From: Chitinophagales bacterium | GTDB taxonomy: Bacteria; Bacteroidota; Bacteroidia; Chitinophagales; JADIYW01 | Length of the DNA stretch: 64,000 nt | Assembly: GCA_019694955.1 (NCBI GenBank) | Contig: JAIBAX010000004.1 | Coordinates: forward strand, 1-64,000 | Reading direction: 5' to 3' | In this document: one piece after another, positions 1 through 64,000 of the stretch | How the letters are laid out: each line of letters starts with the position of its first letter | Position numbering within the stretch: position 1 is the first letter of the stretch | Program-made: the position numbers and the translations under genes | The notes under the pieces: generated by a model | Seen by the model: the letters and a program-made list of their open reading frames with translations, nothing else | Told to the model about the DNA's origin: nothing | The model's database searches: none

Positions 1-105
1 TTATTCACAATTAAAAACACTTATTAACAAAAAAGAAAAAAGTAGCAAAAAAGAAAAAATCTTATAATAATAACTATTATAACTAAAGTTATTATTATTT
101 TGGTC
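1..105. other. AT-rich non-coding stretch
   Basis: Almost pure A/T with poly-A runs. It opens with TTATTCACA and shortly after has TTATTAACA, which resemble degenerate DnaA boxes (TTATCCACA). Two weak boxes at the window edge are not enough to call an origin, and no dnaA, dnaN or other origin gene is visible. It more likely holds promoter or spacer sequence. Confidence 0.3.
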
Positions 106-115
106 TATGAATTAG

Positions 116-265
116 GGAGTATTACATAGTGAAGCAAACGGGGCAAACCCCGGAGCGGTTATTGCTACTTGTATCATCGATCGTTTGGAGCAAAAAATCA
201 TTTGGCGTAAGAAATTCAAACAACAACAAAACAAAGAAGACATAGACGAAAGTGAACGTTGGTAA
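116..265 (+). pseudogene. Possible small or decayed ORF, unknown function
   Basis: One forward frame reads open from 116 to a TAA at 263-265. It gives a plausible soluble peptide containing NPGAVIATCIIDRLEQK followed by a basic segment and an acidic end. The frame is closed by TAG at 113-115, just after an in-frame ATG at 107, so as written there is no ordinary start codon. Either the gene starts at a non-standard codon or a nonsense mutation has cut it. It is followed by a good bidirectional terminator at 331-363, which would suit a real gene. I do not recognise the family. Confidence 0.25.
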
Positions 266-330
266 ATAGAAAGATTGCTACGTATAGGTATAAAACATTC
301 TATTCGCATATTACTTTTGTGATTATAAAT

Positions 331-363
331 AAAAAGGCTGCCTGAATAGCAGACAGCCTTTTT
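331..363. terminator. Bidirectional intrinsic terminator
   Basis: AAAAAGGCTG ... CAGCCTTTTT forms a stem flanked by A and T runs on both sides, so it can act in both directions. It sits between the short forward ORF ending at 265 and the leftward operon whose last gene ends at 381. Confidence 0.8.
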
Positions 364-380
364 GCTAAAAGTGTATATCA

Positions 381-761
381 TTATAATGGATGAATGTGGA
401 ATTCCACTTCCTTCTCTGCTTCCATTTCATTATGATCTTCAGCTACAACTTTAAAAATCGCATCTGTGTGTGTAGTAACATTTGGCAGTCTAATTCTCTC
501 TGAAACTTCCAAAGATGTTGTATGGGCATGCTCATCAAAAACAGTATCGTTTTTATCTCCATAGATAAGTATGCCTGTAACCATATGCAAATCATCGCTA
601 TGTGTTACAGAAAAATCTAACAAAACTGAATCTAAGCCATCATATTCCTTTCCTTGCTCAGGAGAATTGATGGTAATTTTAGGAAGATCATCGCCTTCTT
701 CCTTCTTACATGCAAACAAGGCAACTACGCCTAATGCTGTTGCGAAAACTAATTTTTTCAT
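381..761 (-). CDS. DUF4625-like lipoprotein
   Basis: 126 aa. The N-terminus is a lipoprotein signal (hydrophobic stretch ending LFAC, Cys18) followed by KKEEGDD. The rest is a small beta-rich domain starting PKITINSPEQGKEY, the pattern of DUF4625 periplasmic lipoproteins. His residues cluster in the second half (DEHAHTT, TTHTDA, HIHPL), which would suit metal contact. The ATG overlaps the stop of the upstream outer-membrane protein gene by four bases, so the two are translationally coupled. It is the last gene of the operon and is followed by a terminator. Family assignment is from memory; a metal role is inference. Confidence 0.6.
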   Translation of the reverse strand: MKKLVFATALGVVALFACKKEEGDDLPKITINSPEQGKEYDGLDSVLLDFSVTHSDDLHMVTGILIYGDKNDTVFDEHAHTTSLEVSERIRLPNVTTHTDAIFKVVAEDHNEMEAEKEVEFHIHPL

Positions 762-1669
762 ATTTTTTCTTTTTTTGATATTAAATAATTTAAGGTAAAA
801 GAAACCTGCGGTTTGGGTGCTATTTTATTGCCTTCCACTTTGTTCCAAAATGGAATACCCACCTTCGGAATAAGTTCAAAATTGCCAACATTTAGTGTTA
901 TAGCACCAAAAACACCCATACTTTTCATTCCGGAGAACTTTCTGATGATATGATGAACAACATTTTTTTGCTGCACCCGCGTTTCGATTCCTATATTAGG
1001 TTTTACAATCGCCTTCTTCAAATAAAATCTATAATAAGACCCGAAACGGCAGATATACTGATTTCCATAATGCAATTCATGCTTGTTCTTAGTATTGAAT
1101 TTTGCAAAAATTTGCGAAAAGAAACCGTACCGCTCTAACAGAATGGTGTAGCTTACCGTAATAGGAATGTCAAAACTACCTGTTCCCAACGAAGGCAGAA
1201 TGGTAAATCCATCTTCTTCGATGTATTGTTCGTATTTTCCGGTAGGGAATTTTATTCCGCCACTCACACCAAAGGAGTGGGTAAGCTTTTCCCTTTCAAG
1301 GTTATATTTCCAATTAACGGTAGTCATCAAATCGCCGATTCCTACTTTTTTTTGTGTTTGAAGAACACTGTTTTTTAAAAATACGGCCGTTATGGGGAAT
1401 TGAATAGCAACAGATATTTGAGGATGAACTTTCATGGCGCCTATAAGGCTATTTGTGAGGTAGCTATAAGATGTGTTCCCAAAATTTTCTTCAGGAAATT
1501 TTAAAGCATACGACTCCCAAGCGGTATGAATACCTACTAAATTGCCAAAATTCATGCCTTGTTGCGCCGTAAGCGATCCATTGCACCCACAAAAATCGCA
1601 AGCATATGAATCTGCGCTTATCAAAACAAAAAAAAGCAGGCTTAAAAATTTAAGCTGTTCAATTTTCAA
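758..1669 (-). CDS. Outer-membrane beta-barrel protein with Cys-rich mature N-terminus
   Basis: 303 aa. A signal peptide ends near residue 23 (ADSYA). The mature protein begins CDFCGCNGSLTAQQG, an unusual three-Cys cluster, then continues as alternating beta strands typical of an outer-membrane channel ('transporter' family barrels of Bacteroidota). The exposed CxxCxC group could bind a soft metal such as copper. It lies 75 bases downstream of the CNGKC membrane protein and overlaps the next lipoprotein gene. Substrate unknown; the barrel call comes from strand pattern only. Confidence 0.6.
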   Translation of the reverse strand: MKIEQLKFLSLLFFVLISADSYACDFCGCNGSLTAQQGMNFGNLVGIHTAWESYALKFPEENFGNTSYSYLTNSLIGAMKVHPQISVAIQFPITAVFLKNSVLQTQKKVGIGDLMTTVNWKYNLEREKLTHSFGVSGGIKFPTGKYEQYIEEDGFTILPSLGTGSFDIPITVSYTILLERYGFFSQIFAKFNTKNKHELHYGNQYICRFGSYYRFYLKKAIVKPNIGIETRVQQKNVVHHIIRKFSGMKSMGVFGAITLNVGNFELIPKVGIPFWNKVEGNKIAPKPQVSFTLNYLISKKEKI

Positions 1670-1744
1670 TTTTATATATTTGGTTATAAACTAATTAAAA
1701 CAATTGATTTTCTGCACAGCATATATGCAAAAATCCGCTATGTT

Positions 1745-2131
1745 TTAACCAATTTTTGGAGGAGGGTCCGGCAACTCAATAGTTCCTGAGTATATTCTTG
1801 CGATATACCCATTAAAAACCAGAGGCTTAATTTCATTAAACGCATGTAGTAGGGACACTGAATAGGTGACATTTAAAGCAATCAACTCATACCATTTAAT
1901 CGCCATCTCCGGCGTTTTATTCGACGTGGATTTTTCTACCTTTTGCAAATGACACTTGCCATTACAATGCAATTCAGGTTGGCTTTTATTGACGCAATAT
2001 CGCTCAATAAGCTCCACTTGAAAAGTCTTGAATACAGTGTGTTGGAAAAAAACCTGAAAATGAAATGGTAGGATAATCAATATTAGGAATAAAGCACTAA
2101 GTGATGATCTATATCTACCTTGTTTTGACAT
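1745..2131 (-). CDS. Small membrane protein with CNGKC motif
   Basis: 128 aa. One N-terminal transmembrane helix (LSALFLILIILPFHFQVFF) is followed by the motif RYCVNKSQPELHCNGKCHLQK around residues 44-64, with three Cys and a His, then a hydrophilic tail ending PDPPPKIG. Small Bacteroidota proteins with this CNGKC motif commonly neighbour outer-membrane metal-uptake genes (my recollection, not a search). Its ATG shares one base with the citrate synthase stop (TAATG), so it is translated by coupling to gltA. Function unproven; a copper or iron sensing/binding role is a guess from the ligands. Confidence 0.55.
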   Translation of the reverse strand: MSKQGRYRSSLSALFLILIILPFHFQVFFQHTVFKTFQVELIERYCVNKSQPELHCNGKCHLQKVEKSTSNKTPEMAIKWYELIALNVTYSVSLLHAFNEIKPLVFNGYIARIYSGTIELPDPPPKIG

Positions 2132-3402
2132 TATCTATCTTTGATATCTACATAAGGTCTCATCCCTGAACCATTATATATTTGCATTGGTCTGCCAATA
2201 GGTTGTTTTTGCAATCTAAGTTCCTTCCATTGCGACAACCAACCCGGCATTCTTCCCAAAGCGAACAGTACGGTAAACATTTCTGTCGGGAATCCTAAAG
2301 CTTTATAAATAATACCTGAGTAAAAGTCGACATTTGGGTATAATTTTCTGCTGATGAAGTACTCATCTTTGAGCGCAACTTCTTCTAAACGTTTAGCGAT
2401 ATCTAAAATATCATCGTTAATATTTAAAGCTTCCAGTAAGTTATCACATGCTTTCTTTATAATATTGGCACGTGGATCGAAATTTTTGTACACCCTATGA
2501 CCAAAGCCCATAAGCCTGAAAGGATCGTTCTTATCTTTTGCTTTTGCTATCCACTTATCCGTATCACCGCCATCTGCCTTTATTGCTTCTAACATTTCTA
2601 GTACTGCTTGGTTGGCGCCTCCATGCAAAGGTCCCCAAAGTGCAGCAATACCACCTGCCATAGAAGCATAGATATTGGCATTGGAAGAACCCACTATTCT
2701 AACGGTAGAAGTAGAGCAGTTTTGTTCGTGATCGGCATGTAGGATCAATAGTTTATCCATCGCCTCTACCACAATAGGATTCAAGTCAGAACTATCGCCG
2801 GGTTCTCCAAAAGACATTTTTAAGAAATTGGCAACATAATCCAAAGACGCATTATTATCAACGAAACGACCTCCTCTTATCCATTGTTGAATATGCGCTA
2901 CTACGGTAGGCATTTGCGCCAGAACAAGCAGTATGTTCTCATCTGTAACAGCAGCATTGTCTTTCGAAAAATGGGCAGAAAGTCCATTAAAGTAAGCACC
3001 TAAAATAGACATGGGGTGCGCATCTTTCGGAAACGCATCCAGTATCTTATCTAATTGCGTAGGAATTTCTCCCGCTTGAGATAATTTGGCGTTAAATGCT
3101 TCCAATTCATGCGTTTTTGGCAATTCACCATATAGCAAAAGGTACATTACTTCCGTGAAAGATGCCTTTTCTGCTACTTCTTCAATAGAATATCCACGAT
3201 ACCGAAGGATGCCTTTATCTCCATCCAAGTAGGTAATAGCACTAGTTGTCGAACCTGTATTTTTATAACCGGTATCTAGTGTTACGTAACCTGTTGTTTC
3301 TTGCAATTTTGTAATATCAATACCTTTATCTCCTTCAGTACCTACTACAACATCCAGTTCGTAAGTATTGCCATTCGCCAATAGTTGTACCTTTTCCGAC
3401 AT
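2131..3402 (-). CDS. gltA: Citrate synthase
   Basis: 423 aa, full length for the hexameric bacterial type. It condenses oxaloacetate with acetyl-CoA, the entry step of the TCA cycle, in the cytoplasm. Visible hallmarks are the N-terminal beta domain (TTGYVTLDTGYKNT), the catalytic-His segments WGPLHGGANQAV and MGFGHRVYKNFDPRA, and the active-site Asp segment PNVDFYSG. The start at 3402 has an A-rich, GG-containing leader just upstream. A -7-like TAAATTCG lies farther up at about 3437. It heads an operon of three envelope genes, the first joined by a one-base stop/start overlap, an unusual pairing for a core metabolic gene. Confidence 0.95.
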   Translation of the reverse strand: MSEKVQLLANGNTYELDVVVGTEGDKGIDITKLQETTGYVTLDTGYKNTGSTTSAITYLDGDKGILRYRGYSIEEVAEKASFTEVMYLLLYGELPKTHELEAFNAKLSQAGEIPTQLDKILDAFPKDAHPMSILGAYFNGLSAHFSKDNAAVTDENILLVLAQMPTVVAHIQQWIRGGRFVDNNASLDYVANFLKMSFGEPGDSSDLNPIVVEAMDKLLILHADHEQNCSTSTVRIVGSSNANIYASMAGGIAALWGPLHGGANQAVLEMLEAIKADGGDTDKWIAKAKDKNDPFRLMGFGHRVYKNFDPRANIIKKACDNLLEALNINDDILDIAKRLEEVALKDEYFISRKLYPNVDFYSGIIYKALGFPTEMFTVLFALGRMPGWLSQWKELRLQKQPIGRPMQIYNGSGMRPYVDIKDR

Positions 3403-3724
3403 CTTTACCTTTTTTTAATTGAAAACAGCACGAATTTAAATAATTTTCAGCTTGTTTGAAAGAATGAAAGGTCTTGAAAGTCAAATTAAATAATTTATTA
3501 AAGTTGGATTTTTACTTGTGTTAAAGCAAGAAGGCACAATACACGATATTAATTCAACCATATAGGTACAAGTGTTATAATGCTCAATATTTAGTGGTAC
3601 AATTCCTTTAGTGTGTTGTGTCAATATTGAGTTTAAAAAAGTATCTTCAATGAGTTGCCATTATAAAACAAGAAAAAAGGCTTCCCTTCAAAAGGAAGCC
3701 TTTTTAAAGAATAAAATTTAAAAC
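3403..3724. other. Intergenic region upstream of gltA, with a long inverted repeat
   Basis: 322 bases without a gene. The right part carries the terminator of the M43 protease gene. The middle holds CTCAATATT (3583-3591) matched by AATATTGAG (3623-3631), a 9-base inverted repeat with a 31-base loop of unknown meaning. The gltA promoter must lie in the left part. Confidence 0.4.
3674..3705 (-). terminator. Intrinsic terminator of the M43 protease gene
   Basis: AAAAAGGCTTCC / GGAAGCCTTTTT is a perfect 12-base stem with an 8-base loop. It lies 20 bases past the leftward stop codon, and on that strand a T run follows the stem. Confidence 0.85.
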
Positions 3725-5044
3725 TTATTCAACAACAATAGATGAGGTAGCTATACCTTCATTATATGTAGATTTCACTAAATAAACACCTTTAGCAACA
3801 TCTAATGTAATCTGATTATTTGTTGTTGGTGCGTGGTTTGTATAAACCAATTTTCCCAACATATCATAAATCTCAATAGTATTAGGCGCTTCTTTTGCCT
3901 TCACAACGATGGTTCCGTTTGATGGATTAGGGAATACTAGCACTTGTTTTTGAAGTTGTACATTGGTTATACCCGTTGCTGTTTCCAATAATGTTGCACG
4001 AGGACCTTCTAAAACGCCTCTCATAATAGCAATTTGGTCATTGGTAAATGCCACCTGACACTCTTCTCGGCTGTAGTCCATATAGTTTTCCCACATATCC
4101 GGAAGGTCACCGGGTTGATTTTTATTGCAAGTATTTTTTGTAGGGTCACAGCCTTCTAATTGAGCGTTGCTACCACAAAAAGGTGTATCATCCGCACCAT
4201 CATCTTCACCATTGCAATTAGGGGCGCCTGTTAATGGATCGCTTTTATCTGCCCAAATATGTCTAAGCCCTAAATAGTGACCTACTTCATGAACAGGTGT
4301 TCTTCCTTCGCTAATGAACAAGGTATTGTAAGGTGCAGGCAAGGTATTTGGATTATTATTACCAAAAAACCTATAATCGATTACTACTCCATCCAAAGCT
4401 GGTTCTGGTGCAGAATTCCCTGCGGGCCAGTTAGGTAAATCTGCCGGAGGATATGCATATCCTAAAATATATCCAAGTGTTAAACTTCCTAGCGTTATTG
4501 GCTGAATATTCACCACCCAAATATTTAAATAATGATCCGGGTCAATTGCATCACTACCCCCTTTACTGGTTTTTTTAACATTATCTACTGCAGTAATAGA
4601 TACCGCAGTTGGTTTAAATGTTTTTGTGGTTTGCACCCGAATGATTCTGTCTAACTCAAATTCAATTTCAGCATCTCCAACAATATCATTATAAATATCT
4701 CTGACATTATCTGCGTCAGGATTTAATCTACGAAAATCTTGATTTAAAATCTCCATTTGATTCAAAATGATAGAATCATCTAGGTTTTCTTTTGCTTGTT
4801 TCCAAACAACATGAACAACTACCTTAACTTTATAAACCTCTCCTCCACGATGAAGTTTGCCTTCTTCTTTGGCAGTTTGAAGCACTTTGTCTATTTGTTG
4901 TTTGTATCCCGGATACAAAGACTCCATTTCATTTACTCCGGTTCTGTAACCACATTGGTCAAACGGCTCAATGATTTTTGATGTCTGCCCAAAAGCAAAA
5001 GTTACAAGTAAGAAACATAAGATTGTAAAAATTATTCTCTTCAT
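3725..5044 (-). CDS. Secreted M43 (pappalysin-type) zinc metalloprotease, T9SS cargo
   Basis: 439 aa. Signal peptide (residues 1-20, ending AFGQ), then a protease domain with the extended metzincin motif HEVGHYLGLRH at 252-262, where His252, His256 and His262 bind zinc and Glu253 is the catalyst. The Met-turn region is near MWENYMDYS. From about residue 370 there is a T9SS sorting domain (VFPNPSNGTI ... GVYLVKS). Several Cys pairs around 277-305 fit pappalysin disulfides. It is expected to cleave proteins or peptides at the cell surface or outside. A clear -7 element (TAGTTTTG on the minus strand) precedes it and a terminator follows, so it is a single-gene unit. Confidence 0.9.
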   Translation of the reverse strand: MKRIIFTILCFLLVTFAFGQTSKIIEPFDQCGYRTGVNEMESLYPGYKQQIDKVLQTAKEEGKLHRGGEVYKVKVVVHVVWKQAKENLDDSIILNQMEILNQDFRRLNPDADNVRDIYNDIVGDAEIEFELDRIIRVQTTKTFKPTAVSITAVDNVKKTSKGGSDAIDPDHYLNIWVVNIQPITLGSLTLGYILGYAYPPADLPNWPAGNSAPEPALDGVVIDYRFFGNNNPNTLPAPYNTLFISEGRTPVHEVGHYLGLRHIWADKSDPLTGAPNCNGEDDGADDTPFCGSNAQLEGCDPTKNTCNKNQPGDLPDMWENYMDYSREECQVAFTNDQIAIMRGVLEGPRATLLETATGITNVQLQKQVLVFPNPSNGTIVVKAKEAPNTIEIYDMLGKLVYTNHAPTTNNQITLDVAKGVYLVKSTYNEGIATSSIVVE

Positions 5045-5061
5045 AACATGATTATTTTACA

Positions 5062-5069
5062 CAAAACTA
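5062..5069 (-). promoter_or_regulatory. -7 promoter element of the M43 protease gene
   Basis: Reads TAGTTTTG on the minus strand, an exact match to the Bacteroidota TAnnTTTG -7 consensus, 17 bases upstream of the start codon at 5044. No good -33 TTTG is seen at the usual distance. Confidence 0.5.
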
Positions 5070-5159
5070 AAAATAAAAAAAAACATAATTTGTGCTAACA
5101 AAAGGAAAATGAATAATTTAACAAAAAAGACATACCTGTTTAGCGCCAAACACGCCGTA

Positions 5160-7016
5160 TCAATACTTCATGACGCTTTTGGCTATATCTCCTTCCGTAG
5201 TTTTCACAATAAATGTGTACATGCCTGCCGGAAATTTACTGAGATCCATCGTATAATTGATATCATTGTTCATGCCTCTAAACTGAACCTCGTCCAATAA
5301 TTGCCCTAAAATATCTATCACTTGTATTGTGCTGAAATATGCTTTTTCACTTGAAAAACGAAGGGTAAATAAACCATTGGAAGGGTTAGGAAAAATAGAT
5401 AAAGCACTAAAAACATTTTGATTAATCCCGGAAACAACCACTGAAACTGGTTCAGATGTTACCACACAACCTGCTGCATCTGTTGTTTGTACAGAATAGG
5501 AGCCACTTTCACTAACGGTTAGTGTTTGTTGATTGTCTCCAATTGGGTTTCCATTTAAGAACCACTGATATCCCTGAGCCGCGGTAGAACTCAATGTATT
5601 GGTCAAAGCATCAAAGCTGACGATAGGCGTCATAGGTGTAGTAGCATCAACAGTCATAGAATCAACTATTTGACAGCCCTGACCGTCGGTTACAGTAATC
5701 TTGTATTGTCCGGCGGAAAGTCCTGATAAATTTTGCGTAGTGGCACCATTACTCCACAAGAATGTTTTTGTTCCCTGACCACCATTTACATTCAAGTTTA
5801 TCACACCATTATCTGTTCCGGAACAAGTAGCGGTGACTGTTTTGGCAATAAAAAAGCCATTACAAGCATCGGTTACTTTGTATATATTGTCTGAAACCGC
5901 TGCAAACAACTCCCCTTTGTTATTCTCGCCAAAAGTAGTTGTGGATCCTGAAGTGGTATTTGTTTGTTTTACTGTTTGAAAACTACTTTCATTTTTTCTA
6001 GTTAGGTAAAATGCACCGGAGCAGTAATCCGCAAATATGTACCATCCATTCATACCTTTATATGTTTCTCCTCTATAAACATAACCACCAGTTACTGAGC
6101 AGGCGCCACCTGAGTGGTTATACTCAAAAACAGGAGAAGTATATGATGACAATGGCTGGCAGTTATTGGTATTATAGCTATGTGTCCCTTCATAGCACCT
6201 CCAACCATAGTTTTCACCACCTGTTGAAGAGGCATCCTGAAAATCAATTTCTTCCCAAGTTCCTTGTCCTACGTCACCTATCCACATATCTCCGGTTTGT
6301 CTGTCAAAGCTGAAACGCCATGGGTTTCTAACCCCTAATGCCCATATTTCCGGCTTGTAGTCAGCATTTCCAACAAATGGATTCGTACTGGGAACGCTAT
6401 AAGAAGTACCATCACCGATATCAAGGCGCAGTATTTTGCCGAGGAAAGTGTTTTTTTTCTGACCATTCCCTTGCGGGTCACCAGCACTACCGCCATCACC
6501 AAACCCGGCATACAAATATCCATCTAATCCAAAATTCAAATCACCGCCATTGTGGTTGGCGAAAGGCTGGGCAAAATCTAATAAATTGATTTCTGAAGCC
6601 GCTGCTGCGGAGTCTACATCATTGGTAACAGAGAAGGAAGAAATATTTGACTTTCCATTACCCCCACCACTAGTAAAATTTACAAAAAATTTCCCGTTAG
6701 AAGCATATTGCGGGTGAAATGCCAACCCCAACAAACCTTGCTCATTTCCGGAAGAATTGACTTTGGTGACAATATTCAGATATGGTCTGGATTTTTTGTT
6801 CCCTAAGCTATCAAGAATATATATGCGACCGGTTTGTTCCGTAATAAACAAGCGCCCATCGCCACAATTAGCAATATCAGAAACCCGAGAAAAACTGGCA
6901 GCTCCAAAACGTACCAACTGTATTTTTGGGGTTGCATATGTAGTGTCACCAGCAAACGCTTTTTGTCCAAAAGCTGTTAACAACATGCAAAAAAGGAGAA
7001 TGTATCTTTGTTTCAT
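5160..7016 (-). CDS. Secreted PQQ-dependent sugar dehydrogenase-like protein with SprB repeat, T9SS cargo
   Basis: 618 aa. After a signal peptide (residues 1-22) comes a six-bladed glucose/sorbosone dehydrogenase propeller (about 30-390), with RVSDIANCGDGRLFITEQTG, HNGGDLNFGLDGYLYAGFGD and ALGVRNPWRFSFD as typical blade and PQQ/calcium-site segments. A SprB-type repeat follows (about 395-460: GVINLNVNGG ... WSNGATTQNLSGL), then an Ig-like segment and a T9SS sorting domain (IFPNPSNGLF ... GMYTFIV). It should oxidise aldose sugars with PQQ outside the cell, although many Bacteroidota members have no proven substrate. A -7 element TACTTTCG lies just upstream. Monocistronic. Confidence 0.88.
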   Translation of the reverse strand: MKQRYILLFCMLLTAFGQKAFAGDTTYATPKIQLVRFGAASFSRVSDIANCGDGRLFITEQTGRIYILDSLGNKKSRPYLNIVTKVNSSGNEQGLLGLAFHPQYASNGKFFVNFTSGGGNGKSNISSFSVTNDVDSAAAASEINLLDFAQPFANHNGGDLNFGLDGYLYAGFGDGGSAGDPQGNGQKKNTFLGKILRLDIGDGTSYSVPSTNPFVGNADYKPEIWALGVRNPWRFSFDRQTGDMWIGDVGQGTWEEIDFQDASSTGGENYGWRCYEGTHSYNTNNCQPLSSYTSPVFEYNHSGGACSVTGGYVYRGETYKGMNGWYIFADYCSGAFYLTRKNESSFQTVKQTNTTSGSTTTFGENNKGELFAAVSDNIYKVTDACNGFFIAKTVTATCSGTDNGVINLNVNGGQGTKTFLWSNGATTQNLSGLSAGQYKITVTDGQGCQIVDSMTVDATTPMTPIVSFDALTNTLSSTAAQGYQWFLNGNPIGDNQQTLTVSESGSYSVQTTDAAGCVVTSEPVSVVVSGINQNVFSALSIFPNPSNGLFTLRFSSEKAYFSTIQVIDILGQLLDEVQFRGMNNDINYTMDLSKFPAGMYTFIVKTTEGDIAKSVMKY

Positions 7017-7030
7017 ATCCGAATTTTTAT

Positions 7031-7038
7031 CGAAAGTA
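7031..7038 (-). promoter_or_regulatory. -7 promoter element of the sugar dehydrogenase gene
   Basis: TACTTTCG on the minus strand, one change from TAnnTTTG, 14 bases before the ATG at 7016. The same octamer recurs before the genes starting at 9686 and 12897. Confidence 0.45.
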
Positions 7039-7048
7039 CAATTTTTTT

Positions 7049-8809
7049 TTAATCTTCGGCTTGAATTTGCCAGAGCTGTGCATAGATTCCTTGTTGTTTT
7101 AACAATTCACTATGCGTTCCCTGCTCAAATACCTGCCCTTTTTCTAAAACAATAATATTGTCGGCATGTTTAATGGTAGAAAGCCTATGCGCAATAATAA
7201 TGGCCGTTTTATTTTGAATCAACACATCCAAATTTTCCCTGATGACTTTTTCTGTTGCCGTGTCAACGGCGCTGGTGGCTTCATCTAGGATAATAATGGG
7301 GGCATTTTTTAGCAATGCCCGTGCGATACTCAAGCGCTGACGCTGCCCGCCGGAGAGCTTAATCCCCCGCTCACCTATTAATGAGTGATATTGGTCATCC
7401 AATGTTGTCACAAAATCATGGAGTGCGGCTTTTTTCGCTGCCTTTATAATTTCTTCATCACTGGCGGTTGGTAGGGCATAAGCAATGTTTTCTTTTATTG
7501 TACCATGGAAAACATAAACATCCTGACTTACCAGACTAATATTATTTCTTAAAGACTCTAGATTAAATTCAGACAGTTTCTTCCCATCGATGGCAATATC
7601 ACCGGAGATAGGATCATAAAACCTGAGCAGTAGTTTTGTAAGGGATGTTTTCCCTGCACCCGTTTGACCGACAATTCCGGTAATCTTATTTGCTGGAATA
7701 TTAAAACTGAGGTTCTCAAGAATAACATTCCCCTCTTCATTATACTGAAAAACTACTTCATTAAAGGTGATTGACGTTTCTACCTTATTAAAAATGACCC
7801 CTTCTAGGTTGTTTTTAATTTTAACAGGTTCATCAATCAAAGAAAATATCCTTGTAAGTGCTGCTTTCGCTCTGGCTGTATCATCGAATACTTTTCCCAA
7901 GTCTGTTAGTGGCCAGAGCAGGCGTTGTACCAACATACCAAATAATGCCAATTGCCCGAGGGTAATATGTTGCCCGATGCCATTCACTAACCATAAAGCA
8001 GGCACTACAAGAACGGCGGCAAAGGCAAAAGCAATAAAAACACGTATCAGAGGATTATAAGACGCCCTGTATGCGATAGAAGCAATTTGCGCCTGTTTGA
8101 CAGAGGAGGACGCCTTTATGACACGGGCTGTCTCATAATTTTCTGTCGCAAAGCTTTTAATCACCTGTATTCCACCAATATTATTCTCCAGCCTACTATT
8201 GAGTTCTCCGGATGTTTGTCTGATGTCATAGTATTTCTCCGACACTTTGCGTTCATACCATATGCTTCCCAGAACAATGAACGGTATTGCTATCATAGCC
8301 AGCAAGCATAGTTGGGGAGAAGTTTTATAAAAAACGATGGTAGAAAAGATAATAAGAATAGTGATTTGCAGCAATTGATTAAACACATCACTAAAGAAAC
8401 GTTCCAGCTGACCAATATCTTCGGTGAGCATCGACATAAGGTTGCCTGTACTGGCGTGCTCGAAGAAAGTAATATCTTTTTCCTGCAGTTTCTTATACGC
8501 AAATACCCTTATATCGTGTTGGATATTTTGTGCTATTATCATGAACTTCCGCTGAAACAGCCACTCAAAAAAACTCTCGAAACCAAAAATTACAAAGATT
8601 GAAATGCCTACTATCCAAATGGCTGTCACTAGACTTCCATGTGCAAGACCTGCTATCCATGAGGGCGTATGTCCGCTCACCACATCCACCATCCAGCCGA
8701 CAATTAATGGTGGCATGAGGTCAAACAATTTATTGATGATGCTATACACACACCCAAGAAAAAATTGTGTTTTGTAAGGTTTCAGGAAAGGAAATATTCG
8801 GTTGATCAT
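7049..8809 (-). CDS. ABC exporter, fused permease-ATPase (MsbA/MDR type)
   Basis: 586 aa from the chosen start MINRIFPFLKPYKTQ at 8809. An upstream in-frame ATG at 8920 would overlap the divergent gene and adds a non-conserved hydrophobic piece. There is an N-terminal six-helix type IV ABC membrane domain, then an ATPase with Walker A GQTGAGKTS, signature LSGGQRQRLSIARALL, Walker B IIILDEATSAVD and switch His in IAHRLSTI. It would work as a homodimer in the inner membrane, flipping lipids or exporting a hydrophobic compound; the substrate cannot be read from the sequence. It is divergent from the YgjP gene with only 26 bases between starts. Confidence 0.9.
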   Translation of the reverse strand: MINRIFPFLKPYKTQFFLGCVYSIINKLFDLMPPLIVGWMVDVVSGHTPSWIAGLAHGSLVTAIWIVGISIFVIFGFESFFEWLFQRKFMIIAQNIQHDIRVFAYKKLQEKDITFFEHASTGNLMSMLTEDIGQLERFFSDVFNQLLQITILIIFSTIVFYKTSPQLCLLAMIAIPFIVLGSIWYERKVSEKYYDIRQTSGELNSRLENNIGGIQVIKSFATENYETARVIKASSSVKQAQIASIAYRASYNPLIRVFIAFAFAAVLVVPALWLVNGIGQHITLGQLALFGMLVQRLLWPLTDLGKVFDDTARAKAALTRIFSLIDEPVKIKNNLEGVIFNKVETSITFNEVVFQYNEEGNVILENLSFNIPANKITGIVGQTGAGKTSLTKLLLRFYDPISGDIAIDGKKLSEFNLESLRNNISLVSQDVYVFHGTIKENIAYALPTASDEEIIKAAKKAALHDFVTTLDDQYHSLIGERGIKLSGGQRQRLSIARALLKNAPIIILDEATSAVDTATEKVIRENLDVLIQNKTAIIIAHRLSTIKHADNIIVLEKGQVFEQGTHSELLKQQGIYAQLWQIQAED

Positions 8810-8835
8810 AGCGATTAATAACAAATTTAGGCAAT

Positions 8836-9615
8836 ATGTTGGTAAAAAAACAACGGCATAGGTTAAGGAAATACTACTTTTACTTTGTGCAAGTGCAATA
8901 TTTATCAGCAGGATTACCACTTCCGGTAACAGTAACGACCGAAAAACGCAGGTCGAGCAGGGTAACTATTCGCAGTGGGGAAGTACTGATACAACTCCCA
9001 CAATTTCTATCCAAAAACCAACGAGAAGAAAACATTGAACAGTTGATTGGTTGGGCAAGAAAAAAACTTCAGCAACTAAAACTTCCGGTACAAAGATCGG
9101 ATGAATTTTACTTATCCGGTGGTGAGATAATGTTACTGGATGAAAAATTTATGCTTAAGATAGAACCTTCCAAAGATGCTTTTGTGTATTCAAGATTAGT
9201 GAAGTCAGATAGAAGGGTAGAGATTTATATCCCGGAAAAGACCGTTTTTGAAGAAAGAAAACAAACCATCAAAAAAGCACTCTCCCGAATTTTTGCAAAA
9301 TATGCACAACCTGTAGTAGAACAAAGGATTCGGGAATTGAACGCCACGCACTTTAGGAAAAACATTGAGAAGATTAGCCTTCGTTATAATCATACACGAT
9401 GGGGAAGCTGCAGTTCCAATGGTAACATATCTATATCTACACGCTTGCTAATGGCCCCTGCATTTGTTCGGGATTATGTTTATATACATGAAATTGCACA
9501 CCTTTTCGAGATGAATCATAGCCACAAATTTTGGAAGATTGTTGCCCATGCCATGCCGGATTATGGAAAAGCTGAGCAATGGTTAGACACGCAGGGATTG
9601 AGTTGTGATTTCTAA
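8836..9615 (+). CDS. YgjP-family (M48-like) metal-dependent hydrolase
   Basis: 259 aa from 8836. The conserved part begins near LPVTVTTEKRRSSRVTI, so a GTG at 8885 or 8891 is an alternative start that would leave more promoter space. The family signature is clear: RWGSCSSNG (about 189-197) and YVYIHEIAHLFEMNHSHKFW, with zinc ligands His218 and His222, catalytic Glu219 and His230. Members resemble SprT/wss-type minigluzincins. The cytoplasmic role is poorly defined, probably peptidase or protein repair. Start position uncertain, family sure. Confidence 0.85.
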   Translation: MLVKKQRHRLRKYYFYFVQVQYLSAGLPLPVTVTTEKRRSSRVTIRSGEVLIQLPQFLSKNQREENIEQLIGWARKKLQQLKLPVQRSDEFYLSGGEIMLLDEKFMLKIEPSKDAFVYSRLVKSDRRVEIYIPEKTVFEERKQTIKKALSRIFAKYAQPVVEQRIRELNATHFRKNIEKISLRYNHTRWGSCSSNGNISISTRLLMAPAFVRDYVYIHEIAHLFEMNHSHKFWKIVAHAMPDYGKAEQWLDTQGLSCDF

Positions 9616-9665
9616 CAACGCATATTTTTGACGATTGAAATCCTTAAACATTCGTAAAAAAGTCA

Positions 9666-9673
9666 TACTTTCG
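9666..9673 (+). promoter_or_regulatory. -7-like element before the outer-membrane protein gene
   Basis: TACTTTCG, one change from TAnnTTTG, ending 12 bases before a TTG codon at 9686. If real it would exclude the longer reading from 9635. Confidence 0.4.
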
Positions 9674-9685
9674 AAAAAAAATGTT

Positions 9686-10255
9686 TTGAAGGTTAAGTTG
9701 CTCATTATTCTATGCTCATTATTTGGATTGTCTAAAACCACCTTTGGACAAGAGTACGATTCTTTAGGATTTAAAAACACCATGGGTGTGCTGGTAGGGG
9801 CAGGCAATAATGGCATTGCTTCATCCGCCGGATTTGATTTTAGGGGATTCTATCAGCGTACGCTCACCACGAAGTTAGACCTGTGGTTTTCTCATGGCAT
9901 CATCCATAGCAGTAGTTTTAATAAAGAAGATAACGAGGATTATTCCTTGGTAAAAAGACACCTTTTTCAGCGCACGAATATTTCGGTCTTGTATGTTCCG
10001 GTGAGGAAAGAAAAGCACGAATTTAAATTTGGAGGTGGGCCACAACTGGCATATGTTTTCAGGACAAAAGGTCCGAATATTTTTGTTAAAGACAAAAGCA
10101 TTGCCGGTGGTTGGGTAATCACATCCATGTATCAAGCACACCCTTGGAAAAAAGCGACCATTGGCATGTATGTAAATTGGGAGCCATTGTTTGGAAAAGA
10201 CAAAAAAGGGGTTGGCAATGCATTTTTTGGCGTCGTCTTAGGAGGCAGATTCTAA
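9686..10255 (+). CDS. Predicted outer-membrane beta-barrel protein
   Basis: No in-frame ATG exists near the 5' end. A TTG at 9686 gives a clean signal peptide (MKVKLLIILCSLFGL ... TFGQ), whereas the longer TTG start at 9635 adds a basic, non-conserved stretch and runs through the putative promoter. The mature protein (about 165 aa) has alternating amphipathic strands with aromatic caps (FDFRGFYQRTL, LDLWFSHGI, KFGGGPQLAYVF, FGVVLGGRF), typical of a small outer-membrane barrel with a C-terminal Phe. No specific function recognised. Confidence 0.65.
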   Translation: MKVKLLIILCSLFGLSKTTFGQEYDSLGFKNTMGVLVGAGNNGIASSAGFDFRGFYQRTLTTKLDLWFSHGIIHSSSFNKEDNEDYSLVKRHLFQRTNISVLYVPVRKEKHEFKFGGGPQLAYVFRTKGPNIFVKDKSIAGGWVITSMYQAHPWKKATIGMYVNWEPLFGKDKKGVGNAFFGVVLGGRF

Positions 10256-10326
10256 TAATACAATGATTTGATTTATAAAACAGGCTATTCATTGTAAGAT
10301 GTTACGCCTGAGGATAATATTTTGAT

Positions 10327-10373
10327 CACAAAGCTTCTCAAAGAAGGCGCTAAGCACCCAAAGATGCCGACAT
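10327..10373. repeat. Dispersed intergenic repeat, copy A
   Basis: CACAAAG, three bases, then CTCAAAGAAGGCGC. The same two blocks with the same spacing occur at 31063-31086. The block has a loose 10-12 base period. Origin unknown. Confidence 0.5.
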
Positions 10374-10430
10374 GAGATTCTTTGGAACTTTCTTTTGTAT
10401 ATTATTGTTATAGGTAGAAAAGAAAGTAAA

Positions 10431-10607
10431 ATGAGCATTTTAAGAATTTTATTAAGCGTTATTTTTCCTCCATTAGCCGTTCTGGATAAAGGACTGGGCA
10501 GTATCCTAATTGTTTTCATACTTACACTATGCGGATGGGTACCCGGTGTTATTGCAGCATTGGTAATACTCAACAACCCAAAGTATAAACAGGTGGAAAT
10601 GGCTTAG
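10431..10607 (+). CDS. YqaE/Pmp3 family small membrane protein
   Basis: 58 aa from the ATG at 10431 (MSILRILLSVIFPPLAVLDKG). It has two transmembrane helices joined by a short loop, with FPPLAV in the first and GWVPGVIAALVIL in the second, the exact layout of Pmp3/YqaE proteolipids. The family affects membrane potential and is often stress-induced. It ends at a shared terminator with yqeY. The reading from 10395 adds only upstream sequence and is not conserved. Confidence 0.9.
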   Translation: MSILRILLSVIFPPLAVLDKGLGSILIVFILTLCGWVPGVIAALVILNNPKYKQVEMA

Positions 10608-10621
10608 AAAAAATATCACAT

Positions 10622-10664
10622 GTATAAGCAAAAAAGGAGGCGACCGCCTCCTTTTTGCTTATAC
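10622..10664. terminator. Bidirectional terminator between convergent genes
   Basis: GTATAAGC A-run GGAGGCG / CGCCTCC T-run GCTTATAC is a nearly perfect inverted repeat over 43 bases. It serves the Pmp3 gene on the left and the yqeY gene on the right. Confidence 0.9.
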
Positions 10665-10701
10665 AATCAAATGCCCATTCTTTTATGACTTCATGTAGTT
10701 C

Positions 10702-11154
10702 TTATAATCCCAATAACTGCTTTACCATGGCGGAAATTCTCTTTCCATCGGCTTTTCCGGCGAGTGTTGCATTTGCCGCACCCATAACTTTTCCCATATC
10801 CTTTAATGAAGTTGCCCCCGTAGATAATATGATATCAGCGATAACTTTTTCTAATTCGGCATCATCCATTTGAGCTGGTAGAAAAGTGGAGATAACATCC
10901 ATTTCTTCTTTTTCCTTTTGTGCCAAATCTGTTCTATTTTCTTTTGTAAAGATGTCAAAAGATTCCTTGCGTTGATTGAATAGTTTTTGTAAGATTTTTA
11001 CTTCCTGCTCTTCATTAAGTTCTCCGGAACTCCCTTTTTCTGTTTTTGCGAGCAAGAAAGCAGATTTTATACCCCTCAATGTTCGAAGTGTGGCCTCATC
11101 CTTTGCCAACATAGCTTTTTTCAAAGCCTCGTTCATACTTTTATCTAATGACAT
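10702..11154 (-). CDS. yqeY: GatB/YqeY domain protein
   Basis: 150 aa, full length. It starts MSLDKSMNEALKKAMLAKD and contains TLRGIKSAFLLAKTEKGSSGEL, KILQKLFNQRKESFDIF and the C-terminal KDMGKVMGAANATLAGKADG, all standard for YqeY. The fold is that of the GatB tail, a tRNA-binding helical domain; the free-standing protein may act on tRNA amidation or tRNA quality, without firm proof. It lies 18 bases downstream of the S8 protease gene and may be co-transcribed, with the strong terminator at 10622-10664 behind it. Confidence 0.92.
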   Translation of the reverse strand: MSLDKSMNEALKKAMLAKDEATLRTLRGIKSAFLLAKTEKGSSGELNEEQEVKILQKLFNQRKESFDIFTKENRTDLAQKEKEEMDVISTFLPAQMDDAELEKVIADIILSTGATSLKDMGKVMGAANATLAGKADGKRISAMVKQLLGL

Positions 11155-11172
11155 ATTTTATACTTTAAAGTT

Positions 11173-12897
11173 TTATTTTGACTCAATAATAAGCTTTCCA
11201 CTGGATTGCCCAGAATTACTTTTTAGGGTGTAAATATACATTCCCGAAGCCAGACCCTGCAGGTTTATTTGTTCATTTTCTTGAAAAACAATTGATTTTT
11301 CGAGTTTGCCATCCATAAAATACAATTCAAAATGCACATCTTTCCCTGCTCCTTCGATGTTTAAATATCCATTGCTAGGATTGGGATAAACGAGTAATCC
11401 CGGAATCTCATAACTCGGTATTCCTGTAAGTATTGCCAAAGCTTTATCGACGGCTGCTTTTGCATCAATGATACCATAACCATAGGTGTTATTGGGATAA
11501 GAGGTAGAGGTATTTCCTCCACAACCCTCAAAGGTCAACTTTTTGATACAGGTAGACTTTATGATTTCCTGAATGGAATCTACTTCTCCGGCAAGGTTAG
11601 GATTTGCCGAGATAATCAATGCCACCAATCCGGCAACATGCGGTCCGGCCATACTAGTGCCGCTATAAGCGGCATATCCATTTCCGGGTATTGATGACAT
11701 GATTTGCGAACCTGGAGCAGTAACATCTGGTTTAGAGAGTCCACTTTTAGTGGGGCCTCTACTGGAAAATCCTGAGATATTATTGTTCTGGTCGGAGGAT
11801 CCAACGGAGAAGCTGTTCAAATAGAGCGCCGCAGGATTTCCGGTGGTTCTACAGCCGGGGCCTTCATTGCCATTGCTGACGACTACCACAATACCGGCGG
11901 CTTTACATGTATTTACCGCCATTTCTAAGACATTGAGGTTGCTGGTATCACATCCTTCTTCCTTCACACAACCCCAAGAGTTATTGATAACATGTGGAGA
12001 TTTTGCAGGGTCTGGGTTATTCCCGGAGAGGTCTGTGGGAGCGATGAACCACTCAAAACACTCTAAATAGGTAGATAGCAATCCCCAACCCCTGTCCATA
12101 TTTCTGGCACAGATATATTTTGCATCAGGAGCGATGCCAATCTTATTGGTATCACTTCCATTGGCGTAATAGCCCAAGATGGTTCCCATGGTGTGCGTAC
12201 CGTGTGCATCATCATCACATGGAGCAATAGCATCAAAACCACAAGGATTATTATCATTGCTATTATTTGGGTTTCTTTCGTGAATGGCATCATGCCAACA
12301 ATAATTATGGTTGGCATTAACACCATCAAAACCATTGTATTGTATTTTTAGTGCTGGGTGTTCCCAATCATAACCGGTGTCCTGTGCGCCAACGACAACA
12401 CCTTGTCCCGTAATACCCATTTCCCAGACTTTATCTGCTTTTATTTTTTTTATGCCATAGTTTGTAACGCCCATCCTTGTATTATCGGCTACTACTTCTA
12501 GCGGTTTTTCCATAACAAATGAGCTATTGTGAAGGATACTTTTCACCTCAGAAAAACTTGCGATAGTGTTCATCTGATCATCATTTAGTTTGGCATGTAT
12601 GCTGTTGACAACATAAAATCGCTGATATAAGATACCTTGCGTCCGTAAAAATCCTTCCGTCATTGCAGATGACGGTGCCAAAGATTTCAGCTGCTCAAAG
12701 ACATAGGTGGCTTTTTCAGTTTTGCCTTTGATAGAATATGCTGAAGAAATATCTGCTTGCTGTTGAAATATGATAATACAGTCAACGATTTCTTGTGTCA
12801 ATAATTTTTCTTTCACTACAACATCTATTTTAGCAGTTTGTGCTTGTAGGAAAAGGCAAGAAAAGCATAGAAAAAGACTTAATAATATTGACTTCAT
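11173..12897 (-). CDS. Secreted subtilisin-like (S8) serine protease, T9SS cargo
   Basis: 574 aa. Signal peptide 1-20, an N-terminal prodomain-like part (about 21-140), then a peptidase S8 domain with triad Asp173 (AQDTGYDWEHPAL), His232 (DDAHGTHTMG) and Ser415 (YSGTSMAGPHVAG), and oxyanion Asn306 (VINNSWG). The layout resembles bacillopeptidase F. The C-terminus is a T9SS sorting domain (VYPNPSNGYLNIEG ... GMYIYTLKS). It should be exported through the T9SS and digest proteins outside the cell. A -7 element TACTTTCG precedes it. Confidence 0.93.
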   Translation of the reverse strand: MKSILLSLFLCFSCLFLQAQTAKIDVVVKEKLLTQEIVDCIIIFQQQADISSAYSIKGKTEKATYVFEQLKSLAPSSAMTEGFLRTQGILYQRFYVVNSIHAKLNDDQMNTIASFSEVKSILHNSSFVMEKPLEVVADNTRMGVTNYGIKKIKADKVWEMGITGQGVVVGAQDTGYDWEHPALKIQYNGFDGVNANHNYCWHDAIHERNPNNSNDNNPCGFDAIAPCDDDAHGTHTMGTILGYYANGSDTNKIGIAPDAKYICARNMDRGWGLLSTYLECFEWFIAPTDLSGNNPDPAKSPHVINNSWGCVKEEGCDTSNLNVLEMAVNTCKAAGIVVVVSNGNEGPGCRTTGNPAALYLNSFSVGSSDQNNNISGFSSRGPTKSGLSKPDVTAPGSQIMSSIPGNGYAAYSGTSMAGPHVAGLVALIISANPNLAGEVDSIQEIIKSTCIKKLTFEGCGGNTSTSYPNNTYGYGIIDAKAAVDKALAILTGIPSYEIPGLLVYPNPSNGYLNIEGAGKDVHFELYFMDGKLEKSIVFQENEQINLQGLASGMYIYTLKSNSGQSSGKLIIESK

Positions 12898-12911
12898 GAA
12901 TTATTTTTTTG

Positions 12912-12919
12912 CGAAAGTA
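12912..12919 (-). promoter_or_regulatory. -7 promoter element of the S8 protease gene
   Basis: TACTTTCG on the minus strand, 14 bases upstream of the start at 12897. It has the same octamer and the same distance as the element before the sugar dehydrogenase. Confidence 0.45.
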
Positions 12920-12932
12920 ATTATTATTTGGT

Positions 12933-14639
12933 TTACCAAGAAACATGTAATAGCCCGACAGACCATGGTTTAATTTGTAATAAGTTATTTTGAGTTTCAG
13001 CATAAAAATCGCTCTGAATTGATTCGTTTGAAGTCTTCAAATATTTATTTATTATCAGAACATTTGAAGGATTATGATTTGGCAAAGATGAATTTATATA
13101 ATCAAAGTTAATTGTTTTAGACGATATGTTTGAATAATAAACATATAAATGATTAAGTTTGGTATCTCCAAAAACTGGCTTCGAGCGTTTAATAAAAAAT
13201 GGTTTAATAAAGAAGTTTTTTGGTGTTAATCCAGTAAAATTCAATTCTTCAAAATAAGTAGAATTTACACCATTCCAAAGATTCCAATTAAAGTTAATTG
13301 GTTGACCACTACACTCGGAAATATACTTAAAAATAAAAAATGGCAAGGATTTATTGTATGTCTGATTCGATGGATTATATGTCATTAATGTCCAACCTTG
13401 GGTATTGTTATTTATTGAATACAAACTATTGTAATTATGCAAAGTTATTCTATTTAAGATAGGGGAACTTGCATTAATAATATCAAAGAAAAATCGATAA
13501 ATATAATCTCCATGAACTATGCTTTTTCTCACGGCATCTTCTCCAGAATTCCATTCTGTAAACCAAAACTCTTTACCATTATCCCAGTTATTGCCGCTAA
13601 GATAATCTTTGAATGATTCAATTTGAGTACAATGTGTTTCAGAAAAATAAGCTGCATAATAATCGCGAGAACAAATATTATCAGTTCCACATCCTACATT
13701 TGTTAAGACACATGACCCAGAAATAGTTTTGGACTCCGTATAAGGATGGAAAATATTTGCATCAAAATTTTGTAATAATCTTAATGTTAAATTGTAATCC
13801 AAATGTTGCGTTGAAGACTTATTAGAAAAAGGGACGCCAATTTTTATTCCTGGAAAATCCATTTTAAGTCTTGTTATATATTCTTGCATAATAGTTTTAA
13901 GAGACTGTAACCTCCCAACATTTCCTTTTATTTCATATTTGTCTAAATAAAACTCATTCCCTAGCTCAATCTTGTTTACTACTATGCCATTATCGATTAA
14001 ATATTGGATGGCATTTTTAGTTTCATTATAAAAAGTGTTAAACTGTACTGATGTTCCGCCAGTTGGCAATACATTTCTATAAATGATAGAAGAATTAGGG
14101 TCATTAGGGATGGAATAAGTTTTACAAAGATGTTGCCATATATTTGCCACATAATTACATTGGTATTCAGAACACAAATTCTTTACTAAAAAAACCTGAT
14201 TTGCAATAAAATTATTTTTTAAACAGGATTCTTGTTGAATACAGTCAAAAAATGCTGTTTCTCCATTTGCTAAGGTTTCATCAGAATCGAAGCCATTACC
14301 AACCTTATTTGTACCATAGTGATAGTAATTGCCAATTGTTCCTCCTGGAAATCTGATAATAATTGGATAAATAACCTCGCTATTCATTTCAGAGATTATT
14401 CCATTATTTAAAGTTACCAAACTCGGGTTATCATATTGATTTGTGTGTGTTGCACAATAATTGGTTTCATCAAAATTATAATCAGGAAATTGAACATTAT
14501 TAAACCCTAGTCCAATACATGATTTCTCAATCGGTGGCACTGGCAATAAGTCATTAATGCTAAAGTTTAGTTTGAAACTTGGACTTTGTCCGAAAGTTGA
14601 AGTAGAGTACAATACTAAAAGCAAATAAATTTGTTTCAT
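12933..14639 (-). CDS. Secreted clan A glycosidase-like protein
   Basis: 568 aa with a signal peptide (1-18). RFPGGTIGNYYHYG (96-109), KIELGNEFYLD (Asn228-Glu229, likely acid/base) and FWFTEWNSGED (Glu362, likely nucleophile) follow the TIM-barrel pattern of clan A retaining glycosidases such as the GH39, GH51 and GH79 groups. A C-terminal beta part (about 450-568) has no PNP-type T9SS domain, so export may stop at the periplasm or use another route. Its codons are clearly AT-richer than the flanking genes, suggesting transfer. The exact GH family and substrate cannot be decided by eye. Confidence 0.6.
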   Translation of the reverse strand: MKQIYLLLVLYSTSTFGQSPSFKLNFSINDLLPVPPIEKSCIGLGFNNVQFPDYNFDETNYCATHTNQYDNPSLVTLNNGIISEMNSEVIYPIIIRFPGGTIGNYYHYGTNKVGNGFDSDETLANGETAFFDCIQQESCLKNNFIANQVFLVKNLCSEYQCNYVANIWQHLCKTYSIPNDPNSSIIYRNVLPTGGTSVQFNTFYNETKNAIQYLIDNGIVVNKIELGNEFYLDKYEIKGNVGRLQSLKTIMQEYITRLKMDFPGIKIGVPFSNKSSTQHLDYNLTLRLLQNFDANIFHPYTESKTISGSCVLTNVGCGTDNICSRDYYAAYFSETHCTQIESFKDYLSGNNWDNGKEFWFTEWNSGEDAVRKSIVHGDYIYRFFFDIINASSPILNRITLHNYNSLYSINNNTQGWTLMTYNPSNQTYNKSLPFFIFKYISECSGQPINFNWNLWNGVNSTYFEELNFTGLTPKNFFIKPFFIKRSKPVFGDTKLNHLYVYYSNISSKTINFDYINSSLPNHNPSNVLIINKYLKTSNESIQSDFYAETQNNLLQIKPWSVGLLHVSW

Positions 14640-14703
14640 AAAAATTGTTTTTATGTTTAGAGAAATTAATTATCTCAATTTTTTTATTAGCATATTCTAC
14701 AAC

Positions 14704-15288
14704 TTAAAACTGAGGAATCGTATCAACAAAAGGTTCTATTGGTTTCAAAGCGTCCGGATTTTGGTTAAAATAGTTTTCCATATTTTTGAAACTCTCATTA
14801 AAGGCCTTTTCCATTTGCCCCTTCATTATTAAAGACATCCATTTTCCAATGATGTCTGTACATTCTGTATTAAAGGTGCAAATGACATCTACCTCTTCTC
14901 CACTTGGCGTTAAGCTATATGTCCCACTTGTTACACCATCCATTCCATCAAAAGCAAGTTCGTAGCCAATTTTATCACTTGGAACAGATTCTGTTATCTT
15001 AAAAGAACCTTTTCCCACTGTCCATTTTTTACTTGACCAAGAATATCCTGCGCCAACACCCATCTCTGGGCCGGAATAAGTCGTTTTCATAGCTTTATCC
15101 ATTTGAAACCAATAACTCCAGTTTTTCCAGTCTTTCATCGTGTTTAATTGGTTGAAAACTGCCTCTGACGGTGCCTTTACATGAACTTTATGTTCCATGC
15201 TAAAGTCCTTTTTAATAAAAAAAGAACCTCCAACCATAATTACGGCAAGCACACCCAATACTGCAACAATAATTTTAATTACCTTCAT
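14704..15288 (-). CDS. SRPBCC (START/polyketide cyclase-like) membrane-anchored protein
   Basis: 194 aa. An N-terminal transmembrane helix (IIVAVLGVLAVIMVGGSFFI) is followed by an SRPBCC fold: HKVHVKAPSEAVFNQLNTMKDWKNWSYW at the front, GAGYSWSSKKWTVGKGSFKITE in the middle, and a long C-terminal helix. These proteins bind small hydrophobic ligands in a helix-grip cavity; the ligand here is unknown. It is followed by the glycosidase-like gene 64 bases away with no obvious link. Confidence 0.8.
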   Translation of the reverse strand: MKVIKIIVAVLGVLAVIMVGGSFFIKKDFSMEHKVHVKAPSEAVFNQLNTMKDWKNWSYWFQMDKAMKTTYSGPEMGVGAGYSWSSKKWTVGKGSFKITESVPSDKIGYELAFDGMDGVTSGTYSLTPSGEEVDVICTFNTECTDIIGKWMSLIMKGQMEKAFNESFKNMENYFNQNPDALKPIEPFVDTIPQF

Positions 15289-15322
15289 ACTATATATCTT
15301 TTAAAAATTAATGTGTGTAAAA

Positions 15323-15649
15323 TTACTTCAATTTTTCATTTTCTATATGCCTTTTGCTGTCCCTAGAAGTTTTTTTTATCAGATTCTGCGTTAGGGCTTG
15401 TGTTAAGTCAATACCGGTTTGGTTTGCAAGGCAGATGATTACAAATAAAACATCGGCTAATTCATCATCAAGGTTTTTATCTTGATCAGATGCCTTAAAA
15501 GATTGTTCACCGTACTGTCTGGCAATAATTCTGGCAACTTCTCCTACTTCTTCCGTGAGGATAGCCATATTTGTCAATTCATTAAAATACCGAACGCCCG
15601 TTGTATTGATCCATTTATCAACAGTTTCTTGTGCTTCTTTAATTGTCAT
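15323..15649 (-). CDS. MazG-like nucleotide pyrophosphohydrolase
   Basis: 108 aa single-domain protein. The MazG metal-binding pattern is visible as EEVGEVARIIARQYGE (about residues 32-47) and DELADVLFVIICLAN (about 66-80), the EExxE...ExxD arrangement of all-alpha NTP pyrophosphatases. It should hydrolyse non-canonical or surplus NTPs to NMP and pyrophosphate (house-cleaning) in the cytoplasm. It is divergent from the SDR gene; both promoters sit in the 64-base gap. Confidence 0.88.
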   Translation of the reverse strand: MTIKEAQETVDKWINTTGVRYFNELTNMAILTEEVGEVARIIARQYGEQSFKASDQDKNLDDELADVLFVIICLANQTGIDLTQALTQNLIKKTSRDSKRHIENEKLK

Positions 15650-15680
15650 AAGTATAATTTTTTAAGTTACTTAAAAATAG

Positions 15681-15688
15681 TATTTTTG
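15681..15688 (+). promoter_or_regulatory. -7 promoter element of the SDR gene
   Basis: TATTTTTG matches TAnnTTTG exactly and lies 25 bases before the ATG at 15714. On the opposite strand TACTTTCG (15701-15708 region) could drive mazG, so two promoters would overlap in one short gap. Confidence 0.5.
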
Positions 15689-15713
15689 TGCCTTCGCTAC
15701 GAAAGTACAACAA

Positions 15714-16484
15714 ATGAGCAAAATTGCTTTCATAACAGGAGCCACTTCAGGAATAGGTGAAGCCAGCGCAGTAAAATTTGCTGCGGAAGGATGGCATTTG
15801 GTTATTACAGGAAGAAGAGCCGATCGCCTGAAAACACTTAAGGAGAAACTGGAGTCGCAATACAATATAAAAGTTTTGACGCTCACCTTTGATATCAGGA
15901 AATTAGATGAAGTAAAAAACGCCATCGCTCAACTTGACAACCATTGGAAAGAAATTGACGTATTAATCAACAACGCAGGGTTGGCCGTTGGAAGAGGCCC
16001 TATACATGAAGGCGTTTATGATGATTGGGAGAGAATGATAGATACCAATATTAAAGGATTATTATACATTACAAGAGAGTTGACACCTATCATGATTGCC
16101 AATGGGAAGGGTCATATCATCAATATTGGCTCACTCGCCGGTCACGAAGCTTATGGCGACGGCAATGTGTATTGTGGCACTAAACATGCAGTAATTGCTA
16201 TGAGTAGAGCCATGCGCATCGATTTAGTAAAATTTGGCATAAAAGTATCCGTGGTAAGTCCCGGTGCAACGGAAACGGAATTTTCATTGGTACGTTACAA
16301 AGGAGACAAGACTACTGCTGACAAAACATATAATGGTTACCAACCATTGACATCGGAGGATGTTGCAGCCTCTATTTATTTCATCGCCAGCCAACCAAAG
16401 CATGTCAACATCGAGGAAATATTTTTATTGCCAACAGCACAGGCTACTACGAATATTATCCATAGAGAAAATGGAACAAAATAA
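15714..16484 (+). CDS. SDR-family NAD(P)-dependent oxidoreductase (YdfG-like)
   Basis: 256 aa, classical short-chain dehydrogenase. Cofactor motif TGATSGIGEA (residues 8-17), with GRRADR after strand 2 suggesting NADP preference; NNAG structural motif near 87-90; catalytic Ser in NIGSLAG and YxxxK in YCGTKHA. It is closest in look to YdfG/serine 3-dehydrogenase type enzymes that reduce 3-hydroxy acids or aldehydes. The real substrate is not readable. The nfu gene follows on the same strand after 32 bases, without a terminator between. Confidence 0.9.
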   Translation: MSKIAFITGATSGIGEASAVKFAAEGWHLVITGRRADRLKTLKEKLESQYNIKVLTLTFDIRKLDEVKNAIAQLDNHWKEIDVLINNAGLAVGRGPIHEGVYDDWERMIDTNIKGLLYITRELTPIMIANGKGHIINIGSLAGHEAYGDGNVYCGTKHAVIAMSRAMRIDLVKFGIKVSVVSPGATETEFSLVRYKGDKTTADKTYNGYQPLTSEDVAASIYFIASQPKHVNIEEIFLLPTAQATTNIIHRENGTK

Positions 16485-16516
16485 CCCCATTACACGTTAT
16501 AGTTAAAAATAAATAT

Positions 16517-17113
16517 ATGGAGAATCAAATAAAACAGGTCATTCCTGTAATGATATATACGGAAGCAACGCCCAACCCTGCAACTTTAAAATTTGTTGTA
16601 AACAGACCTTTGCTTGTCAATGATTTTGTGGATTTTCAAAAAGCAGAAGATGCGGAAAATGCCCCATTAATTAAAGAAATTTTCCTGCTTGGAAACATTA
16701 ACAACGTGTTCATCAGTCAGAATTTTATTACTGTAACAAAAGCAGAAGCATCCATGTGGGCAGAGTTGATGCTACCTATTAAAGAGGTAATGAAGCAGTA
16801 TTTAGAAGAAGGGAAGCCTATTTTTAATGAGCAATTTAAGAAACCGGCGCAGGCGACCAACGAAGTAAATATCAATGATTCCGATATAGATGCTAAGATA
16901 AAGGGCGTTTTGGACAAATATGTAAAACCTGCTGTAGAAATGGACGGCGGTGCTATTAGTTTTGTGTCGTTTGAAGAAGGTGTGCTAAAATTAGCCTTGC
17001 AAGGTTCTTGCAGTGGTTGTCCTTCGTCAACGGTTACCTTAAAACAAGGCATTGAAAACCTCATGAAACGCATGGTTCCGGAAGTAATCTCCGTTGAATC
17101 TATCGCAGAATAA
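16517..17113 (+). CDS. NifU-family Fe-S cluster scaffold/carrier (Nfu)
   Basis: 198 aa with two domains. An N-terminal Nfu_N domain (about 12-98: YTEATPNPATLKFVVNRPL) is followed by a C-terminal NifU domain (about 122-195) with the cluster-binding CxxC at Cys165 and Cys168 (GSCSGCPSSTVTLKQGIE). Dimers hold a [4Fe-4S] cluster between the CxxC pairs and pass it to apo-proteins. The window has several clients (RlmN, a PA0069-type radical SAM protein, siroheme sulfite reductase). The next gene starts about 20 bases on. Confidence 0.95.
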   Translation: MENQIKQVIPVMIYTEATPNPATLKFVVNRPLLVNDFVDFQKAEDAENAPLIKEIFLLGNINNVFISQNFITVTKAEASMWAELMLPIKEVMKQYLEEGKPIFNEQFKKPAQATNEVNINDSDIDAKIKGVLDKYVKPAVEMDGGAISFVSFEEGVLKLALQGSCSGCPSSTVTLKQGIENLMKRMVPEVISVESIAE

Positions 17114-17132
17114 TTTTAAGCATATCTTAGAG

Positions 17133-18128
17133 GTGAAGAAGTTGCTGATAATTGGAGGCACTCGTTTTGTTGGAAGAAATCTGCTAGAAAAACTTATACA
17201 TAACCATCCTCACTATAGTGTCACGCTTTTCAACAGAGGCATCACAAACCCCCATTTATTTCCGGAAATCAACAAAATCTTTGGCGATAGGAAAAATATA
17301 GAGGACATTTCAAAGATTGCAACAACTTTTTGGGATTGTATCATTGATATTTCAGGATATTGGCCCGATGCTTTAGAACAACAATTGAATATCCACAAGG
17401 GCAATTTCGACAAATACATCTACATTTCCACCTGTAGCCATTATGTATTCCATCCTAATCATCCACACCTCATTCACGAGGACGAGCCTACCGTTACATG
17501 TACAGAAGAAGAAAAGCATAGTGAAGGATTGCAATATTATAACCAAAAGAAAGCGGAATGTGAGCGTATTTTACTAGAGACAATAGACAACTTAATTATT
17601 CTGCGTCCAGGATTAATCATCGGAAAATATGATTCTACTGACCGACTTTATTATTGGTTGCACAAAGTTTTCTCACAAGAAAAAATACTATTGGCGGAAG
17701 CTTGTAAAAATGCTATTTCATTCACCTATGTAGCAGATTTGGTCAATATCATAACTTATTTCATTGAAAACACGGGCAAACATAAAATTTATAATGCCTC
17801 TTCCTATAAGGCTGCTATTGAGGATTTTGTTCAAATGTCCATTACAACACTTGATAAACAGCCTGCGCTGATATATGCTACCCATTCCTTTCTGGAAGAA
17901 CATCAGGTTGAAGAATGGGTAGACCTTCCTTTATGTCTGAACGGCACTTACCTTACTGTAAACAGCATGAGGCTATGGAATGAATTGCCTTTTCGTCCAT
18001 CTAGCCTTGAACAATCCTTTGCTCAAATGATTGATTTTTATACCCAAGAAAGGTGTTGGGAAACGCCAAATGTAACTCCTCCAGCAATGACTGCAGACCG
18101 AGAAAAGCAACTTCTGGAGAAATTCTGA
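17133..18128 (+). CDS. NAD-dependent epimerase/dehydratase family protein
   Basis: 331 aa from a GTG at 17133 (VKKLLIIGGTRFVGRN); a TTG at 17094 lies inside the nfu gene and adds non-conserved residues. The glycine-rich Rossmann motif GGTRFVGR is clear. The active-site Tyr/Lys segment is YYNQKKAECER (YxxxK), and GLIIGKYDSTDR resembles the extended-SDR region after it. Function unknown: possibly a sugar or isoflavone-reductase-like enzyme. It is probably co-transcribed with nfu and convergent with the next gene. Confidence 0.75.
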   Translation: MKKLLIIGGTRFVGRNLLEKLIHNHPHYSVTLFNRGITNPHLFPEINKIFGDRKNIEDISKIATTFWDCIIDISGYWPDALEQQLNIHKGNFDKYIYISTCSHYVFHPNHPHLIHEDEPTVTCTEEEKHSEGLQYYNQKKAECERILLETIDNLIILRPGLIIGKYDSTDRLYYWLHKVFSQEKILLAEACKNAISFTYVADLVNIITYFIENTGKHKIYNASSYKAAIEDFVQMSITTLDKQPALIYATHSFLEEHQVEEWVDLPLCLNGTYLTVNSMRLWNELPFRPSSLEQSFAQMIDFYTQERCWETPNVTPPAMTADREKQLLEKF

Positions 18129-18135
18129 TGCTAGG

Positions 18136-19203
18136 TTAAAACAACGTCAACTGACCTTTAGGATTATTTCTTATAAAAGCTTGGCAGTTGAGCGTTTGAT
18201 TGAATGGTTCAGGAAAGTATTTGTTTTTTGCCAGTTTGACCATTGAGGCAATAGATTCCGCTAGCTTTCCATCTCCTTTCATTCTGGTACTAAATCTACT
18301 ATCATTTAACTTGCCACCATGTAATGCTGCTACTTGATTCAATACTTTCTTTGCTTTTTCAGGAAATGCTGTTTCAATCCAATTTGCAAATATTTCAGCA
18401 ATAGAGCCATTCAACCTAACCACAATATGACCGAATCCTTTTGCTCCGGCTTCCGAGACAGCTTTCGCTAACTGCATTACCTCGTGGTTGTTCAATCCCG
18501 GAATAATAGGCGCCATTAATACATATACAGGAATACCATTTTTCGCCAACAGTTCTACCATCTCAATTCTTTTTTTGATAGTTGCCGTTCTCGGTTCCAA
18601 TTTCATCCTCAATTCTTCATTCAAAGTGTTGATAGACATGCATACGGAGGTTAGCTTATGTTCGTTTAACGATTGTAAAATATCTATATCTCTTTGTACC
18701 AAACTGTTTTTAGTAATTATGCCAACCGGATGTTTGTATTTATCAAATACTTCCAAACATTTTCTGGTTATTTGCAACTTGCGTTCGACTGGTTGATAGC
18801 AATCTGTATTTCCACTCATCATAATGGGCTTTACCTCCCAATTGGGTTTTTGAAAAAGTTTCTCAAGTAGTTGTGGCGCATTCTTTTTGACTAAAACCAT
18901 TTGCTCAAATTCTAGTCCGGCATTATAGCCCCAATATTGATGAGAGTTCCGGGCATAGCAATAAACGCAGCCGTGCTCACAACCCTGATATGGATTCATG
19001 GAGTATTCCATGCCTACATCCGGGCTATCCACTTTGTTGACGATTGTTTTAGGAAAGACTTCAATATATTTTGTTGGGGCTTGTTCTTGTTCGATTTCGT
19101 CTATTGCTTCCCAATGTTCCTTCACAGGAATTTGCTGAGCAAATACATTCACTGTATTTATCTGCGCTCCTCTCCCTTTAATTATATCCTGAAATGGTAA
19201 CAT
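18136..19203 (-). CDS. PA0069-family radical SAM protein
   Basis: 355 aa. The radical SAM cluster motif is Cys75-x3-Cys79-x2-Cys82 (NPYQGCEHGCVYCYARNSH), followed by IMMSGNTDCYQPVERKL and ITKNSLVQRDIDIL, the layout of the PA0069/spore-photolyase-related family. The C-terminus ends QLTLF, which looks like a DNA sliding-clamp binding pentapeptide (consensus QL[S/D]LF). The family is uncharacterised but related to photoproduct lyase, so DNA repair is plausible. It is convergent with the epimerase gene (7-base gap). Confidence 0.85.
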   Translation of the reverse strand: MLPFQDIIKGRGAQINTVNVFAQQIPVKEHWEAIDEIEQEQAPTKYIEVFPKTIVNKVDSPDVGMEYSMNPYQGCEHGCVYCYARNSHQYWGYNAGLEFEQMVLVKKNAPQLLEKLFQKPNWEVKPIMMSGNTDCYQPVERKLQITRKCLEVFDKYKHPVGIITKNSLVQRDIDILQSLNEHKLTSVCMSINTLNEELRMKLEPRTATIKKRIEMVELLAKNGIPVYVLMAPIIPGLNNHEVMQLAKAVSEAGAKGFGHIVVRLNGSIAEIFANWIETAFPEKAKKVLNQVAALHGGKLNDSRFSTRMKGDGKLAESIASMVKLAKNKYFPEPFNQTLNCQAFIRNNPKGQLTLF

Positions 19204-19322
19204 CTTGCAACTTTATGCTAAAATACAAAGTATTTAAATGTGTTTTTGCTACATAATGTATCAATTTTGAAAAATGCTGTGATATCATGCATTTAAAACA
19301 GATATATGCATAAAAATTGGTT

Positions 19323-20105
19323 ATGCAACTCAAGATATATCAGGTAGACGCCTTCACACAAGAATTATTTGGTGGAAATCCTGCCGCCGTAATTCCATTA
19401 ACAGAATGGGTGAGTGATGAGTTATTACAAAAGATTGCCGAAGAAAATAATTTGTCAGAGACAGCATTCTTTGTTCCTGAAGGTGAAGGATTTCGGTTGC
19501 GTTGGTTGACGCCAACGGTAGAAGTTCCTTTGTGTGGTCATGCCACGCTAGCTTCAGCACATGTTATTTTTGAACACCTGCATTATGATAAGGAAGAAAT
19601 TATTTTCTATACCAAAAGCGGTGTATTGAAAGTTAAGAAAGACAACGGAAGGCTGTCTTTAAATTTTCCAAAAGCTACCTTACAACAACTGGACATAAAT
19701 ATATTTCCTGCCGGATTGGTAGGAGACAACCTAGTAGAGCTATGGGAAGGTAATGGCAAATGGTTGGCAGTAGTAGAAGAGGAAGATTTTGTGAGGAAGT
19801 TCATCCCCAACTTTCAGGTCATTGGCGACTTACCATGCTTCGGACTAATTCTCACCGCCAAAGGGAAGGATGTGGATTTTGTTTCTAGATTTTTTACACC
19901 ACAAAATGGCATCAATGAAGATCCGGTTACGGGTGGGGCGCACTGTGTACTTACACCTTATTGGGCAAATGTTTTGGTTAAAAATGACTTGCATGCACTG
20001 CAAGTTTCTAAACGAGGGGGAGAACTTTGGTGTAAAAACACGGAAGAAAGGGTTATTATGCAGGGACATGCCATAACATATCTGGTGGGAGATTGTTGGG
20101 TTTAA
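19323..20105 (+). CDS. PhzF-family isomerase
   Basis: 260 aa from the ATG at 19323 (MQLKIYQVDAFTQELFGGNPAAV); two codons upstream a TTG is less likely. The PhzF/diaminopimelate-epimerase-like fold shows as GNPAAVIPL, SETAFFVP (with the family Glu), PLCGHATLASAHV and EDPVTGGAHCVLTPYW. It catalyses proton-shift isomerisation of a small acidic substrate; outside phenazine clusters the substrate is generally unknown, and no phz genes are nearby. Confidence 0.92.
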   Translation: MQLKIYQVDAFTQELFGGNPAAVIPLTEWVSDELLQKIAEENNLSETAFFVPEGEGFRLRWLTPTVEVPLCGHATLASAHVIFEHLHYDKEEIIFYTKSGVLKVKKDNGRLSLNFPKATLQQLDINIFPAGLVGDNLVELWEGNGKWLAVVEEEDFVRKFIPNFQVIGDLPCFGLILTAKGKDVDFVSRFFTPQNGINEDPVTGGAHCVLTPYWANVLVKNDLHALQVSKRGGELWCKNTEERVIMQGHAITYLVGDCWV

Positions 20106-20340
20106 AAAATGTATGTTTGACAATGGGGTTTTAGTGGCAATGCTAACTGGTGTATGCACCTGCAAACATTCATCATAATAACAGCCTGAAAAACCAAATC
20201 TGTTTTAGTAAGTGGATTAGCATGCAAACACATAATGAAGCTTTAAGAAAACAAGGTCGCTTCAGCGATTTGACAAAAAAAATAGCTTTACACTCTTCTA
20301 CAATAATTTTCGATTAATTGACACCAAGATGTATTATTTT
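20106..20340. other. Intergenic region, no gene found
   Basis: No credible ORF, hairpin terminator or RNA gene seen. It borders the accessory scar that starts at 20341. Confidence 0.4.
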
Positions 20341-20385
20341 GTCTGAATCACAGATTAAATGGATTAAAAGATTACACGGATTATG
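20341..20385. repeat. GATTA-type degenerate repeat in front of the GxxExxY gene
   Basis: GTCTGAATCACAGATTAAAT then GGATTAAAAGATTACACGGA: an imperfect tandem of (CA)GATTA units with a 9-12 base period, running straight into the start codon at 20383. I recall similar tracts in front of GxxExxY genes in many environmental genomes; this is memory, not a search. Confidence 0.55.
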
Positions 20386-20748
20386 AATACGGAATTGAAA
20401 TACAAGGACATAACTGAGAAGATAATCGGCGCTTCATTTGAAGTTCATAAGTTTCTAGGCAATGGCTTTCAAGAAGTGATTTACCAAAGGGCATTGGCTT
20501 ATGAAATGCGTAAGGCTGGATTAGAATTTGCCAGAGAGATAGAGCAAGATATTTTTTATAAAGACCTTGAAAAACCAATCGGCACACGCAGGGCTGATTT
20601 TGTAGTAGATGGAAAAGTATTGGTTGAATTAAAAGCAATTATTCAGTTAGAAGATGTACACTTGGCACAAGCACTTAATTATCTTAAAGCGAGCAAATCC
20701 GTGATTCAGACAATAATTGCGGAAATATTAAATCCCATTTATTTCTAA
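20383..20748 (+). CDS. GxxExxY protein (PDDEXK_3 family)
   Basis: 121 aa, complete. The naming motif is GFQEVIY (about residues 28-34, within FLGNGFQEVIYQRALAYE). The nuclease-like core follows: GTRRADFVVDGKVLVELKAI, where Asp and the ExK group match a PD-(D/E)xK active site. A helix with HLAQALNYLKAS closes it. No enzyme activity has been firmly assigned to the family. It starts inside a repeat tract typical of the family and lies next to restriction-modification fragments. Confidence 0.88.
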   Translation: MNTELKYKDITEKIIGASFEVHKFLGNGFQEVIYQRALAYEMRKAGLEFAREIEQDIFYKDLEKPIGTRRADFVVDGKVLVELKAIIQLEDVHLAQALNYLKASKSVIQTIIAEILNPIYF

Positions 20749-20751
20749 TCT

Positions 20752-20916
20752 AAAAGAACAACCATCGTCCGTCAATTAGATGCCCTGCGAGCCAAAACGC
20801 AAGAGTTGGAAGCGGCGTATCAAAAGAAAATTGCTGATTTGGAAGAGCTGAAAAAGAGTATTTTACAAAAGGCATTTGCAGGAGAATTAAAAAGCGAAAG
20901 CAATAATAAACCGTGA
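20752..20916 (+). pseudogene. hsdS fragment: C-terminal tail of a type I restriction specificity subunit
   Basis: The frame reads TIVRQLDALRAKTQELEAAY then QKKIADLEELKKSILQKAFA and GEL before a TGA at 20914-20916. This is the conserved distal coiled-coil and QKAFAGEL end of HsdS. No target-recognition domain, start codon or upstream HsdS sequence exists; the reading breaks at about 20758, just after the GxxExxY stop. It is a remnant left by deletion. Confidence 0.8.
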
Positions 20917-20964
20917 AAATGTGTATATTTGAGGGACTTTTCACGATAAATAGCTAAGCGTAGT

Positions 20965-21849
20965 ATGATAAACCAAACTACAAAAGATAAAATTGAGGCA
21001 TTGCACCAGCAATACATAAACCTGGCAAAGGGGAACGGACACTTGCTGAAAGAAATTGCACTTGCCGAAATTCCTGAAATGGTTTATAACTCAAACGCTA
21101 TCGAAAACTCAACACTTACCTTAGAAGACACCGAAAAAATTCTTGCAGGAGGCAGTATAGAGCGTAAAGTAAATATACGGGAGGTGTACGAAGCCAAAAA
21201 TTTGGCAAAACTAACCGAAACCTTATTAGAAAAAAACAAATCCAAACTCAATATCAAGCTCATTTTAAATTTGCATAAAACATTACTTACTCATATAGAT
21301 GACAGCATTGCAGGTCGTTTTAGAAGTGGTAAAGAATGGGTAAGGGTTGGCAATCATTTGGGAGCAAATCCGCAGTTTGTAGTTGCGCTTATGCAGGAAT
21401 TGGTGGATAATTTCAACCAAAATAAAGCCCGCTATTTTTTAGATACTATTGCACATTTCCACGCTGAGTTTGAAACTATTCACCCATTTGTTGACGGCAA
21501 TGGACGAATAGGCAGAGTGCTCATCAATTTGCAGTTAATGAATGCAGGTTTACCGCCTATAATAATTCAAAATAAAAGCAAGCACACCGAATACTATCCG
21601 TTATTTACCCAGTACCAAACAACGATGAAATTTGGAGGGTTTACGGAATTGTTTGCCTTGTTGTTGCAAGAAACATTGCACAAACGAATAACTATACTTA
21701 CGGCAAAAAAAATTATTCCGCTTTCTGTATGGGCTTCACAAAAAGCCGTAAAACCAAACGTGGCAGCTAACAAAGCCAAAAGGCAAACCATCCCTGCCTT
21801 TCGAATGCGTGAAAAGTGGATGATTGCAGATGAATATAAACCTACATAA
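20965..21849 (+). CDS. Fic-domain protein (AMPylase type), with inhibitory helix
   Basis: 294 aa, complete. The Fic motif HPFVDGNGRIGR sits at 173-184 with catalytic His173. An N-terminal inhibitory motif SNAIEN (43-48, pattern S/TxxxE-G/N) should place its Glu in the ATP site, as in class II Fic enzymes. C-terminal extension (about 245-294) is basic. It would transfer AMP to a protein hydroxyl. Fic genes of this kind are often embedded in type I restriction loci. Here hsdS and hsdR are broken on either side, while this gene is intact. Confidence 0.92.
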   Translation: MINQTTKDKIEALHQQYINLAKGNGHLLKEIALAEIPEMVYNSNAIENSTLTLEDTEKILAGGSIERKVNIREVYEAKNLAKLTETLLEKNKSKLNIKLILNLHKTLLTHIDDSIAGRFRSGKEWVRVGNHLGANPQFVVALMQELVDNFNQNKARYFLDTIAHFHAEFETIHPFVDGNGRIGRVLINLQLMNAGLPPIIIQNKSKHTEYYPLFTQYQTTMKFGGFTELFALLLQETLHKRITILTAKKIIPLSVWASQKAVKPNVAANKAKRQTIPAFRMREKWMIADEYKPT

Positions 21850-21851
21850 TT

Positions 21852-22059
21852 ATGAACGAAGCAGAAACAAGAGCAGAACTCATAAACCCAAAGCTAAAAG
21901 CTTGTGGAGTTGTGAAAGGCTCTAAAGCTCTTTGTGAATACCATATTACGCAAGGAAAAAGACAAACAGGAGGAAAAAGACATCGCTGATTATGTGTTGG
22001 TGTACAAAGGCATCAAATACGGAAAAGCAGTTATTTATTTACTTATGCTAATAGGATGA
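21852..22059 (+). pseudogene. hsdR fragment: N-terminus of a type I restriction endonuclease, frameshifted
   Basis: ATG at 21852 gives MNEAETRAELINPKLKACG, then VVKGSKALCEYHITQGK, the standard HsdR N-terminus (normally followed by ADYVL). The frame stops at 21989, but the other forward frame continues as DKQEEKDIADYVLVYKGIKY to a TGA at 22057-22059. So a frameshift and a large deletion have removed all helicase domains. Together with the hsdS tail it marks a dead type I system. Confidence 0.78.
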
Positions 22060-22098
22060 ACCTCCAAACCGAAATGATAGTACTAATACTATTCAATT

Positions 22099-23235
22099 TT
22101 ATTTGAACAAGCCCTTTTCTTTCATTTCTTTAAGAGAGGCTTCGTACTTATCTTCTCCAATTTCTTGACTGAGTACCCAGGAGGTAAAACGTTTGATTCC
22201 TTCATCAAAACTTACTTCCGGAGAAAACCCTAGTGCGGATTTTACTTTGGTAAGATCTGCATAATTATGTCTAATGTCGCCGATTCTATACTGTCCGGAA
22301 ACTTGGATATCTATTTGTTTTCCATAGTGTTTAATTAAGGTTTCAGCAACTTCCATCACAGAAATATTCTGCCCTAATCCTACATTAAATACTTGATAAT
22401 CTGTCGTTTCACTGTCCATGCCTAACATGGTGGCCTTTACTACGTCGTCGATATAAACAAAATCGCGGCTTTCCTTTCCATCTTCAAAAATATTGATGCC
22501 GTTTCCATTTAAGATTCTTGTAGAAAATATCGATAAAATACCAGTGTATGGGTTTTTTAGTGATTGCCCGGGGCCATATACATTTTGATAGCGAAAGGCA
22601 ACAGCAGGAATATTTAAAGAACGACAAGCAATTAATACGGCTTGCTCTTGGTTGTATTTTGTTAGTCCGTAAATGGAGTTAGGATGTATCTTGGAATCTT
22701 CATCGGTTGCCATAAGAACAACTTCCTTTCCTGTTAATGGGCATTTGGGCTCGTAATCACCTTTCGACATATCCACATCATTGCGCTGTACAGGATAAAC
22801 TGCCGAATGTAAGTCTTTGTTCCAATATTTTCCTTCTCCATAGATAGCACGGGAAGATGCCACGATGACTTTTTCTACTTTGTGTTCATGGTTGGCCAAC
22901 AGATCCAACATGATGCCGGTTCCGGTGACATTTACATCCATATAGCGTTGTATTTCATACATGGATTGTCCGGTGCCAGTTTCTGCCGCCAAGTGAACGA
23001 TGACTTCTTGTCCTTTTAATGCCTGCTCCCAATCATACACATTTCTTACATCCCCTAAGATAAAATTCACTTTATCTTTAATTCTTTGAAACAAGAATGA
23101 GTCATCTTTATCTCCATGAATTTGCGGACTTAAATTGTCCAATACTGTAACTTCGTCACCCCTTTCGATACATTTTAGTGCCAATGTTGAGCCAATGAAT
23201 CCGGCTCCTCCTGTTATAAGTATTTTCCTTCCCAT
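22099..23235 (-). CDS. Nucleotide-sugar epimerase/dehydratase, resembles dTDP-L-rhamnose 4-epimerase
   Basis: 378 aa extended SDR. Rossmann motif GGAGFIGST (residues 8-16), then VTVLDNLSPQIHG; catalytic pair in YGLTKYNQE; C-terminal substrate region FNVGLGQNISVMEVAE and GDIRHNYAD. The LSPQIHG stretch resembles Tll/WbiB-type dTDP-L-rhamnose 4-epimerases (6-deoxytalose synthesis), which is a guess by pattern; UDP-sugar epimerase is the alternative. It lies 3 bases past a glycosyltransferase gene and is likely co-transcribed for surface polysaccharide. Confidence 0.8.
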   Translation of the reverse strand: MGRKILITGGAGFIGSTLALKCIERGDEVTVLDNLSPQIHGDKDDSFLFQRIKDKVNFILGDVRNVYDWEQALKGQEVIVHLAAETGTGQSMYEIQRYMDVNVTGTGIMLDLLANHEHKVEKVIVASSRAIYGEGKYWNKDLHSAVYPVQRNDVDMSKGDYEPKCPLTGKEVVLMATDEDSKIHPNSIYGLTKYNQEQAVLIACRSLNIPAVAFRYQNVYGPGQSLKNPYTGILSIFSTRILNGNGINIFEDGKESRDFVYIDDVVKATMLGMDSETTDYQVFNVGLGQNISVMEVAETLIKHYGKQIDIQVSGQYRIGDIRHNYADLTKVKSALGFSPEVSFDEGIKRFTSWVLSQEIGEDKYEASLKEMKEKGLFK

Positions 23236-23238
23236 ATT

Positions 23239-24174
23239 TTATAATCTTAACCACCACTTGATGGATTGTTGAACGTTATTTTTAAAGAAATTATATTTTA
23301 TGATATGCCATTTCCTTAGGATAAAGGACTTGTTTCTGAGGTTGATAAATGACGTTAAGGTTTCTTCGGTCTCTTTGTTGAGACAACCACGCTCATCCAG
23401 CCGCTGTTTGACAGCGTTCGCCTGTTGTTGGAGCTTAGAAAAATAGGTGTGCAGGTTTTTATTGGAAACTTTAGCGCTAATGGTTTGTTCAACATCTTTC
23501 TTTAAAGGGTTATTGCCACGGGAGGCATTAGCACCATGCACACGATGCAAAATCGTAGACTCCTGCACATAGTCTATTTTTCCGGCTGCTGCTGCCAGCA
23601 ATACCAACCAATGGTCTTGCAATAAAGCACGTTTGTCGATAGGTGTGCCGAGTGTTAGCAACGATTTATTTACCATCATAGCACACCCATAAGGGACATT
23701 TTGCATTAACAGATTGCCCAGTTTGGTGGCATTTGGGTTGAGTTTGTCTTTTTTCCAAAGTGAAGATGCGATCACGTTTAAATCAGCATCCGCCATACTA
23801 AGGTCTGTAAAAACAAAACACGGCGTTGCCATTTGTCCTGCTTCCAGTTCTTTCATTTTTTGGAACGTAATAGCTATTTTGGCTGGCAACCATTTGTCGT
23901 CCTGATCGCAAAATAGGATATAATCACTTTTTGATGCCTGCATCAATAAAGAAAAGTTCTCTGCAGGACCTACATTTCCCAGATTATCCTTTAGAATAGT
24001 TACCTTATCTGGATGTTTTTGACAGAAATGTTCGAGAATAGAAACCGTATTGTCAACTGAACCATCATCTCGTACATAAAGATGCCATTGTGCAAAGGTT
24101 TGCTCTGCCAGCGATTGTAACTGTACCGCTAAATACTTCTCTCCATTATATGTTGCCAATAAAATATCTACCAT
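23239..24174 (-). CDS. Glycosyltransferase family 2
   Basis: 311 aa from MVDILLATYNGEKYL at 24174 (a further ATG five codons upstream adds MQSYL). GT-A fold: DILLATYNGEKYL, YVRDDGSVDNT (nucleotide site), YILFCDQDDKWLP (DxD-like metal site) and QDHWLVLLAA with acceptor-site Asp. It resembles rhamnosyltransferases of O-antigen/exopolysaccharide clusters and sits directly upstream of the sugar epimerase (3-base gap). Cytoplasmic face of the inner membrane. Confidence 0.87.
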   Translation of the reverse strand: MVDILLATYNGEKYLAVQLQSLAEQTFAQWHLYVRDDGSVDNTVSILEHFCQKHPDKVTILKDNLGNVGPAENFSLLMQASKSDYILFCDQDDKWLPAKIAITFQKMKELEAGQMATPCFVFTDLSMADADLNVIASSLWKKDKLNPNATKLGNLLMQNVPYGCAMMVNKSLLTLGTPIDKRALLQDHWLVLLAAAAGKIDYVQESTILHRVHGANASRGNNPLKKDVEQTISAKVSNKNLHTYFSKLQQQANAVKQRLDERGCLNKETEETLTSFINLRNKSFILRKWHIIKYNFFKNNVQQSIKWWLRL

Positions 24175-24209
24175 AAGGTATGATTGCATGGCAAAGATAA
24201 GAAGTTTGT

Positions 24210-24857
24210 TTACTTAGAAATTAATTTATCTACGGCATTTCTCAACTGATTCTCAAATATTTTAAATGAGTTTAGTTGCCTTAATGGAGAAAAATCTTCT
24301 ATGTTTTCTGCTATTAGATGTACTGCGAAATTAGCATTGAATTTTTTAAGATTACGACCCTTTAATCCGCTAACTTCTTTTAATAAATCGTGTAACATAG
24401 ATTTTGTGTCTGGGACATTTTCAACATTCTTTAACAAAGGAAGCGCTATTTTGCCTTTGAAATTTCTGTTTCCCGCTGCTCCTTTAATTGCTTCGACATC
24501 AAATAACAACCATGACTCCATCATTCTGACAGGAACGACACAAACTGTTCTTTCCAAAAATTTGCTTTCTTTTATTTTGCTAGTAATCTCTTGTTTTCTT
24601 TTTTCAATAATTCCTCTTTCAGATGATTCTGCATCTCTATGGTAAAAGAGGATGTCAAATGGGAAGTATTCAAAAGCGACATCAATTCTTCTCAACACTT
24701 CATGTGATTTAGGAGGTTCTAGTATATTACTAAAATTCGCAAATCTACCACTAATTGGCAGTTGGGGATAGAGGTCATTTAGAAGCCAATTGATTACATT
24801 CATTAAAATCATATCTGATTGACCATCTGAAATCAATGTATATTTTAATTCATTCAT
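24210..24857 (-). CDS. Toprim-like partner of an ABC-type ATPase (candidate defence effector)
   Basis: 215 aa. The start overlaps the upstream ATPase stop by four bases (ATGA), so the two are translationally coupled. ISDGQSD (9-15) could replace the usual Toprim Glu motif, FYHRDAESSE (71-80) fits the acidic DxD-like motif, and VPVRMMESWLLFDVEAIKGA (108-127) resembles the ESWLL/EAWLL segment of Toprim-like proteins paired with AAA ATPases (DUF4276, RloB and related). The composition is AT-rich like its partner. I infer a nuclease-type effector gated by the ATPase; no activity is known for this exact family. Confidence 0.55.
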   Translation of the reverse strand: MNELKYTLISDGQSDMILMNVINWLLNDLYPQLPISGRFANFSNILEPPKSHEVLRRIDVAFEYFPFDILFYHRDAESSERGIIEKRKQEITSKIKESKFLERTVCVVPVRMMESWLLFDVEAIKGAAGNRNFKGKIALPLLKNVENVPDTKSMLHDLLKEVSGLKGRNLKKFNANFAVHLIAENIEDFSPLRQLNSFKIFENQLRNAVDKLISK

Positions 24858-26341
24858 TCAAGAAAATCAAGTTTCATTTGAAGAATATTTTCGCGAACAG
24901 TTTTCTTTTTTGTTCCATGCTTCTGATAATTAACAATCATAGGTTCGGCAACTATTGATTGATTATCACCATCCACAGCACTATATTCTAAATAAAATAA
25001 GATATCTCCTTTTGCCGTTTCGTGTGCTAAATTTTTATCAGTTTTCCATGTTGACCTAAGCGCAGAAAAGCTAGTGTATTTGACTTTTTTATTGAATTTT
25101 TCTAAAAATATTTCTTTCTCATGAGCTAAATATAAACTTTCATCTGAAACAATGCTAACAACTTTAGGAGAATGAGAATTGATAATGACTTGTCTTAATG
25201 GATTGTTCTCATCAACTGGACAGGTTGTATCCGTTGCAATGTCTTCTAATAATCTTACCATCTCCTCAATTCTTTTTGGATTGATACCATTCTCAGGCTC
25301 TTCCATACAAATTAATCCATTTCTGCTACTATCTTCTTGTATTACTGCCAGCCCCAAGAATCTTAATGTGCCATCAGATAATGATTGAGCAGGCAAAATC
25401 AGGTTGTCTTTAAACTTGACCCTTAAAGTTAATAGGTCTCTTTTTTCATCTTTATCAACGTCTATCTCCTTAATATCTCCTACCAATCTTTTTAACTTAT
25501 TGGTTAATGATTGATAGATGTCTAGTTCTTTTTTTTCGTTATTTAATCTATAAAGGGTGGCTGGTAAATTAAATCCATTTGCAAGTATTCTTGCATTTTT
25601 TACTTCATATATTGAGTTTGGTTGACGCAAAGTGCTTGGTTCGAATTGTAACATCATCCAATTTCGCATTTCTTGCCTAGCTAAAAAAGCTGTAGGAGAT
25701 TCGGCAGTAACTGTAGATAAGAGTGTTCTTGGCATCTTTTCTGCAATGAATTCCGTAGTTCTTCCCTTGTTACCATCTTGATGAAGCTTTATTTTTTCCT
25801 TATCCGTAGAAATAAATGGAATTTTTGTAGATCGTCTACCTTGTAAGATTGAATTTAGCCAAGATTTATTAAAATCAAAAAATAGATGCGTTCTCATATC
25901 AGAGAGCGTTATTGGAACTAACTCTTCTCTAATTATTTCAATAGGTTCCTTTTCACTATTTATAGCGTCATCAATTAATTTAAATTCTAAAATATATCTT
26001 AAACTTGTTATTGTTGCCATTGCATGCTGACCTAAATCATCTTCATCCTGCTTAGGAATTAACAGGTCTACCTCAAAAGACATTTTATCATAATAAATGT
26101 CTCCACTCTTAAAGAAAATATCTTTAATGTTAGCGTGTTTGTGATTCTCACTACGAATAGATTTTACAGCTTGTAAGATGCTTTGATCAGCTAGATTTGA
26201 GAGAAACATTAAGGCATCAAAGAAATTTGATTTTCCTACTGCGTTCGCCCCAGCAATACAAGTAAAGGGCCCAAAATATAATTCGGTATTAAGTAAACTT
26301 TTAAATCCATCTATCTTTATTCTAGTTATCATAATAGACAA
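24854..26341 (-). CDS. ABC-type (OLD/RecF-like) ATPase of a two-gene module
   Basis: 495 aa. KIDGFKSLLN at the front; Walker A GANAVGKSNF (31-40); ABC signature LSDGTLRFLGL (321-331); Walker B LICMEEPENGINP (343-355) with catalytic Glu348; and the H-loop NSHSPKVV (388-395). The long insert between Walker A and signature lacks the extended SMC coiled coil. This is the COG1106/COG4637-like AAA class common in defence loci (AbiL, PARIS, OLD-type). It is coupled to the Toprim-like gene, clearly AT-richer than the flanks, and lies between polysaccharide and housekeeping genes, all suggesting transfer. Confidence 0.8.
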   Translation of the reverse strand: MSIMITRIKIDGFKSLLNTELYFGPFTCIAGANAVGKSNFFDALMFLSNLADQSILQAVKSIRSENHKHANIKDIFFKSGDIYYDKMSFEVDLLIPKQDEDDLGQHAMATITSLRYILEFKLIDDAINSEKEPIEIIREELVPITLSDMRTHLFFDFNKSWLNSILQGRRSTKIPFISTDKEKIKLHQDGNKGRTTEFIAEKMPRTLLSTVTAESPTAFLARQEMRNWMMLQFEPSTLRQPNSIYEVKNARILANGFNLPATLYRLNNEKKELDIYQSLTNKLKRLVGDIKEIDVDKDEKRDLLTLRVKFKDNLILPAQSLSDGTLRFLGLAVIQEDSSRNGLICMEEPENGINPKRIEEMVRLLEDIATDTTCPVDENNPLRQVIINSHSPKVVSIVSDESLYLAHEKEIFLEKFNKKVKYTSFSALRSTWKTDKNLAHETAKGDILFYLEYSAVDGDNQSIVAEPMIVNYQKHGTKKKTVRENILQMKLDFLE

Positions 26342-26383
26342 ATTTAAGCATTTAAATCATGACTAACCCACCGTTAAACTATA

Positions 26384-27082
26384 TTAATCTCTCCGTCTAT
26401 TATTCAAGAGGATAAAAACATAGTATAAAAGCTGTGCAAGCGATGCCAATGCTGCTACAACATAAGTCATGGCTGCCCACCAAAGGGCGTTTTTTGCTTT
26501 TTCATGCTCTTGACTGGCCATGATGCCGGTGGTGTCTAACCATTTAAGGGCTCTATTGGAAGCATCAAATTCTACCGGCAAAGTTATGAAACTAAAGACT
26601 GTCGTTGCTGCAAACATGGCAATACCAATCATAAATACCAGCGGATTGCCATAGTAAAATATTGCCAAGCCTATCATTAGCACCCAAGGCATAAATCTTG
26701 CACCGATATTTACTACCGGAACCAATTTGGAGCGCATTGTTAGCCATGCATAAGCTTCATTGTGCTGAACGGCGTGTCCACATTCGTGCGCTGCAACGGC
26801 AGCAGCAGCCACCGTAGGTTGGTTATACACCCATTCGGAAAGGTTGACAGTTTTTGTTGCCGGATTATAATGGTCTGTAAGTTGTCCCGGCACGGAAACG
26901 ACTTGAACATCATAAATGCCATTTTCTTGCAACATTTTCTCTGCCACTTCTCTTCCTGTTAATCCAATTCTTATCTGTGAATATTCCTGAAAGCGTCTTT
27001 TTAGCATACTGCTAACGCCCATAGATATCGCCATAAAGGCGAAGGTTATCACATAATACATCAAATTTCCATGCATCATCAT
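26384..27082 (-). CDS. YugP-type zinc metallopeptidase (PF04298)
   Basis: 232 aa membrane protein. N-terminal helix (residues 7-22), then a zinc motif in VAAHECGHAVQHNEAYAW (HExxH-like HECGH), followed by two or three transmembrane helices. The family is 'neutral zinc metallopeptidase', homologous to Bacillus YugP, and probably processes membrane or periplasmic peptides; no substrate is known. It lies 7 bases downstream of the DUF4286 gene, so it is the last gene of that operon. Confidence 0.9.
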   Translation of the reverse strand: MMMHGNLMYYVITFAFMAISMGVSSMLKRRFQEYSQIRIGLTGREVAEKMLQENGIYDVQVVSVPGQLTDHYNPATKTVNLSEWVYNQPTVAAAAVAAHECGHAVQHNEAYAWLTMRSKLVPVVNIGARFMPWVLMIGLAIFYYGNPLVFMIGIAMFAATTVFSFITLPVEFDASNRALKWLDTTGIMASQEHEKAKNALWWAAMTYVVAALASLAQLLYYVFILLNNRRRD

Positions 27083-27089
27083 AGTGCTA

Positions 27090-27395
27090 CTAATTTATTT
27101 TTTCTAAAACATGACTAAAAAACAAAACCTTATAAAAATACAATCTACTAAGTTCTTCTTTTAGTTTACTGTCTATTAACAACAAAAATGCTTCCAAAGT
27201 TTCATTGTTATCGAATTTATATTGCAATGAAAGCGACTCTCCTTCCGGGTCTTCCTGTTGTTGCAATTTGTACAAGCCATAATCTTTGGTAAGGTTAGAT
27301 GCCTCTAATTGCGTAAAATGCTTGTCAACGATGTATTTGATAACAATGGCTTTTATTTTATGTTCAACGTGTATGGTGGTTGTATAAATTAGCAT
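27090..27395 (-). CDS. DUF4286 family protein
   Basis: 101 aa. MLIYTTTIHVEHKIKAIVIKYI and the later SLSLQYKFDNNETLEAFL follow the pattern of Bacteroidota DUF4286, a small ferredoxin-like single-domain protein of unknown role. The ATG shares one base with the stop of the TPR gene (TAATG), so it is translated by coupling, and the metallopeptidase follows 7 bases later. Confidence 0.75.
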   Translation of the reverse strand: MLIYTTTIHVEHKIKAIVIKYIVDKHFTQLEASNLTKDYGLYKLQQQEDPEGESLSLQYKFDNNETLEAFLLLIDSKLKEELSRLYFYKVLFFSHVLEKIN

Positions 27396-29230
27396 TATTG
27401 TTCATTTATCTTTTCGCCACGTAAGATTCTGTATCTTTTTCGTGCTTCCACCATAAAAGTACTCCCTTGATAATCTAAAATGAGTTTTTCATAGAGTTCT
27501 TTTGCTTGTTCTGGATCATTCAGGTTGTTTTGAACAATGTCTGCCCAAAGAAAAAGTGCATTATCGCCCCATAAATCGCTGCCATAGTTTTCAACAATGT
27601 CTTTTAAATATTCAATAGCACCATTAAAGTGGCGTTTTTCAAGTTCTAACTGTGCTTTTAACCAATAGACATCGTCCGTCAGACTATGGTTAGGATATAA
27701 GCTCAATATCTTATCCAATTCTTCTTCAGATGCCTCCAGCTTGTTTTGAAACTTTAATAAATCCGCCTGAGAAAAGAGCATCATAGGCTCTAAGGTGGAG
27801 TCCATGCCTAAATTATCTGTAATAAATACACTTAAATCAATCGCATCATTAGAAATATATTCGGAGGTATTTCCTTTAATAACTTTTAGCTGTGTTTGTG
27901 CCCATTCGAAATCCCCTTTGTAATAACTTAGCCTTGCATTCTTATATTTAGCTTCTTCTCCTGTTGGGTTTCCTTTAAAGTCTTTTTCTACTTGTGTGTA
28001 TAGCAATACAGATTCCCAAGGTTCTTCTTTCAAGATATAATAATCGCCAAGATCCAGTTTTGCCTGTGCTTTGAGGTTTTTGTCAACCTTTGGGTCTCCA
28101 ATAAGCATTTCTAAATTACTGATCGCCGTATCTAAATCGTGGATGTATAAAGCATTCAATTTTGCTAAGTCGATAACGGCTTTAGAAGAGGTATATGGAT
28201 TGTAATATTCATCCAAGAATTTCTTATAAGCATCTCTGAGCGAATAAAGATCTTTTTCAGAATAATTTCTTCCTGAAATGATTTTATCACGCTTTACATT
28301 GAGCATTTCCAGAGTTGCCGTAACATAATAATCATTCTCCGCACCTTTGTCTATGACGAATTGATATCCCTTTATGGCGGCATCATAGTCTTTTTGCTGT
28401 GCTGCACTTCTGGCAATCTGGATAACATTTGCACCGCCTTCATCTCGCTTCAGGTCAAGGTATTTAGCTTGTGCTAAAGCGCTTTCAAAATCATTCATTT
28501 GCATATACAACCATACCAGCAAATCCTGATACACGAGCGTTTCTTTGTGCTTTTGTACATTTTGGAGTAAAATGGTTTCCAAATTGGTAAAATCTTCTTG
28601 CGTCGTTAATGCTGCCTGCAAACCATTCTGGACTTGCCTTAGGCTGGTCGGGTTGCTCAATACTTCCTCTAAATACAGGCTCAACATGCCTTCTTTATTG
28701 TTTTGCAAGCGATAAATAGTGCCTATTTCATAATTAAAAGAAGCGTCCGGGACTTGTTTCTTACCGGCTTCATAGGTTTTTAATGCCCAATCCAATTCAT
28801 TGACTTCAATGAATTTATTGGCAATTTTCAGGTATTCGAATTTGACGGGTTTCAAGGACTTAATCAAGGACTCATATTGCTTATCTGCTTCCTCTTTATC
28901 GCCTGACATTTGATATATTTGCCCAAGTTCAAGTAGATAAGTAGGGTCTTTCCCAGATTCTTTATAAATCGTTTTAATGAGCTTTTTTGCTGTAACCCAA
29001 TCTTTTAAGGCGATAAGTGTTTGTTTGTAATCTTCATAGTACAAATCATAACCATTGGGTTTTTGTATCAATACTTCGTAATATTCTGCAGCCTTGTCGT
29101 ATGCGCCATTTTCAAAAAATTGCTTGGCAAGATATGCATCTCTATCGCCCTCCAATAAAGGTTGTTCCTGACCAAAAGCGGTATGGAAACACAGGATGTT
29201 ACAAATGATATAGAAAACAATTTTCTTCAT
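27395..29230 (-). CDS. Secreted/periplasmic tetratricopeptide repeat protein
   Basis: 611 aa with signal peptide (1-20, ending AFGQ). The whole mature chain is helical with many TPR-like units, for example YDKAAEYYEVLIQKPNGYDL, LDWALKTYEAGKKQVPD, YDAAIKGYQFVIDKG, PEQAKELYEKLILDYQGSTF. It probably acts as a periplasmic scaffold; the family is widespread in Bacteroidota without a defined partner. First gene of an operon with DUF4286 and the YugP-like peptidase. Confidence 0.85.
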   Translation of the reverse strand: MKKIVFYIICNILCFHTAFGQEQPLLEGDRDAYLAKQFFENGAYDKAAEYYEVLIQKPNGYDLYYEDYKQTLIALKDWVTAKKLIKTIYKESGKDPTYLLELGQIYQMSGDKEEADKQYESLIKSLKPVKFEYLKIANKFIEVNELDWALKTYEAGKKQVPDASFNYEIGTIYRLQNNKEGMLSLYLEEVLSNPTSLRQVQNGLQAALTTQEDFTNLETILLQNVQKHKETLVYQDLLVWLYMQMNDFESALAQAKYLDLKRDEGGANVIQIARSAAQQKDYDAAIKGYQFVIDKGAENDYYVTATLEMLNVKRDKIISGRNYSEKDLYSLRDAYKKFLDEYYNPYTSSKAVIDLAKLNALYIHDLDTAISNLEMLIGDPKVDKNLKAQAKLDLGDYYILKEEPWESVLLYTQVEKDFKGNPTGEEAKYKNARLSYYKGDFEWAQTQLKVIKGNTSEYISNDAIDLSVFITDNLGMDSTLEPMMLFSQADLLKFQNKLEASEEELDKILSLYPNHSLTDDVYWLKAQLELEKRHFNGAIEYLKDIVENYGSDLWGDNALFLWADIVQNNLNDPEQAKELYEKLILDYQGSTFMVEARKRYRILRGEKINEQ

Positions 29231-29301
29231 CTCACTACTTCACAAATTTATACAAAATGATTCCAAGTAACGAGTATTTTAATAAAAAATAAGAAAAAAG
29301 C

Positions 29302-29784
29302 CTATTTAGGCAACCAAACGCCAGTTGATTTAAGGAATTCATTGAAGTAAAAGCATTCTTCACTTTCTATACAAGCAATCGCTAATTGATAGGTTTTGTT
29401 TCCTTCTTTCAAAGATATACTTAACCCTACCAATGGATTGTCGTCACCGTAGACTCGTTCAATCTTAACAGAAGAAACCGTGAATTTATTTAAGTCGATT
29501 TTTTCAGCGACGGCATCTTTCTGTATCTTGTCCCAATCTTGTATTGTTTTGGGATTTTCTGCAATCATCTTTTGGATATTCTCATTGCTGAGTGCGCCCA
29601 GTTCTTTACCAAAATTCTGTTTGATAACGCCAACAGTAGGTTGCAGCTTTTGTAGTTCCTTAAAATCTTTTGATTGCAAAGCAGTAAGCAGGTGTTGCGC
29701 CAAGCTGTCTGCGCTATAACAATTTTGAGCGGAAGCACGCTCCTGAAACCATAAAATGGTAAGAATAAGTAATAAGAATCTCAT
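29302..29784 (-). CDS. Secreted protein of unknown function
   Basis: 160 aa from the ATG at 29784 (MRFLLLILTILWFQERASAQ, a clean signal peptide). The longer reading from 29844 runs through an upstream small gene in another frame. The mature part has SADSLAQHLLTALQSKDFKELQKL and ends ECFYFNEFLKSTGVWLPK, with an alpha/beta pattern like SnoaL/NTF2-related or DUF3887-like stress proteins. No family can be named firmly. It starts 1 base after the stop of the 49-aa lipoprotein and is likely co-transcribed. Confidence 0.65.
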   Translation of the reverse strand: MRFLLLILTILWFQERASAQNCYSADSLAQHLLTALQSKDFKELQKLQPTVGVIKQNFGKELGALSNENIQKMIAENPKTIQDWDKIQKDAVAEKIDLNKFTVSSVKIERVYGDDNPLVGLSISLKEGNKTYQLAIACIESEECFYFNEFLKSTGVWLPK

Positions 29785-29785
29785 T

Positions 29786-29935
29786 TTAAATGCTTTTTTG
29801 CAAATGTTTTTGTTCAATATGATTTCCCCAATATGGACAGCCACATTTTTTAGCAGCGCGCTTTGAACTGGAGCATCCGGTTGCTACTAAGGCAAATAAT
29901 ATGCCGAAAACTATGCCCAATTTTATCTTTTTCAT
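29786..29935 (-). CDS. Small lipoprotein, 49 aa
   Basis: A short gene not easily found by length. ATG at 29935 gives MKKIKLGIVFGILFALVATG followed by the lipobox Cys21, then CSSSKRAAKKCGCPYWGNHI and a stop at 29786-29788. The signal-peptide form, lipobox and CGCPYW group are convincing. A CGC pair may bind metal. It is one base upstream of the next gene's start and 62 bases from the divergent glycosyltransferase, leaving room for promoters. Function unknown. Confidence 0.7.
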   Translation of the reverse strand: MKKIKLGIVFGILFALVATGCSSSKRAAKKCGCPYWGNHIEQKHLQKSI

Positions 29936-29997
29936 ACGGTATATAACGTAAATCTCTAAATTCTATTTTTCTTTACAATGTAAATATATCAAAATTA

Positions 29998-31023
29998 ATG
30001 CTAAAAGATATTTTTGGGAGAAAGATTTTGGTGGCACCACTCAATTGGGGACTGGGACATGCTACGAGGTGTATTCCTTTAATTGAGCAGCTTTTGGTAC
30101 AAAACAATGAAGTGGTCATCGGCTCTGATGGCGAGGCATTAAAGTATCTACAACATAGTTTCCCTGATCTGCGAACAATCACTATTCCCGGTTATGATTT
30201 TGAATATCCAAGAAATGGAAAAATGTTTTTTGCTGTCTTGACACAAGTTAGTAAGGTAAAAACCAAGATTAAAGAAGAGCAGGCTTTTGTGCGTGATTTG
30301 ATGAAAAGAGAACGCTTCGACATCATTATTTCCGATCATAGATATGGTGTTCATTGTTCCGATGTCAGGAGTGTTTTTATCTGCCATCAGTTGGCGTTGA
30401 TGGTTCCCACACTTATGCAATTCATGCGCAAGCGTATATACGACTATCACTTATCGTTTATGGAGCCTTTTGATGAGATTTGGATTCCGGATAATGCGAA
30501 GCCGCCCTATTTGTCGGGAGGATTGGCACATGATTTTCCTTTGCCTAAGAAAGCGCATTTTATTGGTGCATTAACCCGGTTTTCAAGTTTCTCTCCTTCT
30601 CCAAATTATGGTAAGCAACATTATATTGCCGTTCTCTTAAGTGGTTTAGAGCCGCAAAGAAGTTTGTTAGAAGAGAAAATTGTTGAACAAGCTGCTGCAT
30701 TAGATGCCCAATTTGTCGTCATTCGGGGAAAACCTGATGATAAAAGCAAGTTGAACACTATTAACATCCAATATGAACAGTGCCTTTACGGGCAAGAGTT
30801 GTTTGACGCCTTGTATTATGCAGATGGAATTATTTGCAGAAGCGGATATAGTACCATTCTCGATTTAAGTGTACTTCACAAAAAAACAGCATTTATTCCA
30901 ACTCCTGGTCAAACGGAACAAGAGTATCTAGCATCTTATCATGCAAAAATGGGAAAATCTATCGTCCAAGAGCAGCATCAACTGGATGTAGAAAAAATCG
31001 TTGCTTTCTTTAATAAGTCGTAA
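29998..31023 (+). CDS. Glycosyltransferase, MurG/UGT-like (GT-B fold)
   Basis: 341 aa. RKILVAPLNWGLGHATRCIPLIEQL gives the Gly-rich GT-B acceptor loop (GLGHATR), and the C-terminal donor part has ADGIICRSGYSTILDLSVL and FIPTPGQTEQEYLA, where RSGYSTI and the PTPGQxEQ motif are the usual nucleotide-sugar binding pattern. These proteins are common and conserved in Bacteroidota (COG1819-like). Substrate unknown; probably a peripheral inner-membrane enzyme. Confidence 0.82.
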   Translation: MLKDIFGRKILVAPLNWGLGHATRCIPLIEQLLVQNNEVVIGSDGEALKYLQHSFPDLRTITIPGYDFEYPRNGKMFFAVLTQVSKVKTKIKEEQAFVRDLMKRERFDIIISDHRYGVHCSDVRSVFICHQLALMVPTLMQFMRKRIYDYHLSFMEPFDEIWIPDNAKPPYLSGGLAHDFPLPKKAHFIGALTRFSSFSPSPNYGKQHYIAVLLSGLEPQRSLLEEKIVEQAAALDAQFVVIRGKPDDKSKLNTINIQYEQCLYGQELFDALYYADGIICRSGYSTILDLSVLHKKTAFIPTPGQTEQEYLASYHAKMGKSIVQEQHQLDVEKIVAFFNKS

Positions 31024-31062
31024 CCTTTATTTTAAAGGAAAATCTAATCATTAGAAAAAAAA

Positions 31063-31098
31063 CACAAAGTTGCTCAAAGAAGGCGCAAAAATTGTACA
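31063..31098. repeat. Dispersed intergenic repeat, copy B
   Basis: CACAAAG, three bases, then CTCAAAGAAGGCGC, identical in sequence and spacing to the copy at 10327-10350. Flanks differ. Confidence 0.5.
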
Positions 31099-31148
31099 AT
31101 GTTTTCGCCTACATTTTCTGATAAATTCTAAAAACCAACCACTGATAC

Positions 31149-31592
31149 TTACTTCCCTTTGGTATAGAATTCTACTTGTAAATCCATATACTCCCAAGAA
31201 AGAATCATCGTGTCGTTGGAGATGGTCATCAGCGCACCTTGTTGATTGTCAAACTGGATGCTTTCTCTTCCTTTGTATGGTGTTCCGGTTCCCAGTGCGT
31301 ATTTTCCTGTGGTAGTAGTTTTGCCATTTACGATTAGGTCGTAAGTGCCATCATTGTAGATTTTATACGTTTTTGTATCTTCAACATCCTTTGCCAATTG
31401 CGTACCTTTCATTCTGCCACAGCAATCGGTACGGTACCAATTCCATGTGCCGACATAGTTTTGACTTTCGTCATTGGCTTTTAATCTTTCTTTACTCATT
31501 TTTTCTGCTTTTTTGGCTTCTCTGGTTGTTTTACAACTAAAAGAACTCAAACTCAATACTAAAAAAACCAACCAAATTATTTTGTTATTCAT
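31149..31592 (-). CDS. Lipoprotein of unknown function
   Basis: 147 aa. Signal peptide with lipobox SSFSC (Cys20), then a charged linker (KTTREAKKAEKMSKERLK) and a small beta domain (YVGTWNWYRTDCCGRMKG ... ILSWEYMDLQVEFYTKGK), a lipocalin-like or copper-resistance-like strand pattern. I do not recognise a family. It should sit in the periplasm on a membrane. It is divergent from the Hsp15 gene. Confidence 0.65.
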   Translation of the reverse strand: MNNKIIWLVFLVLSLSSFSCKTTREAKKAEKMSKERLKANDESQNYVGTWNWYRTDCCGRMKGTQLAKDVEDTKTYKIYNDGTYDLIVNGKTTTTGKYALGTGTPYKGRESIQFDNQQGALMTISNDTMILSWEYMDLQVEFYTKGK

Positions 31593-31664
31593 TTTTTATA
31601 CTTTTACATGACAAATGTAATAGAATCTGTTCAAAAAAGATACCAATTATTTATCTAAGTTAAA

Positions 31665-32054
31665 ATGTTGCAGAAAGTAAGAATTGATAAATGGCTGTGG
31701 GCTGTGCGGGTGTTTAAAACTAGAACATTGGCAGCAGATGCCTGTAAAGGTGGAAAAATTAAGATTAGTGGCAATAGCATAAAGGCTTCATATATGCTGA
31801 GCATAGGTGAAATTGTCGATATTAAAAAGGAAGGAATAAAGCTGTCTTACAAAGTAGTGGAGTTAATTGAAAAACGTGTAGGTGCTGAGTTGGCAGTAAA
31901 ATGTTACGAAGATTTGACGCCACCAGAAGTAAAAGACCCAAAATTAATACCCTTTTTTCATGCAACTGCGGAAATTAGAGATCGCGGTACGGGAAGGCCA
32001 ACGAAAAAAGAACGACGCGAGATCGACAGGTTTAAAGATGATATAGAATTATAA
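31665..32054 (+). CDS. hslR: RNA-binding S4-domain protein, Hsp15 family
   Basis: 129 aa. The S4 domain is clear: VRIDKWLWAVRVFKTRTLAA, CKGGKIKISGNSIKASYML and GEIVDIKKEGIKLSYKVVEL. The C-terminal tail RGTGRPTKKERREIDRF is the typical basic Hsp15 end. Hsp15 binds free 50S subunits carrying nascent chains and helps recycle stalled ribosomes after heat shock. Three bases separate it from the downstream lipoprotein. Confidence 0.88.
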   Translation: MLQKVRIDKWLWAVRVFKTRTLAADACKGGKIKISGNSIKASYMLSIGEIVDIKKEGIKLSYKVVELIEKRVGAELAVKCYEDLTPPEVKDPKLIPFFHATAEIRDRGTGRPTKKERREIDRFKDDIEL

Positions 32055-32057
32055 AAG

Positions 32058-32480
32058 ATGAAGATTTTCAAGCATATAAGAAATTTTATTGGCAAGGTAT
32101 TGGTTACCATTGTTCTATTGCAAGGGTGCAAATCAACTCAAAATCATCAGAGTATGTATACATGTTTTACCCCTCAAAACTTTAACAAAGTTCGTGATAA
32201 TGTGCAGCATTATACACTTATTTCCAGTTCCGGAACATATTATTTGGAATATCCGGAAGACACCGCTGTTATTTATGATGGTATAAAAAGACCGTCTAAT
32301 TATCCCGAAAATGTTTATAAAGTGTATATGCTCAGCGATGGAAAAGAGCATGTAATTTTTAAAAGCAGCTCGCATACTTTTTCCTTTTCCATGGAAGGGT
32401 TGGATGAAACTTCTTTAAATGAAACAGATAAGGCATTGGCAAACGAAATCTTTTGCCACATTTTACATTTAAGGGATTAG
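32058..32480 (+). CDS. Lipoprotein of unknown function
   Basis: 140 aa. Signal peptide with lipobox VLLQGC (Cys24), followed by a compact mature domain (YTLISSSGTYYLEYPEDTAVIYDGIKR ...). It is probably in one operon with Hsp15 (3-base gap). No family recognised. The last codons and stop lie inside a dispersed repeat (32471-32562), so the C-terminus HLRD may have been remodelled by the repeat. Confidence 0.6.
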   Translation: MKIFKHIRNFIGKVLVTIVLLQGCKSTQNHQSMYTCFTPQNFNKVRDNVQHYTLISSSGTYYLEYPEDTAVIYDGIKRPSNYPENVYKVYMLSDGKEHVIFKSSSHTFSFSMEGLDETSLNETDKALANEIFCHILHLRD

Positions 32481-32562
32481 TTAGTGTGCTAGGGATTGGA
32501 GGAGCAACCGTGTGCGACGGAAAGCCCGCCTGTTTTGCCGAATGAGGCAAACAGGAGCACCC
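32471..32562 (+). repeat. Stop-codon-overlapping dispersed repeat, copy 1
   Basis: Begins AAGGGATTAG, where the TAG is the stop of the lipoprotein. Then come TAGGGATTGGAGGAGC and AACCGTGTGCGACGGAAAGC, and a hairpin CCTGTTTTGCC / GGCAAACAGG (32529-32555). A second copy in the opposite orientation lies at 61198-61262, also over a stop codon. The shared core is over 30 bases with two or three changes; the hairpin part differs in sequence but is kept as a stem. Confidence 0.75.
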
Positions 32563-32631
32563 AAATCAGTAACTTTTTATCAGATAAAATAAAATTAAAA
32601 ACAATTTTTATTACTGCATGAAAAAAAACCT

Positions 32632-32639
32632 TAGTTTTG
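32632..32639 (+). promoter_or_regulatory. -7 promoter element of the sulfite reductase leader
   Basis: TAGTTTTG, an exact TAnnTTTG, ends only 5 bases before the ATG of the poly-Cys leader ORF at 32645. With the usual spacing the transcript would begin at about 32643-32645, making the leader peptide (nearly) leaderless. No clear -33 element. Confidence 0.5.
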
Positions 32640-32644
32640 AAAAT

Positions 32645-32704
32645 ATGTTAAATAAAACAAAGATTTCCTGTTGCTGCTGTTGTTGTACGATTTGGTGCGG
32701 ATAG
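32645..32704 (+). CDS. Poly-cysteine leader peptide of the sulfite reductase attenuator
   Basis: 19 codons: MLNKTKISCCCCCCTIWCG, stop TAG at 32702-32704. Six consecutive Cys codons (32669-32686, mixed TGT and TGC) plus one more near the end make seven Cys in 19 residues, far beyond chance. Its position fits a classic leader peptide: just after a promoter-like TAGTTTTG, before a terminator hairpin, and before the gene that supplies sulfide for Cys synthesis. Low Cys-tRNA would stall the ribosome on the run. Poly-Cys leaders of this kind are known in mycobacteria; I am not aware of a described example in Bacteroidota. Confidence 0.85.
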   Translation: MLNKTKISCCCCCCTIWCG

Positions 32705-32764
32705 GCGATTTTTGACTATAAATAAACAATATAGCCTTTCCGGATAAAATAGGAAAGGCTTTTT
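32699..32764 (+). promoter_or_regulatory. Transcription attenuator: antiterminator/terminator switch
   Basis: The terminator stem AGCCTTTCC (32733-32741) / GGAAAGGCT (32752-32760) has a T run at 32760-32764 and lies 20 bases before the sulfite reductase start. Its left arm GCCTTTCC can pair instead with GGATAGGC (32699-32706), seven of eight positions, which overlaps the leader stop codon. A ribosome that reaches the stop covers GGATAGGC, so the terminator forms. A ribosome stalled on the Cys codons leaves it free and the antiterminator forms. This predicts Cys starvation raises sulfite reductase. Structure by eye; not tested. Confidence 0.75.
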
Positions 32765-32784
32765 AATTTTATAAAACTTAAACG

Positions 32785-34902
32785 ATGTATAAAACAGAAC
32801 ATTTAAGTACGGAAGTACAAAATGACATTCAAGAACTGGAAACAAAAATCGGTCAATTCATCAGCGGTGAAATGCCGGAAGATAAGTTTAAGCATTTCAG
32901 GCTAACCAGAGGTGTGTATGGACAGCGCCAGTTAGGGGTGCAAATGTTTCGTATAAAATTGCCGATGGGCAGAATTACGCCGAAACAATTGGTACGCATT
33001 GCTGAACTCTCTGAACAATTCGCTTCCTCCAATTTGCATTTAACTACCCGTCAGGACATACAACTTCACTATGTTAAGGTAATAGATACGCCACAATTGT
33101 GGGCAGGGTTGGAAGATGTAGGCGTTACCGGCAGAGAAGCTTGTGGCAATACGGTGAGAAATATTACCGCATCTGCTTCCGCAGGAATAGATAAGCATGA
33201 ACCATTCGATGTGTCGCCATATGTTTATGAAGCGTTTCGCTTTTTTCTGAGAAACCCTATCTGTCAGGACATGGGAAGAAAGATAAAAATGGCATTTTCC
33301 TCCTCAGAAGAAGATACTGCTTTTACCTATATCCATGATTTTGGTTTTATTCCTAGGATAAAAGACGGTAAGCGTGGGTTCAAAGTTGTTGTCGGTGGTG
33401 GTTTGGGTGCGCAGGCATTTCTGGCACAAACGGCGTATGAATTTCTGGAAGAAGATAAGGTAATACCCTTTATAGAAGCGGGATTGAGGGTTTTTGACCG
33501 CTACGGTGAACGGCAACGCAGGCACAAGGCAAGGATGAAGTACTTGATTAAAGACATCGGCATGGAGAAATTCATGGCATTAGTAGCGCAAGAAACGATT
33601 GCCAATAAAGTGAAGTCTTTCCCGATAGATATACATGCAGTGGAAGAAGCACAGCCGCCAGTGGTTATTGCGGTGCCAGAAGTGACTCTTTCTGACGAGA
33701 AAAAATATCAGGACTGGTTGAAAACCAACGTCTTTGAACAAAAACAATCCGGATATTACGGTATTTATCTAAAAGTAACCAATGGCGATATTAAGCCGGA
33801 TGAAGCACGTAAGCTGGCCACTTTGGTAGACAATTACGCATCGCAGGACATGCGCATTACCATGAATCAGGGCATGATGATAAAATATGTCCGTAAAGAA
33901 GCCTTGCCATATGTTTACACTGTTTTGGATGCATTAAACTTTGCACATCCCGGTTTTGGCACCATAGCGGATATTACCACCTGTCCGGGAACGGATACTT
34001 GCAATTTGGGCGTAACGAACAGCATGACTTTAGCCAAGATTTTGGAAGATGTTATCCAAAAAGAGTATTATCACTTGATTTTTGACAATGCTATTCACAT
34101 CAAAATGAGCGGCTGTATGAATTCCTGTGGACAGCATATGTCGGCGAGTATCGGTCTACACGGCAGCTCCATCAGAGTGGGTGACAAGGTTGCTCCTGCC
34201 ATGCAGATTGTTTTGGGCGGGGGCGTTAACAATCAAGGTGTTGGCACGGTTGGAGACAAAGTAGTAAAGCTGCCTACCAAAAAAATGCCGGATGCCTTAC
34301 GCACCCTTTTGAATGATTTTGAAGACAATCAGCTCGAAGGAGAATACTTCAACAATTATTATAAAAGATTGGGTAAAAACTATTTTTATAGCTTACTTAA
34401 GCCTATTGCAGATACCACAAAATTTGTAGACGACGATTATTTCGACTACGGTCATGACGAATATTTTACACCTGAGGTGGGCGTTGGTGAGTGTGCCGGG
34501 GTAATGTACGATATGATTGGTACAATTCTGAAAGATGCATTTATCAAACAAACAGAAGCACAAGAAGCAATGGACAACGGACGTTATCCGGAAGCGATTT
34601 ACTATGCTTATACCGGCAAAGTGATCGCCGCCAAAGCGTTGCTATTAAGTAAGGATGTGGAGTGCAATACACAAATAAAAATCATGCAGGACTTCGACAA
34701 GACTTTTGTGGAAACAGGAATTTTTGCAATAGAAGGCGGTTTTGAAAATTGTGTACTAAGCATCAACCAACACGAACCGGATAAGGATTTTGCCACTTCC
34801 TATGTGGCAGATTTTCATGGATTTTTGCAAAAAGTGATCGCATATAGAGAAAATGAATTGAAGGAAGACAAAGTGGTAGTGGAGAGTGCCTACAAGGCGT
34901 AG
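32785..34902 (+). CDS. Siroheme sulfite reductase (nitrite/sulfite reductase family)
   Basis: 705 aa. Ferredoxin-type hemoprotein domains form residues 1-600. The [4Fe-4S]-siroheme ligands are Cys400, Cys406, Cys444 and Cys448 (TTCPGTDTCNLG; SGCMNSCGQHMS). HLTTRQDIQLHYV and RITMNQGMMIKYV are the paired substrate-side motifs. A C-terminal helical part (about 605-690) resembles a HEPN-like extension. It reduces sulfite to sulfide with six electrons in assimilatory sulfate reduction, giving the sulfur for cysteine; nitrite is the alternative substrate, but the Cys leader upstream favours sulfite. Electron donor not visible. Confidence 0.9.
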   Translation: MYKTEHLSTEVQNDIQELETKIGQFISGEMPEDKFKHFRLTRGVYGQRQLGVQMFRIKLPMGRITPKQLVRIAELSEQFASSNLHLTTRQDIQLHYVKVIDTPQLWAGLEDVGVTGREACGNTVRNITASASAGIDKHEPFDVSPYVYEAFRFFLRNPICQDMGRKIKMAFSSSEEDTAFTYIHDFGFIPRIKDGKRGFKVVVGGGLGAQAFLAQTAYEFLEEDKVIPFIEAGLRVFDRYGERQRRHKARMKYLIKDIGMEKFMALVAQETIANKVKSFPIDIHAVEEAQPPVVIAVPEVTLSDEKKYQDWLKTNVFEQKQSGYYGIYLKVTNGDIKPDEARKLATLVDNYASQDMRITMNQGMMIKYVRKEALPYVYTVLDALNFAHPGFGTIADITTCPGTDTCNLGVTNSMTLAKILEDVIQKEYYHLIFDNAIHIKMSGCMNSCGQHMSASIGLHGSSIRVGDKVAPAMQIVLGGGVNNQGVGTVGDKVVKLPTKKMPDALRTLLNDFEDNQLEGEYFNNYYKRLGKNYFYSLLKPIADTTKFVDDDYFDYGHDEYFTPEVGVGECAGVMYDMIGTILKDAFIKQTEAQEAMDNGRYPEAIYYAYTGKVIAAKALLLSKDVECNTQIKIMQDFDKTFVETGIFAIEGGFENCVLSINQHEPDKDFATSYVADFHGFLQKVIAYRENELKEDKVVVESAYKA

Positions 34903-35008
34903 TTACTGTTGGAAGCTGCGGTTTATCTTTAGACGGTGAAATCTGAGTTCAAAAATTTGTCATAGAATAAAATCTACTTTTCTCAACATATTTCACGAAC
35001 TTTGCACC

Positions 35009-36055
35009 ATGCAAGCATCGGGAAAGAAAGACATTAGGGCTTTTACAAAACAAGAATTAGAAGCTGAATTTAAGGCACTTAATGAACCTGCATTTAAAGC
35101 CAGACAGGTATACGAATGGCTCTGGAAAAAATCAGCACATAGTTTTGATGAAATGACCAGCCTCTCCAAAAGTTTGCGCGAGGTGTTGTCAATGGCATTC
35201 TCTATCAACCATATCAGAGAACATCATGTGCAACACAGCAATGACGGCACTATAAAATCATCCTTTCAACTGCATGATGGACACCTGATCGAAGGCGTAC
35301 TCATCCCTACTGACGATCGGGCGACCGCATGTGTCTCTTCTCAGGTCGGTTGTAGTTTGAGCTGTAAATTCTGTGCTACGGGATATATGGATCGTGTCCG
35401 CAACCTAAATGCCGATGAAATCTATGACCAAGTAGTCCTTATCAATCGCCAAGCGATGGAAGCGCTTGGGCGCCCTTTGACGAATATTGTTTTTATGGGC
35501 ATGGGCGAACCTTTACTCAACTATAAAAACGTTATAGATGCAATAGCAAAAATCACTTCCGAAGAAGGGTTGCATATCAGCAGCAAAAGAATAACGGTAT
35601 CTACTGCCGGCATTGCTAAGATGATACGCAGAATGGGAGAAGAAAAGGTAAAATTCAACCTAGCACTTTCATTACATGCTGCAGACGATGAAAAGCGGAA
35701 CACCATCATGCCCATCAACGAGCAAAACAATATCGATGTTTTAGTAGATGCGATGAATTTCTTTCATCAGGAAACGGGCAATGAAATCACCTTCGAATAT
35801 ATCTTATTGAATGGCGTGAATGACGGTCCGGAAGATGCAGAGCAATTGGCCGCCATTTGTCGGAGAGTACCCAATATCAAGGTGAACATCATTGAATATA
35901 ATAAGATAAAAGAAGCCGCTTACTCTAAAACAGATAAGAACAGAAGAGATAAATTTAAAGATACGCTGGAGAAAAAGCGCGTCGTAGCACATATACGGAA
36001 ATCACGTGGCAAAGATATAGATGCCGCCTGTGGGCAGTTGGCGAATAAAGGATAA
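35009..36055 (+). CDS. rlmN: 23S rRNA (adenine2503-C2)/tRNA A37 methyltransferase RlmN
   Basis: 348 aa. Radical SAM motif in SQVGCSLSCKFCATGYMDRVRNL (CxxxCxxC), GMGEPLLNY, RITVSTAGI and SLHAADDEKRNTIMPIN. The dual-Cys mechanism is satisfied by the C-terminal CGQLA. It methylates A2503 of 23S rRNA and A37 of tRNAs, keeping translation accurate. The upstream GAACTTTG sits 7 bases before the ATG, another near-leaderless layout. It depends on Fe-S clusters (nfu at 16517). Confidence 0.96.
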   Translation: MQASGKKDIRAFTKQELEAEFKALNEPAFKARQVYEWLWKKSAHSFDEMTSLSKSLREVLSMAFSINHIREHHVQHSNDGTIKSSFQLHDGHLIEGVLIPTDDRATACVSSQVGCSLSCKFCATGYMDRVRNLNADEIYDQVVLINRQAMEALGRPLTNIVFMGMGEPLLNYKNVIDAIAKITSEEGLHISSKRITVSTAGIAKMIRRMGEEKVKFNLALSLHAADDEKRNTIMPINEQNNIDVLVDAMNFFHQETGNEITFEYILLNGVNDGPEDAEQLAAICRRVPNIKVNIIEYNKIKEAAYSKTDKNRRDKFKDTLEKKRVVAHIRKSRGKDIDAACGQLANKG

Positions 36056-36138
36056 TGGCATGTGAATAAAATGCACACATTATTTTGACAGCCTGAAAAA
36101 TTCCTTTACCTTGCAACATTAAACTAACGTTATATCAT

Positions 36139-37602
36139 ATGGCAAATTTATTCGCAAAAAAATCTTTAGACATAATTCTCAAAGAGTCGAAAGAGACTGG
36201 TGAGAAAACATTAAAACGAACGCTGGGTTCTCCGGCATTATTGGCATTAGGGATTGGTGCTATTATTGGGGCAGGTATTTTTGTAAGAACGGCTGCGGCG
36301 GCAGGTAACCATGCTGGCCCTGGCGTGATGTGGTCATATATTATTGCAGGGATTGGTTGTGCTTTTGCGGGATTGTGTTATGTAGAGTTTGCCTCTATGA
36401 TTCCCATTGCAGGAAGTGCTTATACCTATTCATATGCAACCATGGGTGAGTTGATTGCTTGGATAATTGGATGGGATTTAATACTGGAATATGCATTAGG
36501 TGCCGCTTGTGTTGCTATCGCTTGGTCTGAATACCTTAATAAACTTTGCGAACACTATTTCGGACTTACCATCCCATATGCCTTTTGTCACTCGCCCTTT
36601 CAGATAGACCCGAGTACGGGTGTTCATGGTATCATTAATATTCCTGCTGTGTTTATTCTAGGCTTGCTGACCATTATACTCATCCGTGGAACAAAAGAAT
36701 CTGCGAATGTCAACTCGATAATTGTTGTTGTAAAAGTATTAATTGTATTAGCATTTATAGCCTTTGGATGGCATTTCATCAATCCTGTTAACCATGCTGT
36801 TATTGTTCCGCCCAATACAGGTGAAACGGGTGTATTTGGTTGGAGTGGTGTTTTACGGGGTGCCGGGATAGTGTTTTTTGCGTATGTAGGATTTGATGCC
36901 GTTTCAACGGCGGCGCAAGAAGCCAAAGACCCTCAAAAAGGTATGCCAATAGGTATTTTGGGGTCGCTTGCATTTTGTACGGTTCTCTATATTTTATTTT
37001 CTTATGTATTAACAGGCATAGCTAATTATAAAGACTTCAGTGTAACTGGTCCAGGTCATGAAGCGGCGGTAGCGTATGCTATCACCCATTATATGCCGGG
37101 ATATGAGTGGTTTGCGGGATTGATTACGATTGCTATTTTGGCCGGGTTCTCTTCTGTAATATTGGTAATGCTTTTAGGTCAATCACGTGTATTCTTTTCT
37201 ATGTCTAAAGACGGATTGTTGCCAAAAGTTTTCTCAGAAGTACATCCAAAATTCAATACCCCTGCCAAAGCAAACGCATGGTTATTCTTTTTAGTAGGTA
37301 TTTTTGCTGCTTTTGTTCCGGGAGATATTGTTGGGGATATGACCAGTATCGGAACGCTTTTTGCCTTTATTTTGGTGTCTATTGGTGTTGTAATAATGCG
37401 CAAAACGAATCCGGACGCCCCTAGACCTTTCAAAGTACCATTAGTGCCCGTTATTCCTATATTAGGTGTTGTGGTTTGTGGATTTATGATTTTTGGATTA
37501 GGATGGGAAAACTGGACACGACTCATCGCTTGGTTAGCTATTGGGTTTGTCATATATTTCGGTTATAGCGTAAGAAATAGCCATGTAAATAATGTAAAAT
37601 AG
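36139..37602 (+). CDS. APC-family amino acid permease
   Basis: 487 aa with about 12 transmembrane helices. GIGAIIGAGIFVRTAAAAGNHAGPGV carries the Gly-rich first helix that binds the substrate alpha-carboxylate, followed by ELIAWIIGWDLILEYALGAA. It resembles the YfnA/CAT-type (cationic or neutral amino acid) proton symporters. A strong terminator follows. The TACCTTGC upstream is a weak -7. Confidence 0.92.
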   Translation: MANLFAKKSLDIILKESKETGEKTLKRTLGSPALLALGIGAIIGAGIFVRTAAAAGNHAGPGVMWSYIIAGIGCAFAGLCYVEFASMIPIAGSAYTYSYATMGELIAWIIGWDLILEYALGAACVAIAWSEYLNKLCEHYFGLTIPYAFCHSPFQIDPSTGVHGIINIPAVFILGLLTIILIRGTKESANVNSIIVVVKVLIVLAFIAFGWHFINPVNHAVIVPPNTGETGVFGWSGVLRGAGIVFFAYVGFDAVSTAAQEAKDPQKGMPIGILGSLAFCTVLYILFSYVLTGIANYKDFSVTGPGHEAAVAYAITHYMPGYEWFAGLITIAILAGFSSVILVMLLGQSRVFFSMSKDGLLPKVFSEVHPKFNTPAKANAWLFFLVGIFAAFVPGDIVGDMTSIGTLFAFILVSIGVVIMRKTNPDAPRPFKVPLVPVIPILGVVVCGFMIFGLGWENWTRLIAWLAIGFVIYFGYSVRNSHVNNVK

Positions 37603-37616
37603 TTTATCCTGAAAAT

Positions 37617-37650
37617 AAAAAGGCACGCCTCAGATTTAGGCGTGCCTTTT
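37617..37650. terminator. Intrinsic terminator after the amino acid permease
   Basis: AAAAGGCACGCCT / AGGCGTGCCTTTT, 13-base stem, 7-base loop, A and T runs on the two sides. Confidence 0.9.
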
Positions 37651-37757
37651 CATTTATCAACCAAAGATATGCGCCCATTTTGTATTATTTTATCTTTTCC
37701 TATAAACTAAAACCAATTTTTTAGTATAACTTTATTCTTAAATTTAAATAAGAAAGG

Positions 37758-38615
37758 ATGACAAGAATTAAAGGCGCAAATGTCTTAGTGACAGGTGGCG
37801 CAAATGGGATAGGCAAATTAATGGGAGAAAGATGCCTTTTAGAAGGTGCTGCAAATGTAGTACTCTGGGATATCAACGAAGAGAACCTTCAAAAAACAAC
37901 GCAAGAATTCAATAAAAAAGGGTATCGCAATGTTCATCCATATATTGTAGATGTTGCTAGTCCTGACGACATAGAAAAAACAGGTACAGAAGTATTATTA
38001 GATGTTGGAAATATTGACATTTTATTTAACAACGCTGGAATTGTTGCCGGAAAGAAAAGATTTTGGGAACACAATAGAAAAGATATTGAAAAGACGATGT
38101 CCATAAATGCTAATGGTGTTATGCATGTCGCAAGGGTTTTTTTACCGGATATGCTTAAACAAGGTCATGGACATATCATCAATATCGCATCAGTTGCTGG
38201 CATCATCAACAACATTAACATGTCTGTTTATGTGGCCAGCAAATGGGCTTGTTTGGGTTGGAGCGAAAGCCTGAGGCTAGAATTAGAAGAAGAAATGGGC
38301 GATTTTCATGTCACCTCTGTTACACCCAGTTACATTGACACCGGCATGTTTAAAGGAGTAAAAGCACCACTGTTATTTCCTTTAGTACAACCGGAAGAAG
38401 CCGTCGACAAAATCATCGATGCGGTAAAGAAAAATAAAATCTTTGTGAGACTACCTGATACAGTCGGCTTAGTCCCTATTCTCAAAGGCGTTTTGCCCGC
38501 AAGAACATTCGATTTTGTTGCAAAAGTATTGGGTGTCACCAAATCTATGGATTCCTTTCAAGGAAGACCTAAAGATGAAATGATTCCGGAAAAAGGAAAA
38601 AAAGTTAGCAAATAA
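37758..38615 (+). CDS. SDR-family oxidoreductase
   Basis: 285 aa. NAD(P) motif TGGANGIGK, NNAG near residue 95, catalytic ASVAG and YVASKWA. The C-terminal extension (about 235-285, ending in a Lys-rich tail) resembles the retinol/fatty-alcohol dehydrogenase type DHRS/SDR16C, which have membrane-associated ends. It is followed 21 bases later by an aldehyde dehydrogenase, so the two probably act in sequence: alcohol to aldehyde, then aldehyde to acid. Confidence 0.9.
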   Translation: MTRIKGANVLVTGGANGIGKLMGERCLLEGAANVVLWDINEENLQKTTQEFNKKGYRNVHPYIVDVASPDDIEKTGTEVLLDVGNIDILFNNAGIVAGKKRFWEHNRKDIEKTMSINANGVMHVARVFLPDMLKQGHGHIINIASVAGIINNINMSVYVASKWACLGWSESLRLELEEEMGDFHVTSVTPSYIDTGMFKGVKAPLLFPLVQPEEAVDKIIDAVKKNKIFVRLPDTVGLVPILKGVLPARTFDFVAKVLGVTKSMDSFQGRPKDEMIPEKGKKVSK

Positions 38616-38636
38616 ACACAGGTAAACTTCATCGCC

Positions 38637-40025
38637 ATGGCAGTAAAAACATTGGAAAATAGCAGTATAGCACTCTTGGTAAAACAACAAAGAGCATTCT
38701 TCGAGTCGGGAGTAACCTTGGATGTACAAGAAAGGGTAAAGCAACTGCGAAAACTGAGAGACGTTATTCAAAAAGCGGAACAACAAATCTATGATGCACT
38801 TATTGCCGACTTTGGCAAACCTGTTTTCGAAACATACACTTCTGAAATCGGCGTTGTTTTAGAAGAAATCGGCTGCATGCTTAAGAACATAAAAAAATGG
38901 ACAAGTCCGCAGTTGGTTGGGGGTAATCTAGCCATTTTTCCATCAAAAAGCTATATCTATCCGGAGCCGTTTGGTGTTTCCTTAGTAATTGGCGCATGGA
39001 ATTATCCTTTTAATTTAACCATTGCACCGGGTATTGGTGCGATTGCAGCAGGAAATACGGTTATTTTTAAACCTTCACGAACGGCACTCCACACGTATAA
39101 ACTGATATATAAACTCATCAGCGAAAATTTCGATCCACGATATATAGCAGTAGCGGATGAAGATGTTGACAACAACCAACTATTGCAACAGCAATATGAT
39201 TATATCTTCTTTACCGGCGGTGTAGAGATTGGCAAAGTGGTAGCACGTGCGGCGGCAGAACACCTCACACCAAACACCTTAGAGTTGGGCGGAAAAAGCC
39301 CTTGCATCGTAGATGCAGATGTTGACATTGATATTACTGCAAAAAGAATCGTTTGGGGAAAATTTTTCAATGCCGGACAAACTTGTGTAGCACCAGACTA
39401 TTTATTGGTGCATAAGAATGTCAAAGAAAAACTTTTCACTGCCATGAAAAAAGCAGTGAAAGAATTCTATGGCGACAACCCGGCCACTAGTCCTGATTAT
39501 GCCCGTGTCATCAACGCCAAGCATTTCAATAGACTAAAATCTATGCTTACAGGAGGGAAAATCATTTTTGGTGGCACCACACACGAGTCTGACAATTATA
39601 TCGCTCCTACTTTAATCGATGATATCGAATTCAATCATCCGTTAATGGGAGACGAGATATTCGGCCCAATCTTACCGGCGTTTACCGTTGATAACATGGA
39701 AGAAGCCTTTCGTATTGCAAAGACGTTCCCAAAACCTTTGGCGTTCTATTTGTTCTCCAATAACTACAAAACTCAACAGAAAGCCGTTCAGTCCATACAA
39801 TTCGGTGGTGGTTGCATCAATGATTGTATTTCCCACTTCATCAATGAAAATCTTCCTTTCGGCGGCATTGGCAATAGTGGTGTAGGTGCATACCACGGAA
39901 AATTTAGCTTCGACACCTTCACGCATTATAAAGGCGTACTGAACAGAGTGGTATGGCCGGATGTGCCGTTGCGCTATCCGCCTTATGCGAGCAAATTGCC
40001 AATTGTAAAACAGGTGATTAAATGA
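38637..40025 (+). CDS. NAD(P)-dependent aldehyde dehydrogenase (ALDH3-like)
   Basis: 462 aa. Motifs: PFGVSLVIGAWNYPFNLT, FTGGVEIGKVVA, LELGGKSPCIVD (general base Glu), NAGQTCVAPDYLL (catalytic Cys) and PFGGIGNSGVGAYHG. The short length and lack of an N-terminal extension fit the class 3/fatty aldehyde dehydrogenase group, often membrane-anchored at the C-terminus. Together with the upstream SDR it suggests oxidation of long-chain alcohols or lipid-derived aldehydes. Confidence 0.93.
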   Translation: MAVKTLENSSIALLVKQQRAFFESGVTLDVQERVKQLRKLRDVIQKAEQQIYDALIADFGKPVFETYTSEIGVVLEEIGCMLKNIKKWTSPQLVGGNLAIFPSKSYIYPEPFGVSLVIGAWNYPFNLTIAPGIGAIAAGNTVIFKPSRTALHTYKLIYKLISENFDPRYIAVADEDVDNNQLLQQQYDYIFFTGGVEIGKVVARAAAEHLTPNTLELGGKSPCIVDADVDIDITAKRIVWGKFFNAGQTCVAPDYLLVHKNVKEKLFTAMKKAVKEFYGDNPATSPDYARVINAKHFNRLKSMLTGGKIIFGGTTHESDNYIAPTLIDDIEFNHPLMGDEIFGPILPAFTVDNMEEAFRIAKTFPKPLAFYLFSNNYKTQQKAVQSIQFGGGCINDCISHFINENLPFGGIGNSGVGAYHGKFSFDTFTHYKGVLNRVVWPDVPLRYPPYASKLPIVKQVIK

Positions 40026-40188
40026 TTTGACAGGTTGTTATACATATAAATAATATGAATTCGGTAACGAATAAATATTTTATTGTAAACAGTCTTTTAT
40101 CGAGTGTGGTATTCATATCGGGATATGAATTATGATATTGGAACAAAGTAAATGAATTTTTATCATTAATTTTGTCATAAAAAAGGAA

Positions 40189-40977
40189 ATGAACGGAAAA
40201 GGAAAGTTAGTGGTAGCAATTGTGATTGCTCTTTTTTCTGTAGTAGGATATTTTTTTAAGAGCCAAAAAAATCCATATACTGGTGAAAATCAGCATATCA
40301 GCATTAGCGCAGCGGATGAAGTGGCTATTGGCTTAAATAGTGCTCCAGAGATGATGGAGCAATTTGGCGGGGAATATCCCGATGCTAGGGTGCAAGCACT
40401 TGCAGATAAAGTGGGTGAAAGACTTTTACAGGCATCTTTGCAAAATTCAGAATATCAATTTGATTTTCATGTATTGGCAGATGACCAAACCATCAATGCA
40501 TTCGCCTTACCGGGTGGACAGATATTTATTACGATGGGGTTGTTAAAGCGTTTGTCAACAGAAGATCAGTTGGCAGGTGTTATTGGTCATGAAATTGGTC
40601 ACGTCATTGGAAGGCATGGTGCGGAACATATGGCCAAGCAAGAATTATCGCAAGGATTGGTGATGGCAACACAGGTGGCAACTGCAGACCCAAATAACCC
40701 TGCCGGAAGTGCGCAGATAGCGGCCTTTGTGGCGAATATGGTCAATATGAAATATGGTAGAGAAGATGAGTTAGAGTCTGATAATTTCGGAGTACAGTTT
40801 TTAATCAATGCCGGATATAAACCGGAAGCAATGATAGAAGTGATGGAAATCCTTAAGCAAGCTGCTGGCGGCAATCGCCAACCTGAGTTTATGAGTTCAC
40901 ACCCTTCTCCTGAAAATAGAATAGAAAAACTGCAACAGTCTATCGAATATTATAAGAAGGAATTACAAGAGAAATAG
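40189..40977 (+). CDS. M48-family zinc metalloprotease
   Basis: 262 aa. N-terminal transmembrane/signal anchor (LVVAIVIALFSVVGYFF), then the M48 domain: zinc motif GVIGHEIGHVIGRHGAEHM (HExxH), the third ligand Glu in EDELESDNFGVQFL, and SSHPSPENRIEKL. It belongs to the secreted BepA/LoiP/Oma1-like group that trims or degrades misfolded outer-membrane proteins; here it likely faces the periplasm. A long palindromic terminator follows. Confidence 0.92.
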   Translation: MNGKGKLVVAIVIALFSVVGYFFKSQKNPYTGENQHISISAADEVAIGLNSAPEMMEQFGGEYPDARVQALADKVGERLLQASLQNSEYQFDFHVLADDQTINAFALPGGQIFITMGLLKRLSTEDQLAGVIGHEIGHVIGRHGAEHMAKQELSQGLVMATQVATADPNNPAGSAQIAAFVANMVNMKYGREDELESDNFGVQFLINAGYKPEAMIEVMEILKQAAGGNRQPEFMSSHPSPENRIEKLQQSIEYYKKELQEK

Positions 40978-40983
40978 TACATT

Positions 40984-41024
40984 CTAGAGACCTGACAGGT
41001 TTTGGAAACCTGTCAGGTCTAGTT
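40984..41024. terminator. Long palindromic terminator between convergent genes
   Basis: AGACCTGACAGGTTT / AAACCTGTCAGGTCT with loop TGG, extended by CTAG / CTAG: nearly 40 bases. Palindromes with the CCTGACAGG core are dispersed in many Bacteroidota genomes as I recall, so this may be a mobile palindromic repeat reused as terminator. Confidence 0.75.
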
Positions 41025-41029
41025 TCGAT

Positions 41030-41461
41030 TTAACCAATATCTGCCAAAATCATCTTGTCGCCAACTTTGAAGAAGGAGAAAAACACTTTTTTGGCTTCAC
41101 CTTCTGACACATACTCAACACGAATGGTGTACCAATCTTTCTTTCCCAATTTTTCTTTAGCATACGCAGCAACAGTGTAGTTTGGGTCGCTCACCATGTC
41201 ACGAATCCTTGCTACGACATAGTCGTAATATCCTTTATCCTCTTCAAGTGTAAGGTCTAATGTTTCCACCCATCTTCTGGAAGAACCCTCTACATTATTG
41301 TAAACATTTTTTGGTAGTGCAATCACCATTTCCAAGCTATCCGAAGCGGCGCCTAAGATTAAATTTCTAAATGCCGTTTCTGTCAACACTCTATCAGCAT
41401 CCTGTGCTTTTGCATGAAAACTTAAGCATCCTAATAATAGCAGTATAAATATGTTTTTCAT
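41030..41461 (-). CDS. Secreted protein of unknown function
   Basis: 143 aa with signal peptide (1-19, ending AKAQ). The mature chain (DADRVLTETAFRNLILGAASDSLEMVIALPKN ...) ends VEYVSEGEAKKVFFSFFKVGDKMILADIG, a cystatin- or NTF2-like alpha/beta pattern. No family recognised. It is separate from the neighbours. Confidence 0.6.
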   Translation of the reverse strand: MKNIFILLLLGCLSFHAKAQDADRVLTETAFRNLILGAASDSLEMVIALPKNVYNNVEGSSRRWVETLDLTLEEDKGYYDYVVARIRDMVSDPNYTVAAYAKEKLGKKDWYTIRVEYVSEGEAKKVFFSFFKVGDKMILADIG

Positions 41462-41512
41462 AAAACTTTTTCAATATGAATACAAAAACTGTTCCGTTTA
41501 ATAAACAGTGGC

Positions 41513-41707
41513 TTAATAAGGAACGATTCCTTTGTCTCCGCCTTTTTTAGGTTTTGGCGGTTTCCCATTTGGGTTTGAATTTTTTGACTTATTAAAATTA
41601 TTGTACATGTCGTTCGGACAACCGACACCTCTGTGGCATGATGAAAATGTGGACGAGAGTACTATGGTAAGTCCAAAAATCAAAACAAAAAAACCCTTTC
41701 TTTTCAT
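41513..41707 (-). CDS. Small lipoprotein, 64 aa
   Basis: From the ATG at 41707 (MKRKGFFVLIFGLTIVLSS), a signal peptide with lipobox TFSSC, then CHRGVGCPNDMYNNFNKSKN and a low-complexity Asn/Lys/Pro/Gly tail. The longer frame from 41791 adds sequence that is not a signal peptide. Probably a cell-surface or periplasmic lipoprotein; function unknown. Confidence 0.55.
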   Translation of the reverse strand: MKRKGFFVLIFGLTIVLSSTFSSCHRGVGCPNDMYNNFNKSKNSNPNGKPPKPKKGGDKGIVPY

Positions 41708-41868
41708 ATAAATGATTTCAACAAATATAGTTAGAACAATTTTAAATTTTAAATTAAAAATGCAAGATGAGTTTTTAGTGTTTGTTGACAATATTGATCC
41801 TATGCTGTTTTTTTTGCATCATATCCTGCTTATAAAATAAAATGTACATCTCGATAGATGAGAAATAA

Positions 41869-41891
41869 AATTCGTGCATTCGTGGCAATTA
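41869..41891. repeat. TTCGTG(C/G) tandem-like degenerate repeat
   Basis: ATTCGTGCATTCGTGGC, two near-identical 9-10 base units just downstream of recX. It has the same style as the other decayed intergenic tracts at 10327, 20341, 31063 and 53646. Confidence 0.4.
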
Positions 41892-41895
41892 TCTA

Positions 41896-42372
41896 TTAAA
41901 TAGAAGAATTATTAGTTATGGAATCTGTTTTTGTTTTTAAAATCTCCCATATTTTATCAGGCTCATAGCCTTTGTTCAGTAGAAATTTATAGATCTTATC
42001 TTTCTTGATAAAAAGATTCTCTTCTTTAATCCGCTCCCACTTTTGATCAATTAACAGTTCTATTTGTTCTAAGTACTTTTCTTCTTCCAGTATCTTGAGG
42101 TGCTGGTCAATTAATAACTCGGGAAGACGCTTTGCTAGCAGGTGCGCTTTTATCTTATTCTTCCCCCATTTTTTGAGGCTGAATTTTCCTCGAATAAAGT
42201 GATATATATATCTTTCTTCATTGACAAATCCTTCTTCTTCCAATCTTATTAAGATAGCCATTCTCTGATTGCTCGTTAGACCTAATTCAATCATTTTAGC
42301 AATGACTTCGGATCTACAACGTTCTTGATAGGCACAGTAGCGATCTATTCGGGCAATAATTTTGGGATCCAT
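41896..42372 (-). CDS. recX: RecX-family recombination regulator
   Basis: 158 aa. ARIDRYCAYQERCRSEVIAK, EEGFVNEERYIYHFIRGKFSLKKWGKNKI and RPELLIDQH-type helices correspond to the three-helix RecX repeats; FIRGK...WGKNKI is the family hallmark. RecX binds the RecA filament and inhibits it. It forms an operon with the PspC gene (1-base gap) and DUF2851. recA is not in the window. Confidence 0.88.
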   Translation of the reverse strand: MDPKIIARIDRYCAYQERCRSEVIAKMIELGLTSNQRMAILIRLEEEGFVNEERYIYHFIRGKFSLKKWGKNKIKAHLLAKRLPELLIDQHLKILEEEKYLEQIELLIDQKWERIKEENLFIKKDKIYKFLLNKGYEPDKIWEILKTKTDSITNNSSI

Positions 42373-42373
42373 G

Positions 42374-42613
42374 TTAAATATCCCAAACAGGATTGCGTTT
42401 TCCTTTAATCATATAGCGCAGGTTTAGAAGAAATACTAAAATCAGGTAAATGATTACCGGGCTTCCTACTGCTAAAAAGGAGGCATATACAAAAAACAGC
42501 CTTATCTTCTTGGAGGGCATGCGTAAGCGAGTCCCTAGCCAGGAACACCCACCAAAAATACTCATTTCAATTATGTCCCTAACTTTTTCAACAGGTCTTA
42601 AGATGCCAGCCAT
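42374..42613 (-). CDS. PspC-domain membrane protein
   Basis: 79 aa. MAGILRPVEKVRDIIEMSIFGGCSWLGTRLRM is the PspC start, followed by VYASFLAVGSPVIIYLILVFLL, a transmembrane helix, and a basic tail. PspC proteins respond to membrane stress in proteobacteria; short Bacteroidota versions are unstudied. The start overlaps the upstream DUF2851 gene by 16 bases. Confidence 0.85.
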   Translation of the reverse strand: MAGILRPVEKVRDIIEMSIFGGCSWLGTRLRMPSKKIRLFFVYASFLAVGSPVIIYLILVFLLNLRYMIKGKRNPVWDI

Positions 42614-43902
42614 GCTATTTCATTTTCTTCACAGACAAAATTAGTCTTTTCTTCTTTTAAAATGCGATGTCCAAATGCACATTCCACACATTTTTTCTTC
42701 AAACAGTAATTTTCATACAATTGTATGGTGCTTTGTGAATGAGCAGCGTTTTCTGCGGGAAGTTGTAATAAGCTGAATAATCGGACAATGGCATTCTGCT
42801 CCATCGGAGAATTATGGAGTAAGTGGAGCGATTTTTCTATAAATTGCTCATTTCCAACAATTTTTCCATAAGCAATTAAAAAGGGTGCGACCACATTGAC
42901 CACTATCATGTTTCCGAAATCTTTACCAGTACTTTTGTTTTTTTGCACTGATTTTTTACCAGGATAATAATGTTCCTTCCAATAGATGTTGGTAAGGTTC
43001 ACATTAAATATTTGTGCTGGCGAAGGATGATGCAATAGCTTTTGCAGAATAGGGAAATGTTTGTGTATGAGTATTGCCAGTTGTGCTAGTCTTAATGATG
43101 GAAAAGCTTGTGGTCTGATTCCTTTAAACTTCCACATAAATTTGGGAATAGCGATGAGTTGGTATTTATGTTTCAGAAACAGGTATTCCTCTTTTAATTG
43201 TGTTAGGTATATGTCTTGGGTGTATTCCTCTAGAAATCCAGCTTGTCCCAGTAGCAAAGCTTCTAATTGATGTAGATTATCCGCATGTTGTAGCAAGATT
43301 TTTGGATGTAAAGTTGTGAATAATAGTTCAAAAGCGCTTTTATTTTGCCTACCTCCCAAGTACCGACCTAAAAATCTAAAAAAAGTCATCTCCCAATCTT
43401 GTTTACTGGATTCTAGTAATTGAAAAATTTCTCCTGTTTTTCGCTGTAATCGCTCTACCATTAGTCTTTCCAACCATTTTTGTTTAATAATATTTGGAAT
43501 TTCGGGCAGATAGTGGCTACATAAAACAGGGTTTTGATTGTTCATCAACTTTTGGTAGCGATGTAATAGTATCGGTGGAATCTTTCCCATGAGTTGTAGT
43601 GTTGGGAATGGCATTTCTACCACGATATCATGTTGTAAAACGACGTGTAGTATTACGTTTTCGTAGTTTCTATCCTGTTGGTGTTTATGTTTAAACCAAT
43701 CAGAAGTTTTTAAATGAATTTCTACATGTCCTACCCAGGTAGTGTTGTCAATCTTAATCTTGGCCATCAGAAAATCCGGACCATCATGGTAGTTGGGTTG
43801 TCCACTGTGGATGATTTCAATGGTTTGCCCTTCGATAGTTTGTAATCCAAGGGGATAAAAGGCCTTGTGTTGCCAAATAAAATGCAAAATTTCTTCTCTC
43901 AT
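42598..43902 (-). CDS. DUF2851 family protein
   Basis: 434 aa. MREEILHFIWQHKAFYPLGLQT, SGQPNYHDGPDFLMAKIKID and WVGHVEIHLKTSDWFKH are the standard DUF2851 opening, a Bacteroidota-specific family with a PD-(D/E)xK-like first part (GPDFL and VEIHLK resemble the catalytic Asp and ExK). A CxxC pair occurs at the C-terminus (KKKCVECAFGH). It is the first gene of the DUF2851-PspC-recX operon, which suggests a DNA-related role, unproven. Confidence 0.82.
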   Translation of the reverse strand: MREEILHFIWQHKAFYPLGLQTIEGQTIEIIHSGQPNYHDGPDFLMAKIKIDNTTWVGHVEIHLKTSDWFKHKHQQDRNYENVILHVVLQHDIVVEMPFPTLQLMGKIPPILLHRYQKLMNNQNPVLCSHYLPEIPNIIKQKWLERLMVERLQRKTGEIFQLLESSKQDWEMTFFRFLGRYLGGRQNKSAFELLFTTLHPKILLQHADNLHQLEALLLGQAGFLEEYTQDIYLTQLKEEYLFLKHKYQLIAIPKFMWKFKGIRPQAFPSLRLAQLAILIHKHFPILQKLLHHPSPAQIFNVNLTNIYWKEHYYPGKKSVQKNKSTGKDFGNMIVVNVVAPFLIAYGKIVGNEQFIEKSLHLLHNSPMEQNAIVRLFSLLQLPAENAAHSQSTIQLYENYCLKKKCVECAFGHRILKEEKTNFVCEENEIAWLAS

Positions 43903-44083
43903 GATATCTTCTTTCTTATATAGATACCAATCCTTTTAAAATTCCACGAAAAAGCAAGTTTTTTTTTAAACCCAGCATTAGAAATTTACTGCAAGAAAAT
44001 TCTACATCACAACTATATGTCTGTCACTTTTTTGTCTTGATACAAAAAAAGAATTACGAAGTACTCACGAATACCGGACGACA
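43903..44083. other. Divergent intergenic region, no gene found
   Basis: 181 bases between the DUF2851 and hydrolase starts. It contains T- and A-runs but no ORF or hairpin of note; promoters for both genes are expected here. Confidence 0.4.
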
Positions 44084-45004
44084 ATGAAAATTAATTATAA
44101 AAATTCATTTACTTTGCTCGAATATCATAAATCATATTCCGATATGAATACCGCATCCGTTTATGCTACCATTGCCGTACAACATTCTGATGGAGCAAAT
44201 ACTAAAATCCAATATTGTGGAGACCTACAATCCGATAAGATTATATTAATCCTCCCGGCTTTAGGGATGTCATCCAAGCACTACCTACATTTCGGGACTT
44301 TTTTATCAGAAAAATTATCAGCAGTATGTGTATGTGCCGACTTGCGGGGATTAGGATTGTCATCAATAAGGGTCTCGAAAGGAATAGACTTTGGTTATGA
44401 GGATATCGTCAACGACATAAAAGATATCATGACAGTAATTTGGGGAAATTTCTCTGGAAAAAAAACCTTCATTATTGGACATAGTATTGGTGGGCAACTT
44501 GCCGCATTATATCTTGCCAGAGAAAAGCCACCGATTGACGGGTTGCTTACCATAGCCGCTTGTTCTGTCTATTATAAAGGCTGGGGAGACGGTATGCAGG
44601 GATACATCTTGCTTTTTCAAACACAATTTATCGGGGTTTTATCACGCATTCTGGGATATTTCCCTGGAAAAAAAGTCGGCTTTGGTGCTACAGAAGCAAA
44701 AACGCTTATGACAGATTGGAGTAGATTGGCAAGGACAGGAAAATTTCTGCCTGCAAATGCGACTTGTGATTATGAAAAACTTCTACCGGAAATAAAATTG
44801 CCCATTCGTTCATTCGCTATCGAAAAAGATAATTTTGCTCCCGTTGCCGCAATACATTATTTAGGTAAAAAATTTGATGCAACAAAAACAGGGTGGAAGT
44901 GTGTCGTCATCCCACGACAACAGGGTGAAATAAAACTCAACCATTTTAACTGGTTAAAATACCCTGAATATTTATTGAATGACTTGTCAAATTTTATTAA
45001 CTGA
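44084..45004 (+). CDS. Alpha/beta hydrolase family protein
   Basis: 306 aa. Nucleophile elbow GHSIGGQLAALYLA (GxSxG), oxyanion region ILPALGMSSKHYL, and a C-terminal His in IKLNHFNW; the acid is probably Asp in EKDNFAPV. The sequence GHSIGGQ is typical of peptidase-like serine hydrolases (COG4757). Substrate unknown. No signal peptide, so cytoplasmic. Confidence 0.8.
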   Translation: MKINYKNSFTLLEYHKSYSDMNTASVYATIAVQHSDGANTKIQYCGDLQSDKIILILPALGMSSKHYLHFGTFLSEKLSAVCVCADLRGLGLSSIRVSKGIDFGYEDIVNDIKDIMTVIWGNFSGKKTFIIGHSIGGQLAALYLAREKPPIDGLLTIAACSVYYKGWGDGMQGYILLFQTQFIGVLSRILGYFPGKKVGFGATEAKTLMTDWSRLARTGKFLPANATCDYEKLLPEIKLPIRSFAIEKDNFAPVAAIHYLGKKFDATKTGWKCVVIPRQQGEIKLNHFNWLKYPEYLLNDLSNFIN

Positions 45005-45345
45005 TATTCATAATTACAACAAGCTGATTTATAAAGGAAACTCTTGTTTTCTTGCCGACACGAATTGAATTTTATTAATGGTGTATTTTATAATTACTTT
45101 GTGATTACTCATTCGAAGAGAAGAATTCTTTCTTCAAGTATCTCTGCAGACACGGTGGTCTGTAGACCGTCTCCAGATATATCGATATATCGGGAAAACA
45201 ACAGCCATAAATTCTTAAATTTTATCATATTTTCTTGAACAGAATAATTTAGGTTAAATGTCTTAACAACGAAAGCAAGTAGCCAATTAACATCTGCTAA
45301 CGCTTTGTTTTTCTTTTTGATAAATGATTGTTTATCTTTGCAGCC
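45005..45345. other. Intergenic region upstream of gldA, with palindromes
   Basis: 341 bases without a gene. It holds GGTCTGTAGACC (45157-45168) and a perfect 16-base palindrome GATATATCGATATATC (45176-45191), and at the right end the gldA promoter element. The first part has the look of decayed repeat sequence. Confidence 0.5.
45333..45340 (+). promoter_or_regulatory. -7 promoter element of the gldAFG operon
   Basis: TATCTTTG, exact TAnnTTTG, ends 5 bases before the ATG at 45346, so the gldA mRNA should have almost no 5' leader. Confidence 0.55.
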
Positions 45346-46257
45346 ATGTCGGTTGTTGTTAATGGTTTGTCAAAAGTTTATGGCGTTCAGAGAGCCGTTG
45401 ACAACATTTCTTTTTCCGTTGAAAATGGTCAAATACTCGGTTTTTTAGGCCCTAATGGTGCCGGAAAATCTACTACCATGAAGATGTTGGCGTGTTTTAT
45501 CCCACCCACTTCAGGAACCGCTTTGGTGAATGGCTTTGACATCCTCCAGAAAAGCATTGAAGTACGCAATTCCATCGGCTATCTCCCCGAAAACAATCCT
45601 TTGTATTACGACATGTATGTCAGAGAATACTTAGAATTTGCTGCAAGGGCATTTGGTCTTAAAAAAAACATCGACCGAAAAATTGATGATTTAATTGGAT
45701 TAATCGGCATAACACCTGAAAAACACAAAAAAATTGGAACACTTTCTAAAGGCTATAAACAAAGAATTGGGTTAGCACAAGCGCTGATAAATGACCCTAA
45801 GGTGCTTATCCTTGACGAACCTACCAGCGGTCTCGACCCCAACCAATTGGTGGATATTCGTCAGCTCATCAGAGATTTGGGGAAAGAAAAAATCATCATC
45901 TTCTCAACACATATCATGCAAGAAGTGCAAGCTGTTTGCGACCGTGTAATCATCATCAATAAAGGGAAATTGGTGGCAGATGATAGCATGGAGCAACTAA
46001 AGAACAAAACCTTGGGTCAGGCACAGATTGAAATTGAGTTCCTACATCCCGTTGAAATCATTGATATTCAACAACTTGAAGGCGTTTCAAGCGTTGTTCA
46101 TGTCAGCGGCAATTTATATAGAATAGAAGGTGGAGATGGGATAGAATTGCGGAAAAAACTGGCATGGTTTGTTTCCGAAAAAAGCAATGCAGTAACACTA
46201 ATGAAAGAGATAGACCGATCATTAGAAGATATATTTCATAATTTAACGCAACGCTGA
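45346..46257 (+). CDS. gldA: Gliding motility ABC transporter ATP-binding subunit GldA
   Basis: 303 aa from MSVVVNGLSKVYG at 45346, right after the promoter element; the longer reading from 45328 would start inside it. Walker A GPNGAGKST, signature LSKGYKQRIGLAQAL, Walker B VLILDEPTSGLDP and H-loop FSTHIMQE. The adjacent gldF and gldG identify it as GldA of the Gld ABC transporter needed for gliding in Flavobacterium johnsoniae. Stop and gldF start share one base (TGATG). Confidence 0.92.
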   Translation: MSVVVNGLSKVYGVQRAVDNISFSVENGQILGFLGPNGAGKSTTMKMLACFIPPTSGTALVNGFDILQKSIEVRNSIGYLPENNPLYYDMYVREYLEFAARAFGLKKNIDRKIDDLIGLIGITPEKHKKIGTLSKGYKQRIGLAQALINDPKVLILDEPTSGLDPNQLVDIRQLIRDLGKEKIIIFSTHIMQEVQAVCDRVIIINKGKLVADDSMEQLKNKTLGQAQIEIEFLHPVEIIDIQQLEGVSSVVHVSGNLYRIEGGDGIELRKKLAWFVSEKSNAVTLMKEIDRSLEDIFHNLTQR

Positions 46258-46985
46258 TGTGGAGTATATTTAGGAAAGAGGTAAATGGTTTTTTTAGCTC
46301 ACTGATAGGATACATCAGTATGATTGTATTCTTTTTAGTACTCGGATTAAACCTTTGGGTGTTTCCGGGAAATATATTCGACTCCTTATACGCTACTTTA
46401 GAAAGTTTTTTTGCCACTGCACCATGGATATTGATGTTTTTGATACCAGCCATTACCATGAGAACACTGTCTGATGAATTTAAAAGTGGCACTTTTGAAC
46501 TGCTGGCAACAAAACCTATCTCAGATTATAGCATTGTCTTAGGAAAATTTTTCGCTTGCCTGTTTTTGTGGTTGGTGACTTGGCTGCCGACACTTTTATA
46601 TTTCGTTTGTATTAAAAGTCTCAACATGCCGGGTGCGGTTATGGACGGTGGCGCTACATGGGGATCTTATATAGGGTTATTCCTGTTGGGAGCAATCTTT
46701 ATTTCTATTGGCATATTTGCATCTTCTGTCACGAATAACCAAATCACCTCTTTTTTGTTAGGTGTTGTGCTGTGTTATTTGGTATATGATGCTTTTTTTC
46801 AAATCAGCAACCTGCCCGTATTTAGTGGTAGAATGGATTATTTTATACAATCGCTGGGCATTGGCAGTCATTACGAGGCGATTAGCCGCGGTGTTGTTGA
46901 CACACGTGACTTATTATATTTTTTCACCGTTATTGCTTTCTTTACGATTGCAACTAATACCGTTTTAGAAGGCAGAAAATGGTAA
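46257..46985 (+). CDS. gldF: Gliding motility ABC transporter permease GldF
   Basis: 242 aa, six transmembrane helices. MWSIFRKEVNGFFSSLIGYISMIVF, MRTLSDEFKSGTFELLATKPISD (the cytoplasmic ABC-2 coupling segment) and SLGIGSHYEAISRGVVDTRDLLYF are characteristic of GldF. It sits between gldA and gldG with a 1-base overlap upstream and a 7-base overlap downstream, so the three are translationally coupled. Confidence 0.93.
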   Translation: MWSIFRKEVNGFFSSLIGYISMIVFFLVLGLNLWVFPGNIFDSLYATLESFFATAPWILMFLIPAITMRTLSDEFKSGTFELLATKPISDYSIVLGKFFACLFLWLVTWLPTLLYFVCIKSLNMPGAVMDGGATWGSYIGLFLLGAIFISIGIFASSVTNNQITSFLLGVVLCYLVYDAFFQISNLPVFSGRMDYFIQSLGIGSHYEAISRGVVDTRDLLYFFTVIAFFTIATNTVLEGRKW

Positions 46986-48688
46986 AAAAAGAAGTAAATA
47001 TTACCAGGAGAACCTCACTGCAAAGGTTAGGAGTAGCATTGCTGCTTTTATTGGGATTGAATTTCCTTTTATCAAAATACTATCTCCGCTTTGACCTCAC
47101 TAAAGAAAAACGTTATACATTAACAAAATCTACCGTATCCTTAATAAAAAACTTAAAAGATCCCGTTTATGTAGAGGTATATTTAGAAGGAAAGGATTTG
47201 CCTGCCGGTATCAAGAAGCTCAGAAACAGCACTAAAGACATGCTGGAAGAGTTTAAAGCACGTTCGAATGGAAAAGTAGAATACCACTTCTTTAATATTG
47301 ACAAAATTAAGGACAATAGTAAGAAAGAAAAATTTCAAGAAGAGCTCATCAAAAAAGGCATCCTTCCTACCAATGTTCAAGTAAAGAAAGAAGGTGGGTT
47401 TCAAGAAAAATTGGTCTTTCCCGGTGCACTTATACGCATCGGATCTAGAGAACTCCCCATACAAATATTAGAAAATCAGCTGCAAAGTGGACAAAACAGC
47501 CTCGACAATTCTGTCAATTTCTTGGAGTACAAAATCGCCAACACCATTAACAAGTTAAGCCAAGACCATCGACCCAGGGTCGCTTTCGTTACAGATAAAG
47601 GTGGTCCACAGTTCATGCAGTTAGCAGATTTTGTTGATGGGTTGCGGTTGCAAAATTTTCAAGTACAGAAAATTGATATCAGCACAGAAAACCTGCATCA
47701 ACAGGGCTTAGATATTTTAGTGATTGCCAAACCGACGCAACCATTTTCTGAACAGGATAAATTTAAGATTGACCAATTTGTGATGAATGGAGGAAAAGTG
47801 CTGTGGATGATCGATCCCATCATTGCCGATTTGGATAGTTTCAAAAACAACGCTTCCATTATGTCAATTCCACGAGAATTAAATTTGACAGACATATTAT
47901 TCCGGTATGGCGTTCGCACTAACAGCACCTTGTTATTAGATTTGTATTGCAATCAAATACCTTTAGTACAAGAGGTAGGTGGCAACCCACAAACGCAATT
48001 TTTCCCTTGGGTATTTTATCCTGTAATATTATCGCAAAACAATCACCCTATCGTCAAAAACTTAGATCCCGTTACCTTAGAATTTGCCTCCGGGCTAGAT
48101 ACCATCCGGTCGCCGGGCGTACAAAAAACTATTTTATTGCAATCTTCCATATACAGTAGGCTGCAAAACACGCCCTTTGAAATCTATTTAGAAGGTGCCA
48201 GCATAGAACCACAAAAAGAGTTGTTTAACAGATCCAATATTCCGGTAGGTGTATTGATGGAAGGATCTTTTAAGTCGTTGTACAAAAATCATCTCACAGA
48301 AGATTTGAAAACCGTCATTGCCAGTGAGCAACTGCGCGATATCAAAGGAAGTTCAAAGCCTACAAAAATGATTGTCATTGCAGATGGCGATATTTGTGAG
48401 AACGATGTAGACCAAAATGGCAATTACTTACCTTTAGGATACTATAAATATACCAAAGAAACCTTTGCAAACAAAACATTCCTCTTAAATTGCGTGGAGT
48501 ACCTAATTGATGACATTGGACTCATTGAAGCTAGGAACAGGGAAAACAAAATGCAATTACTAGATAAAGCAAAGGTAAATGATTCTCGTGCTTTATGGCA
48601 AATCATAAACGTTGTTCTTCCCATCGTTGGCGTGGTTATTTTCGGATTAATATTCAACCAAAGACGGAAGCGTAGATACGCACGTTAG
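46979..48688 (+). CDS. gldG: Gliding motility ABC transporter auxiliary subunit GldG
   Basis: 569 aa. An N-terminal helix (VALLLLLGLNFLLSKYYLRFDLTKEKRYTLTK start) and a C-terminal helix bracket a large periplasmic domain (about 45-535) of the GldG/ABC-type uncharacterised family, including RPRVAFVTDKGGPQF and MIVIADGDICEN. GldG partners GldF in the periplasm. The 13-base gap to the Rieske gene suggests one transcript. Confidence 0.93.
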   Translation: MVKKEVNITRRTSLQRLGVALLLLLGLNFLLSKYYLRFDLTKEKRYTLTKSTVSLIKNLKDPVYVEVYLEGKDLPAGIKKLRNSTKDMLEEFKARSNGKVEYHFFNIDKIKDNSKKEKFQEELIKKGILPTNVQVKKEGGFQEKLVFPGALIRIGSRELPIQILENQLQSGQNSLDNSVNFLEYKIANTINKLSQDHRPRVAFVTDKGGPQFMQLADFVDGLRLQNFQVQKIDISTENLHQQGLDILVIAKPTQPFSEQDKFKIDQFVMNGGKVLWMIDPIIADLDSFKNNASIMSIPRELNLTDILFRYGVRTNSTLLLDLYCNQIPLVQEVGGNPQTQFFPWVFYPVILSQNNHPIVKNLDPVTLEFASGLDTIRSPGVQKTILLQSSIYSRLQNTPFEIYLEGASIEPQKELFNRSNIPVGVLMEGSFKSLYKNHLTEDLKTVIASEQLRDIKGSSKPTKMIVIADGDICENDVDQNGNYLPLGYYKYTKETFANKTFLLNCVEYLIDDIGLIEARNRENKMQLLDKAKVNDSRALWQIINVVLPIVGVVIFGLIFNQRRKRRYAR

Positions 48689-48701
48689 CATAATTAACCC
48701 T

Positions 48702-49016
48702 ATGTTTAAAATATCCGAGGATGTTCGAAAGCAAATAGAATCTTTGCCACACAAAGAAATCTTCGTAGTTACTATAGAAGGGAAAGAAATCTGCTTTGCA
48801 AATATCGATGGGAAACCACATGCATTTTTAAATCGGTGTCCACATGCTGCAGCTAGGCTTAGTGAGGGAACTTGCAATGCAAGAGGCATCATATCATGTC
48901 CACTACACGGCTATAAGTTTAATGTTCAAACAGGAAAAGATGTGGATCAAAACGGTTATCGTTTGCGTATTTACAAATTACAATATGTTGAAGGGGAATT
49001 ATTTATCCAGCTATAA
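48702..49016 (+). CDS. Rieske 2Fe-2S protein (ferredoxin-like)
   Basis: 104 aa. The Rieske ligands are NRCPHAAARLSEG (CxH) and ISCPLHGYKFNV (CxxH), enclosing a [2Fe-2S] cluster. It has the size of soluble Rieske ferredoxins used with oxygenases or nitrite reductases, and no signal peptide. It follows gldG by 13 bases; any link to gliding is unlikely and probably positional. Confidence 0.88.
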   Translation: MFKISEDVRKQIESLPHKEIFVVTIEGKEICFANIDGKPHAFLNRCPHAAARLSEGTCNARGIISCPLHGYKFNVQTGKDVDQNGYRLRIYKLQYVEGELFIQL

Positions 49017-49054
49017 TGCCATTATATTGCTTTTTGTGTAAAGTGGTTAAAAAG

Positions 49055-49630
49055 TCATTTTACCCGCTTTGGATTGTCAGAAATGAAAGCTTTCCAAGAA
49101 TTATATTTCTTTCCACTGCTAGCAACGCTATATTGTGCAAAATGATGACAGACGGCAACAGCAAGCCCATCGGTAGCATCTAATTGTTTTGGCAAAGCAT
49201 CCGTCCGTAAAATATGCCCCAACATAGCAGCCACCTGTTCTTTTGCTGCATTGCCATTTCCGGTTACCGATTGCTTCACCTTTTTTGGAGAATACTCAAA
49301 AATATCTACTTTCTGGTTCAGTGCGGCAGCTATTGCCATTCCCTGAGCCCTGCCCAGTTTGAGCATGGACTGAACATTTTTTGCAAAAAAAGGTGCTTCG
49401 ATAGCCAAGGCAATAGGCTTGTATTGCTCAATTAATGTTGTCACCTTGCGAAATATGATTTCCATCCGCTCAAAACTGTCCTCATATTTATCCAAATGCA
49501 AAGACCCAATATGCATTAACTCAATACCCTGTTTGGAACTGAGGATAACGCCATAACCCGTCACCGCACTACCGGGGTCGATGCCTAAAATTATATTTTT
49601 TTGAACTTGTTTATCCTTTGTCTCATTCAT
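49055..49630 (-). CDS. ruvC: Crossover junction endodeoxyribonuclease RuvC
   Basis: 191 aa. Catalytic acidic residues lie in ILGIDPGSAVTGYG, ALAIEAPFFAKNVQ and DATDGLAVAVCHH. KLGRAQGMAIAAA and EYSPKKVKQSVTGNGNA are further standard RuvC segments. It resolves Holliday junctions in recombination. It is convergent with the Rieske gene, and its start lies 57 bases from the divergent flippase-like gene. Confidence 0.96.
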   Translation of the reverse strand: MNETKDKQVQKNIILGIDPGSAVTGYGVILSSKQGIELMHIGSLHLDKYEDSFERMEIIFRKVTTLIEQYKPIALAIEAPFFAKNVQSMLKLGRAQGMAIAAALNQKVDIFEYSPKKVKQSVTGNGNAAKEQVAAMLGHILRTDALPKQLDATDGLAVAVCHHFAQYSVASSGKKYNSWKAFISDNPKRVK

Positions 49631-49673
49631 ATCTTATCTCTAAGCCCTGTACGAAATACTCAATACTAACTAC

Positions 49674-49681
49674 TATCTTTG
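49674..49681 (+). promoter_or_regulatory. -7 promoter element, near-leaderless gene
   Basis: TATCTTTG, exact TAnnTTTG, 5 bases before the ATG at 49687, the same layout as gldA and the poly-Cys leader. Confidence 0.55.
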
Positions 49682-49686
49682 AAGCG

Positions 49687-50679
49687 ATGCTTTCATCAAT
49701 ACGCAAAAACAGACTCAATGATGCAATAAAGGTAATTATCTTTATCGGTTTGGGAATTGTATTATATCATCAGGTGTTTAAAAACCATCATTTCTCTGAT
49801 GTACTAAAAACGTTCAAGGAAAGTTTTCAGGCAAACAAAGCACACCTCTTGATACTAACTATTTTCTTAATGGGCATAAATTGGTTCATTGAAGCGGTGA
49901 AATGGAGAATACTCATATCACAATTGCGTTATGCTTCTTGGTTAAAAATTTTCAAAGGCATACTGTTCGGTATAACATTTTCTTTATTCACCCCTAACAG
50001 AATTGGTGAATTTGGTGGGCGCGTAATGGCTTTTAAACACAACAGGATTCCGGCTTTGGTCGCTACCTTGGTGGGTAGTTTTAGTCAAATTGTTATGAAC
50101 CTGAGTCTGGGTTCTACTGCGTTAATGGTTTATTTGATAAAATTTTCAGACATAGACTTCTTCCTGAAAGTTGTTTTTGCCTTTTTCTACATGCTATTGC
50201 TGTTGGCGATTTCATTTATCTATTATAACCTAGACATCGTGGGAGGCGTGTTGTTAAAAATTCCTGTGATAAAAAAAATGAAAAACCACCTGAATGAAAT
50301 CAATCGTTTTAACATCAACACATTATTTACATTGCAATGGCTTTCAGGATTGCGATACCTTATCTACAGCATTCAATATTTGGCATTGATTAAATTTTTT
50401 GGTGTTAAAATTGGCACTTTTGAAGGATTGGTATTGGTATCTTGTATATTTTTTGTTCAAACCATTATGCCCTCTTTGGCAATTATTGACATTGCTTTAA
50501 GAAGTTCTATCGCCATTTTCTTCTTAGATAACTTTACGCAGTCCGAACTAGGTGTTGGCATTGCCACCTTTAGTCTATGGTTAATAAATTTAATTATTCC
50601 GGGCATATTCGGCGCTATTGCAGCACTCACATTTAAGTTTTTTGGAGGAGAGGAGATTTCGCAACCCGAAAAAAAATAA
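49687..50679 (+). CDS. UPF0104/LPG synthase TM-domain flippase-like protein
   Basis: 330 aa from MLSSIRKNRLNDAIKV at 49687, the ATG that follows the promoter element; the longer frame from 49618 would be upstream of it. About eight transmembrane helices, with FTPNRIGEFGGRVMAFKH and QTIMPSLAIIDIALRSS fitting the lysylphosphatidylglycerol synthase/flippase (COG0392) family. It probably moves a lipid across the inner membrane; substrate unknown. Confidence 0.82.
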   Translation: MLSSIRKNRLNDAIKVIIFIGLGIVLYHQVFKNHHFSDVLKTFKESFQANKAHLLILTIFLMGINWFIEAVKWRILISQLRYASWLKIFKGILFGITFSLFTPNRIGEFGGRVMAFKHNRIPALVATLVGSFSQIVMNLSLGSTALMVYLIKFSDIDFFLKVVFAFFYMLLLLAISFIYYNLDIVGGVLLKIPVIKKMKNHLNEINRFNINTLFTLQWLSGLRYLIYSIQYLALIKFFGVKIGTFEGLVLVSCIFFVQTIMPSLAIIDIALRSSIAIFFLDNFTQSELGVGIATFSLWLINLIIPGIFGAIAALTFKFFGGEEISQPEKK

Positions 50680-50806
50680 TGGTGTTATTCTATAAACACT
50701 TTCGCCCTAAAGTATAAAATAATAAGCACATAATTTAAAAAGGTTGGATGGTATAAATAATGAAAATTTATTTAGTATCTTTCGCACCTTAACAATTTAT
50801 AAACAT

Positions 50807-52324
50807 ATGTCTTCACACGAAAATCTTTTAGACGACAACCTGAATGCTGGAATAAAAGAAGAATTCTTTTCAGATAAAGTACAAGGTCAGCCAAAGCAAT
50901 TATACCTTTTATTTTTTACGGAGATGTGGGAACGCTTTTCCTTTTATGGTATGCGTGCCTTATTGATATTGTTTATGGTTTCTCAATTGAAATATGCAGA
51001 TGGAAAGGCGAATTTGATATATGGAGGATATAATGCATTGGTTTATTTAATGCCTTTATTGGGTGGCTTTTTGGCAGATAGAATACTTGGTTACCGTAGA
51101 GCGATTATTTTAGGTGGCATACTTATGGCCATTGGTCATTTGGTTTTAGCTATTCCTACTGAAAATTCATTCTTCGTAGGCATGGCTTTTCTTATTTCAG
51201 GAAATGGCTTTTTTAAACCCAATATTTCAACAATGGTCGGAAAATTATATCGTCCCGGAGATCCTAGAAGAGATGGCGGGTTCTCCATATTTTACATGGG
51301 AATTAATATTGGTGCGGCTTTTGGCGGTTTGATATGTGGATATATAGGACAAACCATTAACTGGCATTATGGTTTTGGGTTAGCGGGTATTTTTATGATT
51401 TTAGGGCTTATTGTTTTTCTCTTAGGTCAAAAAAGTCTTGGTGAAATTGGCATTAAACCAGAGGTTTCTGTTTCCAAAGGAAATAATAACTTGTTAGCAC
51501 AAATAGGAGTAGTCGGATTATCGTTAGCATTAGTGCCTTTATTTATCTTTTTATTACACAATTATACATTAATGGGTTCAATCATGATTCCTTTCTGTAT
51601 CATAGCAACAATAGGTATGATTGTTTTAGCATTTTTACAAGATGCCAAGACACGTGATAAAATGTTAACAGCAATAATCTTAATAGTCTTTTCTGCATTC
51701 TTTTGGGCATTTTACGAGCAAGGCGGCGGTTCTCTAAATTTATTTGCCGCAAGAAATGTAAATATGTTAGGCATGTCTAGCGCTGCCATTAATAATTTTA
51801 TTAACCCTTTTTATATTATTCTTTTAGGATTTCCAATGGCAGCACTTTGGATGTATTTATCGAAAATTAAGAAAGAGCCTTCCACTCCGCTAAAATTTAG
51901 CATATCATTCCTATTGCTCGGAATAGGGTTCTATATATTTGTCGTTGGTGGCATGATGGCTAAAAATACAGGGATGGTATCATTGTTTTATTTTGCAGCA
52001 GGTTATTTTTTAATTACAGTAGGAGAACTGTGCATATCACCAATTGGTCTTTCTATGACGACAAAACTTTCTCCATCCAAATTTGGTGGATTTATGATGG
52101 GTTATTGGTTTTTAGCATCTGCTATGGGGCAATTTTTAGCAGGTTGGATTGGCAGCCTCATGGCATTGCCAACAGAAGGTGGACAGCAAACCATTTCATC
52201 CGTCGAATCACTATCTATATATTCGGGAGTATTTCAAAAAATCACATTAATCTCTTTAGTATTCTTCGTCATCCTTGCTTTATTGTCTCCACAATTAAAA
52301 AAATGGATGCACGATGTCAAGTAA
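50807..52324 (+). CDS. POT-family proton-dependent peptide transporter
   Basis: 505 aa from MSSHENLLDDNLN at 50807 (the ORF can be read from 50744, but the promoter-like TATCTTTC lies in between). About 12-14 helices; the POT signature EMWERFSFYGMRALL is at the start of helix 1, with NIGAAFGGLICGYIG and FFKPNISTMVGKLY. It imports di- and tripeptides with protons, a fit to the secreted proteases in the window. Confidence 0.94.
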   Translation: MSSHENLLDDNLNAGIKEEFFSDKVQGQPKQLYLLFFTEMWERFSFYGMRALLILFMVSQLKYADGKANLIYGGYNALVYLMPLLGGFLADRILGYRRAIILGGILMAIGHLVLAIPTENSFFVGMAFLISGNGFFKPNISTMVGKLYRPGDPRRDGGFSIFYMGINIGAAFGGLICGYIGQTINWHYGFGLAGIFMILGLIVFLLGQKSLGEIGIKPEVSVSKGNNNLLAQIGVVGLSLALVPLFIFLLHNYTLMGSIMIPFCIIATIGMIVLAFLQDAKTRDKMLTAIILIVFSAFFWAFYEQGGGSLNLFAARNVNMLGMSSAAINNFINPFYIILLGFPMAALWMYLSKIKKEPSTPLKFSISFLLLGIGFYIFVVGGMMAKNTGMVSLFYFAAGYFLITVGELCISPIGLSMTTKLSPSKFGGFMMGYWFLASAMGQFLAGWIGSLMALPTEGGQQTISSVESLSIYSGVFQKITLISLVFFVILALLSPQLKKWMHDVK

Positions 52325-52371
52325 TCTCTTAATTTTTTAATAATCCCAAACAAAAATAGATTCTTCTTTGA

Positions 52372-52391
52372 TAACCATATTTTTATGGTTA
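52372..52391. promoter_or_regulatory. Inverted repeat upstream of lysA
   Basis: TAACCAT-ATTTTT-ATGGTTA, 7-base arms with a 6-base spacer, ends 13 bases before the lysA start. It could be an operator or part of the leader; no factor is known. Confidence 0.35.
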
Positions 52392-52403
52392 AAATATTTT
52401 TAT

Positions 52404-53636
52404 ATGGAATTGGTAGGTGAGCATTATTATATTGGTGGCATTTCTGTAAATGAACTCTGCAAAGAATTTGACACACCCCTATATGTATATGATAGTGCCA
52501 AGATAGAAAGTCAGTATAATAGATTGAAAAATGCTTTCTCTGCTACCAAAGTGCAAATCAGCTATGCTTGTAAAGCGCTTACAAATATTAATATCTTAAA
52601 GCTAATGGGTAAACTCGGTGCGCACATCGACACGGTTTCCATTCAAGAAGTACAATTAGCCCTCAAAGCAGGCTTTGAACCACAACTCATCATGTATACG
52701 CCTAATTGTGTAAATATTGATGAAATAAAAAAAGCTGTTAGCTTCGGTGTCAAAATCAATATTGATAATATATCCATATTAGAACAATTCGGACACGAAT
52801 ATGGAGATAGCTATCCAGTTTGTATACGCCTAAATCCGCACATCATGGCGGGTGGGAACAACAAAATTTCTACCGGACACATCGATTCAAAATTCGGCAT
52901 CTCCATATATCAATTGCGACATCTTCAAAGAGTGATTGCAAAAGACAATATCAAAGTGGTTGGATTACATATGCATACTGGCAGTGATATTTTAGATGTA
53001 GAAGTCTTCCTAAGAGGCGCTGAAATCATGTTAGAAAATGCCAAAGACTTCCCCAACCTTGAATTCATCGATTTCGGAAGCGGATTTAAAGTAAAATATC
53101 ATCAGGACGACAATACTACGGATATAGAATTATTAGGCGAAATGCTCAGCAAACGCTTCAATGAATTCTGTAAAAGCTATGGTAAAGAACTTACACTGGT
53201 CTTCGAACCCGGAAAATTCCTCGTGAGCGAAAGTGGCTACTTATTGGTTAGGGCAAACGTTATCAAACAAACCATCTCCACCGTTTTTGTTGGTGTGGAC
53301 AGTGGGCAAAATCACCTCATACGCCCTATGTTTTACGATGCCTACCACCATATCACCAATGTTTCCAATCCACATGGCATCATGAGAATCTATACCGTTG
53401 TAGGGTATATTTGCGAGACAGATACATTCGGTTGGGATCGCAAATTAAATGAAGTTTGTGAAGGCGATATTCTCGCTATTCACAACGCCGGCGCATATGG
53501 ATTTTCTATGTCTTCCAACTATAATTCAAGGTATAGACCCGCAGAAGTGTTGGTGCATGAAGGCAAAGCACACCTAATAAGAAGAAGAGAAACATTGGAT
53601 GATTTATTATCTACACAAATCAGCATTGAGCTTTAA
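52404..53636 (+). CDS. lysA: Diaminopimelate decarboxylase
   Basis: 410 aa from MELVGEHYYIGG at 52404. PLP-dependent fold III enzyme: Schiff-base Lys in ISYACKALTN, HMHTGSDILD, EFIDFGSGFKVKYH, FEPGKFLVSESG and AGAYGFSMSSNYNSR. It makes L-lysine from meso-diaminopimelate, the last step of lysine biosynthesis. No other dap genes are nearby. Single-gene unit by position. Confidence 0.94.
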   Translation: MELVGEHYYIGGISVNELCKEFDTPLYVYDSAKIESQYNRLKNAFSATKVQISYACKALTNINILKLMGKLGAHIDTVSIQEVQLALKAGFEPQLIMYTPNCVNIDEIKKAVSFGVKINIDNISILEQFGHEYGDSYPVCIRLNPHIMAGGNNKISTGHIDSKFGISIYQLRHLQRVIAKDNIKVVGLHMHTGSDILDVEVFLRGAEIMLENAKDFPNLEFIDFGSGFKVKYHQDDNTTDIELLGEMLSKRFNEFCKSYGKELTLVFEPGKFLVSESGYLLVRANVIKQTISTVFVGVDSGQNHLIRPMFYDAYHHITNVSNPHGIMRIYTVVGYICETDTFGWDRKLNEVCEGDILAIHNAGAYGFSMSSNYNSRYRPAEVLVHEGKAHLIRRRETLDDLLSTQISIEL

Positions 53637-53645
53637 TGATATAGA

Positions 53646-53790
53646 ACACTGACTACGCCGATCTTGCTGATTTGAGCCGATTTTAATTCTCGGAAATCAA
53701 AATAAATTTGCATCCTTATCAAAATTCAACACACCTCAGCGAGCATCCAAAAAATCTGTGTCCTCCGCGTTCTAATAATTCTACTACTTC
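53646..53790. repeat. Decayed intergenic repeat tract
   Basis: On the minus strand it reads as a run of related phrases (GAACGCGGAGGACACAGATT ... GGCTCAAATCAGCAAGAT ... CGGCGTAGTCAGTG). It is non-coding, without ORFs, and similar in style to the tracts at 20341 and 41869. Confidence 0.4.
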
Positions 53791-53925
53791 GCCTTCACCA
53801 ATTATGCATTAAATAAATATTAAGCAATATGTGAATATTTGTGAATTTATTTTTATATTCATCTCTGCATTTAAACCAACGTATTTATTTTCCGAACAAA
53901 GGAATATCATAAAAAACATTTTGTG

Positions 53926-56826
53926 ATGAAAAGGGTGTATGTAATTTTAGTTTTTCTATTGTGTATTCATTATGCAAAAGGGCAAAATCCCATTATTGGA
54001 CCATCTATCGATTTATCAGGGCAAGCACCTAAAAATGGGACGTTGGATGATTTATCCGACTTTGCCATGCGTGTTCAAGTGCCATTTACCATGCCGGATG
54101 GGACAAAATTGGAAACCGACATTTTCTTACCCTATTTACAAGACAGTCTTTCTTTCGACTTCTTGATACCCGTTTTTAACTACAATGTACACCTCACCGT
54201 TTTACGACCGGGATATCAGTACATCATATACGACTCCATTAACGGACAACCCAACCCTAATCCATTCCAATTGCCCATGGTTTTTAGCAGAACACCTTAT
54301 AATAAAAATGGCATGGTGGAAATAGGTTCAGCACTACCCCTTTTAGGATATGCAGGTGCGAATCAAGATATGCGCGGAAGATATGCTTCCGAAGGCGTTT
54401 ATCTACCATTATATTCTGATAGCTGGGAAAAATCTCCCTATCACCAGTATAAACATGTTTTGGATTTGACAGATTTGAGCAATATTCATAATGGAAATTA
54501 TCATGAAGATGGTTATGATTCTTGGGAGTATATAAAAAATAACCTCATGCGAACCTATGACTTTAATTATGATGGCGTTCCGGATGATACCGCTTTGATT
54601 TATAATGGTGCCTTTGGCATGTTTGGCGCCTCAGCATTGGGTTATAATCAGGTGCAGGCGGCGGCGGCACATAAAATCAATCCGAATGAACCGGGAATAA
54701 AATGCCTCTTTCCGATTGTTGGTCCTTTAGAATTCTACAAAAGTACAGGATTCCAAAACGGTGTACTCAGAGATATGTTGGTAACAGGATGGCTGCGTGG
54801 GCAAATTGTTGACACAGATGACGACTTAATGCCCATCGATCATGACTTACAAAATACACTGCATTCTTCTAATGATTATGGCACTGTAGACAAGTTTGAA
54901 GCGGCTGACAAGGCGATAGATCATTTTGTTGCTGTTCAGTATGAAGGAAGTCCTGCAGGTTATTATCCCAATAGTATCGGGCGTTCAGATATGGATGGAA
55001 GCAGGGCTCCGGTAGATGCATTCGGTGAAGGTGACAAGAATGGCACTTTTAGCAGATATGCCAATATGGAAGTTCCCACATTTCATGTCGCAGGTTGGTG
55101 GGATATCTTTATAGATGGTTCCATCGAAACATGGAATCTTCAAAGGAAGTATCAAAGCAGAGACCTGAACAACTGGAGGCTCAATAAGATTGTGATTGGC
55201 CCTTGGGCGCACCAAACCATTTCTTCATTGACGACAGGTGATATGACCTATAAAGACAATGTTACAGATATCACCCAATTAGACATCTCTAAATTTGAAG
55301 ACAATATCAATATAGCAGCCGTTGCGAAATCAGAATTAATCTCTTGGTTTAGATACAACTTAAATTATAATCAACAATCCGGCGTCATTGGAGAACCAAA
55401 AGTACGTATTCCGGAAAGCGATATTTGGCAAAGAGTTGTTAATGGTGTTTCGGTGAGATTCCCTTCGGAAACATATACTATGAAGTTCTTAGACCTCCTA
55501 AATTTTCTTACCGGAGCAGGTGGGTTGAAACAAGTTCCTTTAGCTATACGCACACAGTTTGGCGTCACTGAATTGAAATTAGATATTCCCGCACTTGGCG
55601 AACCAATTATTGATGGTTTTGATAGTGAACCTATTGATGCACTGGGAGATACAGAATTTCTTGATGTTCCACCCATACGCTTTTATGTGGTTGGCCCGGT
55701 GAATGATGGCATTGCAGAAAATGCCGGCGTTGGCAATTATTGGTTTAATGCAGACACATTTCCCATTAGCAAAGATATCCACTTTGAAAGTCTATACCTC
55801 CATAAAGATGGTCGTTTAGATGCCGTTAAACCTACGGTTGATGAAGGGCTCGCATTATATGTTCACGACCCTGACGACCCTATCCATACCATTGGTGGTG
55901 GAAACATGCTTGTGAAAACACCGCAAGGCGATAGAGATAATCAGGGACAAATGAATTGTGCAGATCCAAGATATGCGCCCTATACGATGGATAGACCCGG
56001 TGTATTAAAATATGAAACCACTGTAATTGAAGACTCCCTTTGTATGATAGGGTTTCCAAAATTTAAGATTTATGCAAAATCAAACCCTGGAAATGAAGTA
56101 AATGGTCCTACCGACACGGATTTTAATATACGCATCTTAGATGTATATCCTGATGGCAGGGAGTTTTTTGTTCAGGAAGGCTGTGTAAATGCCCGTGCCA
56201 GAGAATGGGCGGCAAAGTTTGCCGATGGCATTGAAGACGATAACGCCCCCTATTCAAACATAGAAATTGGAAAACTGTATGAGTATTATTTTCAGGGACT
56301 GCCCATTGCCTATACTTTCGGCAAAGGGCATAAAATAAAAATCCTTGTTTCATCTAGCAATTATCCTAGATATCAGGCAAACCCTAATGTTCCCATAGAA
56401 CCGGGACAGTTTTTCAGAAGAAAGCCAGGAGATGGACTCACCTATTTCTTCCAAGGAAAAGAATATACGCCCAGAATTGCCGTACAAAGACTGGCATTTT
56501 CTCCAGAGTATCCTTCTCAAATTATATTGCCGGTTTATGGTCCTTCAAAAGTAGTAAGTGTGAAAAACAATGTTTCTAACCTACAACTACTTGATATTGA
56601 GATATATCCAAATCCTACTACGGATAAGATAAATGTATATGTTGGGAAGGCAGGGAAATATACGCTAAAAATGTATAATGCGCTTGGACAGGAAGTACTG
56701 CAAACAGATGTACAAGAAATGCGACAAATTGAGACGAAAGGTCTCCCATCGGGACAATATATCATACAAATTCAAGATTTGAACGACCCTTCTCTCCAAG
56801 CAAGCAAAACCATTACAAAGTTTTAA
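53926..56826 (+). CDS. Secreted CocE/NonD-type serine hydrolase (X-Pro dipeptidyl-peptidase-like), T9SS cargo
   Basis: 966 aa from the ATG at 53926 (a GTG immediately precedes). Signal peptide (about 1-20), then an alpha/beta hydrolase: PYNKNGMVE, GANQDMRGRYASEG, nucleophile Ser in MFGASALGYNQVQAA, Asp in GWWDIFIDGSIE and His in IGPWAHQTI. A C-terminal galactose-binding-like beta domain and then a T9SS sorting domain (IYPNPTTDKINVY ... GQYIIQIQ) follow. It likely cleaves esters or N-terminal dipeptides outside the cell. The TonB receptor gene starts 7 bases later, so the two are one unit. Confidence 0.9.
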   Translation: MKRVYVILVFLLCIHYAKGQNPIIGPSIDLSGQAPKNGTLDDLSDFAMRVQVPFTMPDGTKLETDIFLPYLQDSLSFDFLIPVFNYNVHLTVLRPGYQYIIYDSINGQPNPNPFQLPMVFSRTPYNKNGMVEIGSALPLLGYAGANQDMRGRYASEGVYLPLYSDSWEKSPYHQYKHVLDLTDLSNIHNGNYHEDGYDSWEYIKNNLMRTYDFNYDGVPDDTALIYNGAFGMFGASALGYNQVQAAAAHKINPNEPGIKCLFPIVGPLEFYKSTGFQNGVLRDMLVTGWLRGQIVDTDDDLMPIDHDLQNTLHSSNDYGTVDKFEAADKAIDHFVAVQYEGSPAGYYPNSIGRSDMDGSRAPVDAFGEGDKNGTFSRYANMEVPTFHVAGWWDIFIDGSIETWNLQRKYQSRDLNNWRLNKIVIGPWAHQTISSLTTGDMTYKDNVTDITQLDISKFEDNINIAAVAKSELISWFRYNLNYNQQSGVIGEPKVRIPESDIWQRVVNGVSVRFPSETYTMKFLDLLNFLTGAGGLKQVPLAIRTQFGVTELKLDIPALGEPIIDGFDSEPIDALGDTEFLDVPPIRFYVVGPVNDGIAENAGVGNYWFNADTFPISKDIHFESLYLHKDGRLDAVKPTVDEGLALYVHDPDDPIHTIGGGNMLVKTPQGDRDNQGQMNCADPRYAPYTMDRPGVLKYETTVIEDSLCMIGFPKFKIYAKSNPGNEVNGPTDTDFNIRILDVYPDGREFFVQEGCVNARAREWAAKFADGIEDDNAPYSNIEIGKLYEYYFQGLPIAYTFGKGHKIKILVSSSNYPRYQANPNVPIEPGQFFRRKPGDGLTYFFQGKEYTPRIAVQRLAFSPEYPSQIILPVYGPSKVVSVKNNVSNLQLLDIEIYPNPTTDKINVYVGKAGKYTLKMYNALGQEVLQTDVQEMRQIETKGLPSGQYIIQIQDLNDPSLQASKTITKF

Positions 56827-56833
56827 CCGACAA

Positions 56834-59620
56834 ATGAACATTCAGATGACTACCACCAATACTTTACACAAAAAAGCCTTGCTATACTTTATTTTTACAT
56901 GTATCATGTGTTGTTCTTTACAGGCACAATCTATTTTAAAAGGCAGGGTTACCGATAAGTCTACAAAAGAAGGATTGGCAGGATGTACGGTATACAACAC
57001 ATCTTCGCAAATTGGCGCAATAACGGATACGGATGGGCGTTATGAAATAGCCGTAGAAAAAGGAGATACGGTAACATTTGAATATCTTGGATACAATAAT
57101 GCTATATTGGTATTTACAGGAGAGTTCCTAGAGTATAATCCCCAAATGACAGAAGCGGAAGCCTTCGTAAGTGATGAGGTAGTGGTTTCAGCATCACGAA
57201 TAAGTGAAAAAATTACTGAATCAACCTCCTCCATACAAAAAATGACGGCAACACAAATACAAAGTTCTGCATCAGGGAATTTTTATCAGGGATTGGGAAA
57301 TCTAAAAGAGATAGACATCAACACCTCCAGCATGGGTTTTCAGGTACTCAATACCCGGGGATTTAATACCACTTCTCCCGTGAGAATTGTTCAGTTCATT
57401 GATGGCATGGACAACCAAGCACCGGGGCTAAACTTTCCTGTTGGGAATCTCGTGGGTGCTTCCGATATAGACCTCGAGTCTGTTGAATTAATCAGCGGAG
57501 CAGCATCTGCGTTGTATGGCGCCAATGCCTATCAGGGCGTTGTGTCTATGACCACGAAAAATCCTTGGGATTATCAAGGTCTTACTGTTAAAGTAAAAGG
57601 CGGAAGCCGAGCGATGTTTGACCTTTCAATGAGGTACGCCAATACGCTGGGAAAGAAAGATAAATTTGGATTTAAAGTTACCGCAGGATATTTCAGAGGA
57701 AATGAATGGATTGCAGATGACAGCACTGCGAATCTTTATGGAGATATTTCTACCACTTTAGACCTAAGTAGCATTACCAGAAAACTCCAATATAGCGATG
57801 ATTCTACCACTGCCGCAGATTTCAGGGCATTAAATGCATGGTTGAATTTCTACCCAATCGCCAATCCTGGTAAAAAGGAAGTATTTGCGCCGGGATACAT
57901 GGAAGGGAATCTAACAGACAAGCATGCAGAAAGCCTAAAAGCCGCCGCACAGTTAGCATATAAATTCAATGATAAGCTGCAAATCAGCTATGACTATAAA
58001 TTTGGCAGAGGAACAGCCGTCTATCAAGGGTCAAACAGATATAGCGTTAATAATATCCTTTTCCAACAACATAAACTGCAGTTGACACACCCCAATTTTC
58101 AGGTAAAAGCCTATACCACACTTGAAAACGCTGGGGATTCTTACGACATGGTATTTGCTGCCATCAATCTTTCCAAGGCAGGTATCGGAAATTATGCGAA
58201 AGAATGGATCAAAGAATACTTCACCAGAATGAAGGAATTTACCAATGATTATGATGATGAACCACAGCAATGGATGGTAGATAGTGCCAAAGCGATGGCA
58301 AACAATACCGCCTATGCAAATGCATGGCTAATTCCGGGAACGCCGGCGTTCGACTCCGCCTATAATAGCATCAAAGGAGATGCAGACTTCCGTTCCGGCG
58401 CTAAATTCCAGGACAAGTCCTCACTACAACACATTGAAGGTCAATACAATAAAGAGTGGAATATGGGCTTAGGGGTAGTTGCGGGAGCATCCTTTAGGAA
58501 CTATCGTCCGCAATCTTATGGAACCATCTTCAAAGATACATTAACCAACCCCGCCGATACGTTAAGTGACGGTACTCCCGACCCAAAAGGTGATTATTTA
58601 AACTTAAACACTTGGGAAATGGGCGGTTTTGTGCAAGCAAGTTATAAAATGCTCGAAGACCACTTAAAAATTATTGGCTCAGTAAGAGTAGATAAGCACG
58701 AGAATTTTAAAACACAATTCTCGCCACGAATTTCAGTAATAGGAAATTGGAAGAAAAATACCTTTCGGTTTTCTGCACAATCCGCCTTCCGTGCGCCAAC
58801 CTTGCAAAATCAATATATTCTACTCGATTTAGGACCATTATTACTAAAAGGAAATATTGCCGGAACAAACAATGCGTATGATTACCAATCCGTACAAGAT
58901 TTTCAGGCCGTTTACGACACCACATTTAACATAGATCCATCTATATTGAAAACGGTGAATATTGCTGCCCTACAACCTGAACAATTAAAATCCTTTGAAT
59001 TGGGGTATCGGGGCGTTTGGGCTAAAAATCTTTATGTTGACATTGTAGGATATTTCAATATATATTCAAACTTCATCGGTGATTTGCGGGTGGTAGAACC
59101 TAATTCCCCAGCCGTTGCTGGAGAAGAAACCGGATTAGACGCCGTATTATCAGAAAACACCCGTTTGGTTCAGTATGCAGTAAATGCAAAAGAAGATGTG
59201 ACTTCCTATGGAATATCTGTTGGGTTAAACTATTATATATGGAAGAGCTTAATGGCTTCAGCGAATTATACTTGGACAGACTTAAACACTGAAAATCTCA
59301 GCGACCCCATCATTCCGGGGTTTAACACCCCCAATCATAAGTTCAACATAGGATTAAGTGCCAAGAAAATATGGAAGGGCTTCGGTTTTAATACGAATTT
59401 CAAGTGGGTGAGCAATTACCTTTGGGAGAGTTCCTTTGGAGATGGGAATGTTCCTTCTTTCTACCTTTGGGATGTTCAGGTAAATTACGAATTCCCGAAA
59501 TGGTTCACCGTATTTGCCGGCGGTTCCAATATTACCAACAATAAACATATCGAAGCATATGGCTCCCCAATGATAGGTGGCACCGGATATGCGGGCTTAC
59601 TTTTTAACATTGGACAATAG
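56834..59620 (+). CDS. TonB-dependent outer-membrane receptor
   Basis: 928 aa. Signal peptide, then a carboxypeptidase-regulatory-like (CarboxypepD_reg) domain (about 35-110: LKGRVTDKSTKEGLAGCTVYN), plug domain (about 120-240, LNTRGFNTTSPVRIVQFIDGMDN and SAALYGANAYQGVVSM-like), and a 22-strand barrel ending with a C-terminal aromatic-type strand (GGTGYAGLLFNIGQ). There is no SusD partner, unlike polysaccharide loci. Being 7 bases after a secreted peptidase-like hydrolase, it may import that enzyme's product. Substrate unproven. Confidence 0.93.
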   Translation: MNIQMTTTNTLHKKALLYFIFTCIMCCSLQAQSILKGRVTDKSTKEGLAGCTVYNTSSQIGAITDTDGRYEIAVEKGDTVTFEYLGYNNAILVFTGEFLEYNPQMTEAEAFVSDEVVVSASRISEKITESTSSIQKMTATQIQSSASGNFYQGLGNLKEIDINTSSMGFQVLNTRGFNTTSPVRIVQFIDGMDNQAPGLNFPVGNLVGASDIDLESVELISGAASALYGANAYQGVVSMTTKNPWDYQGLTVKVKGGSRAMFDLSMRYANTLGKKDKFGFKVTAGYFRGNEWIADDSTANLYGDISTTLDLSSITRKLQYSDDSTTAADFRALNAWLNFYPIANPGKKEVFAPGYMEGNLTDKHAESLKAAAQLAYKFNDKLQISYDYKFGRGTAVYQGSNRYSVNNILFQQHKLQLTHPNFQVKAYTTLENAGDSYDMVFAAINLSKAGIGNYAKEWIKEYFTRMKEFTNDYDDEPQQWMVDSAKAMANNTAYANAWLIPGTPAFDSAYNSIKGDADFRSGAKFQDKSSLQHIEGQYNKEWNMGLGVVAGASFRNYRPQSYGTIFKDTLTNPADTLSDGTPDPKGDYLNLNTWEMGGFVQASYKMLEDHLKIIGSVRVDKHENFKTQFSPRISVIGNWKKNTFRFSAQSAFRAPTLQNQYILLDLGPLLLKGNIAGTNNAYDYQSVQDFQAVYDTTFNIDPSILKTVNIAALQPEQLKSFELGYRGVWAKNLYVDIVGYFNIYSNFIGDLRVVEPNSPAVAGEETGLDAVLSENTRLVQYAVNAKEDVTSYGISVGLNYYIWKSLMASANYTWTDLNTENLSDPIIPGFNTPNHKFNIGLSAKKIWKGFGFNTNFKWVSNYLWESSFGDGNVPSFYLWDVQVNYEFPKWFTVFAGGSNITNNKHIEAYGSPMIGGTGYAGLLFNIGQ

Positions 59621-59626
59621 TATATT

Positions 59627-60022
59627 ATGGAAGAGGATTATCCAAGTTTAATGGATCGAATTCAGTCAACATTTATTGACACAGTATTTAACTTCACTTT
59701 AGTTATGGTTGTGTCTGGAATATTAGACAATTACAATTTATCAGAAAGAAACACTTCTATTCTTCTAATAGGATTGTTTCTACTTTATGAGCCAGTATGT
59801 ATCACTTTGGGATGCACACTTGGAAACCTTATTAAAGGAATTCGAGTACGAAAGTTCACAGACCATACCAAGCGACCAAATCTTATCCAAGCCATAATAA
59901 GATATGCAGCAAAATTTCTCTTGGGATGGTTTTCTCTTCTAACAATAAATGGAAATCCAGAACGTCGTGCTATTCATGATATGGCTTCTGATAGTATAAT
60001 GATAAGAAAAGAAACTAGATAA
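59627..60022 (+). CDS. RDD-family membrane protein
   Basis: 131 aa. Begins LMDRIQSTFIDTVFNFTLVM, with the RDD-type D-x-x-x position in the first helix, and has three predicted transmembrane helices. GNLIKGIRVRKFTDH and RRAIHDMASDSIMI are the typical inter-helix motif and RxxHD tail. Function unknown, perhaps transport. It follows the TonB receptor by 6 bases. Confidence 0.85.
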   Translation: MEEDYPSLMDRIQSTFIDTVFNFTLVMVVSGILDNYNLSERNTSILLIGLFLLYEPVCITLGCTLGNLIKGIRVRKFTDHTKRPNLIQAIIRYAAKFLLGWFSLLTINGNPERRAIHDMASDSIMIRKETR

Positions 60023-60055
60023 AATTGATTAGATTTTTTTTACATCTACACCAAG

Positions 60056-61126
60056 CTACAATCCTCCTTCCTTCATTTTCTCGGCATTCTCCTCAAAGAT
60101 GAGTTTGTCGATGATTTCTTGGATATCGCCGTTTATAATGGCATCTAAATTATATAAAGTGAGGTTCACACGGTGATCGGTTACCCTTCCTTGTGGGTAG
60201 TTATACGTCCTGATTTTTGCGCTTCTATCTCCGGTAGATACCATCGTTTTGCGCTTTTTAGCGATAGCTTCGTTGTGTTCGGCTAATGCTTTTTCATAAA
60301 TACGGCTGCGCAATACCTTCATGGCACTCTCAAAGTTTTGTATTTGCGACCGTCCATCCTGACATTCCACCACAATTCCTGTTGGAATATGCGTAACACG
60401 AACAGCCGATTCCGTTCTGTTTACGTGTTGCCCTCCCGCACCACTGGCCCGAAATACATCCCTGCGAATATCACCCATATTGATATCCACATCCACTTCT
60501 TCTGCCTCTGGCAATACTGCCACCGACGCGGCACTCGTATGTACCCTACCTTGCGATTCAGTCTCCGGTACACGCTGTACACGGTGTACACCCGACTCAT
60601 ACTTCAGCACACCATAAACACCTTCACCTTCCACCTCTACAACGACCTCCTTAAACCCTCCGGCTGTTCCCGGATTTTGGTTCATAATAGTCGTTCGCCA
60701 CCCCTTATTTTCACAGTACTTTAAATACATGCGCAATAAATCTCCGGCAAAAATACTGGCCTCGTCACCACCTGTTCCTGCTCGGATTTCTAAAATACAA
60801 TTTTTATCATCCTCAGGATCTTTAGGTATCAACAATTGCCTGATTTCCTCTTCCATACCCGGCAATACTGCCTCCAGTTCATCCAATTCTGCCTTGGCCA
60901 TTTCCCGCATCTCCGGATCTTTTTCCGTATTCAACATCTCTCGGCTAAAGCTAATATTAGAAAGCAAATTCTTATATTTTTCGTACGCCTCCACTACAGG
61001 CTCCAAATCACGATACTCCTTATTAACCTTCTTAAATTGCGACATATCAGACACCAAACCCGGATCACTCAATTTAAGCTCCAGATCTTTCCATCTCATT
61101 TTTATCAATTCTAATTTATCTAACAT
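60056..61126 (-). CDS. prfA: Peptide chain release factor 1
   Basis: 356 aa, full length. The catalytic GGQ is in RASGAGGQHVNRTESAVRV; codon-recognition anticodon-like region VHRVQRVPETESQGRVHTS lies before it. It terminates translation at UAA/UAG. A -7-like TATCTTTG precedes the start on the minus strand. Confidence 0.97.
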   Translation of the reverse strand: MLDKLELIKMRWKDLELKLSDPGLVSDMSQFKKVNKEYRDLEPVVEAYEKYKNLLSNISFSREMLNTEKDPEMREMAKAELDELEAVLPGMEEEIRQLLIPKDPEDDKNCILEIRAGTGGDEASIFAGDLLRMYLKYCENKGWRTTIMNQNPGTAGGFKEVVVEVEGEGVYGVLKYESGVHRVQRVPETESQGRVHTSAASVAVLPEAEEVDVDINMGDIRRDVFRASGAGGQHVNRTESAVRVTHIPTGIVVECQDGRSQIQNFESAMKVLRSRIYEKALAEHNEAIAKKRKTMVSTGDRSAKIRTYNYPQGRVTDHRVNLTLYNLDAIINGDIQEIIDKLIFEENAEKMKEGGL

Positions 61127-61146
61127 GACATTAATTTTTCGAGGTG

Positions 61147-61154
61147 CAAAGATA
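61147..61154 (-). promoter_or_regulatory. -7 promoter element of prfA
   Basis: TATCTTTG on the minus strand, exact TAnnTTTG, 20 bases upstream of the start at 61126. Confidence 0.5.
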
Positions 61155-61197
61155 CGATTTTATAAAAAATATTTTGTAGCTAATTCACTTTTAGGCG

Positions 61198-61262
61198 CAT
61201 CCCCTAAAGGGTCGGGCTTTCGTCGCACACGGTTGCTCCTCTATCCCTATGCGAATCCCTTA
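61198..61262 (-). repeat. Stop-codon-overlapping dispersed repeat, copy 2
   Basis: On the minus strand: TAAGGGATT (whose TAA is the stop of the upstream membrane protein gene), then TAGGGATAGAGGAGC, AACCGTGTGCGACGAAAGCC, and a short hairpin CCCTTTAGGG (61202-61211). Same order and orientation relative to the upstream gene as copy 1 at 32471-32562. Confidence 0.75.
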
Positions 61263-62882
61263 CCAGATTTCCACCCACTCAGTTCCCTTGACTTTTAACA
61301 CTTTAGTGGTGTCGGAAATATTCTTAAAGTTTACCTCATAAGCAGTATTCCATTGATCCACATCAAAGGTATAGTGTTCATTTTCATAATCTTGTGCGCC
61401 CGCACCACTTACATAAAACCACTTATTTCCAAATCTATTTCCAACATGATAAGCCCTACTCGGCACATCCTTTAAACGCCATACTTCCGTTTCATCTTTG
61501 AGGCTGGTTGTATTTACCATGGCAATAAAATGAATCTTTTTTCTATCATAATGTTGGTTTTTAAAAAGACTCAACCCTTCTGCAAAGCAGTTTCTAAACA
61601 CATACGCTCCCCTATGGTTATCCGGCAGGTTCAATATATATACCTCCTCCTCAGGAGAACACGGATAGTTATTGATCAATTCACGGGTTAAAATTCCGGC
61701 TTCATGCCATTTATTTACCGTTGGAATGAGTAAAAAAATGCACAAAGTAAGATAGAGTGAAGAGGCAATATAAAATTGGCCATCCATTATTTTCATCAGC
61801 AACAATCCCCATCCGAAATAGAAAAATAAAGAAGGTAAATATCCATACCGATCACTTTGTATCTCGAAAGTGAAACTATTATCTAAATTTAAGACGGGTG
61901 CTAACATCACACAATAAGCAATAAGACAAAACAAGACTATTCGCCAAATAATATCTGCTCTTTTCATCCAACAGAAAATAGAACCTCCCACAAATACAAT
62001 CAGGCTAAATACATGAGTAATGTATCTAGCATCCAAGGTTACGAACAGCTGTTTTATTGACCAAGGATCATACCGATGAAAGAAAAAGAACTTTAAAAAA
62101 TAATTCTTAAACGTAGTAATGATCTGTAGTACATCAAACTTAAAATGGACATCAGCACCATAATGCGTTATAAATGAGCCATATAATATTCTATTTAGAA
62201 CAAAGTATAAAGTCAGCAGTAGCAAATTTGCGCCAAGGAATTTAGTTATAAACTCTTTAAGTGGTTGATTATTTCTATCGAATACAAACAAGAAATAAAA
62301 AACGCCGAAAAGCACCGGTAAAACAAATGCTTGTTCATAACAAAATAAGGATGCAGTATATAACAAGATAAAATATACCAGAAACTTACGTTCTCGTTGT
62401 TTATAATAGCTAAGGATACAATTCAGGCAGAGCAGAAAAATTAGCTGCATGATAAGGTAATGGATAGTTGCACCCCAAATAACGTTTTCTGTTTGAAAAG
62501 GGGAGAGAAGGAAAAAAAAGACTGGAAATAAAGTAGCAATTGGTCTAAAGGCATTTCCCATAAGCCTTTTTAGGAGGAGATAAAAAACAAAAGCATTGGC
62601 AGCATGTAAGAGCGACCAAACCAAATGCCAGCCCAGCCAATTTGTTCCGAAGACTTTATTGGTAGAATAAAGCAATATGAGCGGTACCTGATAAAAGTAA
62701 CAGTTTCCGATTGTTGAGGAATAAATACTCTTAATGCCGAGTTGTTGGATATCGTATAAACCACCTAAGATATCATTGGTAAACTTGCCATGTTGTCCAT
62801 AAGCAAAGGCGATGAATACTGCTACAAAGAGGAGCAGGAAGAGAGAAATTTTTCTTTGAGTTATGGTAAGTAAGATATTCAC
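61260..62882 (-). CDS. Polytopic membrane protein, glycosyltransferase-39-like
   Basis: 540 aa. About ten to twelve transmembrane helices with a C-terminal soluble part (about 425-540). The start has LFVAVFIAFAYGQHGKFTNDILGG and LYSTNKVFGTNWLGWHL, a pattern like oligosaccharyl- and PMT-type membrane glycosyltransferases, though the catalytic Asp motif is not certain. It lies directly behind the rRNA terminator, 16 bases downstream of its stem, with no visible separate promoter. The stop codon is inside a dispersed repeat. Confidence 0.6.
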   Translation of the reverse strand: MNILLTITQRKISLFLLLFVAVFIAFAYGQHGKFTNDILGGLYDIQQLGIKSIYSSTIGNCYFYQVPLILLYSTNKVFGTNWLGWHLVWSLLHAANAFVFYLLLKRLMGNAFRPIATLFPVFFFLLSPFQTENVIWGATIHYLIMQLIFLLCLNCILSYYKQRERKFLVYFILLYTASLFCYEQAFVLPVLFGVFYFLFVFDRNNQPLKEFITKFLGANLLLLTLYFVLNRILYGSFITHYGADVHFKFDVLQIITTFKNYFLKFFFFHRYDPWSIKQLFVTLDARYITHVFSLIVFVGGSIFCWMKRADIIWRIVLFCLIAYCVMLAPVLNLDNSFTFEIQSDRYGYLPSLFFYFGWGLLLMKIMDGQFYIASSLYLTLCIFLLIPTVNKWHEAGILTRELINNYPCSPEEEVYILNLPDNHRGAYVFRNCFAEGLSLFKNQHYDRKKIHFIAMVNTTSLKDETEVWRLKDVPSRAYHVGNRFGNKWFYVSGAGAQDYENEHYTFDVDQWNTAYEVNFKNISDTTKVLKVKGTEWVEIW

Positions 62883-62892
62883 GGAGTAAAAA

Positions 62893-62926
62893 TAAAAAAG
62901 CCTTCTTGAAATACATCAAGAAGGCT
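62893..62926 (-). terminator. Terminator of the rRNA operon
   Basis: AGCCTTCTTGA / TCAAGAAGGCT (11-base stem, 62899-62909 and 62916-62926) followed on the minus strand by a T run (62893-62898). It ends the rRNA transcript just before the next gene's ATG at 62882. Confidence 0.85.
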
Positions 62927-62936
62927 TAAAAATAAT

Positions 62937-63045
<109 letters not shown>

Positions 63046-63109
63046 GACATTAGTATATCATTTTGACAAATTGGATTCTAAATAACGTATAAAAAATATT
63101 GTAGTTTTT

Positions 63110-64000
<891 letters not shown>

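Follow-up and report, generated by a model that had tools for sequence, protein, structure and literature searches.

Leader-peptide transcription attenuators of the trp, his and ilv type are known from Proteobacteria and Actinobacteria. Polycysteine leaderless short ORFs of mycobacteria have reportedly been treated by Canestrari et al. in 2020. Candidate cys leaders of Actinobacteria, in which conserved terminators were absent, were first listed in PMC1262725, and the mycobacterial poly-Cys leaders were later described as cysteine-responsive and acting on downstream translation (PMC9031893, PMC13236596). In Rhodobacterales, the uORFC-8-2 motif upstream of cysS carries two tandem Cys codons and is predicted to work by ribosome-mediated transcription attenuation (PMC8632094). 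Within Bacteroidota, leader-peptide attenuation has been noted before amino-acid biosynthesis operons of Flavobacterium psychrophilum, in a paper whose main text names no cysteine leader (PMC9723704); in the parts of the F. psychrophilum and B. theta papers considered here, such attenuation is mentioned in general terms only. The mechanism is classical, and both Actinobacteria and Rhodobacterales have known Cys leaders; a Bacteroidota system appears to be undescribed in the open-access literature that we searched. For that literature, not the whole, this agrees with a preliminary description of the locus, which knew of no such attenuator, and a survey of attenuation across bacteria (Lopatovskaya et al. 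2010, as cited in PMC4833913) could contain one.

Here we describe the parts, conservation, pairing and spacing of a poly-Cys leader in a window of 64,000 nucleotides, the whole stretch of Chitinophagales DNA that was analysed. On the basis of sequence comparison and folding models, this locus is very probably a ribosome-mediated attenuator of transcription, sensing charged tRNA-Cys and governing the expression of sulfite reductase (SiR).

Architecture of the leader locus

The features of the locus, in order along the forward strand, are as follows.

32632-32639, + strand: predicted sigma-A -7 box TAGTTTTG, an exact match to the consensus TAnnTTTG
32645-32704, + strand: leader peptide ORF of 19 codons, MLNKTKISCCCCCCTIWCG and stop, from direct reading
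32658-32714, + strand: predicted 1:2 (anti-antiterminator) hairpin, from the minimum-energy fold
32669-32686, + strand: run of six Cys codons, predicted stall sites, from direct reading
32694-32707, + strand: predicted antiterminator arm (region 2), core CGGATAGGC at 32698-32706, overlapping the leader stop, from duplex and fold
32733-32764, + strand: intrinsic terminator with a 9-bp stem and T run, from direct reading and the fold with a ribosome at the stop codon
32785-34902, + strand: siroheme sulfite (nitrite/sulfite) reductase of 705 aa, the putative regulated gene, from PF01077 and PF03460

Direct reading bore out the elements listed in the preliminary description, namely a 19-codon ORF with six consecutive Cys codons and a seventh near its end, a perfect 9-base stem with a T run, and a stretch over the leader stop complementary at seven of eight positions to the left terminator arm, all within 150 bases of the SiR ATG at 32785. 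By eye and by script, the leader runs from the ATG at 32645-32647 to the TAG stop at 32702-32704, with the Cys codons of the run in the order TGT TGC TGC TGT TGT TGT and the seventh, TGC, at 32696-32698. It has no internal Met and forms a single unit. A longer in-frame reading starts at the ATG at 32618, which lies 5' of the predicted promoter box. Since the TAnnTTTG box is given at positions -12 to -5 in F. psychrophilum (PMC9723704), transcription in the window is predicted to start at ~32644, 1 nt 5' of the leader ATG, which would make the leader near-leaderless, like the mycobacterial poly-Cys ORFs. The same paper puts leaderless mRNAs in F. psychrophilum at only 5.5%. Among the leader loci that we collected, an exact box ending 0-12 nt 5' of an in-frame leader ATG precedes 19/54 first units and 0/16 second units.

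The terminator arms AGCCTTTCC (32733-32741) and GGAAAGGCT (32752-32760) pair at 9/9 positions around a loop of 10, followed by a modest T run (TTTTTAATTTT, T32760-32764) that ends 21 bases before the SiR ATG. A promoter/terminator consensus scan missed this element because its loop limit was 8. Upstream, GGATAGGC (32699-32706) is complementary to GCCTTTCC at 7/8 positions. The full predicted duplex is longer, joining 32694-32707 to 32733-32746 with an energy of -16.1 kcal/mol, compared with an average of -8.1 for shuffles (p=0.005), so that the left terminator arm doubles as the antiterminator partner. A known riboswitch or T-box was discarded as an explanation, the Rfam covariance search of the region having given no match at the gathering score.

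Two other features of the window were recorded. A single-copy intergenic stretch at 32495-32556 carries an inverted repeat (CCTGTTTTGCC/GGCAAACAGG) and has neither a T run nor an Rfam match; the part at 32502-32528 had been considered as a dispersed repeat and is single-copy in the genome. The 5S and 23S rRNA genes lie on the minus strand at the end of the window (62934-64000).

Predicted folding of the leader RNA

The 153-nt region folds more stably than its shuffles (z = -3.1). With a ribosome placed on Cys1 or Cys6 and the right terminator arm still unmade, the model gives the antiterminator (-15.1 and -12.1 kcal/mol, respectively), and with a ribosome at the stop codon it gives the terminator (-14.2 kcal/mol). 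RNA folding, one of the checks suggested in advance, is in line with a switch whose outcome depends on ribosome position. In the full-length RNA, the terminator is stabler than the antiterminator; the switch must therefore be kinetic, whereas all the folding used here is thermodynamic. The left half of the predicted 1:2 hairpin includes leader codons both ahead of the Cys run and inside it. The locus combines tandem codons for the end product, an intrinsic terminator before the gene and an antiterminator, with the covering by the ribosome modelled.

The downstream gene

The product of the gene at 32785-34902 contains NIR_SIR and NIR_SIR_ferr domains, with two matched stretches each; no other full-length homologue of siroheme reductases was found in the genome. 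Its orthologues lie next to cysH, cysD, cysN, uroporphyrinogen methyltransferase and siroheme synthase genes at one locus (L087) and next to ferredoxin, likely O-acetylhomoserine sulfhydrylase and siroheme synthase genes at another (L030), some of these gene names being our own reading of the sequence. Owing to this company of cysH, cysD, cysN and siroheme synthase genes, sulfite reductase, the name already given in the preliminary description, is the better one. A sequence-only search of solved structures returned ferredoxin nitrite reductases as the closest matches. A nitrite reductase role was rejected in view of the cysH-cysD-cysN and siroheme synthase clusters and of the Cys leader, which fits sulfite.

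Occurrence in relatives

SiR homologues were taken from 61 relatives, from 80 genome contigs with organism names and from 296 genomes of the class, together with further upstream regions. A leader was counted where, within 450 nt upstream of SiR, a mini-ORF had 3 or more Cys among 6 codons and a terminator followed it. Such a leader and terminator precede 60/155 distinct Bacteroidota SiR genes, compared with 3/322 control upstream regions from the same loci (Fisher p ~1e-29, although the sequences are related and not independent, so that pooled p-values overstate the certainty). All three control hits belong to the first genes of clusters leading to SiR. A looser Cys/Met rule raises the count to 73/155 SiR upstream regions. 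Leaders occur in families f1, f2, f13, f19 and f22 of the same order and, across the class, in families that include f31, f34, f37, f41, f45, f52, f56, f59, f60, f63, f64 and f65; named organisms with leaders are Fulvivirga, Flexithrix, Marinoscillum, Saprospiraceae, Pedobacter and Mucilaginibacter. Some leaders of Chitinophaga and Mucilaginibacter have few Cys, and a detectable leader with terminator is absent from ~60% of the SiR upstream regions, for example in Spirosoma, Larkinella and Thermoflavifilum. A TGY4 plus T-run pattern run over the 296 genomes proved too loose, matching mostly Ala/Gln-rich coding sequence, and was not used.

The leader sequences diverge among relatives, with the architecture kept. 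Outside the Cys cluster, the peptides are unconserved, their Cys count ranging from 3 to 10 with Met mixed in. The Cys-run ORFs that the preliminary description proposed to seek in relatives are present, before 60/155 SiR genes.

Pairing and spacing across units

For 70 leader-terminator units, the pairing of the left half of the terminator with the stretch behind the Cys cluster was compared with that in dinucleotide shuffles. Pairing between the left arm and this segment beats the shuffles (p<0.05) in 69% of the 70 units, with a median p of 0.017. The arms were located by searching for the best duplex, a procedure biased towards finding an arm, and for this reason 124 other terminators from the same loci were included as controls; here p<0.05 is reached in 10%, with a median p of 0.46. 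In folds, pairing between the left arm and the stretch upstream is seen in 97% of the units versus 58% of the control terminators.

The antiterminator arm is also phased to the Cys codons. Its onset falls at a median of 12 nt past the last Cys codon (IQR 10-15, sd 5.1, against an sd of 15.8 for shuffles), and 73% of the units versus 20% of the shuffles have it 8-16 nt past the cluster. The distance from the arm to the leader stop is loose (sd 14), and the terminator begins 19-59 nt past the leader stop, where a ribosome at the stop would not cover it. A ribosome with a codon in its A site covers ~10-12 nt beyond that codon. Given the 12-nt spacing, the arm would therefore be free during a stall anywhere in the run and covered once the ribosome has moved past. 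This positional rule, which goes beyond the preliminary description as do the promoter box, the second copy, the tandem units and the Met codons, is the strongest mechanistic evidence in our analysis.

In a close family set of n=7 sequences, the antiterminator is 100% paired, compared with 29-45% for slid versions, and the terminator is 100% paired with 5 double-change cells, a result matched by 1/500 shuffles. The stems that had been proposed to covary do so for the terminator; in the antiterminator helix of these seven sequences, the changes are one-sided (G-U) only, with no double-sided covariation. The 10-bp 1:2 helix, which joins leader codons to the arm, is paired in 87% of cells of the family set, a value equalled by 146/500 shuffles, and 1:2 pairing is significant in 19% of the units. 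As a general feature, the 1:2 hairpin is thus weakly supported. Overall, the relatives keep the alternative pairings despite sequence divergence, with the arm phased to the Cys codons, and the Cys-run leaders and alternative stems found in them favour the Cys attenuator with antiterminator and terminator first suggested for the window.

These data also weigh on the view that the Cys run encodes a small peptide with a function such as metal or thiol binding, and that the terminator does no more than close the short transcript of this ORF or the transcript of the genes upstream. Metal binding by a Cys-rich peptide is conceivable, and the same-strand upstream genes at 31665-32480 could need a terminator, but neither idea gives a role to the arm pairing and the 12-nt spacing. 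The promoter box separates the leader from the upstream genes, the peptides vary in the way described above, and the units recur specifically before sulfur genes. We consider a functional peptide highly improbable and retain attenuation as the preferred reading.

Second copy, tandem units and methionine codons

As a DNA pattern, Cys runs of at least 5 codons give 10 matches in the 4.1-Mb genome, and these come down to 7 places once overlapping matches are merged. A scan of 4-Cys sites of the same genome (L165-L204), which omitted 8 of them, found an intergenic mini-ORF with terminator and gene at two sites only, one before SiR and one before a cysteine synthase operon. The second unit (G000:C37, locus L191:1968-2114) has the leader MKNCVAILLNAAACCCCCCCPHMGEV, the arm GGTGAGG and the terminator AGCCTCGCC...GGTGAGGTTTTTTTTT, in the same layout as in the window. 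The genes behind it, named by our own reading, are a cysteine synthase, a JAMM-domain (Mec-like) gene and a ThiS-like (CysO-like) gene, so that by this reading the unit would front a CysM-Mec-CysO-like cysteine synthesis operon. In the same genome, a poly-Cys leader is absent before the cysC-cysD-cysN cluster, the second PAPS-reductase-domain gene and the siroheme synthase gene. One further site (L199, MSNDFSVTSLACCCCV), considered as a leader, was rejected because it lies antisense to the part of an SSB-like gene that encodes a Gln-rich tail.

That TGT/TGC repeats occur elsewhere in the genome, as at this antisense site, is what speaks for a constitutive terminator or transcript-end hairpin beside a chance Cys run. 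We find such a coincidence hardly credible, as both of the complete mini-ORFs among the sites scanned stand before sulfur genes, and as units recurring in many families contradict it; attenuation accounts for the locus far better.

The genes found behind poly-Cys leaders elsewhere include cysH and those for ferredoxin, siroheme synthase (TP_methylase) and homoserine dehydrogenase. Two complete leader-terminator units stand in tandem at 16/54 loci, those before sulfite reductase including L010, L011, L028, L033, L041, L046, L055, L116, L119, L120 and others. Met accounts for 19% of the non-Cys codons in or within three codons of the Cys cluster, compared with 4.8% elsewhere in the leaders (p ~1e-17), and for 66/408 in the true frame versus 7/420 and 16/420 in the frame controls. 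Mixed clusters are seen at L013, L014, L046, L116, L118, L269 and L270. Judging by codon content, the Cys/Met mix suggests sensing of both sulfur amino acids. Poly-Cys leaders were also seen before a peroxiredoxin-like gene (our reading) at L163:1249-1545 of genome G007, where they are in tandem, and at L114; no sulfite reductase match was found in G007.

Some leaders have no detected terminator. At L030:4002-4127, before ferredoxin, AGCAACAT lies just 3' of the Cys codons and can pair with them; the leader at L100:8062-8127 precedes siroheme synthase, and that at L100:1441-1560 precedes a small ORF that lacks annotation and is followed by a probable homoserine O-acetyltransferase gene (our reading). 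Such leaders may act at the translation level. The same could be proposed for the window locus, where the leader, like the poly-Cys leaders of mycobacteria, would govern how accessible the SiR start codon is, and the terminator-less cases, among them those before ferredoxin (L030-L032) and siroheme synthase (L100, L129), lend this some weight. However, an intrinsic terminator with a T run stands at a fixed distance both in the window locus and in the other units. The gap between terminator and gene varies widely, and neither hairpin includes the SiR start codon. For the window locus, translation-level control is very unlikely, and transcription attenuation is the reading that we carry forward.

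Proposed mechanism and implications

From the arrangement of these parts, we infer a course of events extending from transcription start, leader translation and stalling to termination, the cysteine response and a rise in sulfide. Transcription would begin ~1 nt before the leader ATG, and a ribosome would therefore load once the 5' end emerges. With ample Cys-tRNA, the ribosome would read past the Cys codons as far as the leader stop and cover the arm at 32694-32707; 32733-32741 would then pair with 32752-32760, and RNA polymerase would terminate ~20 bases short of the gene. If cysteine is scarce, the ribosome would stall on one of the six Cys codons, leaving the arm just past its front edge, free to pair with 32733-32746 before the right terminator arm is made. 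The antiterminator so formed would block the terminator, and sulfite reductase would be transcribed, supplying sulfide for cysteine synthesis.

We put forward more tentatively, at somewhat less than even chances, that sulfur assimilation in Bacteroidota is under widespread leaderless or near-leaderless poly-Cys attenuators, often mixed Cys/Met and many of them tandem, with a terminator-less class on other pathway genes. Tandem units, if truly such, would need two independent stalls and could give a steeper or a two-amino-acid (AND-like) response. The locus would be the first known cysteine attenuator in Bacteroidota and would offer an RNA-level account of sulfur control in this phylum. Since ribosome-mediated attenuation requires a ribosome close behind RNA polymerase, it would also be a direct assay of transcription-translation coupling in Bacteroidota. 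The tandem units and the Cys/Met mix would form a natural series of sensors in which unit number, codons and the 12-nt spacing are each testable, and the leader sequence could be used as a search signature for cysteine-responsive genes.

Comparison with known systems

With the trp, his and ilv attenuators, the locus shares a leader ORF that contains regulatory codons, an antiterminator and a terminator that exclude each other, and a biosynthetic gene downstream. It differs in its regulatory Cys codons (Cys plus Met in relatives), its occurrence in Bacteroidota, its predicted near-leaderless start and the frequent presence of two units, as well as in the 1:2 hairpin, which is not generally evident in the Bacteroidota units. 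The mycobacterial leaders likewise have contiguous Cys codons in a short ORF before cysteine-synthesis genes and a start codon at or near the RNA 5' end, as predicted here; the intrinsic terminator and the antiterminator set the present locus apart from them. The F. psychrophilum leaders, as far as the text considered describes them, share the phylum and the short peptides. With uORFC-8-2, the common points are predicted ribosome-mediated attenuation, Cys codons and a terminator. Unlike that motif, found exclusively before cysS in one order of Alphaproteobacteria, the window leader precedes a SiR gene, has six Cys codons and follows another layout.
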